Assembly (NCBI GenBank): GCA_022446885.1
Contig: JAKVBU010000029.1
Coordinates: 1 to 32,769 of the forward strand
Origin: Phycisphaerales bacterium
GTDB lineage: Bacteria > Planctomycetota > Phycisphaerae > Phycisphaerales > SM1A02
Reading direction: 5' to 3'
DNA: 32,769 bases
Part shown: positions 1 through 32,769 of the stretch, one piece after another
Layout of the letters: each line of letters starts with the position of its first letter
Numbering within the stretch: the first letter of the stretch is position 1
Notes under the pieces: generated by a model
Told to the model about the DNA's origin: nothing
What the model saw: only the letters and a program-made list of their open reading frames with translations
Database searches by the model: none
Made by a program: the position numbers and the translations under genes

Positions 1-1691
1 CCGCCGAAGCCACCGCCGCCGCCGCCGAAGCCCCCGCCACCGCCGCCAAAGCCGCCCCCCCCTCCACCACCGCCCATGCCGCCCCCACCCAGGTTCAGAT
101 TTGGCGGGTCATTGAAGTCTGGAATAGGCAGCGTGAGATCACGCACGTCGTACACGACCACGACCATGCGCCGTTGCAGTGCATCACGGGACGAGATGAC
201 GAGCATGCCATCTTGCACGCCCCATGCCGGCCGATCACCTTCGAAGCCAACCGACTCCATCATGCGGTCAAGCACCACGTTCAAGGGCAACTTGGCCAGT
301 TGAAGGCCGTTCTCGAAGGTCGTCTCGTCGTCAATGCCCATCGCGTTGAGCGCGGGCCAATCGGGGTAAATCTTGATCCCACTGGTTTCTTCAATGAAGT
401 CCAGCCCCTTGCGGAAGGCGAGGTCCTTACCGAAGTCAACAGGCACTGCGTTCTTTGAGTCTTCAAGCGCTCGCCGGATTTCCTTGTCGCGAGGTGGGCT
501 CTGGCCGGAGAAGCGTGCCGAACGATACTGCGGGTCATAGCCCCCAAGATCGCCGCGATCTTCGGTGATCTGGGGCCAGTCTGGTGGATACGACAAGATG
601 CCGTTCATTGACATCGGCATCGATCGATCAGTCTCGTTGGCCTGCGGAATCTGCAGCGCTTCTTGCTGGTCAACCGAAAGTCGGGCAACACCCGCCCGCT
701 TGCTCCGAGCCAGATCGGCGTACTTTCGCAACAGCATCGTCTGCTTGACCGCTTCTCGAAGCGCCAGAAGCGTGGGATTACGTGGGTCGAAGTGCAACGC
801 ATCGTCAATCAGCGCGAGCGCCTCTTCGTACTCCATTTCGGCCTGCAACTGACGGGCGCGTCGAATGCGGGTCTCAACGATCCGGTCCTTCTTGCGCAGA
901 TTCGATGCCTCATCCTGGGCGGCCTGGGCTTCCTGTTCCTCTTTGGCCGCCTGCTGTTGGGCGAGGCCCGCGTTGTGACGGTCCTGAACAATCTTTGCCT
1001 GAAGCGAGGCAGACTGGTCGTCGAGTTCGTCATAATCAGTCTGTGAGAGGTACTGACGGCCCTTCTTGATCACAACTCGAGCGTTGATGACCTCTTGCTC
1101 CGCAGCAGCCCACTTCTCCTGCAATGAGAGTTCATGGGCTTGCTTCATGTGCTCGTCAAACTCGACAATGGTGCGCTGACGCTGACGCCGCATGCGCATC
1201 TGCACTGACGAAGCACCCGATGTGGGCGGGTTATTCGCCGCGGCGTCGATCATCGGCCCCTCGTCGAGATGGTCCATCGCACGCCTGTACCCATCTGCTG
1301 CCCGTTGGTTCGACGGCATCAACTGCATGACCTCTCCGTAGAGTTCTGCAGCCTTGCGCCAGCGCCCCTCATTCTCCATCCGCTGCGCAGTGAGCAACTT
1401 GACGTTGACCGTTTTGAGCGTGTCGTTGTCAGGTGCGGGCGGATCAGCCGCTGGCGATTCTGACGAGCCTGCAGCAGGTGTATCTGCGGGCTCAGGCGTG
1501 TCTTCTTCCAGATCTTCCGGGTCGATCGGTGGCTCGGGCTGGGCCGGCGGCTCGGGTGTATCGCCCGGATCATCCTGCGCTACCGCGTTGTCGTTCACCG
1601 ACAACGTGGCAACCAGCACGGCCACGATGATCGTGAGCCAGAGGGCGGGGGTTTCGAAGTCATTTCGGCGCCGTTGGGACACCCAGTTCAT
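1..1691 (-). CDS. STN/secretin N0-like exported protein, C-terminus cut by window edge
   Basis: Partial: 563 residues are visible and the frame stays open through base 1. ATG at 1691 is chosen because GGAG lies 6 nt upstream. In order: a basic N-terminus and hydrophobic segment (about residues 15-32) that looks like a signal peptide or anchor; an acidic Pro/Glu-rich linker (about 40-85); a Gln/Glu/Ala-rich, coiled-coil-like region starting near 165; a TPR-like helix pair near 285; and an STN/N0-like domain (about 405-515) with IRRALEDSK, VVLDRMM and VYDVRDL. From residue 535 the chain is nearly pure glycine, with Phe every seven residues near the edge. STN/N0 domains occur in secretins and TonB receptors, so a role in an envelope export or assembly complex is inferred. 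No secretin pore domain is visible. It lies 96 bp downstream of carA on the same strand. Confidence 0.72.
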   Translation of the reverse strand, partial: MNWVSQRRRNDFETPALWLTIIVAVLVATLSVNDNAVAQDDPGDTPEPPAQPEPPIDPEDLEEDTPEPADTPAAGSSESPAADPPAPDNDTLKTVNVKLLTAQRMENEGRWRKAAELYGEVMQLMPSNQRAADGYRRAMDHLDEGPMIDAAANNPPTSGASSVQMRMRRQRQRTIVEFDEHMKQAHELSLQEKWAAAEQEVINARVVIKKGRQYLSQTDYDELDDQSASLQAKIVQDRHNAGLAQQQAAKEEQEAQAAQDEASNLRKKDRIVETRIRRARQLQAEMEYEEALALIDDALHFDPRNPTLLALREAVKQTMLLRKYADLARSKRAGVARLSVDQQEALQIPQANETDRSMPMSMNGILSYPPDWPQITEDRGDLGGYDPQYRSARFSGQSPPRDKEIRRALEDSKNAVPVDFGKDLAFRKGLDFIEETSGIKIYPDWPALNAMGIDDETTFENGLQLAKLPLNVVLDRMMESVGFEGDRPAWGVQDGMLVISSRDALQRRMVVVVYDVRDLTLPIPDFNDPPNLNLGGGGMGGGGGGGGFGGGGGGFGGGGGGFG

Positions 1692-1787
1692 GCGTCGCTC
1701 CACATCTTCCTCCGAGCCGGCCCACCCCTGCGATCGGGCCTCCAATGCCTGAAACAACCGCGCGAACCGAATCGGATGGCACGTACC

Positions 1788-2966
1788 CTAATCCGCCTTG
1801 GCGCCCCCCGCAAGGGCCTCCGGGGGCCGCATTGCTGCCTTCATGGCGGTGACAAATCGATCGAACAAATGCACGGCATCATGAGGCCCTGGCGAGGCCT
1901 CTGGATGAAACTGCACCCCGCTGATTGGCTTCTGGGCATGCCGGAATCCGGCGACCGTCTGGTCGTTGAGATGCCGATGGGTAACGACGCATCCGGCAGC
2001 TTCCAGCGAGGCCTCATCCACACAGAAACCGTGGTTCTGGCTCGTGATCTCGACCTGACCGGTCTCCAGATCTCGCACGGGCTGGTTGGCCCCCCGGTGG
2101 CCGAATGGGAGTTTCCAGGTCGTCCCACCCAAGGCCAGCGCCAACAACTGGTGCCCCAAGCAGATGCCGAAGGTGGGCACACGGCCGGCAACTACCCCGA
2201 GCGTCTCAATCAACCCCGCGACCGCCGCGGGGTCGCCTGGTCCATTGGAGACGAACAGGCCGTCGGGGTTGGCATCGATGATCTCTTGGGCGCTCACGGT
2301 CGGAGGGACCATTCGCACCTCACAGCCTCTGGAACGCAAATATCTGTAAATACTCGACTTGGCGCCGCAATCGATGGCGAGAACCCTGCAGAGGGGCTCG
2401 GCAGGACCAACGGGCGGCCCCCACACCTGAGCCGGTTCAGAAAAGGTCCCACTCGCTTGGGACCCCGCCTCGGAGGCCAAGTCCTGACCGGCCATCGAAG
2501 TGGAGGCCTGAACTTGCTCAAGCAACTGAGCGACTCTGGCCTCGCTCGCCTCCCCCACCGCGATCAGGCCCCGCATGGCCCCCTGTGACCTGATCCGCCT
2601 GACCAAGGCTCTGGTGTCGATCTGATCGAGCATCGGCACGCCGGCTTGAGCCAGCCAGTCGGGCAGGGTCTGCTCGGCTCTGGCACCGGAGGGCTCCAGC
2701 GTGCACTCGTGCACGATGAAGCCGGCCACCTGTGGCCGGCTCGACTCGATGTCCTCGCTGCAAATGCCGTAGGTGCCAACATGGGCGGCCGTCAGCGTGA
2801 GGATCTGCCCGGTGTAGCTGGGGTCGGTGAGTGCCTCCTGATACCCAGTCATCGCTGTGCAGAAGACGACTTCGCCCACCGACGCAACCGAGGCTCCCAA
2901 TGAACGGCCGCGAAAGACGGATCCGTCTTCAAGCACCAGCAGCCCGCGGTCGTGTGTCGCAGCCAT
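1788..2966 (-). CDS. carA: Carbamoyl-phosphate synthase small (glutaminase) subunit
   Basis: Hydrolyses glutamine and channels ammonia to CarB for carbamoyl phosphate, the precursor of pyrimidines and arginine; cytoplasmic. 392 residues, normal for the family. The N-terminal CPSase domain (about 1-150) carries the GEVVFCTAMTGYQE block. The class I glutamine amidotransferase domain (about 195-380) shows VSNGPGDP, the nucleophile elbow FGICLGHQ (Cys269), and the catalytic pair His354/Glu356 in FHPEASPGP. ATG 2966 is preferred over an in-frame upstream start because homology begins there. No Shine-Dalgarno is seen, and a -10-like TACACT ends 7 nt before the ATG, so the mRNA may be leaderless. 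It is divergent from priA across 74 bp. carB is not in the window. Confidence 0.96.
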   Translation of the reverse strand: MAATHDRGLLVLEDGSVFRGRSLGASVASVGEVVFCTAMTGYQEALTDPSYTGQILTLTAAHVGTYGICSEDIESSRPQVAGFIVHECTLEPSGARAEQTLPDWLAQAGVPMLDQIDTRALVRRIRSQGAMRGLIAVGEASEARVAQLLEQVQASTSMAGQDLASEAGSQASGTFSEPAQVWGPPVGPAEPLCRVLAIDCGAKSSIYRYLRSRGCEVRMVPPTVSAQEIIDANPDGLFVSNGPGDPAAVAGLIETLGVVAGRVPTFGICLGHQLLALALGGTTWKLPFGHRGANQPVRDLETGQVEITSQNHGFCVDEASLEAAGCVVTHRHLNDQTVAGFRHAQKPISGVQFHPEASPGPHDAVHLFDRFVTAMKAAMRPPEALAGGAKAD

Positions 2967-2973
2967 GAACCGC

Positions 2974-2979
2974 AGTGTA
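2974..2979 (-). promoter_or_regulatory. -10-like element directly upstream of carA
   Basis: The minus strand reads TACACT followed by 7 nt and then the carA ATG. This spacing would place transcription initiation at or beside the start codon. No convincing TTGACA-type -35 is seen at 16-18 nt, so the call rests on the -10 match and its position alone. Confidence 0.4.
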
Positions 2980-3026
2980 GCCGGGGCCGTTGCGCCTGGT
3001 TCGCCCACAGCACCTTCTCCACAAGA

Positions 3027-3032
3027 CACAAT
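3027..3032 (+). promoter_or_regulatory. -10-like element directly upstream of priA
   Basis: CACAAT (4 of 6 to TATAAT) ends 8 nt before the priA ATG. No Shine-Dalgarno lies between them. It faces the carA element across the divergent intergenic region. No clear -35. Confidence 0.3.
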
Positions 3033-3040
3033 GGTCATCC

Positions 3041-5308
3041 ATGGCGGACCTGTTCGAATTGCCTGTAACCGGCTGGGTCGAAGTCGCAGTTGATGCGGCC
3101 ATCGACGCTGGTGGCGGCGGTCTGCACTACGCCTTGGATGAAGAGACAACCGACCTGTCAATTGGCGATGCCGTCACGGTGCCTCTTGGTCGAGGCAACC
3201 GCCCCACCCGGGGCTGGATCATCGACCGCCTCGACCAGCCACCGGAGGCATTGCCCACAACGATCAAACATGTGCATGGCCGCGATGCCGATACACCAGC
3301 CCTCCCGGATGACTGCATCACACTGGCTTGCTGGATCGCTGAGTACTACATCACGCCGCTGGGACCAACACTGGCGGCGATGTGCCCGCCTCGTGGCAGC
3401 ACAACCGGTGGAGGGCGGCTGCAACGATGGGTGCAACTGGCTGGGGCCAAGCCCCAGTCGCGGCTGGGCGCCACCCAGCAGCGAATCGTGCAGTGGCTTG
3501 AGGGGCGTCCCACCGAGGAGCGGGCCTTCGAACGCCTTGATCTGTGTACTCGACTGGGCCTCCCCGATGCAGGCGCCATCGACCGCCTGCTACAGCGAGG
3601 TGTGCTTGAGGAAGTGCCCCCACCCACCGTCGAGACCACTGCCGCCTCGCGGCCCGCACTCACAAACAACCAGCAGCAGGTGGTAGACCGCGTGGGTGCA
3701 TGCTTGGGAGAGGGCTTTGGTGCCCATCTGCTGCATGGCGTCACCGGCTCGGGCAAGACCGAGGTGTACCTGCAACTCGTGGAGCAAGTGATGCACCGCC
3801 AGCAGACCGCTCTGGTGCTGGTACCGGAGATTCTGCTCACGCCCCAGTTGGAACACCGCATCACGAGTCGGTTTCCTGACAAACGAGTCGCGTTGCTTCA
3901 CTCGGGCGTGAGCCGATCTCAACGTCACGCTGCATTCGAGGCGATCGAGGCCGGCGAGATTGACTGTGTATTGGGCGCCCGCAGCGCCGTGTTGGCCCCG
4001 ATTCGACACGACCGACTGGGCCTGATCATTGTCGATGAGGAGCACGACAGTTCGTATCGTCAAGACAGCACGCCTCGATATCACGGACGAGACGTAGCCG
4101 TGCGACGAGCCCAGTTAGCCCGCTGCCCTGTCCTGCTGGGTTCGGCGACACCGTCGATGGAGTCCTGGTGGAACGCCACCGTGCAGGGCCGCTATGAACT
4201 TCACCGGCTGCCCGACCGAGCCCCCGGGCTCTCGCGGCCCAAAATTCGTGTGGTTGATCGCATGGCGGAACGAGCGAGCGACACGTCGCCTCGCTCCAGC
4301 ATGGGACCGACGCTCCGCCAGGCACTTGGCGAAACCCTTGTGGCAGGGCGGCAAACGCTGCTGCTGCTGAATCGACGAGGCTGGGCCACCCATGTCGCTT
4401 GCCGCAGCCGCGCTTGTGGCTGGGTGATGCGATGCGACCACTGCGATGGTCCACTTGTGTTCCACCGGCGCAAGACCCTCACAAGCGGCGGGCACCTGCG
4501 CTGCCATCGCTGCCATGCACAATTGCGAATGCCCAAGTCCTGCCCAGTGTGCAGCGGCGGGCTGCTCCGTTTGGGCGAAGGAAGCCAGCGACTGGAAGAT
4601 GAGATCGCCGCATTGCATCCCGACCTGGAAGCGGGCGCCCAATTGATGCGACTCGACACGGACACCCGCGGCTCGGCCGCCAATGTTCAGCGGGTGATGG
4701 ACAATCTCCGCACGGGCGCAACGCGAGTTCTGGTTGGCACGCAGATGATCGCCAAGGGGCTCGACCTGCCTGGTGTGGGGCTCGTGGGTGTGATCGATGC
4801 CGACACGTCGCTGCACGTGCCGGACTTTCGCGCTGCTGAACGCACCTTCCAACTCGTTGCCCAAGTTGCCGGTCGATGCGGACGCGGCGCCCACGCTGGA
4901 CAGGTCATCATCCAGACCTGCGCTGCAGACGACCCCGCCGTCGCCCTGGCCGCGAGCGAGTCCTTTGAGCAATTCGCCCGTGACGAATTGAGCCAGCGCC
5001 GGGCAGCGGGCCTCCCTCCGGCCCGGCGAATGGCCCGCTGTGTGGTGGAGCACCCCGACCACGACGTGGTCAAACAAGACGCGACCACGCTCGAAGCGGC
5101 CTTGCAGGCGCTGGGGGCGAATTGGCAGGTGCATCCTGCTGGCCCCTGTCCAATCGCTCGAATCGAGGGGCGACACCGGTGGCAGGTAGAGCTTCAGGCC
5201 GACGATGCCGCCAAGGTGCAAGCTGGCCTCGCCAAGGCCAGAGCTGCCCGGCTGTTTCAAGCCAAGGCCCAGATCACAGTGGATGTGGACCCGATTCAAC
5301 TCATGTGA
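3041..5308 (+). CDS. priA: Primosomal protein N' (PriA), replication-restart helicase
   Basis: A 3'-5' superfamily 2 DNA helicase that recognises stalled forks and reloads the replisome. 755 residues from ATG 3041, close to the usual 730. The N-terminal 3'-DNA-binding domain contains YALDEE, VTVPLGRGN and GWI. The helicase core has Walker A GVTGSGKTE (Lys239), the Walker B/DEEH box IIVDEEHD (about 332-335), and a late motif GTQMIAKGLDLPGV followed by QVAGRCGRG. A Cys-rich zinc region (about 454-505) has paired CxxC motifs including CDHC, CHRC and CPVC. The 17 codons upstream of ATG 3041 in the same frame are unlike PriA N-termini, so the longer start is rejected. It is followed after 76 bp by odhA on the same strand. 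Confidence 0.96.
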   Translation: MADLFELPVTGWVEVAVDAAIDAGGGGLHYALDEETTDLSIGDAVTVPLGRGNRPTRGWIIDRLDQPPEALPTTIKHVHGRDADTPALPDDCITLACWIAEYYITPLGPTLAAMCPPRGSTTGGGRLQRWVQLAGAKPQSRLGATQQRIVQWLEGRPTEERAFERLDLCTRLGLPDAGAIDRLLQRGVLEEVPPPTVETTAASRPALTNNQQQVVDRVGACLGEGFGAHLLHGVTGSGKTEVYLQLVEQVMHRQQTALVLVPEILLTPQLEHRITSRFPDKRVALLHSGVSRSQRHAAFEAIEAGEIDCVLGARSAVLAPIRHDRLGLIIVDEEHDSSYRQDSTPRYHGRDVAVRRAQLARCPVLLGSATPSMESWWNATVQGRYELHRLPDRAPGLSRPKIRVVDRMAERASDTSPRSSMGPTLRQALGETLVAGRQTLLLLNRRGWATHVACRSRACGWVMRCDHCDGPLVFHRRKTLTSGGHLRCHRCHAQLRMPKSCPVCSGGLLRLGEGSQRLEDEIAALHPDLEAGAQLMRLDTDTRGSAANVQRVMDNLRTGATRVLVGTQMIAKGLDLPGVGLVGVIDADTSLHVPDFRAAERTFQLVAQVAGRCGRGAHAGQVIIQTCAADDPAVALAASESFEQFARDELSQRRAAGLPPARRMARCVVEHPDHDVVKQDATTLEAALQALGANWQVHPAGPCPIARIEGRHRWQVELQADDAAKVQAGLAKARAARLFQAKAQITVDVDPIQLM

Positions 5309-5332
5309 GCGGACCTACCCGCCTCTGGGTGG

Positions 5333-5341
5333 TGCTACAAT
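5333..5341 (+). promoter_or_regulatory. Extended -10 promoter element for odhAB
   Basis: TGCTACAAT matches the extended -10 pattern TGnTATAAT with one mismatch in the hexamer. It lies in the priA-odhA gap, about 44 nt before the chosen odhA ATG at 5385. The hexamer 17 nt upstream does not resemble TTGACA, which is typical of extended -10 promoters. Confidence 0.45.
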
Positions 5342-5384
5342 GCCGCTCTTGTCGCAATGGTGCGGCACGCCAGGATTCGATCCC

Positions 5385-8168
5385 ATGAACTCCGAGAGCA
5401 GCCAAGAACCGGCTGCAACCGGCTTGGCGCCAGCCCACATGGCGCTCAATGGTTGGAATGCCGCCTGGGTCGAATCGATGCAGGCGCAGTGGAGCCGTGA
5501 TCCCGCATCCGTTCCAGGTGCCTGGGCAGAGTTCTTCCGAGGGTTTGAATTGGGGGCCGCGGCCGAGACTGCCTCCGAGGGCAACCCGCTGCAGTCGCGC
5601 GTCAATGCACTGATCGCCCGCTACCGAATGCTTGGCTGCTTTGGAGCCGATCTGGATCCGCTGGGGCTTGCAACACGCGATGACTCCCCCCTCTCACTGG
5701 AGGCGGTGGGTCTCAGCGATGACGATCTCGACAGTCTTGTGGATCCGGCCGATCTACCGCTGGAGGGGCCTCTGCCTCTACGAACTGTGGTGGACCACCT
5801 TCGCCGATCGTGGTGTGGCACGCTGACGGCTGAGATAGAGCACATTCGCGACGAGACCCAGAAGGCTTGGCTGCGGGAGGCCATCGAGTCTCGAGTGACG
5901 GCAGTGCCATCCGGGGCCGACCGCTGCGGGCGAATTCTGCGTGAGTTGCAGCAGGCCACCGGGCTTGAACGATTCCTGATGCGCCGATACATCGGCAAGA
6001 AGTGGTTCAGCCTCGAAGGAAGCGAGTCACTGATCCCCATGCTCAACGAGTTGCTCGTTGAAGCTTCGCGGGACAAGGTGGAAGAACTCGCCTTCGGCAT
6101 GGCCCACCGGGGTCGCATCAACGTGCTGGTGAACATTCTGGAAAAGGGATACGACCAGCTCTTCACCGAATTCGAAGAGTCTTGGGGGGAGGACTTCCTC
6201 GACGGCGGCGGCGACGTGAAGTACCACCGGGGGTACAGCGCTGACATTGTCACCGATACCGGCGCCCCGATGCACGTGTCGATGTCGTCGAATCCTTCCC
6301 ACCTTGAGTGGGGCCACCCAGTCGTTCTTGGCCGGGTGCGAGCCAAACAGCGGCTGCGTCAAGACGATGACCGAACGCGATGCATTCCAGTGCTCGTACA
6401 CGGCGACTCGTCGTTGCCCGGACAAGGTGTTGTGCAGGAGACACTCAATCTGTCGCGGCTGGACGGCTACGCGGTAGGCGGCGCTCTGCACATCGTGATC
6501 AACAATCAGGTGGGCTTCACCGCTGAGTTGCACGAAGCCACCAGCGGGCGATTCTGCACCGACATCTTCCGCGCGTTCGACATTCCGGTGCTGCACGTGA
6601 ACGGCAACGACCCCGATGCCTGCGTAGACGCGATGCTGCTGGCCTACAGGTGGCGACAGCGATTCGGCGAAGACATCGCGATCGATCTGGTCAGTTATCG
6701 CCGCCACGGCCACAACGAGACAGACGAACCTACCTTCACAAATCCAGTGCTCTACGAAGCCGTGAAGGCCCAGCGGCCGGTGGTCGAACTCTATGCCTCG
6801 CATCTGCTCGAGTCTGGCTTGATCGATGCCGGCCAGGCCGATCAGGCCACGCGTCGCCTGCTCGATGTGATGGACGAAGCACAGACCCGCATTCGCAGCA
6901 CCCCGGTGACACCAGTTCCACCTGCATTCGACGATGGTTCAACCTGGGCAGGCTTTTCGCAGCGATACGAATTGGAGTCCCCCGACACCGCCGTTGGACA
7001 AGCGCAGCTGGAGCGAATTGCAGCGTCATTGACAGGGTGGCCAGAGGGATTCACGCCACATCGCAAGCTTGAACGACTCATCAATCAACGCAGCAGCAGC
7101 ATCGAGCGCGATGCACCGCTCGACTGGGCGATGGGCGAGTTGCTCGCTTTTGGTTCACTGCTGCTGGAGGGCGTGCCGATTCGGCTGACCGGCGAGGACT
7201 GCGCCCGTGGCACCTTCAGTCACCGCCACGCCGTGTTGCGAGATCAGCAAGACGGCCAGCCATTCGTGGCCTTGAATGCGATCGACCCCAACCAAGCACA
7301 GTTGTGCGTGCACAACAGCCCAGTCAGCGAAGCGGGTTGCATTGGTTTCGAGTACGGCTACTCGTTGGGTGATCCGAACATGCTGGTGCTGTGGGAGGCG
7401 CAGTTTGGCGACTTCGCCAATGCCGGCCAGGTCTACTTCGACCAGTTCCTCGCCTCGGCCGAGAAGAAGTGGCGCCGCTACTCAGGGCTGGTTTGCCTGT
7501 TGCCGCACGGCTACGAGGGGCAAGGGCCGGAACACTCCTCAGCAAGACTGGAGCGCATGCTGCAGTTGTGCGCCGACGACAACATTGAGGTTGTGAACCC
7601 CACCACTCCAGCCCAGTGCTTTCACCTTCTTCGGCGGCAGATGAAGCGTGACTTCCGCAAGCCACTGCTAGTGTTGACGCCCAAGAGCCTCCTACGCCAC
7701 CCCAAGGCCGTCAGCGCCGTGAGTGATCTGACCAGCGGACGGTTCCAACATGTCATCGATGATCCCGGAGCCGACCCCGATCGCGTCCAGCGACTGATCT
7801 TCTGCAGCGGCAAGGTCTATTACGACCTGATCGACCACCGCAGCCGGACAGCGGCGCCCCATCGAACGGCGATCGTACGAATCGAGCAACTACACCCGTT
7901 GGACATGGACACAATCGAGTCGCTGCTCAGCCGGTATGCCAACGTTGATGCCCGTATCTGGGTACAGGAAGAGCCGCTGAATGCAGGGGCCTGGCACTGG
8001 ATGGCGGATCGGTTCCGCGAGCAGGTTGGTTTGCGACTGCAGGTGGTGTCACGGGCTGCAAACGCCTCACCGGCAGTCGCGTCTACGAAAGTGCACAATG
8101 ACGAACAGCATCATCTGATGGTTGAGGCCCTCGGGCTGTCAACCATCGGATCGGAAGGTGCCTCATGA
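5385..8168 (+). CDS. sucA: 2-oxoglutarate dehydrogenase E1 component
   Basis: Thiamine-diphosphate-dependent decarboxylase of 2-oxoglutarate; passes the succinyl group to the lipoyl arm of OdhB in the TCA cycle. 927 residues, matching the homodimeric E1o family (E. coli 933). The N-terminal E2-binding segment has [12 protein letters not shown] and [13 protein letters not shown]. The core has [13 protein letters not shown] (His241 in HRGR), [36 protein letters not shown] and [12 protein letters not shown]. The C-terminal pyrimidine-binding half has [24 protein letters not shown] and [20 protein letters not shown] 5385 is chosen because it follows the extended -10 element and gives a normal-length N-terminus; ATG 5340 in the same frame overlaps that element. 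The stop overlaps odhB in ATGA, implying translational coupling. Confidence 0.96.
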
Positions 8169-9430
8169 GCATTGACATCCACGTTCCAGACATGGGCGAG
8201 TCGATCACCGAAGTGCGGCTGGGTCAATGGCTCAGGGCAGAGGGTGACTGGATCGAGCGAGATGACTTGCTCGTTGAGATCGAGTCGGACAAGGTCACTC
8301 AGGAGTTGCCTGCACCCGCCGAGGGTCTGCTCTCGATTTCACAGTCTGAAGGTGCAGATGTGCCGGTAGGCGCTGTCATCGGCACCTTGGATCCAGACGC
8401 CCCACGCCCAACCGAGGCAACGCCGGTGACCGGCGAAGTGATCGATACCCCGGCGACATCTGGTGGAACGCCGTCCGGCACGCCCGCCAGCGATGTCCCG
8501 ACGACGCGAGTCGAGGTGGCGACGGAGACCGCTGCGTCAGCCAATGTTCGTGCCACGCCCATGGCGAGGCACATCGCCGCCGAACAGGGCGTGGATCTCA
8601 CCGATGTGCACGGATCGGGGCCAGCCGGCCGCATCATGAAGGCAGATGTTCTGCACGTGCCCACCCGCGAGGGGAGCTCCCCTGAAGAGCCTCCCGCAAA
8701 TGAGCTTGCCCCTGCCACCGAGCGAGCCATTCGCCGGGAGCGAATGAGCCCGCTGCGACGGCGCATCGCCCAACGCCTCGTGGCGGCCCAGCACGAAGCG
8801 GCGATGCTTACGACGTTCAATGAGGCCGACATGAGCGCGGTCATGAAACTTCGCTCGATGCACAAGGACGACTTCCACGATCGATACGGCGTCAAGTTGG
8901 GATTCATGTCTTTCTTCGCCCGGGCCGTGGTGTCCGCCCTCAAGGCATTTCCGGCGATCAATGCCTACGTAGACGGTGATGTCTTTGAGTACCACGACTA
9001 CGTGGACCTCTCAATCGCGGTGGGCACTGACAAGGGGCTTGTGGTGCCCGTCATTCGCGACGCCCACCAGTTGGACTTCGCCGGCATTGAGGGTTCCATC
9101 TCCGATCTGGCTGCCAGAGCACGATCCGGTGGGCTCTCGATGCAGGACCTCACCGGCGGTACCTTCACGATCAGCAATGGCGGCGTGTACGGATCGATGA
9201 TGAGTACGCCGATCCTGAACCCACCCCAGTCGGGCATTCTCGGATTGCACCGAATCGCCAAACGACCGGTTGAAGATCCAGACAATCCGGGGCAGATCGT
9301 GCTGCGACCGATGATGTATCTGGCGCTGTCATACGATCATCGGATTGTTGACGGCGCTGGTGCCGTCGGATTCCTGGTGCATGTCAAGAACTGCATCGAG
9401 TCTCCAGACCGGCTGCTGCTGGGTCTCTGA
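8165..9430 (+). CDS. sucB: Dihydrolipoyllysine succinyltransferase, E2 of 2-oxoglutarate dehydrogenase
   Basis: Transfers the succinyl group from lipoamide to CoA. 421 residues. The lipoyl domain (1-78) carries the acceptor lysine K43 in ESDKVT. A Pro/Thr-rich linker (about 80-125) follows, then the peripheral-subunit-binding domain (about 128-163, ending in [13 protein letters not shown]), then the acyltransferase core (about 190-421) with SYDHRIVDG, giving catalytic His392 and Asp396. The DMGESITE start of the lipoyl domain and the partner gene point to the succinyl rather than acetyl enzyme. ATG overlaps the odhA stop (8165-8168) and GGAAGG lies just upstream. No E3 gene follows; the next gene is on the other strand. 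Confidence 0.95.
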
Positions 9431-9459
9431 CTCAAGCCGAGGCACCCGCCAGGCCCGAT

Positions 9460-9732
9460 TCACAGCATCACTCGAATCCACCAGACGATTGCGACGACAC
9501 CCAAGGCCAGACCCGCGATCGACAGCCAGATGCCCGTCGAAACCAGACCTTGACCCTGAAATCGTGCCTCCAGCCGCAACTGGGTCGTGGCGGTTCGAGC
9601 CCGCAACAGCCCCATTGCGGCCAGCAACAACCCCACCAGCGGCACCCAGCACAAGAGCACACTCAGCAAGCCGTACATGGCCGCGGGCGTCGCGCTCGGC
9701 GCCAGGTTGTACTGTCGGGTCGAATCGGTCAC
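9460..9732 (-). CDS. Small two-helix membrane protein, DUF4190-like
   Basis: 90 residues from a GTG start at 9732. A short polar N-terminus precedes a hydrophobic segment (about 19-45), a basic loop with LRART, and a second segment (about 62-88) containing GIWLSIAGLALGVVAIVWW. The hydrophobic, basic-loop, G-rich hydrophobic layout resembles DUF4190 proteins, whose function is unknown. It is convergent with odhB (29 bp) and divergent from rsmH (20 bp). The minus strand has TACCAT 7 nt before the GTG and no Shine-Dalgarno. It is likely a real gene because the frame is composed as a clean membrane protein and the slot is otherwise empty. Confidence 0.7.
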   Translation of the reverse strand: MTDSTRQYNLAPSATPAAMYGLLSVLLCWVPLVGLLLAAMGLLRARTATTQLRLEARFQGQGLVSTGIWLSIAGLALGVVAIVWWIRVML

Positions 9733-9739
9733 GGTGCCG

Positions 9740-9745
9740 ATGGTA
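9740..9745 (-). promoter_or_regulatory. -10-like element for the small membrane protein
   Basis: TACCAT on the minus strand (4 of 6 to TATAAT) ends 7 nt before the GTG at 9732. It has the same position relative to the start codon as the carA element. No -35 is recognisable and the match is weak. Confidence 0.25.
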
Positions 9746-9752
9746 GAGCAGC

Positions 9753-10670
9753 ATGGAAGAAGATCACGGCCACATCCCGGTGCTGATGCAAGAGGTGCTT
9801 GAGCATCTGGCGCCCTCAGCAGGCGAGACCGTGCTGGATCTGACGCTTGGCCGCGGCGGACACGCCCTCGAATTGGGCCGTCGGGTGGCCCCGGGGGGCC
9901 GCCTCATTGGGCTCGATGCAGACGCAACCAATGCTCAGTATGCCCAGTCTCGGCTCGAATCAGCCCAAATCGAGGCCACTGTCGTGCATGAGAACTTCGC
10001 CCGGGTCGCGGATGTGATGAGGGATCTGGGCTGCCGCGCTGATGTAGTGCTGGCCGATCTGGGTGTCGCGTCGGTCCATCTGGATGAGGTTGATCGGGGT
10101 TTTTCACTGACCGGAGACGCCCCACTGGATATGCGGCTGGATCGCCGGGCCCCTGGGACGGCGGCAGATGTCCTGGCCAACTGGTCGCAGCAGGAACTCG
10201 CAGACCTCATTACCCGGGTGGGCGAGGAGCCGCTTGGGCGCCCCATCGCCTCGAAGATTGCACAGGAGCGAACCAGCAGGCCGATCTTGACCACGGGTCA
10301 ACTTCGCGATCTCGTCGTGCAGGTGTATGGCGCGAGAGCGAACACGTCCCGCCGACACCCGGCGACCCGGACCTTCATGGCGCTCCGGATCGCGGTCAAC
10401 GATGAACTGGCGGCGCTGGACACGCTGCTGGCGAGAATCGAGTCGGCGGCGACGGGAGCCAGTTGGCTCGCCCCTGGGGCCAGGGTCGGCATCATTGCCT
10501 TCCACAGCCTCGAGGACAGGCCGGTGAAGCGTTGCTTCGCTCGCCTGGCGGCACGCGAGTTGGTTCGCCTGCCGCGACGCTCGGGCATCAGCCCCAGCGA
10601 GGAAGAATGTGCCCGCAACAGTCGTGCACGATCAGCCCGACTGCGTACCATGGAACTGTCCCCCACCTGA
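9753..10670 (+). CDS. rsmH: 16S rRNA (cytosine-1402 N4)-methyltransferase RsmH (MraW)
   Basis: SAM-dependent methyltransferase for C1402 in the ribosomal P site. It is classically the gene just before ftsL and ftsI in the division cluster. 305 residues. Seen: HIPVLMQEVLEHL at the start, the SAM motif LDLTLGRGGHALE (about 29-40), ADLGVASVHLDE, APLDMRLD, HPATRTFMALRIAVNDEL and IIAFHSLEDRPVKRCF. All family signatures are present. ATG 9753 opens directly onto the conserved N-terminus. mraZ, often upstream, is absent here; the upstream neighbour is a divergent small membrane protein. Confidence 0.96.
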   Translation: MEEDHGHIPVLMQEVLEHLAPSAGETVLDLTLGRGGHALELGRRVAPGGRLIGLDADATNAQYAQSRLESAQIEATVVHENFARVADVMRDLGCRADVVLADLGVASVHLDEVDRGFSLTGDAPLDMRLDRRAPGTAADVLANWSQQELADLITRVGEEPLGRPIASKIAQERTSRPILTTGQLRDLVVQVYGARANTSRRHPATRTFMALRIAVNDELAALDTLLARIESAATGASWLAPGARVGIIAFHSLEDRPVKRCFARLAARELVRLPRRSGISPSEEECARNSRARSARLRTMELSPT

Positions 10671-10703
10671 CTTGCTGTCAGGCAACGCACGGATGCGTCG
10701 CCC

Positions 10704-11348
10704 TTGACCAGAGAAAACAAGATCGCCCTCGTCATCGGGTTCGCCATCATGCTCGTGATCGGCGTGCTGCTGTCCGATCATCTAGCCCAGACTGTACGAG
10801 GGCCAGCTGCGGATCTCTCGGCCATCAACGATCCCCTGAGCGTGCCTCCAGGTGACTCGGTGGAGTTTCTGCCGCTGATGGCTGAAGATGAACTGGCCTC
10901 TGCGCCCCCCCAGCAGCGTGTGTCCCCTGAACTACCGGACGCCTCCGACGCCGCCAAGGGGCCCACCATGCACGTCGTTCAAGCCGGGGAGACCCTGCGG
11001 GCTATCGCACGAGCACACTATGCCGACGCCGATCTGGCAGGGGCGCTCGCCAGACACAATCGCCTGCCGGCCCCAGATCGACTGGCCCGCGGCCTTCGCC
11101 TGCTCATTCCTCCACGAAGCGAGTTGCCCGCTGAGACGAACTCGACGCCTGAGCCAGCCCCGGTGGCCAATCCCATGGCCACCTACACCGTGCAATCGGG
11201 CGACACCCTCTCCCAACTGGCTCAGAAGCTCATGGGCACTGCCAAGGCGACCGATCGACTCTGGGCGCTCAACAAGCCGACGCTGTCCCACCCGGATGCG
11301 CTTCGTGTGGGCATGGAATTGAAGTACCCCATCCAGGCGGGGCCATGA
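10704..11348 (+). CDS. Membrane-anchored protein with two LysM domains in the division cluster
   Basis: 214 residues from a TTG start at 10704; no ATG or GTG in frame fits better. A single N-terminal transmembrane segment (about 7-24) is followed by a Pro/acidic linker, LysM 1 (about 88-136, HVVQAGETLRAIARAHY...LIPP) and LysM 2 (about 159-209, YTVQSGDTLSQLAQKL...LKYP). LysM binds N-acetylglucosamine in peptidoglycan, so this is probably a periplasmic, wall-binding protein tethered to the inner membrane. It stands between rsmH and the FtsL-like gene and overlaps the latter by ATGA, so it is very likely co-expressed with the septal synthase. No catalytic domain is visible. Confidence 0.85.
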   Translation: MTRENKIALVIGFAIMLVIGVLLSDHLAQTVRGPAADLSAINDPLSVPPGDSVEFLPLMAEDELASAPPQQRVSPELPDASDAAKGPTMHVVQAGETLRAIARAHYADADLAGALARHNRLPAPDRLARGLRLLIPPRSELPAETNSTPEPAPVANPMATYTVQSGDTLSQLAQKLMGTAKATDRLWALNKPTLSHPDALRVGMELKYPIQAGP

Positions 11349-11602
11349 AGCAGAAACTTCTGCTGAGTGTGATTGCCTTGAGCGCCATGGCGCTCGCGCT
11401 ACTCTCTCTTCGACAGACTCGAGTGGTCGAAGTAAACCGAATGAACCGCACGTGGCGGCTGCTTCAACATGAACAGGATGCCTGGCAACGCCTGCGGCTG
11501 GACATCGCTGCAGCTGCCCGCCCCCAGTTGCTTCGGCCAGAGGATGAAGAGGACGCCTGGTCAGCTGCCGTTGACCAGCGGGCAGACACACCACAGCCAT
11601 GA
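11345..11602 (+). CDS. FtsL-like bitopic division protein
   Basis: 85 residues: short cytoplasmic start, one transmembrane helix (about 5-22), then a basic, leucine-spaced helical stretch (RVVEVNRMNRTWRLLQHEQDAWQRLRLD) that could form a coiled coil, and an acidic C-terminus. FtsL diverges greatly in sequence; this call rests on topology, size and position immediately before ftsI, with ATGA overlaps on both sides. In the known divisome, FtsL pairs with FtsB and activates FtsWI. An unrelated small bitopic protein cannot be excluded. Confidence 0.6.
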   Translation: MKQKLLLSVIALSAMALALLSLRQTRVVEVNRMNRTWRLLQHEQDAWQRLRLDIAAAARPQLLRPEDEEDAWSAAVDQRADTPQP

Positions 11603-13320
11603 GCAACGAGCACCTCGACCAGATGCAAGAGTCGCAGGCGGGCCGCTGCGAAGCCTGGAGCACTGTGCTGTTGGGACTCTTGGTCGTGGCATTGATGCTC
11701 GTACCACTCAGGGTGGTCCAACTGCAGTGCTGGCCGGATGCTGCACTCGCACGGGCGGCCGGCCGAACCGAGTCAACCGCTGCCGCCATGGCCCGACGAG
11801 GCGACGTACTGGATCGTCGTGGGCGGGTCCTGGCCACAAGTACGCTGGGCTGGCGAGTATTCGTCGATCCGGCGGGAACTGATGACCCTGGCCTGATCGG
11901 CGCCCATCTGGCGGGCACGGTCGGGCTGGATGCCGGTGAAGTGGACCGCAAGTTGTCGCGGCGCCTGGACAGTCGTTTTGTGCCGGTGTCTGACGTCCTC
12001 GCCGATGCTCAAGTGGACGGCCTTCGACAAAACCCCATACGGGGCGTGGGCCTGGAGCCGCGGCCCATCCGGCACTACCCCAACGGCATGGCCGGTGGCA
12101 GCCTGATCGGTCTCGTGGGCTTTGACCACACCGGCCTGGCGGGCATCGAGCACCGTCAGCAACGGCGTCTGGAGGGCCGTAGCGGCACCATCACCGCTGT
12201 TCGTGACACGAGACGCCGCACACTGTGGGTGCACCCGACAGCCGTGGACGCGCCTACCGACGGCGACGACATTCGGCTGAGCATCGATCTTGCCATTCAG
12301 AACATGGCTGAGGAGCGCCTCGCCGCTGCAGTACGCGAACTGGGCGCCGCCGGCGGCCGACTGGTGATCGTCGATCCTGCGACTGGAGAACTGCTCGCAG
12401 TCGCCGACATGCTGGCCGACGACCATCCTGATCGGTCTTCAGACCGACGGCTGGACCGCAACCGATGTGCCACCGACCCCTACGAGCCCGGCTCCACCTT
12501 CAAGCCGTTCATCTGGGCTGCGGCGCTCGAGGCTGGAGTAGTGCGTGAGCAGGAAGTGCTGCCGACGCCCTCTGATCGCCCGCATCGCACCTCACGAGGC
12601 CGCCGTATTCGTGATGCCCACTACGAGGGGCCATCCACCTTCAGGCGGGTCCTCGTGCGATCGCTCAACAGCGGCATGGCGATCGTCGCCGAACGGCTCA
12701 GTGAGGATGCCGTTCGAACGCTGGTGGCACGACTGGGATTCGGCCGCTCGACAGGCTGTGGGCTGCCAGGAGAGACCGGTGGCATCGTGACGCCCGAGTC
12801 ACGATGGTCACACTACACCCAGACTTCGGTAGCAATGGGGCATGAAATCTCCGTGACCACCTTGCAACTCTCACGTGCCTTCTGCGCCTTTGCTCGCGAT
12901 GGCACGGTGCCCGACCTGACGCTGCTCGCTCGAAGCGACGGAGCGCCCCTCGTACAGCAGCGGATCTTCAAGCCCGAGACTGTCACGGCAGCTCGCAGTG
13001 CCATGCGTGAGGTCATGTTGGAAGGCACTGGCCGACGCGTGCAGTCTGGCTTGTACTCCATGTTCGGGAAGTCGGGCACAGCACAGTTGCCCATCGCCGA
13101 GGGCGGCGGCTACCACGAAGATCGGTACATCTCCTCATTCATCGCCGCGGCGCCGGTCGAAGATCCGGCACTGGTCGTGCTCTGTGTGATTGACGATCCG
13201 GATCGCTCGAAAGGCCGCTGGTACGGATCGTCCACGGCCGGCCCCGTAGTCCGCGATCTGGTGGAACAGGCGCTGCCCTATCTGGGCGTGGCTCCGGATC
13301 TGGAGCGAGATCCAACCTGA
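11599..13320 (+). CDS. ftsI: Class B penicillin-binding protein, septal transpeptidase FtsI (PBP3)
   Basis: Cross-links peptidoglycan at the division site. 573 residues. One N-terminal transmembrane helix (about 20-38) is followed by the class B pedestal starting with MARRGDVLDRRGRVLA. The transpeptidase domain has all three active-site motifs: SxxK in EPGSTFKPF (Ser299, Lys302), SxN in RSLNSGMA (Ser355, Asn357) and KSGT in FGKSGTAQ (from Lys491). No C-terminal PASTA domain. ATG overlaps the FtsL-like stop (ATGA), which supports the septal (FtsI) rather than elongation (PBP2) assignment. It ends 10 bp before the convergent UbiA-like gene. Confidence 0.93.
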   Translation: MSNEHLDQMQESQAGRCEAWSTVLLGLLVVALMLVPLRVVQLQCWPDAALARAAGRTESTAAAMARRGDVLDRRGRVLATSTLGWRVFVDPAGTDDPGLIGAHLAGTVGLDAGEVDRKLSRRLDSRFVPVSDVLADAQVDGLRQNPIRGVGLEPRPIRHYPNGMAGGSLIGLVGFDHTGLAGIEHRQQRRLEGRSGTITAVRDTRRRTLWVHPTAVDAPTDGDDIRLSIDLAIQNMAEERLAAAVRELGAAGGRLVIVDPATGELLAVADMLADDHPDRSSDRRLDRNRCATDPYEPGSTFKPFIWAAALEAGVVREQEVLPTPSDRPHRTSRGRRIRDAHYEGPSTFRRVLVRSLNSGMAIVAERLSEDAVRTLVARLGFGRSTGCGLPGETGGIVTPESRWSHYTQTSVAMGHEISVTTLQLSRAFCAFARDGTVPDLTLLARSDGAPLVQQRIFKPETVTAARSAMREVMLEGTGRRVQSGLYSMFGKSGTAQLPIAEGGGYHEDRYISSFIAAAPVEDPALVVLCVIDDPDRSKGRWYGSSTAGPVVRDLVEQALPYLGVAPDLERDPT

Positions 13321-13330
13321 TCGATCTGCC

Positions 13331-14284
13331 TCACTGCCAGTCAACAAGCTGGCTGCTGGCACCTGCGACCTCACGCAGCAGCATCAACATCAGCAGCGCC
13401 ACAATGGTCGCACCCGCGAAGCCCAGTGCCCAGCCGTGTGCGCCGACCGCCATGCACCATGTTGCGGCGCAAGCGCCGCTCCAGACGCCGGTTGTTCTAA
13501 CCACGCGATCGGCCGCACGCAGGCTGCTTCGGGCTGATCTCACCGCCTGAGCCAACAGCACAACCAGTACGAGCATGGCGGCGCCGGGCCAGAGCAGCCC
13601 CCACTGCACGAGCAGGTCACCCTGACCAGTCATGGGAATAGCCAGAAGCAGAACCGACACGACAACCCACTCGATCGTCAGACCGATCAGCGCCCGAGGG
13701 CTGGGACGGGGCCGCTTGTTTGCCAGCACATGAACCAGCAGCGCGATGGCCACGGCAATGGTGAACACCGACCATGGGAGCCAGCCCACCGCCGGCGGCC
13801 ACCCTCTCAGCATCGACAGCCCGGCCACAAGAAGCCCAGGCATCAACAGACCGATCGCAGGAATGAACCGGGCCATGGCATTGTGAAAGAGCAACGCTCC
13901 GGCCAACAGAACCAGCACGTAGATCGACTGCCCACCGACCATCGCGGATCCGAGCACTGCCAAGATCAACGAGCCGGAGGCAATGAGCGCGGCCTGCCCG
14001 GCGCCAATACTGCCCGAGGCCAAAATCCGGGTTGGATCCAAAGCGAGATCGCGACGCAGGTCGATCAGATCGTTGAGCGCCATCCCGTGCACCCCCAGCC
14101 CGACGGCCATGCAGCCGGCGCCCACTGCCACCAATGGCAAATCCTCCATTGCTGCTGGATCAGCCATGTGCGAAAGCACCACCCCCAACACCGCCAGGCA
14201 GGTCAGTGAGAAGGCAAGAGCCGCTCGCGCCAGAAGCTCCCCTCGCCGGCGAGCCGTATGCATCGTGGATTCATCGGTGCTCAT
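13331..14284 (-). CDS. UbiA-superfamily prenyltransferase homologue with only one Asp motif evident
   Basis: 317 residues, very hydrophobic, with about eight or nine predicted transmembrane segments. The first UbiA motif is clear: NDLIDLRRD (N71, D72, D75, D79), followed by DPTRILASGSI, which matches the family pattern of DxxNPxRPLxxG. These Asp residues bind Mg-diphosphate of a prenyl donor. The expected second Asp-rich motif in the later cytoplasmic loop is not recognisable; the corresponding loop reads NKRPRPSPRALIG. The substrate is unknown (quinone, heme, lipid or none). ATG 14284 has GGAGGG upstream. It is divergent from ribH across 38 bp. Confidence 0.72.
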   Translation of the reverse strand: MSTDESTMHTARRRGELLARAALAFSLTCLAVLGVVLSHMADPAAMEDLPLVAVGAGCMAVGLGVHGMALNDLIDLRRDLALDPTRILASGSIGAGQAALIASGSLILAVLGSAMVGGQSIYVLVLLAGALLFHNAMARFIPAIGLLMPGLLVAGLSMLRGWPPAVGWLPWSVFTIAVAIALLVHVLANKRPRPSPRALIGLTIEWVVVSVLLLAIPMTGQGDLLVQWGLLWPGAAMLVLVVLLAQAVRSARSSLRAADRVVRTTGVWSGACAATWCMAVGAHGWALGFAGATIVALLMLMLLREVAGASSQLVDWQ

Positions 14285-14309
14285 CGCGCCACATGCCCTC
14301 CGCGACTAC

Positions 14310-14315
14310 GATAGT
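14310..14315 (+). promoter_or_regulatory. -10-like element directly upstream of ribH
   Basis: GATAGT (4 of 6 to TATAAT) ends 7 nt before the ribH ATG. An overlapping alternative is TACGAT at 14307-14312. No Shine-Dalgarno is seen in the 20 nt before the ATG. No TTGACA-like -35. Confidence 0.3.
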
Positions 14316-14322
14316 TGGTCTG

Positions 14323-14808
14323 ATGCATGAAACACGAACCAGTACGGCATCCGCGTCCGATCTCAGCATCGCGATCGTCACCGCCCGTTGGCACCAATCG
14401 ATCACGGACGCCATGTGTCATGGCGCTCAGGAGGCGTTTGCTACCGCAGGGGGAAGCGCCGGCAACCTGTTGCACATCTGCGTTGCGGGAGCCTGGGAAC
14501 TGCCGGTGGTGGCAGCTCAGGTAGCCCGCCGCGACGACATTGACGGCGTCGTGGCAATTGGGTGCGTCATCAAGGGAGAGACCAGTCACGACGTCTGGAT
14601 CAACACCGCTGTAGCGACAGCGCTGGCCCGCATCAGTGTTGACTGTGCCAAGCCCGTTTCGCTGGGCGTGCTCACATGCGACTCGGTCGATCAGGCCCAA
14701 GCCCGCGCCGGCGGCGCCAAGGGCAACAAGGGGAGCGACGCGATGCAAGCCTGCATCGAGACCATCCGCACCCTGCAGCAGATGCAGTGCGAGGAGGCCC
14801 GATCGTGA
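14323..14808 (+). CDS. ribH: 6,7-dimethyl-8-ribityllumazine synthase
   Basis: Condenses 5-amino-6-ribitylamino-uracil with dihydroxybutanone phosphate in riboflavin synthesis; usually a large icosahedral or pentameric assembly. 161 residues, normal length. Seen: ARWHQSITDAM (substrate-stacking aromatic at Trp23), GAWELPVVA, IGCVIKGETSHDVW with the proton-transfer His89, and GVLTCDSVDQAQARAG...NKG with Arg128. ATG 14323 gives the family-length protein; the longer upstream frame is read through the divergent gene and rejected. It is the first gene of a plus-strand run and shares GTGA with nusB. Confidence 0.95.
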   Translation: MHETRTSTASASDLSIAIVTARWHQSITDAMCHGAQEAFATAGGSAGNLLHICVAGAWELPVVAAQVARRDDIDGVVAIGCVIKGETSHDVWINTAVATALARISVDCAKPVSLGVLTCDSVDQAQARAGGAKGNKGSDAMQACIETIRTLQQMQCEEARS

Positions 14809-15230
14809 CTGGGCAAGCTCGAGCCCATAGACGGGCTGCAATTCTGGCCCTCTATCAACTCGACGCTGGGCGTCAGGACGACATCGAGTCGATTCGCGAC
14901 GGATTGATCGGCGCCGATCTCAAGGGAGACTCGCTCAATCAAGGGCTGGCCGAGGCCCAGGCCGTCTGGGCGCAGGTGGAGTCCATCGACGCCCGAATCG
15001 AGTCCTTGAGTACCGAGTGGCCCGTGCATCGCCAGCCGGCGGTGGACCGAGCCATTCTTCGCCTCGCCACTTGGGAGTTGCAGTCTGAAGACACACCCAC
15101 GGCTGTCGTACTTGACGAGGCAGTCATGCTGGCCAATGAGTTTGGCACCGAACGCTCCAGCGTATTCATCAATGCCGTACTCGATGCAGTGGCGCACAAG
15201 CGAGGGCCGGACGCGCCGGCGGAAGCCTGA
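14805..15230 (+). CDS. nusB: Transcription antitermination factor NusB
   Basis: Binds boxA RNA with S10 (NusE) and supports rRNA transcription antitermination. 141 residues from GTG 14805, preceded by GAGGAGG and overlapping the ribH stop in GTGA. Seen: ARAHRRAAILALYQLDAG at the N-terminus, VDRAILRLATWEL, and VVLDEAVMLANEFGTE followed by FINAVLDAV. These are the three family blocks. ribH-nusB adjacency is common in bacteria. The stop shares one base with the ftsY ATG. Confidence 0.94.
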   Translation: MTGQARAHRRAAILALYQLDAGRQDDIESIRDGLIGADLKGDSLNQGLAEAQAVWAQVESIDARIESLSTEWPVHRQPAVDRAILRLATWELQSEDTPTAVVLDEAVMLANEFGTERSSVFINAVLDAVAHKRGPDAPAEA

Positions 15231-16144
15231 TGGGGCTGTTCCGGGCCACTGCTGGCGCACTTCGGCGCTCACTTGCTCGAACCCGATCCGCCCTCCAAGG
15301 CCTCGGCAGTGTGCTTCGGGGACGCACGCTTGACGCAGCCTGTATCGACGAGATCGAGTCTCGTTTGCTGCAGGCCGACGTGGGCCTGAGCGCAACTGAG
15401 ACGCTTGTCAACGATCTAAAGAGACGCGTCCGGCAGGCGGCCGGTGTGGACGCCCATGAAGCGCTTCAAGCCGGCATCGTGGAGTTGCTGGGCCAATCCA
15501 GCCCACTGGCCCGGTGCGAAAGCGGCCCCACCGTGATTCTGGTCGCCGGCGTCAATGGTGTTGGCAAGACAACTTCGGTGGCCAAGATCGCTCACGCCCT
15601 GCGTTCAGAGGGGCGCAGTGTATTGCTGGCCGCAGCAGACACGTTTCGCGCTGGCGCCGTCGAGCAGTTGAAGATCTGGGGTGAGCGGATGGGCGTAGAC
15701 GTCATCTCCAGCACCCCCGGGGCAGACCCGGCTTCGGTGGCATTCGACGCCATGGACGCCGCCATCGCCCGATCGGCAGATGTCCTGCTGGTAGATACGG
15801 CGGGGCGAATGCACAACGAGTCAGGGCTGATGCGCGAGTTGATCAAGATCCGTGACGTGATTGCCAAGCGGCTGCCCGATGCCCCCCACGAGGTGGTGCT
15901 GGTGCTGGATGCGACGCAAGGCCAGAATGCCGTCGCCCAAGCCTCCGCTTTCTCACAGGCCATCGACATCACAGGGTTGTTTCTGGCCAAGTTGGATGGA
16001 TCCGCCCGAGGCGGCGTGGTGCTGGCCATCGCGGAGGCGATGCAACTTCCGGTCAAACTCGTGGGCACCGGTGAGCGACTGGAAGACGTCGAGGCCTTCG
16101 AGCCTGAGGCGTTCGCCTCGGCCCTCCTGGCCGACGAGCACTGA
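15230..16144 (+). CDS. ftsY: Signal recognition particle receptor FtsY
   Basis: SRP GTPase that docks ribosome-SRP complexes at the membrane for co-translational insertion. 304 residues: a short basic N-terminus without the long acidic A domain of E. coli, a helical N domain (about 20-95), and the NG GTPase domain with GVNGVGKTT (107-115), DTFRAGAVEQL, DTAGR (189-193), AKLDGSARGG (253-262) and GTGE. The G4 position reads AKLD rather than TKLD, a tolerated variant. The ATG overlaps the nusB stop by one base (TGATG). Translational coupling with nusB is likely. Confidence 0.95.
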   Translation: MGLFRATAGALRRSLARTRSALQGLGSVLRGRTLDAACIDEIESRLLQADVGLSATETLVNDLKRRVRQAAGVDAHEALQAGIVELLGQSSPLARCESGPTVILVAGVNGVGKTTSVAKIAHALRSEGRSVLLAAADTFRAGAVEQLKIWGERMGVDVISSTPGADPASVAFDAMDAAIARSADVLLVDTAGRMHNESGLMRELIKIRDVIAKRLPDAPHEVVLVLDATQGQNAVAQASAFSQAIDITGLFLAKLDGSARGGVVLAIAEAMQLPVKLVGTGERLEDVEAFEPEAFASALLADEH

Positions 16145-16155
16145 CCCGGTCTGGG

Positions 16156-16161
16156 TACACT
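16156..16161 (+). promoter_or_regulatory. -10-like element directly upstream of lptD
   Basis: TACACT in the 23-bp ftsY-lptD gap ends 6 nt before the GTG start. The spacing matches the carA element and there is no Shine-Dalgarno. The gene may therefore have its own leaderless transcript besides readthrough from ftsY. No -35 recognised. Confidence 0.35.
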
Positions 16162-16167
16162 GCCCGC

Positions 16168-19100
16168 GTGCAGAGGCTCACGGCCGCCCTTGTGAACGCA
16201 CGGTGCTTGACCACGCTCGTGGTGCTGGCGGCACTGGCCGCACCCCACCTTCAGGCGAGCGCTGACGTACCCGCTCTGTCGGGTCGAAGCCTCGGTGGGT
16301 TCCTGATTCCGGTGGAACCTCGAGAAGGCGAGATCTCACTTCGGTCGCTGAGCGCCTGGCGATGGAAAGTTGACGACACTCAGCGGCTGCTGCTCTCGGG
16401 CGATGTCATCATCGACATTGCCGGGTGGGTGTTCGAGGCCCAAACTGCGGTTGTCTGGATCGACCGGGTTGCAACGGCTGAAGGAGACGTGACCCAAGTC
16501 GCCGTCTACCTGCCAAAGGTTCGACCTGGCACCCAATCGACATCCGGATCGACGCGTGGGCGGAACTTGTTGGTCGTCGGCACGGTCAAGGGCCGAACCC
16601 TGCTCGATACGGCGTTGATTCGTGACGGTCAACCGCCTGCTGGCACACTTGCCGTTCAGCGGGGAGAGAAACGCCTGGCGGAGTGGGTGGCTCGCACCCG
16701 ATCGAATCCGCCCCCGCTGGATCATCATCCCACGCTGGCCGATGAAGGCGAACCCGACGTGGCGCCGGGCGAGTTGCCCGTCGAAGGCACCTTGAGCACT
16801 ACCGCCCGCTCACCCTGGCTGCGACGCCCAGGCGCCACCATCGCATTCAGTGCCGACGAGGTCGAACTGGGCGGAGGTGAAGACGACGCCACTGTGATCG
16901 CTGACGGCGCCGTCTCCATCGAGTATCGGCCGGTTTCGTCTGGAGATGCATGGGGCCGCGTGCGGCTCTCAGCTGAACGCGCCGTCGTGTTTCTGGAACC
17001 GGGCACCCTGCGCGACGTCGCCGGCCGCGACTTCAAGGCAGAGGACGTGCGTGGGGTGTATCTCGAAGGTGGCGTCATCGCCGTTGCTGAACGCGACGAC
17101 TATGAAGTTCGTGCGCCTCGGATGTACTACGACTTCGAGACGGATCGGGCGATCATGGTCGATGCAGTGCTGCGCACCTACGACCGGCGGCGGCGTGCAC
17201 CTGTCATCGCCCGAGCCTCTGAGTTGCGGCAGTTGGCTGAGAACCAGTGGGCGGGTGAGACCATGGTGCTCTCGGCCTCCTCATTCGCCACACCTACGCT
17301 TGCACTTGCCGCGCAAAGAGCGACGCTCAAACGCACGCCGGCCACTGTTGACGAAACCGGCATGCCCGTGGCTGCCTCGGTCGAAGTGGAGTCGTGGAAC
17401 AACACCATCGACGCCGGGGGGATGCCGGTGTTCTGGTGGCCACACTTCAAAGGTGGGCCACAGGACATCCCCCTACGAGGCACCAAGAGCGGATGGGGCC
17501 GCTACAAAGGCGCCATCGTCGAAACCACGTGGGACGTGCGAGCCCTGCTGGGCCTTGAGCCCGTAGCTGGCGATGATCTCGAAATGGAACTTGACGGTTG
17601 GTCAAAGCGGGGTGTTGGCGGTGGTATCAATTGGTCTCGCACCAAGGGTGACACTCGGCTTCGCCTCAAGCTCTACGGCTTGACCGATTCAGGCACACAA
17701 CGCACGGCTTCAGGTGTCGAGCAGGACGTTCCCACCCATCAACGCTACGAGGGACTCTGGGAGAGCACGACCCAGTTGAGTCCACAGTGGATGCTGCAAA
17801 CGCAGGTCTCGAAGTTCTCCGACTCCACCTTCGTCTCTGCCTGGCGAATGCAGGACTTTCTCAATCGGCGCGAGTACGAGACCTCGGCCTTTCTGCGTTG
17901 GCAGGAGGACGAGCATCAGTTCTCATTGCTGGCCAAGTACGACCTGAACGGATTCATGTCGAATTCGTGGCTGCTGGCTTCCAAGGGGTTTTCGCTCGAC
18001 GAGATGCCTCGGGCCGCGTATCGGTTCTTCGGTCTTGATCTGTTTGACACGATCACTTGGAGCGGCGACGTCGTCTTCAGTCGTTTCAAGGCCAACATCA
18101 CCAACGGAACGGCTGCCGAAAACGGTGCTCGCAATCAGGCCTTCATCGACCCGACGACGGGCCGCCCGATCAACAACAACCAACAGATCGCACAGACCCT
18201 GCACGATGCCTACATCCAAGACAAGTGGGCCATGCGGTTGATCTCGAACCACCACATTGCAGCACCAATGCAGTTCGGGGCGTTTTCGGTGACGCCGTTC
18301 ACAGCTTTCCAAGGCCAGAGCTTCGTGAATACCGAAGCCCAGTTGGCCGACAATGCCGAGAATCAGAGGCTCATCGGCGGGGCCGGCGTCACAGTCGCTA
18401 CAACGCTCAACCGAGTATGGAATGACGTGGAACACCGCGTGCTCGATCTGCATCGCATGAGGGCAATCGTCGAGCCTTCATTCACGGCTTGGTACGCCGG
18501 ATCAAACTTCAATCCGGCCGATGACGGCGTCAATCCCCAATACGACCCATGGATCGACGACACCTCTCGGGGCGGCGCAATCCGGGTCGGGCTGCGTTCG
18601 ACGCTTCAGACCATGCGTGGTGGCCCCGGCCAGTGGTTCGATGTGGACTGGCTCAAGATGGACTTCGGAGCAGTGCTCACGAGGGGCGCATCTCAGCGGC
18701 GTTATCCAACGCCCCAGTGGTTCGCGGCGAATCCCCTGTTCTCGCAGCTGGGCAACTTCGCCGACGGCCGCTTGCGATGGCAGCTGGGTGAAGGCGTCGC
18801 GATGATCTCAGAGGGGGTATGGGACTTCGATGAAGGGCGATTCACCCGTAACAGCGCCGGCGTCGAATTGCGGCACACCCCCCGCTTCGACACGATGATC
18901 GAGTATCGCTATATCGAAGTGCCAGAGGCATTCTTGGCGGCCAACCCGACAGCACTGGACGCCGCCAGAGGGCAATTGCTCGCCCTGCGGTCGCAGTATG
19001 AAGTTGGTGACCTCTATCGCGTTTCGGTCCAGCCCATGTGGAACTTCTCGGAAAACGACTTCCAGGCATTCGGTGCGAGCGTCACCCGGAAACTTCCGGA

Positions 19101-19185
19101 CTTCGATCTGAACATCTACGTGCGCTACAGCCAGATCAGTGGAGAGACCTCCGCCGGGGTGAGCATTGGCCAGACACGATTCTGA
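16168..19185 (+). CDS. lptD: LptD-like (OstA/Imp) outer-membrane assembly protein
   Basis: 1005 residues from GTG 16168. A signal peptide (about 1-31, LTTLVVLAALAAPHLQASA) precedes a long OstA-like region (about 70-410), with repeats such as LSGDVIIDIAGWVFEAQ and VIADGAVSIEYRP that resemble the periplasmic jellyroll. From about 415 (MPVFWWPHFKG) to the end, alternating aromatic/polar strands resemble the LptD barrel, and the protein ends in GQTRF, with the C-terminal Phe typical of BAM-inserted barrels. In known bacteria LptD inserts lipopolysaccharide into the outer leaflet with LptE. The mature protein has no cysteine, so no disulfides like those of E. coli LptD. No other lpt gene is in the window, so the substrate is inferred. 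Confidence 0.82.
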   Translation: MQRLTAALVNARCLTTLVVLAALAAPHLQASADVPALSGRSLGGFLIPVEPREGEISLRSLSAWRWKVDDTQRLLLSGDVIIDIAGWVFEAQTAVVWIDRVATAEGDVTQVAVYLPKVRPGTQSTSGSTRGRNLLVVGTVKGRTLLDTALIRDGQPPAGTLAVQRGEKRLAEWVARTRSNPPPLDHHPTLADEGEPDVAPGELPVEGTLSTTARSPWLRRPGATIAFSADEVELGGGEDDATVIADGAVSIEYRPVSSGDAWGRVRLSAERAVVFLEPGTLRDVAGRDFKAEDVRGVYLEGGVIAVAERDDYEVRAPRMYYDFETDRAIMVDAVLRTYDRRRRAPVIARASELRQLAENQWAGETMVLSASSFATPTLALAAQRATLKRTPATVDETGMPVAASVEVESWNNTIDAGGMPVFWWPHFKGGPQDIPLRGTKSGWGRYKGAIVETTWDVRALLGLEPVAGDDLEMELDGWSKRGVGGGINWSRTKGDTRLRLKLYGLTDSGTQRTASGVEQDVPTHQRYEGLWESTTQLSPQWMLQTQVSKFSDSTFVSAWRMQDFLNRREYETSAFLRWQEDEHQFSLLAKYDLNGFMSNSWLLASKGFSLDEMPRAAYRFFGLDLFDTITWSGDVVFSRFKANITNGTAAENGARNQAFIDPTTGRPINNNQQIAQTLHDAYIQDKWAMRLISNHHIAAPMQFGAFSVTPFTAFQGQSFVNTEAQLADNAENQRLIGGAGVTVATTLNRVWNDVEHRVLDLHRMRAIVEPSFTAWYAGSNFNPADDGVNPQYDPWIDDTSRGGAIRVGLRSTLQTMRGGPGQWFDVDWLKMDFGAVLTRGASQRRYPTPQWFAANPLFSQLGNFADGRLRWQLGEGVAMISEGVWDFDEGRFTRNSAGVELRHTPRFDTMIEYRYIEVPEAFLAANPTALDAARGQLLALRSQYEVGDLYRVSVQPMWNFSENDFQAFGASVTRKLPDFDLNIYVRYSQISGETSAGVSIGQTRF

Positions 19186-20047
19186 TTGCCGTCTGGGCAT
19201 CATCGGTGGAACCGGGCTCGGCGATGCACTGCGGACCCAGTTGCAGGATGTTCAATCGCTCGACATCAACACGCCATTTGGCCCGCCCGCGGCAGCGCTC
19301 GTGCGCGGATCGCTCGAAGGTACCGAGGTGGTCCTTGCAACTCGTCATGGGGAGGGCCACCGATTTGGGCCGACGCAAGTGCCATATCGAGCCAACATCG
19401 CGGCCCTGAAACTCGCTGGGTGCACACACGTGGTCGCCTCGGGCGCCACTGGATCACTTCGAGAGATCGTTCAACCAGGAAGTGTGATGCTGGTCGATCA
19501 ATTCATCGACCGTACCGTGCACCGGCCACGCACCTTCTTCGACGACGCTGCCATTCATGTTGATTTTGCTCAGCCCTGTTGCCCCGTAATGCGACGTTGG
19601 CTGCAGGATGCGGCTGATCGGCTTCCAGACCTGCAGGTACACCCGCAGGGCACCTACGTCTGCATGGAAGGCCCTGCGTTCTCAACGCGGGCCGAGTCAC
19701 GCATGCACCAACTGCTCGGCGGAGACGTCATCGGTATGACTGCCATGCCAGAGGCCCGCCTTGCCCGCGAAGCTGAACTGCCATACGCCTTGGTCGCTCT
19801 ACCCACCGATTTTGACGCGTGGAAGGACGACAATGAGTCGGTCGGCGAGACCATCATCGCCAACCTCCAGCGAGCGACGATGGCGGCCCTCGCAATCATC
19901 ACCGAAGCCATTGGGGACACGAGCCTCCTGCAGCAGGCGGCCAGCCCCGCATCGACCGCCTTGGACGGCGCCATCTGGACTGCCCCAGACTCGATGGGAA
20001 GTGAGTCAGCCCACTGGTTGAGACTGCTGCGACCCAGCGACGGCTGA
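19166..20047 (+). CDS. mtnP: S-methyl-5'-thioadenosine phosphorylase
   Basis: Phosphorolysis of methylthioadenosine to adenine and methylthioribose 1-phosphate in methionine salvage. 293 residues from TTG 19166, which overlaps the lptD end by 20 nt and follows GGGGTGAG. Seen: LGIIGGTGLGD (phosphate loop), TRHGEGHRFGPTQVPYRAN, ASGATGSLRE, YVCMEGPAFSTRAES, GMTAMPEARLARE (Met191) and TDFDAWKDD (Asp215, Asp217). Asp rather than Asn at the base-contact position favours a 6-aminopurine (adenosine) substrate over inosine. It is the last gene of the ribH run, ending 5 bp from convergent rsmA. Confidence 0.9.
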   Translation: MARHDSDCRLGIIGGTGLGDALRTQLQDVQSLDINTPFGPPAAALVRGSLEGTEVVLATRHGEGHRFGPTQVPYRANIAALKLAGCTHVVASGATGSLREIVQPGSVMLVDQFIDRTVHRPRTFFDDAAIHVDFAQPCCPVMRRWLQDAADRLPDLQVHPQGTYVCMEGPAFSTRAESRMHQLLGGDVIGMTAMPEARLAREAELPYALVALPTDFDAWKDDNESVGETIIANLQRATMAALAIITEAIGDTSLLQQAASPASTALDGAIWTAPDSMGSESAHWLRLLRPSDG

Positions 20048-20052
20048 TGTCT

Positions 20053-20859
20053 CTAGCGGCAGGCCTCAGCCAGCCGCTCCAGTTCGTCGATCGACAGTGT
20101 CTCGGCTCTTCGAGCGCCATCGACCCCGGCCGCTTCAACCACGGCTGAGCCCAGCGTCGAGCCCAACTGCTTGCGACGAGCAGAGAAGAGCTTGTTGACG
20201 AATGCCGCAAACGCTTCTGCATCAGGGCCGGGCATGCGATCGGGTTCGATTGCCACCATTGCGCTCGTCACCCCCGGACGCGGCCAGAAACACCCAGGCG
20301 GCAACACGCACAGTCGTCGCACGCTGCAGGTGCGACGGACATGCACCGACAGCGGCCCCCAGGCCCGAGTTCCAGGTTCGGCCGTGAGCCGATCGCCGAC
20401 TTCCTTCTGAATCGTCACGTACTGCCCAAGGCAGGCACCATGATGCATGGCCAGCGTGCACATGAGCGGGCTCGCCGCTTCATAGGGCAGATTGGCCACC
20501 AACTTGAAGGAGCGGTCGCCCAGTTGCTCCACGAGGGCCTGCGACAGCAGTCTTCCCGAGCCGAGGCAGTCGCCTTCGACCAACTTGATCCTGTCGCCCA
20601 GTCGTTCCCGCAACAACGAGGCCAGATCGCGATCAAGTTCGCAGGCCACAACCTCTGCGCCGCGCTCCAACAGCGCCTCGGTGAGCACACCTGTGCCTGG
20701 GCCGACTTCGAGGACGAGATCACCCTCGCTCAACGCGGCAGCATCGAGCAAGGTGTCGATCTTGGACGGATCTATGAGAAAGTTCTGGCCAAATCGCTTG
20801 CGGGGACGGAGCCCTCGCGCGGCCAGCATCGCCTTGATCTGGGAAACGGTTTGACTCAC
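20053..20859 (-). CDS. rsmA: 16S rRNA dimethyladenosine (A1518/A1519) transferase RsmA (KsgA)
   Basis: Dimethylates two adjacent adenines in 16S helix 45 late in 30S assembly. 268 residues from GTG 20859. Seen: RPRKRFGQNFLID at the start, the SAM motif LEVGPGTGVLT (about 50-60), ACELDRDLA, and the catalytic NLPYEAASP (123-131), where the family usually has NLPYNISTP. The C-terminal helical domain follows. It is 16 bp downstream of efp in the rny-efp-rsmA run. Confidence 0.95.
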   Translation of the reverse strand: MSQTVSQIKAMLAARGLRPRKRFGQNFLIDPSKIDTLLDAAALSEGDLVLEVGPGTGVLTEALLERGAEVVACELDRDLASLLRERLGDRIKLVEGDCLGSGRLLSQALVEQLGDRSFKLVANLPYEAASPLMCTLAMHHGACLGQYVTIQKEVGDRLTAEPGTRAWGPLSVHVRRTCSVRRLCVLPPGCFWPRPGVTSAMVAIEPDRMPGPDAEAFAAFVNKLFSARRKQLGSTLGSAVVEAAGVDGARRAETLSIDELERLAEACR

Positions 20860-20875
20860 CGACCGGTGGCCATGC

Positions 20876-21448
20876 TCAGGCCTTTCCCATGTAGTCGCCC
20901 GTCTCGGTACTGATCTTCACGACCTGCCCGATTTCAATGAATGGAGGCACCCGAACTCTGGCCCCCGTCTGAACGGTGGCTTCCTTGAGCTGGTTCGTGG
21001 CCGTCGCACCCTTGGGCTGAGGTGCCGTATCCGTAACCTCAAGTTCCACGCTCGGTGGCAGTTCGACACCGAGCACCCGACCGTCGAACACCATCACGAT
21101 GCACTCGAGATTCTCCAACAGCCACTGAGACTGATCGCCCAACGCGTCGGCTTCGATTTCCGTTTGATCGTAGGACTCCTGATCCATGAAGACATAGGGG
21201 CCCTTGCCATGGCCTGATGCGTCGTAGAGATACTGCATCGTCCGTCGGTCGATGGTCACGTCCTCGAGTTTGTCAGACGAGTTCAGTCGATTGACCTTGA
21301 TGGTGCCGGTGTCCACATTTTTCATGCGGGCCTGTACATACGCGGGGCCTTTGCCAGGCTTCACGTGCTCGGTTGACAGCACAACCTGCAACTGACCCTC
21401 GTACATGAGGGCTTGGCCTCGCTTGACATCGGTCGCCTTGATAGGCAT
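20876..21448 (-). CDS. efp: Translation elongation factor P
   Basis: Relieves ribosome stalling at polyproline. 190 residues with the three beta-barrel layout: KOW-like N-domain with HVKPGKGPAYVQARMKN, OB domain with YLYDASGHGKGPYVFMDQESYDQ, and C-terminal domain with GATATNQLKEATVQTGARVRVPPFIEIGQVVKIST. The loop-tip residue is Lys33 in PGKG, the site modified (lysylation or other) in many bacteria; no modifying enzyme is in the window. AGGAG lies 9 nt before the ATG. It is 22 bp downstream of rny. Confidence 0.96.
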   Translation of the reverse strand: MPIKATDVKRGQALMYEGQLQVVLSTEHVKPGKGPAYVQARMKNVDTGTIKVNRLNSSDKLEDVTIDRRTMQYLYDASGHGKGPYVFMDQESYDQTEIEADALGDQSQWLLENLECIVMVFDGRVLGVELPPSVELEVTDTAPQPKGATATNQLKEATVQTGARVRVPPFIEIGQVVKISTETGDYMGKA

Positions 21449-21470
21449 TCGTCGAATCTCCTGATGCCCA

Positions 21471-23096
21471 TCAACGGGCAGTTGCTTCAGCTCGTGTCTC
21501 GCGGAGCACGGTTACCTTGACCTCACCGGGAAACGTCATTTCCTGTTCGACTCGGGCAGCAATTCGCTCTGCGATATCGAACGCTCGATCATCACTGCAG
21601 CGTCTCGAGTCCACGATAACACGCACTTCTCGGCCGGCCTGCACAGCGTAGGCCTCCTCCACCTCATCCAACTCTGTGGCCAGCGCCTCCAACTGCCGCA
21701 GACGCTGCACATACTGCTCCATCGACTCACGGCGGGCACCTGGGCGAGCCCCGCTGAGGGCATCGGCCGCCATCACGATTGGCGTGTACGGAGAAGTCGC
21801 GGGGATGTCGCCGTGATGACCACCGACCGCATTCAGCACGGCCTCATCTTTCTCGCCATTTCGACGACAGAACTCCATCCCGATGGCCGGGTGGCCACCC
21901 TCGACCTCGTGGTCGAGCGCCTTGCCGATGTCGTGCAGCAGACCGCATCGCCTTGCCAACGCCCCATCCAGACCGAGGCAGTCAGCAATGACCTGACTCA
22001 GACAGGCCACCTCGACTGAGTGCCGCAGCACGTTCTGACCGTATGAAGTTCTGAAGTGCAGCTTCCCCAGCGCCTCGACCAGGGGCTTGCTCAAGCCTCT
22101 GATGCCGCACTCCACGATGGCTTCGTCCCCCTTTTCGACGATGCGTTCCTCGACTGAGGCCCGCACTGACTCAACGATCTCCTCGATTCGACTGGGCTGC
22201 ACCCGACCGTCATCGACAAGTTTCTGCAGAGACTCGCCAGCGATGGTCCGGCGAATTGGATCAAAGCAAGACACCGAAATGATGCCGGGCGTGTCGTCTA
22301 CCAATACGTCGGCGCCAGTCGCCCGCTCGATGGCCCGGATATTGCGTCCCTCCCGACCGATCACCCGCCCCTTCATGTCTTCCGACTGGATGCGAACAGA
22401 TCGAACGGTGCTCTCGGCGACATGCTCCGCGGCGAACCGCTGCATGGCCATGAGCGTGATCTCTCGGCTCTCCTTCTTTGCGTCGGTCTGTGCCTGCTCA
22501 ACAATGCTCCGTCGTAGGGCCGCAGATGCATCTCGAGCCTCTTCCTCGACCCGTTCCAGAATCAAGTCTCGAGCCGCCTCCACCGTCATGTCGGACACCC
22601 GCTCCAACGCTCGCGTGATCTCCTGATCTCGGGCTTCGACTGCCTGAGCTCTCTCCTGAAGCTTCTTGCGGTCGGCCTCTACCTTGCCTCGAGCTGACTC
22701 GATCGCCTCTTGCTGGGCAACAAACTTCTCAAGCCTGCCCTCCAAGGCATCTTCGCGTCGCTGGAGCCTGTGCTGGGCCTGCTTCAGCTCGTCGCGATCA
22801 GAGGCCAGACGAGCCTCCACCTGTTCTCGAAGTGCGAGCGCGGCCTGTTCACCGCTGGCACGCGCAGCCTGCTCAAGGCTCTTGGCCTCAGCCTCTGCCT
22901 GCTTCAAGCTGCGGCTGGCTTCCTCTCGGGCTCGCTGCACCATGCCGGTGAGCCCCCATCGGAGCAGCGCCGCCCCTGCAACGCCCCCGATGATCAATCC
23001 GGCAAGCGCGACAAAGGCGATCGTCCAAACGTCTACGCCAGTCGGGACGGCTGCGGCCGGCAAACTGTCGATCGACTGAATGATGCGAAGGTGCAT
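21471..23096 (-). CDS. rny: Ribonuclease Y
   Basis: Membrane-anchored endoribonuclease that initiates mRNA decay in bacteria without RNase E. 541 residues from ATG 23096, preceded by CAGGAG at 7 nt; an in-frame ATG 21 codons upstream has no such site. A transmembrane helix (about 23-46) is followed by a long Gln/Glu/Ala-rich coiled coil (about 52-190), a KH domain with VIGREGRN (245-252), and an HD domain with LLHDIGKALDHE (His388, Asp389) and GGHHGDIPATSPYTPIVMAADALSG. First gene of the rny-efp-rsmA run. Its leader can fold into alternative hairpins (see the separate entries). Confidence 0.96.
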   Translation of the reverse strand: MHLRIIQSIDSLPAAAVPTGVDVWTIAFVALAGLIIGGVAGAALLRWGLTGMVQRAREEASRSLKQAEAEAKSLEQAARASGEQAALALREQVEARLASDRDELKQAQHRLQRREDALEGRLEKFVAQQEAIESARGKVEADRKKLQERAQAVEARDQEITRALERVSDMTVEAARDLILERVEEEARDASAALRRSIVEQAQTDAKKESREITLMAMQRFAAEHVAESTVRSVRIQSEDMKGRVIGREGRNIRAIERATGADVLVDDTPGIISVSCFDPIRRTIAGESLQKLVDDGRVQPSRIEEIVESVRASVEERIVEKGDEAIVECGIRGLSKPLVEALGKLHFRTSYGQNVLRHSVEVACLSQVIADCLGLDGALARRCGLLHDIGKALDHEVEGGHPAIGMEFCRRNGEKDEAVLNAVGGHHGDIPATSPYTPIVMAADALSGARPGARRESMEQYVQRLRQLEALATELDEVEEAYAVQAGREVRVIVDSRRCSDDRAFDIAERIAARVEQEMTFPGEVKVTVLRETRAEATAR

Positions 23097-23189
23097 CGGC
23101 GAACTCCTGAGGGCCAAACGCCTCCACCTCAATGCGGAGGCAGCAGGCAATGTGGACACGGAATTCTTGCGCCGGCCCTGTTGAGGGCC
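23097..23189 (-). promoter_or_regulatory. Structured rny leader with competing hairpins
   Basis: In mRNA direction: GGCCCT (23189-23184), loop CAAC, AGGGCC (23179-23174); then hairpin GCCTCC (23141-23136), 10-nt loop, GGAGGC (23125-23120); then a second GGCCCT (23115-23110) running straight into the Shine-Dalgarno CAGGAG (23109-23104). The AGGGCC strand is complementary to both GGCCCT copies, so it can form only one of two stems, and one of them abuts the ribosome-binding site. The pairings are read from the sequence; a regulatory role is inference. Confidence 0.4.
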
Positions 23190-23364
23190 ACATCACTTCA
23201 CCCCCCTCACCCCCCCCCCAGAGCCCTCCAACTCCACTCAGAGACTCGATCCAGAGCTCAGTTCCAAGCCCGAACCTTGATCCGGGCCCCCTCCCAACTT
23301 GATTGTGCGCGGGCAAGTCACCCGCGAGTGATCGCTTCGTGATGTCGAACCGGCCTTGAGGGCC
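23108..23364. repeat. Octamer TGAGGGCC repeated three times between rny and the permease
   Basis: Plus-strand copies at 23108-23115, 23182-23189 and 23357-23364; the last two extend to TTGAGGGCC. Each of these two is also part of an inverted repeat (GGCCCT-GTTG-AGGGCC at 23174-23189; GGCC-TTGAG-GGCC at 23352-23364). Three copies in 257 bp between divergent genes could be protein-binding sites or RNA-pairing elements. Confidence 0.4.
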
Positions 23365-23455
23365 CGGCCCGAGACAAACCCCGTGTCCTGGGGTTGATCG
23401 TGTCATTGAGCCACCCATGGGCCCGACCTGATCAGAGCGTACTATCGCTGGCGAC
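23190..23455. other. Intergenic region between divergent rny and permease
   Basis: Part of the 388-bp gap from 23097 to 23484, the longest non-coding stretch in the window. It holds two C-runs (from 23201 to about 23219), an inverted repeat CGCGGG-7 nt-CCCGCG (23308-23326), an inverted repeat ACCCC/GGGGT near 23377-23393, one TGAGGGCC copy, and a -10-like TACTAT at 23440-23445 facing the permease. No frame in it looks coding and no -35/-10 pair for rny is convincing. Confidence 0.6.
23440..23445 (+). promoter_or_regulatory. -10-like element before the permease leader ORF
   Basis: TACTAT (5 of 6 to TATAAT) ends 10 nt before the ATG at 23456. Initiation would leave only about 3-4 nt of leader before that ATG. 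No -35 of TTGACA type at 16-18 nt. Confidence 0.4.
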
Positions 23456-23488
23456 ATGAACCCGGTCAAGGCTCGATCACACGCATGA
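23456..23488 (+). CDS. Possible 10-codon leader peptide coupled to the permease
   Basis: ATG at 23456 opens a 10-residue frame (MNPVKARSHA) whose TGA stop overlaps the permease ATG as ATGA (23485-23488). It sits 10 nt after the TACTAT element. No Shine-Dalgarno is seen for it, and none for the permease outside this frame. It may serve only to deliver ribosomes to the permease start. It could equally be chance in a short interval. Confidence 0.3.
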   Translation: MNPVKARSHA

Positions 23489-25173
23489 CTAAAGGTGGCC
23501 TCAATCCCGTTCTGGAACGCTGTCTGGCCATCGCAGGCCGCCAGCAAGGTGGTCAGATCTTCCGTTTGGCCTTTCTCTGGACCACAGCTGCCCTGATTGT
23601 GGCCGGGCTCGTGCTCGTTCCGGGCCTGACTGGAGACGTTGACCCTCGGGCCCTGGCCGCTGGTGGCGGAAGGCTGCTTGAGCTGGTCGCCACGGCCCAA
23701 GTGGCAGCCGCCTGCATTCTGACACCGCTGTTCATGGCCTCTGCGCTCCAACGTGATGCGGATCCGACCAGTTGGGATGTCATGCGGTCCACCCCACTAC
23801 GACCATGGCGGATCATCACTGGGTTACTGGCCGGGCGGGCGATACCGGTGCTGGCACTGGTTCTTGCGACGCTCCCCCTTCTGTTGTTGCTGCGCGTGGC
23901 AGGCGGGGTGCCGTTGAAAGCCGTGCTGGCCTCCACTGCCATTGCGTTGGGAGTTACGTTCACCGCATCCACGGCCGCCGTCTTGTTCGCGGCGGCCCGG
24001 ATGGGGGCCAGGGCTGCAATCATGTCCTATCTGGTGCTGATCGCCGTTGCACTGTCGCTGACGTGGGGATTCGACATGGCCGTCGCCTCAACGCCCGACG
24101 CCTCCGGCCTGCGAAGCATGAGCGTCTTTACCGCGCTCAATCCGTTTCTCGTACTCGATACACAGCTGCGGCCGGGGGCCTTCGCAGAGTCGATCGGGTG
24201 GTGGAGTGGCTCCCCACTACGGTCCTTTCTGCTGTTGTGCGGCGCGATCTCAGTGCTGTGCTGGGTGCTCGCTCTGGCTCTTTCGCTGCGAGATACACCG
24301 TGGCGGTTGCCCCAGCGAAAGAGCGGCCGCGCCCACCGCCCCATCGGTCGCCACCCGATCGCTTGGCGTGAGTCGAGCGGTCGCCCGCATGCGGGCGTCA
24401 CCACGACCATTCGATGGACGCTGGCTGCGCTGATTCTCATCGGCGGCTGCACGCTGGCACTGTTGGCGATTGAGGCTGCAACCGCCCGCGCCCTGCTGGC
24501 AGCACTGCTCGTGGCCGCGGGCGGTGGGCTGTTCACAGTAGGCACGCTCACGGCGGCTGCAGCCGTCGCTAGAGAGCGAGATGATCGAACACTTGACCTG
24601 CTCCTGACCACGCCCCTTGACGGGCGAGACTACCTGCGCGGGAAGATCACGGGGCTGGCTGGTCTGCTCTGGCCACCGACTGCGGCAACAGTTGTTGTCG
24701 CGCTGATCGCTGCACTACTCACCGTCGCGATCCCTCCCTCTGACGATCAAGCGCTTGCTCCAATGCCGTGGGCAGCGCTCCTCGCCTGCGGCCTGTCGCT
24801 TCCGGGGCTGTTGGCGCTGGGGCTGGCAGTCGGTCTCGCATGGTCGGTGCGCTCACGTCGCTGGACAACTGCAGCAGCAGCCAGCTTGACCATCTCGGGT
24901 GTGTTCGTTGTGGGCCTGACTGCGATGGTGGCCGCCATCGCCGGCGATGTAGGACAGCTCGGCACCGCCCTGCTGGGCTTCAACCCTCTACTGAGCCCCG
25001 CAGTGGCAGCTGATGCAGATGCCTGGCTCGGGCCCGGTGACGAGGCGACCTTTGCGCTGATCACAGGCGGCTGTGTCGGTGCAGTCGTCTTGAGCAGCGC
25101 CGCCGTGATCGTGTTCAAGACGACGGCGCAGACGTTCACACCGACCGTTCGCCGGCTCGCCGGCCTCGACTGA
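23485..25173 (+). CDS. ABC-2-type transporter permease with duplicated halves
   Basis: 562 residues, with about 12 hydrophobic segments in two sets. Each half has the cytoplasmic signature common in ABC-2 permeases: SWDVMRSTPLRPWRIITG near 97-113 and RTLDLLLTTPLDGRDYLRGK near 368-387. This indicates fusion or duplication of a six-helix unit. A basic hydrophilic linker (about 274-310) lies between them. Substrate unknown. No ATP-binding subunit is adjacent on this strand; upstream is divergent rny and downstream is convergent pdhC, so the ATPase must be encoded elsewhere. No Shine-Dalgarno is obvious. Confidence 0.8.
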   Translation: MTKGGLNPVLERCLAIAGRQQGGQIFRLAFLWTTAALIVAGLVLVPGLTGDVDPRALAAGGGRLLELVATAQVAAACILTPLFMASALQRDADPTSWDVMRSTPLRPWRIITGLLAGRAIPVLALVLATLPLLLLLRVAGGVPLKAVLASTAIALGVTFTASTAAVLFAAARMGARAAIMSYLVLIAVALSLTWGFDMAVASTPDASGLRSMSVFTALNPFLVLDTQLRPGAFAESIGWWSGSPLRSFLLLCGAISVLCWVLALALSLRDTPWRLPQRKSGRAHRPIGRHPIAWRESSGRPHAGVTTTIRWTLAALILIGGCTLALLAIEAATARALLAALLVAAGGGLFTVGTLTAAAAVARERDDRTLDLLLTTPLDGRDYLRGKITGLAGLLWPPTAATVVVALIAALLTVAIPPSDDQALAPMPWAALLACGLSLPGLLALGLAVGLAWSVRSRRWTTAAAASLTISGVFVVGLTAMVAAIAGDVGQLGTALLGFNPLLSPAVAADADAWLGPGDEATFALITGGCVGAVVLSSAAVIVFKTTAQTFTPTVRRLAGLD

Positions 25174-25185
25174 GGCCCAACGCCA

Positions 25186-25203
25186 GCGAGCGCCCAGGCT
25201 CGC
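25186..25203. terminator. Hairpin between convergent permease and pdhC
   Basis: GCGAGC, 6-nt loop, GCTCGC in the 32-bp gap between the two convergent stops. A short symmetrical stem could act for both strands, but there is no T-tract on either side, so intrinsic termination is doubtful. Confidence 0.25.
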
Positions 25204-25205
25204 AG

Positions 25206-26555
25206 TCAGACCAGAATCGCCGATGGGTGCTCGATGAGTTCTTTGAGCGTATTGAGCCATCGAGCTGCCGTCGCACCATCGACGACACGATGGTCATTGC
25301 TCAATGTTGCCTTCATCACCCAGCCCACGGCCAGTTCGCCATCTCGCACGACTGGCTTCTGCAATGTGGCGCCCACGGCGAGAATCGCGCTATTGGGCGG
25401 ATTGATGATGGCAGTGAAGTCATCCACACCGAACATGCCCAGATTGGACACGGTGAACGTGGCGCCTTCCATGTCTTCGGGCGACAACCCGCGATCGCGT
25501 GCCTTTGCAGCAAGCGCCCGCGTCTGCGCCGAGATGCTCCGCAATGATCGGCGGTCCGCATCATGGATGACCGGGACGACGAGCCCCCCACCTCGTTCTT
25601 CGGGCAGCGCGACAGCGACGCCCATGTGCACGCGATTGTGATAGACGATCGCATCCGTGTCCCACGAAGCATTCATGAGCGGATTGCGAGCCATCGCCAG
25701 AGCGCAAGCCCGCACGATGAGATCGTTCATGCTCAGTTTCACTTCGTACTCGGCCAGTTCGCTGTTGAGGCGGCTACGCAGTTCCACCAGCGCGTCCATG
25801 TCGAAGGACATCGCCACCTGATAGTGCGGAATCTCCTGTTTGGACTGCACCAGTCGGCGAGCGATTGTCTGCCGCATGCCCGACACGGGCTCACGGCGAT
25901 CATCATCGTGCAGCGCGAGCTGGCCACCAGCGGAGACGGGTGTGCTCGGCACGCCCGGTTGTTCGATCGGCGCCAATGCAGGCGACTCGACAGGAACAGC
26001 GTCGGCTGGTGCGGCCGATGGAGGCACGGCGGCAGCGACCTCCTGCGTCGTCTCCGCGGCGGCGAGCACATCCTTCTTCGTGATCCGGCCGGAAGGGCCA
26101 GTGCCCTGCAACGTCGCAGGATCGACGCCGTGGGCCTCAGCCAGCCGACGGGCCACAGGCGTGATTCGCAGGTCGGGGCGACCAGAACCACCGGCCGATG
26201 TTCGTACCGCGGCAGCTTCGATCACCTCAACATGTGAGGGGGTCGTCTCCGGGGCCGGTGCTGGCTGAGCGGGCTCTGCAGCCGTTGGCTGTGTCTGATC
26301 GCCCGCAGCAGCGTCGTCATCCTCACTCAAGATGGCGCACACGGTTCCGACGTCAACCGCCTGCCCTTCCGGAACTTTGATCCCTGCCACCACACCGTCA
26401 TCGAATGACTGCATCTCCATGGTGGCCTTGTCGGTCTCGACATCGGCGAGGACATCGCCCGCAGTGACCTCGTCACCCTCAGCCACGTGCCACTTGATGA
26501 TCGTGCCACGCTCCATGGTGTCGGAGAGTCGGGGCATGGTGATCTCGATCGACAT
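25206..26555 (-). CDS. pdhC: Dihydrolipoyllysine acetyltransferase, E2 of pyruvate dehydrogenase
   Basis: Transfers acetyl from lipoamide to CoA. 449 residues: one lipoyl domain (1-78) with Lys43 in ETDKATME, an Ala/Pro-rich linker (about 80-125), a peripheral-subunit-binding domain (about 130-165, ending GTGPSGRITKKDV), a second Ala/Pro linker, and the catalytic core (about 222-449) with NDHRVVDG (His422, Asp426). The MPRLSDTMERGTI start is typical of pyruvate E2s. GGAG lies upstream of ATG 26555. It is 18 bp after pdhB in a pdhA-pdhB-pdhC operon. No lpd gene follows. Confidence 0.95.
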   Translation of the reverse strand: MSIEITMPRLSDTMERGTIIKWHVAEGDEVTAGDVLADVETDKATMEMQSFDDGVVAGIKVPEGQAVDVGTVCAILSEDDDAAAGDQTQPTAAEPAQPAPAPETTPSHVEVIEAAAVRTSAGGSGRPDLRITPVARRLAEAHGVDPATLQGTGPSGRITKKDVLAAAETTQEVAAAVPPSAAPADAVPVESPALAPIEQPGVPSTPVSAGGQLALHDDDRREPVSGMRQTIARRLVQSKQEIPHYQVAMSFDMDALVELRSRLNSELAEYEVKLSMNDLIVRACALAMARNPLMNASWDTDAIVYHNRVHMGVAVALPEERGGGLVVPVIHDADRRSLRSISAQTRALAAKARDRGLSPEDMEGATFTVSNLGMFGVDDFTAIINPPNSAILAVGATLQKPVVRDGELAVGWVMKATLSNDHRVVDGATAARWLNTLKELIEHPSAILV

Positions 26556-26573
26556 GAGTGAAGCTCCAGATCC

Positions 26574-27557
26574 TCAAGCGTTGTAGGTGCAGGCCCGAAC
26601 GGCCTCGCAGATCTTTCGGGCGTTGGGCAGCATTTCCTGCTCGAGGTTGTGGGCATAGGGTGCTGGCACGTCGTCGCTGTGTACGCGATGGACATGATTG
26701 TCCAGATCATCGAAGCACACGCGGTGCACTTCGGCTGCCACTTCAGACCCAACGCTGGCAAAGGACCAACTCTGGTCTACGACGACGCAGTAGTTGGTGC
26801 GTCGAACGGACTCGGCAATGGTGTTGATGTCCAGCGGCTTGATGCTGCGACCATCGATCACTTCGCACTCGATGCCCTCGGCTACGAGCGCCTCGGCAGC
26901 CTCCAAGCAGAAGTGAACGGGTCGCCCGAAGCTCACGATCGTGCAGTCACTACCGGGGCGTCGAATGACGGCCTCACCGATGGGGATCTCGTACGACGCC
27001 TCGGGCACGTCGCCCGTGAGGCTGAGCATGCGCTCCGACTCAAGGCAGAACACCGGGTTGTCATCTCGAATGGCCGCCGTCAAAAGCCCCTTTGCGTCGT
27101 GGGGCGTGGACGGAATGATCATCTTCAATCCGGGCACGTTGGCATAGAGCGACTCGACACACCATGAGTGCGTCGAACCCAGCTGCCCGCCAGCGCCGTC
27201 ATTGCCGCGGAAGACGATGGGCACCCCCAGTTGTCCACCGCTCATGTAGAGCATCTTCGGGGCGTTGTTCAGGATCGGATCGGCCGCGACCAGCGAGAAC
27301 GACCAACTCATGAATTCCACGATGGGGCGCAAACCCATCATCGCCGCACCGATGGCCATGCCCGAGAAGCCGCTCTCCGAGATGGGCGTATCGACAATGC
27401 GACGCGGGCCAAACTCTTCAAGCATGCCTCGGGACACCTTGTAGGCCCCGTCGTATTGGGCGACTTCCTCACCGAGCAGGAAGACCCGCTTGTCTCGACG
27501 CATCTCGTCGCTCATCGCCTCGCGGAGCGCGTCTCTGAACTCAATTGCACGGGTCAT
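26574..27557 (-). CDS. pdhB: Pyruvate dehydrogenase E1 component, beta subunit
   Basis: With PdhA forms the alpha2-beta2 thiamine-diphosphate E1 that decarboxylates pyruvate. 327 residues, standard length. Seen: AIEFRDALREAMSDEM, FLLGEEVAQYDGAYKV with the Glu that activates thiamine diphosphate, DTPISESGF, GNDGAGGQLGSTHS, PSTPHDAKGLL, and the C-terminal transketolase domain with EVIDGRSIKPLD and DDVPAPYAHNLE. ATG 27557 overlaps the pdhA stop by one base (TGATG), so the two subunits are probably translated in coupled, equal amounts. Confidence 0.96.
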   Translation of the reverse strand: MTRAIEFRDALREAMSDEMRRDKRVFLLGEEVAQYDGAYKVSRGMLEEFGPRRIVDTPISESGFSGMAIGAAMMGLRPIVEFMSWSFSLVAADPILNNAPKMLYMSGGQLGVPIVFRGNDGAGGQLGSTHSWCVESLYANVPGLKMIIPSTPHDAKGLLTAAIRDDNPVFCLESERMLSLTGDVPEASYEIPIGEAVIRRPGSDCTIVSFGRPVHFCLEAAEALVAEGIECEVIDGRSIKPLDINTIAESVRRTNYCVVVDQSWSFASVGSEVAAEVHRVCFDDLDNHVHRVHSDDVPAPYAHNLEQEMLPNARKICEAVRACTYNA

Positions 27558-28759
27558 CAGCGTTGCTCCCGGTCGCTGGCTCTTCGCCGCATGAACTCAG
27601 GCAGGGACGTTCCCGTGTAGGGGCCCCAGACATCGGTGTACACGTCGTGATAGAGCTCCTCAATGGGCGGCTCGGGTGAGGCTTTGGCCCAATCGACCGC
27701 CTCGCGAATCTCGGATCGAACAGCCTTGCCCATCACCTTGAGCTCATCTTGGCTGACGGCCCCTGCCGACACCAATTGGCGGGCCAGTCGTCCGATGGGG
27801 TCTTCAGCCTCCCAGTGCTTCTCCTCATCGTGCGTGCGGTACTTGCGAGGATCTGACATCGAGTGGCCCTTGAATCGGTAGCACTGCATGTCCACCAGCG
27901 CCGGCCGGCTCTCGGATCGGCACCAGTCCACGAGGGGCTTCATGCTTCGCCAGACGCTCAGCACATCCATGCCGTCGATTCGGCAGGCTGCCATGTCGTA
28001 TCCGACGGCTTTCTTTCGCAGATCACTGGCTCCGGCCGTACCCCGAGCAGTGGCCGTGCCCATGGAGTACCCGTTGTTCTCGATGATGAAGATCACCGGC
28101 AGGTCGAGCAATTCGGCCAGATTGAGGGCTTCGTGGAAGGCACCTTGATTGATGGCACCATCTCCAAGGAAGCAAAGTGACACGGCGTCGTTGGCTCGCT
28201 CGTCAATCACCTCATCACGGTACTTGGTCGCAAATGCCAGCCCGGCGCCAAGGGGCGTCTGTGCGCCGACAATGCCGTGGCCCCCATACATGTGGTTGTT
28301 GGCATCGAAGAAGTGCATCGAGCCCCCCTTGCCCTTGGCACATCCACCGATGCGGCCGAAGAGCTCAGCCATGCCCACCTTCGGGTCCATCCCTCGGGCC
28401 AGTGCGTGGCCGTGGTCCCGATAGGCCGTGACAATCGGGTCGTGATGCTGGGTCGCCCCGATACAGCCAACCGCGACGGCTTCCTGGCCGTTGTAGACGT
28501 GCAAAAAGCCCCCCGCGAGTTTGTTCTGGTAGGCCTGCATCGACCGCACCTCGAACTCGCGAATCAGCATCATGTCCCGCAGCCACTTCAGCAGCACAGC
28601 GGAGTCGGGGGTGGTGGTCAGCGGGGCAGGGGCAGCGGGCTGTTGCCCCCTTGCATCGGCCACAGGGGCCGGGGGCCGCTCGTTGCCGGGCGACTGTCCT
28701 GCATTGCGGGCCGACTCGGCGTCTCGAGCCGGCTCCGTGGGATTCTGTGCCATGGTCAT
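27557..28759 (-). CDS. pdhA: Pyruvate dehydrogenase E1 component, alpha subunit
   Basis: 400 residues from ATG 28759, with GAGAGA upstream; a second ATG two codons later is an alternative. Residues 1-48 are a Pro/Ala/Gln-rich extension of low complexity. The E1 domain follows: LIREFEVRSMQAYQNKLAGGF, YRDHGHALARG, KGGSMHFFD, the thiamine-diphosphate motif GDGAINQGAFHEA...IENNGYSMGT, and YRFKGHSMSDPRKYR in the mobile loop. A further upstream in-frame start (28891) would run through the inhibitor gene and is rejected. First gene of pdhABC; a TATACT element lies about 45 nt upstream. Confidence 0.95.
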   Translation of the reverse strand: MTMAQNPTEPARDAESARNAGQSPGNERPPAPVADARGQQPAAPAPLTTTPDSAVLLKWLRDMMLIREFEVRSMQAYQNKLAGGFLHVYNGQEAVAVGCIGATQHHDPIVTAYRDHGHALARGMDPKVGMAELFGRIGGCAKGKGGSMHFFDANNHMYGGHGIVGAQTPLGAGLAFATKYRDEVIDERANDAVSLCFLGDGAINQGAFHEALNLAELLDLPVIFIIENNGYSMGTATARGTAGASDLRKKAVGYDMAACRIDGMDVLSVWRSMKPLVDWCRSESRPALVDMQCYRFKGHSMSDPRKYRTHDEEKHWEAEDPIGRLARQLVSAGAVSQDELKVMGKAVRSEIREAVDWAKASPEPPIEELYHDVYTDVWGPYTGTSLPEFMRRRASDREQR

Positions 28760-28803
28760 GGTTCTCTCTCGCGCCCCGGTGCCGGGAAAGCGCCGAGCCA
28801 CCC

Positions 28804-28809
28804 AGTATA
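28804..28809 (-). promoter_or_regulatory. -10 element for pdhABC
   Basis: TATACT on the minus strand (5 of 6), with initiation expected near 28797 and a leader of about 38 nt to the pdhA ATG. It lies between the I42 inhibitor stop (28828) and pdhA. The -35 region at 17 nt is not TTGACA-like. Confidence 0.45.
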
Positions 28810-28827
28810 GCCCCCCGCGGCCCTGAT

Positions 28828-29274
28828 TCACCCTGGTCGAACGTTGATGATCACAGTCCGCTGTTTGGCAGGCGGCATCTGACGCTCCCACGCCCTCCGA
28901 TAGTCAAAAACCAGGCTTGTTCTGCCCGGACTGACGCCCTTGGCCGCCCACCATCGGCGGCCAGGACCGCCGATCAAGCCAGAGTCACTTCGAATGAAGC
29001 CCTCATCGAGAAGGTCCACGTGCTCAAGACCCGTGGATGCATCCGGGTTCACGGACCAGCCAAAGCCGGTCGAGGGGTTGGCACTGAGGGCGACTCGGGT
29101 GGTTTCGCCCACCCGAATGGACCGAACGTCTTCGGTCCCATGGGCAACCTTGTGCTGGTGCATGACGCCTGATCCAGAGGCCGAGCAGCCTGCGTTCGAC
29201 AGGAGTGCAAACAGGCAGGTCGCGGTCACCAATGCAGCGGATCTCCAACGCATGCCCAATTGAATTGCGCCCAT
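28828..29274 (-). CDS. Chagasin-type (I42) protease-inhibitor-like lipoprotein
   Basis: 148 residues from ATG 29274, which has GAGGAG 8 nt upstream; longer starts would run into the tRNA. A lipoprotein signal ends in LLSNAGC (Cys30). The mature domain carries the three inhibitory loops of the chagasin/I42 fold: NPSTGFGW (66-73), GLIGGPGRRWW (99-109) and RRAWE (126-130, usual form RPWE). Known members block papain-family cysteine proteases. A periplasmic, membrane-tethered inhibitor is inferred; no target protease is nearby. It ends 68 bp before pdhA. Confidence 0.8.
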   Translation of the reverse strand: MGAIQLGMRWRSAALVTATCLFALLSNAGCSASGSGVMHQHKVAHGTEDVRSIRVGETTRVALSANPSTGFGWSVNPDASTGLEHVDLLDEGFIRSDSGLIGGPGRRWWAAKGVSPGRTSLVFDYRRAWERQMPPAKQRTVIINVRPG

Positions 29275-29288
29275 GCTGTGGGCTCCTC

Positions 29289-29319
29289 GGGCCATGTCGG
29301 GCCATGTTGGGGCCATGTC
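29289..29319. repeat. Three tandem decamers upstream of the I42 gene
   Basis: Plus-strand GGGCCATGTC, GGGCCATGTT and GGGCCATGTC, with one extra G between the second and third, at 29289-29298, 29299-29308 and 29310-29319. They lie 15-45 nt before the inhibitor ATG, inside its probable leader. On the minus strand each copy contains an ATG; none is preceded by a clear ribosome-binding site. Confidence 0.5.
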
Positions 29320-29358
29320 GGGGCTCCCTTGCACAGGGCCCCCTGAGGGTGGCGTCAA

Positions 29359-29432
29359 CGCAGGTGGCAGGACTCGAACCTGCAACCTTCGGTTTCGTAG
29401 ACCGATGCTCTATCCAATTGAGCTACACCTGC
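29359..29432 (-). tRNA. tRNA-Arg (anticodon ACG)
   Basis: Complete cloverleaf on the minus strand: acceptor GCAGGTG/CACCTGC, D stem GCTC/GAGC, anticodon stem TCGGT/ACCGA with loop CTACGAA (anticodon ACG, read as ICG after deamination), variable loop of 5, T stem GCAGG/CCTGC with loop TTCGAGT, discriminator G. CCA is not encoded. It decodes CGU/CGC/CGA. Confidence 0.95.
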
Positions 29433-29443
29433 TCTGAGGCGGG

Positions 29444-29449
29444 GCAGAA
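29444..29449 (-). promoter_or_regulatory. -10 element for tRNA-Arg
   Basis: TATTCT on the minus strand, ending 11 nt before the mature tRNA 5' end, so initiation would give a short 5' leader. The -35 is not recognisable. Confidence 0.35.
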
Positions 29450-29531
29450 TACCCGATTGTCGCCTACGTTGCCCATACTGAAGCCCCCGCTGAGACCCCC
29501 GAGCCACCCCCCAGCCTCGTGCAACATGCCC

Positions 29532-29560
29532 TTGACGAAGGGCCCCGGCTCGGCGATACT
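29532..29560 (+). promoter_or_regulatory. Sigma-70-type promoter for rpsT
   Basis: TTGACG (29532-29537), a 17-nt spacer, and GATACT (29555-29560). This is the best -35/-10 pair in the window. Initiation is expected near 29567, giving a leader of about 39 nt to the rpsT GTG. Confidence 0.65.
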
Positions 29561-29605
29561 GCTCGATTCCCGGAGCGCACCGCCCCGGGGCAGGAGACGT
29601 GATCC

Positions 29606-29878
29606 GTGCCCAACAAGGAATCTGCCAAGAAGCGCATCCGTCAGGACGCCAAGAAGCGTGCCCGCAACCGCTGGCGCAAGGGCATCATCAAGGATGGCAT
29701 CAAGTCGTTCATGAACGCCATTGCACAGAAGGACGTTCCCGCTGCCGAAGCCGCGTTCAAGGATGTCCAGAAGCAGCTTGATCGGATTTCAACCACGAGC
29801 ACGATGCACAAGAACAAGGCTGCCCGAAGCAAGTCTCGACTTTCGCGACGACTGCGAGACCTGAAGGCCGCTGGCTGA
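29606..29878 (+). CDS. rpsT: 30S ribosomal protein S20
   Basis: Binds the 16S 5' domain and helix 44. 90 residues, rich in Lys/Arg/Ala and all-helical, as expected. Seen: PNKESAKKRIRQDAKKRARNR at the start (starts of this form are family hallmarks), FMNAIAQKD, and the C-terminal TMHKNKAARSKSRLSRRL. GTG start with AGGAG 9-10 nt upstream. Monocistronic, between its own promoter and a strong inverted repeat. Confidence 0.96.
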   Translation: MPNKESAKKRIRQDAKKRARNRWRKGIIKDGIKSFMNAIAQKDVPAAEAAFKDVQKQLDRISTTSTMHKNKAARSKSRLSRRLRDLKAAG

Positions 29879-29924
29879 CAGCGAACATTTTCGCGTCCCG
29901 CTCCAAACAACACGACTCACCCTC

Positions 29925-29950
29925 ACCCGCGTGATCCAGATCACGCGGGT
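29925..29950 (+). terminator. 12-bp inverted repeat after rpsT, probable terminator
   Basis: ACCCGCGTGATC, CA, GATCACGCGGGT: a perfect 12-bp GC-rich stem 46 nt after the rpsT stop. It is followed by TTGTCAATT rather than a run of T, so termination may be imperfect. A small hairpin GCGAA-CATT-TTCGC (29881-29894) directly follows the stop. The palindrome could also be a protein-binding site. Confidence 0.5.
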
Positions 29951-29973
29951 TGTCAATTGGTGGGGCCACGGTC

Positions 29974-29999
29974 GCTGTGACACAGGTTGTCATCACAGC
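29974..29999. promoter_or_regulatory. Nested inverted repeats just before the CPBP protease start
   Basis: GCTGTGA (29974-29980) and TCACAGC (29993-29999) are a perfect 7-bp inverted repeat with 12 nt between. Inside it, TGACA-N5-TGTCA is a second one. It ends 8 nt before the ATG at 30008, where a ribosome-binding site should be. It could be an operator or an RNA hairpin that occludes initiation. The 12-nt centre does not fit a CRP site (N6). Confidence 0.35.
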
Positions 30000-30007
30000 G
30001 GCCGCCA

Positions 30008-30748
30008 ATGACCGACAATCGTTTCGTGGCAGCCCCAAAGACACTCGAGGCACCCGGCGATTACTTCGGTCGCAGCCGCCAACCGCTGACGATGCTGCTG
30101 GTGCTGCTGCCGGTCATTGCCATCGTTGAGTTCGGATTGGGCGGCGCCTCCAGCTCCGATGCCCAGCAGGTGCTGGCGAATGTGCAGTTGCGTGAAGTGG
30201 TGAGGCTGTTTGCCATCTCACCAGTTGTGGTTGTGCACGCACTTGGCGTGATCGTGCTGCTGGTACTCATCACGTGGCACGCGTTGGATCAACGCCCGTG
30301 GAAGATCCGCCCGGCGGACATTCCCTTGATGCTCTTGGAAGGGTGTATTGCTTCGGTTCCACTGCTGGTGGCTGCAGCGGCGCTTCTGAGCACCAGCCAT
30401 CTGCCACTGACGGCCCCCGAAGTCGAGACGTTCACCCTGCCGCAGGCCATCCTGGTGGCCTGCACTGCCGCACTCTCAGAGGAGTTCATCTTCCGCATGT
30501 GCGGCATCGCGCTGGGGCACCTGATCCTGGTGGATCTACTGCGCCTCAAAGACGGCATCGGCCTGACGGTCTCGGTCATCGCCACCGCCGCGGCATTCAC
30601 GCTCTATCACGATCCCGCAGGACTCGGGCCCTTGCCAGTCACGTTCTATGCAGTGGCCGGGCTGTACCTGGGAGGGCTCTTTGTCGCCCGAGGCTTTGCG
30701 CCAGCCGTCCTGGCCCACGCGATCTACAACGTCATCGCCCTGAGTTGA
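30008..30748 (+). CDS. CPBP-family intramembrane metalloprotease (CAAX protease-like)
   Basis: 246 residues, about seven or eight hydrophobic segments. The three motifs of the Rce1/CPBP (Abi) family are complete: EEFIFR (Glu158, Glu159, Arg163), FTLYHDP with His201, and LAHAIYN (His237, Asn241). These form the metal and catalytic site within the membrane. Substrate unknown; bacterial members process or regulate membrane proteins, peptides or bacteriocin systems, none of which is adjacent here. ATG 30008 is preferred over a TTG seven codons upstream; no clear Shine-Dalgarno. One base separates its stop from the convergent oxidoreductase stop. Confidence 0.88.
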   Translation: MTDNRFVAAPKTLEAPGDYFGRSRQPLTMLLVLLPVIAIVEFGLGGASSSDAQQVLANVQLREVVRLFAISPVVVVHALGVIVLLVLITWHALDQRPWKIRPADIPLMLLEGCIASVPLLVAAAALLSTSHLPLTAPEVETFTLPQAILVACTAALSEEFIFRMCGIALGHLILVDLLRLKDGIGLTVSVIATAAAFTLYHDPAGLGPLPVTFYAVAGLYLGGLFVARGFAPAVLAHAIYNVIALS

Positions 30749-30749
30749 G

Positions 30750-31820
30750 TCAGAGGGTCACCGCAGTGCCCTCGGCCACCGAACGGTAGAAGCCATCCAG
30801 CAGGCACTGGATTGCCTGGCCCTCAGCTCCGGAAGGCCCTTCGAGTGTGCGGGTGGCGCATGACTTGGCAAAGCACTCGTGCTCTCGCTTGAACGCCGTG
30901 CCCCACCCCTCGCCTTCGGGAATCGGCAGTTTCGAGTCGGACATCTCCCCTCCGATCTCGCCCCCCACCAGCACATGATCGCCCCAGATATCGAAGTGCA
31001 TGGCCCCCTTGGTGCCCATCAAGGTCACCCCATCTCCAATCGTGCCGTCGGGCAGATGCGAAGCCCAACTCGTTTCGAGACAAACACTCGCCCCGCCCTC
31101 ACAACGCATCAAGGCGATGGCTGCATCTTCCACATCAAAGTCACCCTCAAGTTCCGGAGGGCCTGCCCACATATTGGTGAACTTGTAGGAGTCGGGGGGG
31201 CTGCCGAAGGTGCTCGACACCATCGCATGAACCTGCTCTACCCGCGGGCGACCCATCAGATGCAGTACAAGATCGCTCAGATGCGGCCCAAGGTCGATCA
31301 GCACGCCGCCGCCAGAGTCTGCCTTGGTGGTGAACCACCGGCCCAGCCCAGGGATGCCCCGGCGCCGGAGCATCACCGCCTTGGCGTGATAGATGTCTCC
31401 CAACGCACCCTGCTGGATGACCCGCCGAGCCAACTGTGATGTGGCGGCGTACCGACAGACAAAGCCCACCTGCAACAATGCGCCGCTGTCGGCGTGAGCG
31501 TCGAGAATGGCATTGCATTGGGCCTCATTCAGAGCCATGGGCTTCTCAAGAAGCACGTCTTTGCCCGCCTTGAGGGCTTCGATCGCCAGTGGCATGTGCA
31601 GTGCATTGGGCACGGCAACGACCACTCTCGTGACATCGTCACGTGACAAGAGCTCATCGACAGATCCCACGGTGTCGGCTGACCACGGCTCGGCGGCCTC
31701 TGCAGCCTTGTCCAGATCGGTGTCACAGAACACCGAAACCGGGCACCCCGCATCAGCGGCACCTTGCGCATGGACTCTGCCGATTCCGCCGGCACCGATG
31801 ATGCCAAGACCACTCTCCAT
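30750..31820 (-). CDS. Gfo/Idh/MocA-family NAD(P)-dependent oxidoreductase
   Basis: 356 residues from ATG 31820, with GAGGAG 9 nt upstream. The N-terminal Rossmann fold has GIIGAGGIGRVHAQG (about 6-20), VAVPNALH, and the EKPMAL motif (Lys93) typical of the family. The C-terminal alpha/beta domain has GGVLIDLGPHLSDL with Asp176 and His180 in the usual catalytic positions. Family members oxidise sugars, inositols and related compounds; the substrate here is not deducible. It is 63 bp downstream of the saccharopine-dehydrogenase-like gene on the same strand, possibly co-transcribed. Confidence 0.9.
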   Translation of the reverse strand: MESGLGIIGAGGIGRVHAQGAADAGCPVSVFCDTDLDKAAEAAEPWSADTVGSVDELLSRDDVTRVVVAVPNALHMPLAIEALKAGKDVLLEKPMALNEAQCNAILDAHADSGALLQVGFVCRYAATSQLARRVIQQGALGDIYHAKAVMLRRRGIPGLGRWFTTKADSGGGVLIDLGPHLSDLVLHLMGRPRVEQVHAMVSSTFGSPPDSYKFTNMWAGPPELEGDFDVEDAAIALMRCEGGASVCLETSWASHLPDGTIGDGVTLMGTKGAMHFDIWGDHVLVGGEIGGEMSDSKLPIPEGEGWGTAFKREHECFAKSCATRTLEGPSGAEGQAIQCLLDGFYRSVAEGTAVTL

Positions 31821-31883
31821 GGTGCGTTGCTCCTCATGCCCGGATTGGGCGGGGCACACCCTAGCGACAGGAGGGTGATGGCG

Positions 31884-32543
31884 TCAGGTCTGGACACACA
31901 TCTCGTAGTGAACACCGCGAAGTTGCAGTTGGTCCATGAGATGGTCGATCAGCCCCGGAACGCCCACCAACGCCTCCGGTGGATGCACACCCGGGTGCGA
32001 GATCATGCCCGACTCGATTGCGCGTGCCACGATGGTGGCGGGGAACCCGGTAGTTCGGGCCATGCTTGAGAAGCCCGTCTGTGGGTCGTATCGATCGTGC
32101 AGATCCCAACGGAGTTTCACAGCTGCTCCATCAAGATCACCTTCAGCCTCTACCCGCATCACGGTCAGGTCTGCTTCGCCAAGTTCATACCGCCACAACT
32201 CGAAAAGTTTGGCGCAAGTGAGGTCTCGTGGTCGCACCGGCACACCGTCGATCAGGACCGGTGTCTCGTCGAAGAGGCCGCTTTCACGCAGCAGCAGGAT
32301 CTGATCCCGATAGCCCGGATACCGGAGCGTCTGCTCGATCATGTCGGGCACGTCGAGTGTGTCCACCAAGGAGCGCAGCCCATCCGTGGTGAAGGCCTCC
32401 AGCTGCCCCACCGGAGAGAATTCGATCGTGCACAGATCACTCAGTGCGGCCCGCGTCTCCATCTGGCCCCCGGCCACAACCCGCGCCGGCCGCAGGTATT
32501 CCTCGATGACGTCTCCCGGGCTGAAAGGCGCCTTGTGCCCCCC
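31884..32543 (-). CDS. Saccharopine-dehydrogenase-like protein, C-terminal part only
   Basis: About 220 residues of recognisable sequence, starting near GHKAPFSPGDVIEEYLRPAR and continuing with LEAFTTDGLRSL, MIEQTLRYPGYRDQILLLRESGLF and ARTTGFPATIVARAI to the stop at 31884. These match the C-terminal domain of saccharopine-dehydrogenase-type lysine or amine enzymes. The N-terminal NAD(P)-binding half is missing. The frame stays open to a GTG at 32702, but beyond about 32543 it encodes only Gly/Arg/Pro/Ala low-complexity sequence unlike the family. The gene is therefore broken or mis-sequenced at this point. Confidence 0.75.
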   Translation of the reverse strand, partial: GGHKAPFSPGDVIEEYLRPARVVAGGQMETRAALSDLCTIEFSPVGQLEAFTTDGLRSLVDTLDVPDMIEQTLRYPGYRDQILLLRESGLFDETPVLIDGVPVRPRDLTCAKLFELWRYELGEADLTVMRVEAEGDLDGAAVKLRWDLHDRYDPQTGFSSMARTTGFPATIVARAIESGMISHPGVHPPEALVGVPGLIDHLMDQLQLRGVHYEMCVQT

Positions 32544-32650
32544 CGGCCCGCGGCGCGCCACCGGCCGCCCCCCCCCCCGCCGCGGGAGTGAGCGGCATGG
32601 CGCAAGCCCCGGGGCCGCCCGGGCCGCCCCCAGCCCCCCCCCGCCGCCCG
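32544..32650. other. G/C homopolymer-rich low-complexity tract
   Basis: Long C-runs interspersed with CCGG/GCC words and almost no A or T. Family homology of the neighbouring gene stops where this begins. It looks like a sequencing or assembly artefact, although a real low-complexity insertion cannot be excluded. Confidence 0.6.
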
Positions 32651-32769
32651 GACTCCACTTCACCCTACCCTTGCCATGCGCAGACCGCAGCGCAGACTCC
32701 ACCTCCCCCTACCCTCGCAAGGCGCAGACCGCAGCGCAGACTCCACCTCCCATCTACCCTCGCAAGGCG
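32651..32769. repeat. 44-bp tandem repeat at the right end
   Basis: Units begin at 32651, 32695 and 32739, each opening GACTCCAC and ending CGCAGACCGCAGCGCA; two are complete and the third is cut by the window end after 31 nt. Copies differ at several positions in the middle. No coding or known repeat family is recognised. Confidence 0.7.

Follow-up and report, generated by a model that had tools for sequence, protein, structure and literature searches.

Gene arrangement at the locus

The window, that is the whole stretch of 32,769 nucleotides that was analysed, belongs to a Phycisphaerales genome of 2.87 Mb. On the forward strand it carries rsmH (mraW), coding for a 16S rRNA methyltransferase, as the upstream dcw neighbour (9753 to 10670; TIGR00006 245.9 bits, cut-off 154.3; PF01795). 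This gene is followed on the same strand by a hairpin of the CsrA/RsmE type, ACGC-ACGGAT-GCGT (10685 to 10698), and by three genes: an open reading frame (ORF) for a bitopic double-LysM protein of 214 amino acids with TTG as start codon (10704 to 11348), the gene of an FtsL-like bitopic protein of 85 amino acids (11345 to 11602), and an ftsI-type gene for a class B penicillin-binding protein, the septal transpeptidase (11599 to 13320; PF00905 180.2 bits, PF03717 46 bits). The LysM gene is the first gene of this lysM-ftsL-ftsI cassette. The canonical dcw cluster starts with rsmH-ftsL-ftsI. The same order of rsmH, FtsL-like gene and ftsI is found here, with an extra gene for a transmembrane (TM) LysM protein between rsmH and ftsL.

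A bitopic double-LysM protein between rsmH and the FtsL-like gene had been proposed in the preliminary description of this DNA and is confirmed by the open ORF, the Pfam domains and the helix in the AlphaFold model. The span assigned to it, 10704 to 11602, holds two genes and not one; the LysM gene ends at 11348, and 11602 is the end of the FtsL-like gene. The reported overlaps, LysM with FtsL-like gene and FtsL-like gene with ftsI, are both present in the window with 4 nt each, and given these, translation of LysM, FtsL-like and FtsI protein in step is plausible there. However, the LysM/FtsL overlap is not conserved: it occurred in 8 of the 79 loci in which the FtsL-like ORF was found and is a trait of few lineages.

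For the FtsL-like ORF neither a Pfam family nor an FtsL match was obtained, the sole hit in Pfam and NCBIfam being SLATT_1 below its cut-off. It was labelled FtsL-like for its position and size, a single TM helix and a recurring RQQR...W.LR.EIA pattern noticed by eye. A short TM ORF ahead of ftsI was recognised by hydropathy in 79 of 81 loci, the other two being without ftsI match; a possible coiled coil was judged by eye. The gene 3' of ftsI in the window is not murE; it encodes a membrane protein on the opposite strand (13331 to 14284), which looks UbiA-like by eye and gave no Pfam match at E up to 1.

Domains and conservation of the LysM protein

The whole protein matched the LysM family PF01476 with 56.1 bits (Pfam cut-off 20.9), and each of the two domains also passed alone, domain 1 (10971 to 11111, forward strand) with 23.3 bits and domain 2 (11184 to 11327, forward strand) with 37.7 bits. 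In the AlphaFold model a single N-terminal helix of residues 3-31 (block pLDDT 86-97) is followed by a linker of low confidence (pLDDT 53-58) and by two LysM-like folds; the mean pLDDT was 82.1 and the pTM 0.39. A fold search of the PDB returned LysM-containing structures among the matches listed.

The best-conserved part of the protein is its N-terminus, residues 1-31 including the TM helix (MTRENKIALVIGFAIMLVIGVLLSDHL; 10704 to 10796, forward strand). Among 45 sequences the mean pairwise identity was 0.62 for residues 1-29, and 0.37 and 0.41 for the two LysM domains. The TM helix is thus more conserved than a mere anchor should need. This fits a helix that has a partner in the membrane.

The best NCBIfam match was the 'peptidoglycan-binding protein LysM' YgaU/Kbp (PRK11198) with 56.3 bits, below the cut-off of 134. 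Kbp carries a BON domain, and no BON match was reported by Pfam for the LysM protein of the window, which differs from YgaU/Kbp also in being TM-anchored and dcw-encoded. A second protein with N-terminal hydrophobic stretch and two LysM domains was seen in the frame of 243 amino acids at G000:C98:44248-44601 (L122), away from the dcw genes. Its N-terminus does not have the MTRENK...SDH signature.

Conservation of the gene order

The order-level set comprised 61 genomes. With rsmH found in 60 of them (no match in G060) and the weak match in G013 unread, 59 loci were available. In all 59 a LysM-matching ORF was the next one after rsmH on the same strand, and its start was no more than 253 nt from where the rsmH frame ends. 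The gene of the septal transpeptidase followed in 56 of the 59 (in L078 by a short match only, E 9.6e-9); in the three loci without ftsI (L048, L071, L075) the contig stops first. A held-out collection consisted of 80 loci from other genomes, mostly Phycisphaerales, Phycisphaerae or Planctomycetota MAGs, of which 19 were dropped because they did not differ from discovery loci over 120 nt. Among the 61 loci kept, rsmH and ftsI were each present in 59.

The preliminary description had made its proposal depend on the presence of the LysM gene at this position in close relatives. Besides the 59 order-level loci, this was the case in all seven sampled genomes of the same class outside the order, with the LysM gene directly after rsmH in 7/7 and ftsI in 6/7; the exception, a genome of family f8 (L205), has rsmH-LysM and no ftsI match in the stretch read. 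Judged from the sequences, the gene order is almost certainly conserved within the Phycisphaerales set. In the four genomes of genus g36 (L060-L063) an FtsW-type gene lies divergent within about 1.5 kb of rsmH by coordinates.

For the remaining phylum 40 loci were picked by hand, 20 mostly for LysM and rsmH matches close together and 20 by the place of rsmH alone. The LysM gene stood directly after rsmH in nine of the 40: four loci of the same class, four of family f32 and one of f73, the last with a weak LysM match and no ftsI. A fifth f32 locus showed LysM followed by ftsI, with rsmH not seen. Fifteen loci had a TM-LysM gene some 4-11 kb downstream of rsmH; in another 15 none was detected within the stretch read. 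Seven of the 20 loci picked by the place of rsmH alone had a TM-LysM gene in the stretch. For ten of the 18 top LysM loci of the phylum search no rsmH was present within 1.5 kb. By best NCBIfam match, the flanks in this set included murG-LysM-murC (L238), ftsW-LysM-murG (L229) and murB-LysM (L217), and a same-class locus (L204) gave the run rsmH-LysM-(119-aa ORF)-ftsI-murE-murF-mraY-ftsW-murG-murC. Hence, the term 'lineage-specific', used for the protein in the preliminary description, is too narrow, since some further lineages of planctomycetes also carry related TM-LysM genes within the dcw cluster. In parts of the phylum the gene appears to have belonged to this cluster for a long time, in at least two positions, and it does not look like a local insertion.

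Hairpin ahead of the LysM gene

The conserved hairpin before the LysM gene had been overlooked in the preliminary description. In the window it has a 4-bp stem and an ANGGAN hexaloop, with the loop GGA at 10691 to 10693, i.e. at Shine-Dalgarno distance; its position and covariation are kept in relatives and held-out loci. In the relatives CA-N-GGA-N-G precedes the LysM start by an almost constant distance, start codons having been placed partly by the N-terminal motif. An ANGGAN site was found in 50 of the 59 discovery loci, with a stem of at least 2 bp in 44 and the loop beginning 11-17 nt before the start codon. Hairpins of at least 2 bp with a loop start at -18..-11 were thus present in 44/59 loci compared with 0.26% of 11,403 random positions. 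Among 4011 candidate start codons in these loci, 31 had a hairpin of at least 3 bp at that distance, and 29 of the 31 were LysM starts. In the held-out loci, where the site was sought at -20..-9, the hairpin was found in 54 of 61. Its form, an ANGGAN hexaloop closed by C-G on a short stem, is that of CsrA/RsmE sites in both sets. A second ANGGAN hairpin further upstream, at -65..-36, was present in 15 of the 59 loci versus 2.4% in the control; in five g38 loci it was one of 2 bp.

Covariation of the stem was 0.471 in the discovery loci (rows chosen for a 2-bp stem), against 0.135 after shuffling and at most 0.163 when slid, and 35 cells were changed on both sides compared with 14.3 in shuffles. 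The underlying alignment (A1) omits the six of the 50 ANGGAN-site loci that have no 2-bp stem. For the held-out loci (alignment A4, 50 distinct windows, stem not required, best-stemmed site taken where there were several) the value was 0.387, compared with 0.182 in shuffles and no more than 0.092 after sliding. Neither the pairs changed on both sides nor the pair types were conspicuous in the two sets (for the pair types, 31 and 62 of 500 shuffles were as high). Compensatory change of the stem is supported on three of five measures, in related sequences whose counts are not independent and whose relatedness inflates them.

The predicted minimum-energy fold of the window leader contains the hairpin stem, with the outer A-U of the loop paired as well. 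Its folding energy was better than that of shuffles for the 22-nt hairpin (z -2.17) and not clearly so for 60 nt (z -0.96). Eight leaders were examined in this way, and for two of them, L066 and L279, the predicted energy was no better than that of shuffles. With Rfam nothing was detected at E up to 1 in window positions 8000 to 14500.

A 2-bp hairpin was missing in 15 of the 59 discovery loci, namely all five of genus g38, all four of genus g36, L036, L042, L049, L084, L085 and L086. The g36 loci (L060-L063) have TTG as LysM start. In the held-out set the hairpin was absent, or in one locus the start was not located, in seven of 61. L084, without hairpin at lysM, has a 5-bp hairpin 14 nt before its FtsL-like start; the idea that ftsL starts generally carry a hairpin was dismissed (0/79). 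Outside the order, most LysM leaders resemble by eye an ordinary ribosome-binding site, and one same-class locus (L206) carries two ANGGAN hairpins, one of them with AAGGAG. The hairpin is very probably a real operator.

CsrA genes and the probable reader of the hairpin

CsrA (PF02599) was detected above cut-off in 60 of the 61 genomes, 51 of them having two or more matches. In the genome of the window, a FliW-like gene lies upstream of the one for CsrA1. The gene for CsrA2 adjoins a NifU-like one, and an MraZ-like gene is oriented convergently to it; the names FliW-like, NifU-like and MraZ-like come from reading the translations. MraZ is the canonical dcw regulator. Aligned to the solved CsrA of E. 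coli, both proteins keep R6, R7, V40, V42, H43 and R44, and position 4 is L in CsrA1 and I in CsrA2. The arginines among them are RNA-contacting residues. L4 and R44 are named in a published account of CsrA (PMC7652899).

In that account, the SELEX sequence RUACARGGAUGU, mostly hexaloops with stems of at most 4 bp, is given for CsrA sites, and for RsmE complexes an ANGGAN loop and sites that overlap the Shine-Dalgarno sequence (PMC7652899). An 'CANGGANG-containing apical hexaloop' is the form stated in a second report (PMC4894983). The LysM leader has in common with leader sites of CsrA, RsmA and RsmE (glgC, hfq, hcnA, flaA) the ANGGAN hexaloop, the short stem and the GGA at the Shine-Dalgarno position, and the second upstream site in 15/59 Phycisphaerales loci is a further likeness. 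Unlike in those leaders, the putative target is the lysM-ftsL-ftsI cassette in bacteria without detectable FtsZ.

The leaders of the csrA genes themselves were also read. ANGGAN hairpins were found in five of seven csrA1 loci, at -75, -48 or about -17 (L114-L118), which suggests autoregulation by CsrA. Among the csrA2 leaders there were three with such hairpins in 21, none at -18..-11. CsrA2 is of a type with a four-residue insertion (G000:C27; L121 1007-1573 on the forward and 1898-2158 on the reverse strand). Of the 21 csrA2 loci, 18 have a NifU-like neighbour and 11 an MraZ-like gene no more than about 0.7 kb away, which is convergent in nine cases and lies on the same strand in two. All 11 are from the window's own family, where the MraZ-like gene lies away from rsmH. 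When 149 phylum genomes were searched for CsrA2, members of the order alone reached 69 bits or more, the next best match having 45.7.

One dedicated CsrA as reader of the site was considered and not upheld, as no CsrA copy tracks the hairpin. In five of the six f5 genomes just one CsrA match was obtained, and all five f5 loci read carry the hairpin. The lack of a tracking copy, together with a loop GGA at Shine-Dalgarno distance, would be expected if the hairpin is a genuine translational operator that is read by another factor, or a structured ribosome-binding site acting by itself. We consider this unlikely: a plain ribosome-binding site would not need a fixed C-A-N-GGA-N-G loop on a compensated stem, this combination is the published CsrA/RsmE form, CsrA genes are present in nearly all genomes, and csrA1 leaders bear such hairpins in five of the seven loci read. 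On this evidence CsrA probably reads the LysM leader hairpin.

Proposed role of the LysM protein

FtsZ (TIGR00065) was detected in none of the 61 genomes, the control being positive in 13 of 14. A SEDS protein matching the ftsW model was present in all 61, in only two of them above the curated cut-off; most genomes have two ftsW-model matches, and the cut-off does not separate FtsW from RodA. Planctomycete division without FtsZ is described as an open question in PMC5147048, and every dcw gene of Planctopirus limnophila except one is reported to be non-essential (PMC12283558).

Gene order, domain make-up, TM conservation, covariation and fixed position of the hairpin, and CsrA genes in the same genomes were directly observed. 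As the best explanation for the whole, we propose with moderate confidence that the LysM protein is a standing subunit of septal synthesis and that its cassette is gated by CsrA. The TM helix would dock on a membrane partner in the FtsW-FtsI-FtsL complex, and the two LysM domains, as expected from this domain, would hold nascent or existing peptidoglycan. With docking in the membrane and a grip on peptidoglycan, the synthase would be tethered to its own product via the LysM protein. For control of the cassette, a dimer of the CsrA family may bind the ANGGAN hairpin, which presents the Shine-Dalgarno-like GGA, and keep the ribosome off the first start codon. Upon relief from CsrA the LysM protein would be made, and FtsL and FtsI would follow by coupling, lysM-ftsL-ftsI presumably forming one transcript. 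Against the proposal stand the largely non-essential dcw genes of P. limnophila and the second protein with a hydrophobic N-terminus and two LysM domains, encoded elsewhere in the genome.

That the LysM protein works with the septal synthase, as the preliminary description had suggested, appears reasonably likely. A function as a general envelope tether or elongation factor, with the dcw place reflecting wall genes in general, would account for the TM-LysM genes that adjoin murG/murC, ftsW/murG and murB instead of ftsL-ftsI in the three other planctomycete loci with named flanks, and LysM alone indicates just peptidoglycan. Such a function is improbable, given that within the order the gene stands directly behind rsmH and is succeeded by ftsI in every locus whose contig extends far enough. 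This includes the window, although the gene after ftsI there is the opposite-strand one and not murE.

The closest known proteins of similar build are YneA of Bacillus subtilis, the best worked-out one, and ChiZ of Mycobacterium, which are likewise bitopic with an N-terminal TM helix and LysM outside and act as division inhibitors. PMC13396833 describes YneA as a small, damage-induced TM-LysM protein whose TM helix contacts the septal synthase by binding TM7 of FtsW and whose LysM domain must bind peptidoglycan. The structure model and Pfam domains give the window protein the same architecture of N-terminal TM helix and LysM. YneA has one LysM domain and is induced by damage according to that text, whereas the window protein is fixed in the dcw cluster and has two LysM domains, a long linker and a CsrA-type leader. 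A brake like YneA or ChiZ, with the TM helix on FtsW, LysM blocking the output and CsrA holding the brake off until division must stop, could use a CsrA site at the first gene to govern the LysM protein alone, but it is quite improbable, since the LysM gene is fixed ahead of ftsL-ftsI where YneA is damage-induced, the YneA model NF010723 of NCBIfam was far missed (20.4 bits, cut-off 60), and encoding a brake in line with the synthase would be odd.

If the septal-subunit reading holds, a conserved protein beside the septal synthase is a concrete candidate subunit for planctomycete division without FtsZ, and the hairpin provides a starting point for experiments on the switching of the division operon. 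CsrA is known elsewhere as a regulator of lifestyle and motility. It is conceivable, though we put this forward tentatively, that septum formation in this FtsZ-less order is gated post-transcriptionally by CsrA at the start of lysM-ftsL-ftsI, linking the availability of a divisome with an extra TM-LysM tether to lifestyle or the flagellar state (FliW-CsrA1). In the part of the open-access literature covered, judged mostly by titles and openings of abstracts, no description of a dcw LysM protein of Planctomycetota or of CsrA control of their division genes was found. If true, CsrA control would extend to the septal synthase, in a phylum for which that literature yielded no such CsrA study.

Further occurrences of the motif

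The motif was rejected as a genome-wide finder of a regulon on the outcomes of two models. With R1 the LysM leader came first in its own genome (21.3 bits), R1 having been trained on that leader. The other 29 R1 loci read included 22 across a frame of at least 200 codons and eight with a possible start at the right distance. Model R2, trained on the held-out loci, gave between 5 and 114 matches in each genome (E up to 2) for a 26-nt motif. Among the matches listed, the LysM leader ranked top in three genomes (G008, G034, G035) and the ftsL hairpin in G027; in the genome of the window another place ranked first. Ten of the 30 R2 loci read had a start codon at fitting distance, including three LysM genes, one ftsL and, for example, two ORFs that looked Nudix-like and PlsY-like by eye. 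One genome, G023, had 114 R2 matches compared with 5-47 in the other 60; they lie in L333 and on other contigs, several of them close together on one contig. A tandem repeat was not found in the one locus of G023 examined; the hairpins of this genome may be a dispersed repeat able to titrate CsrA.
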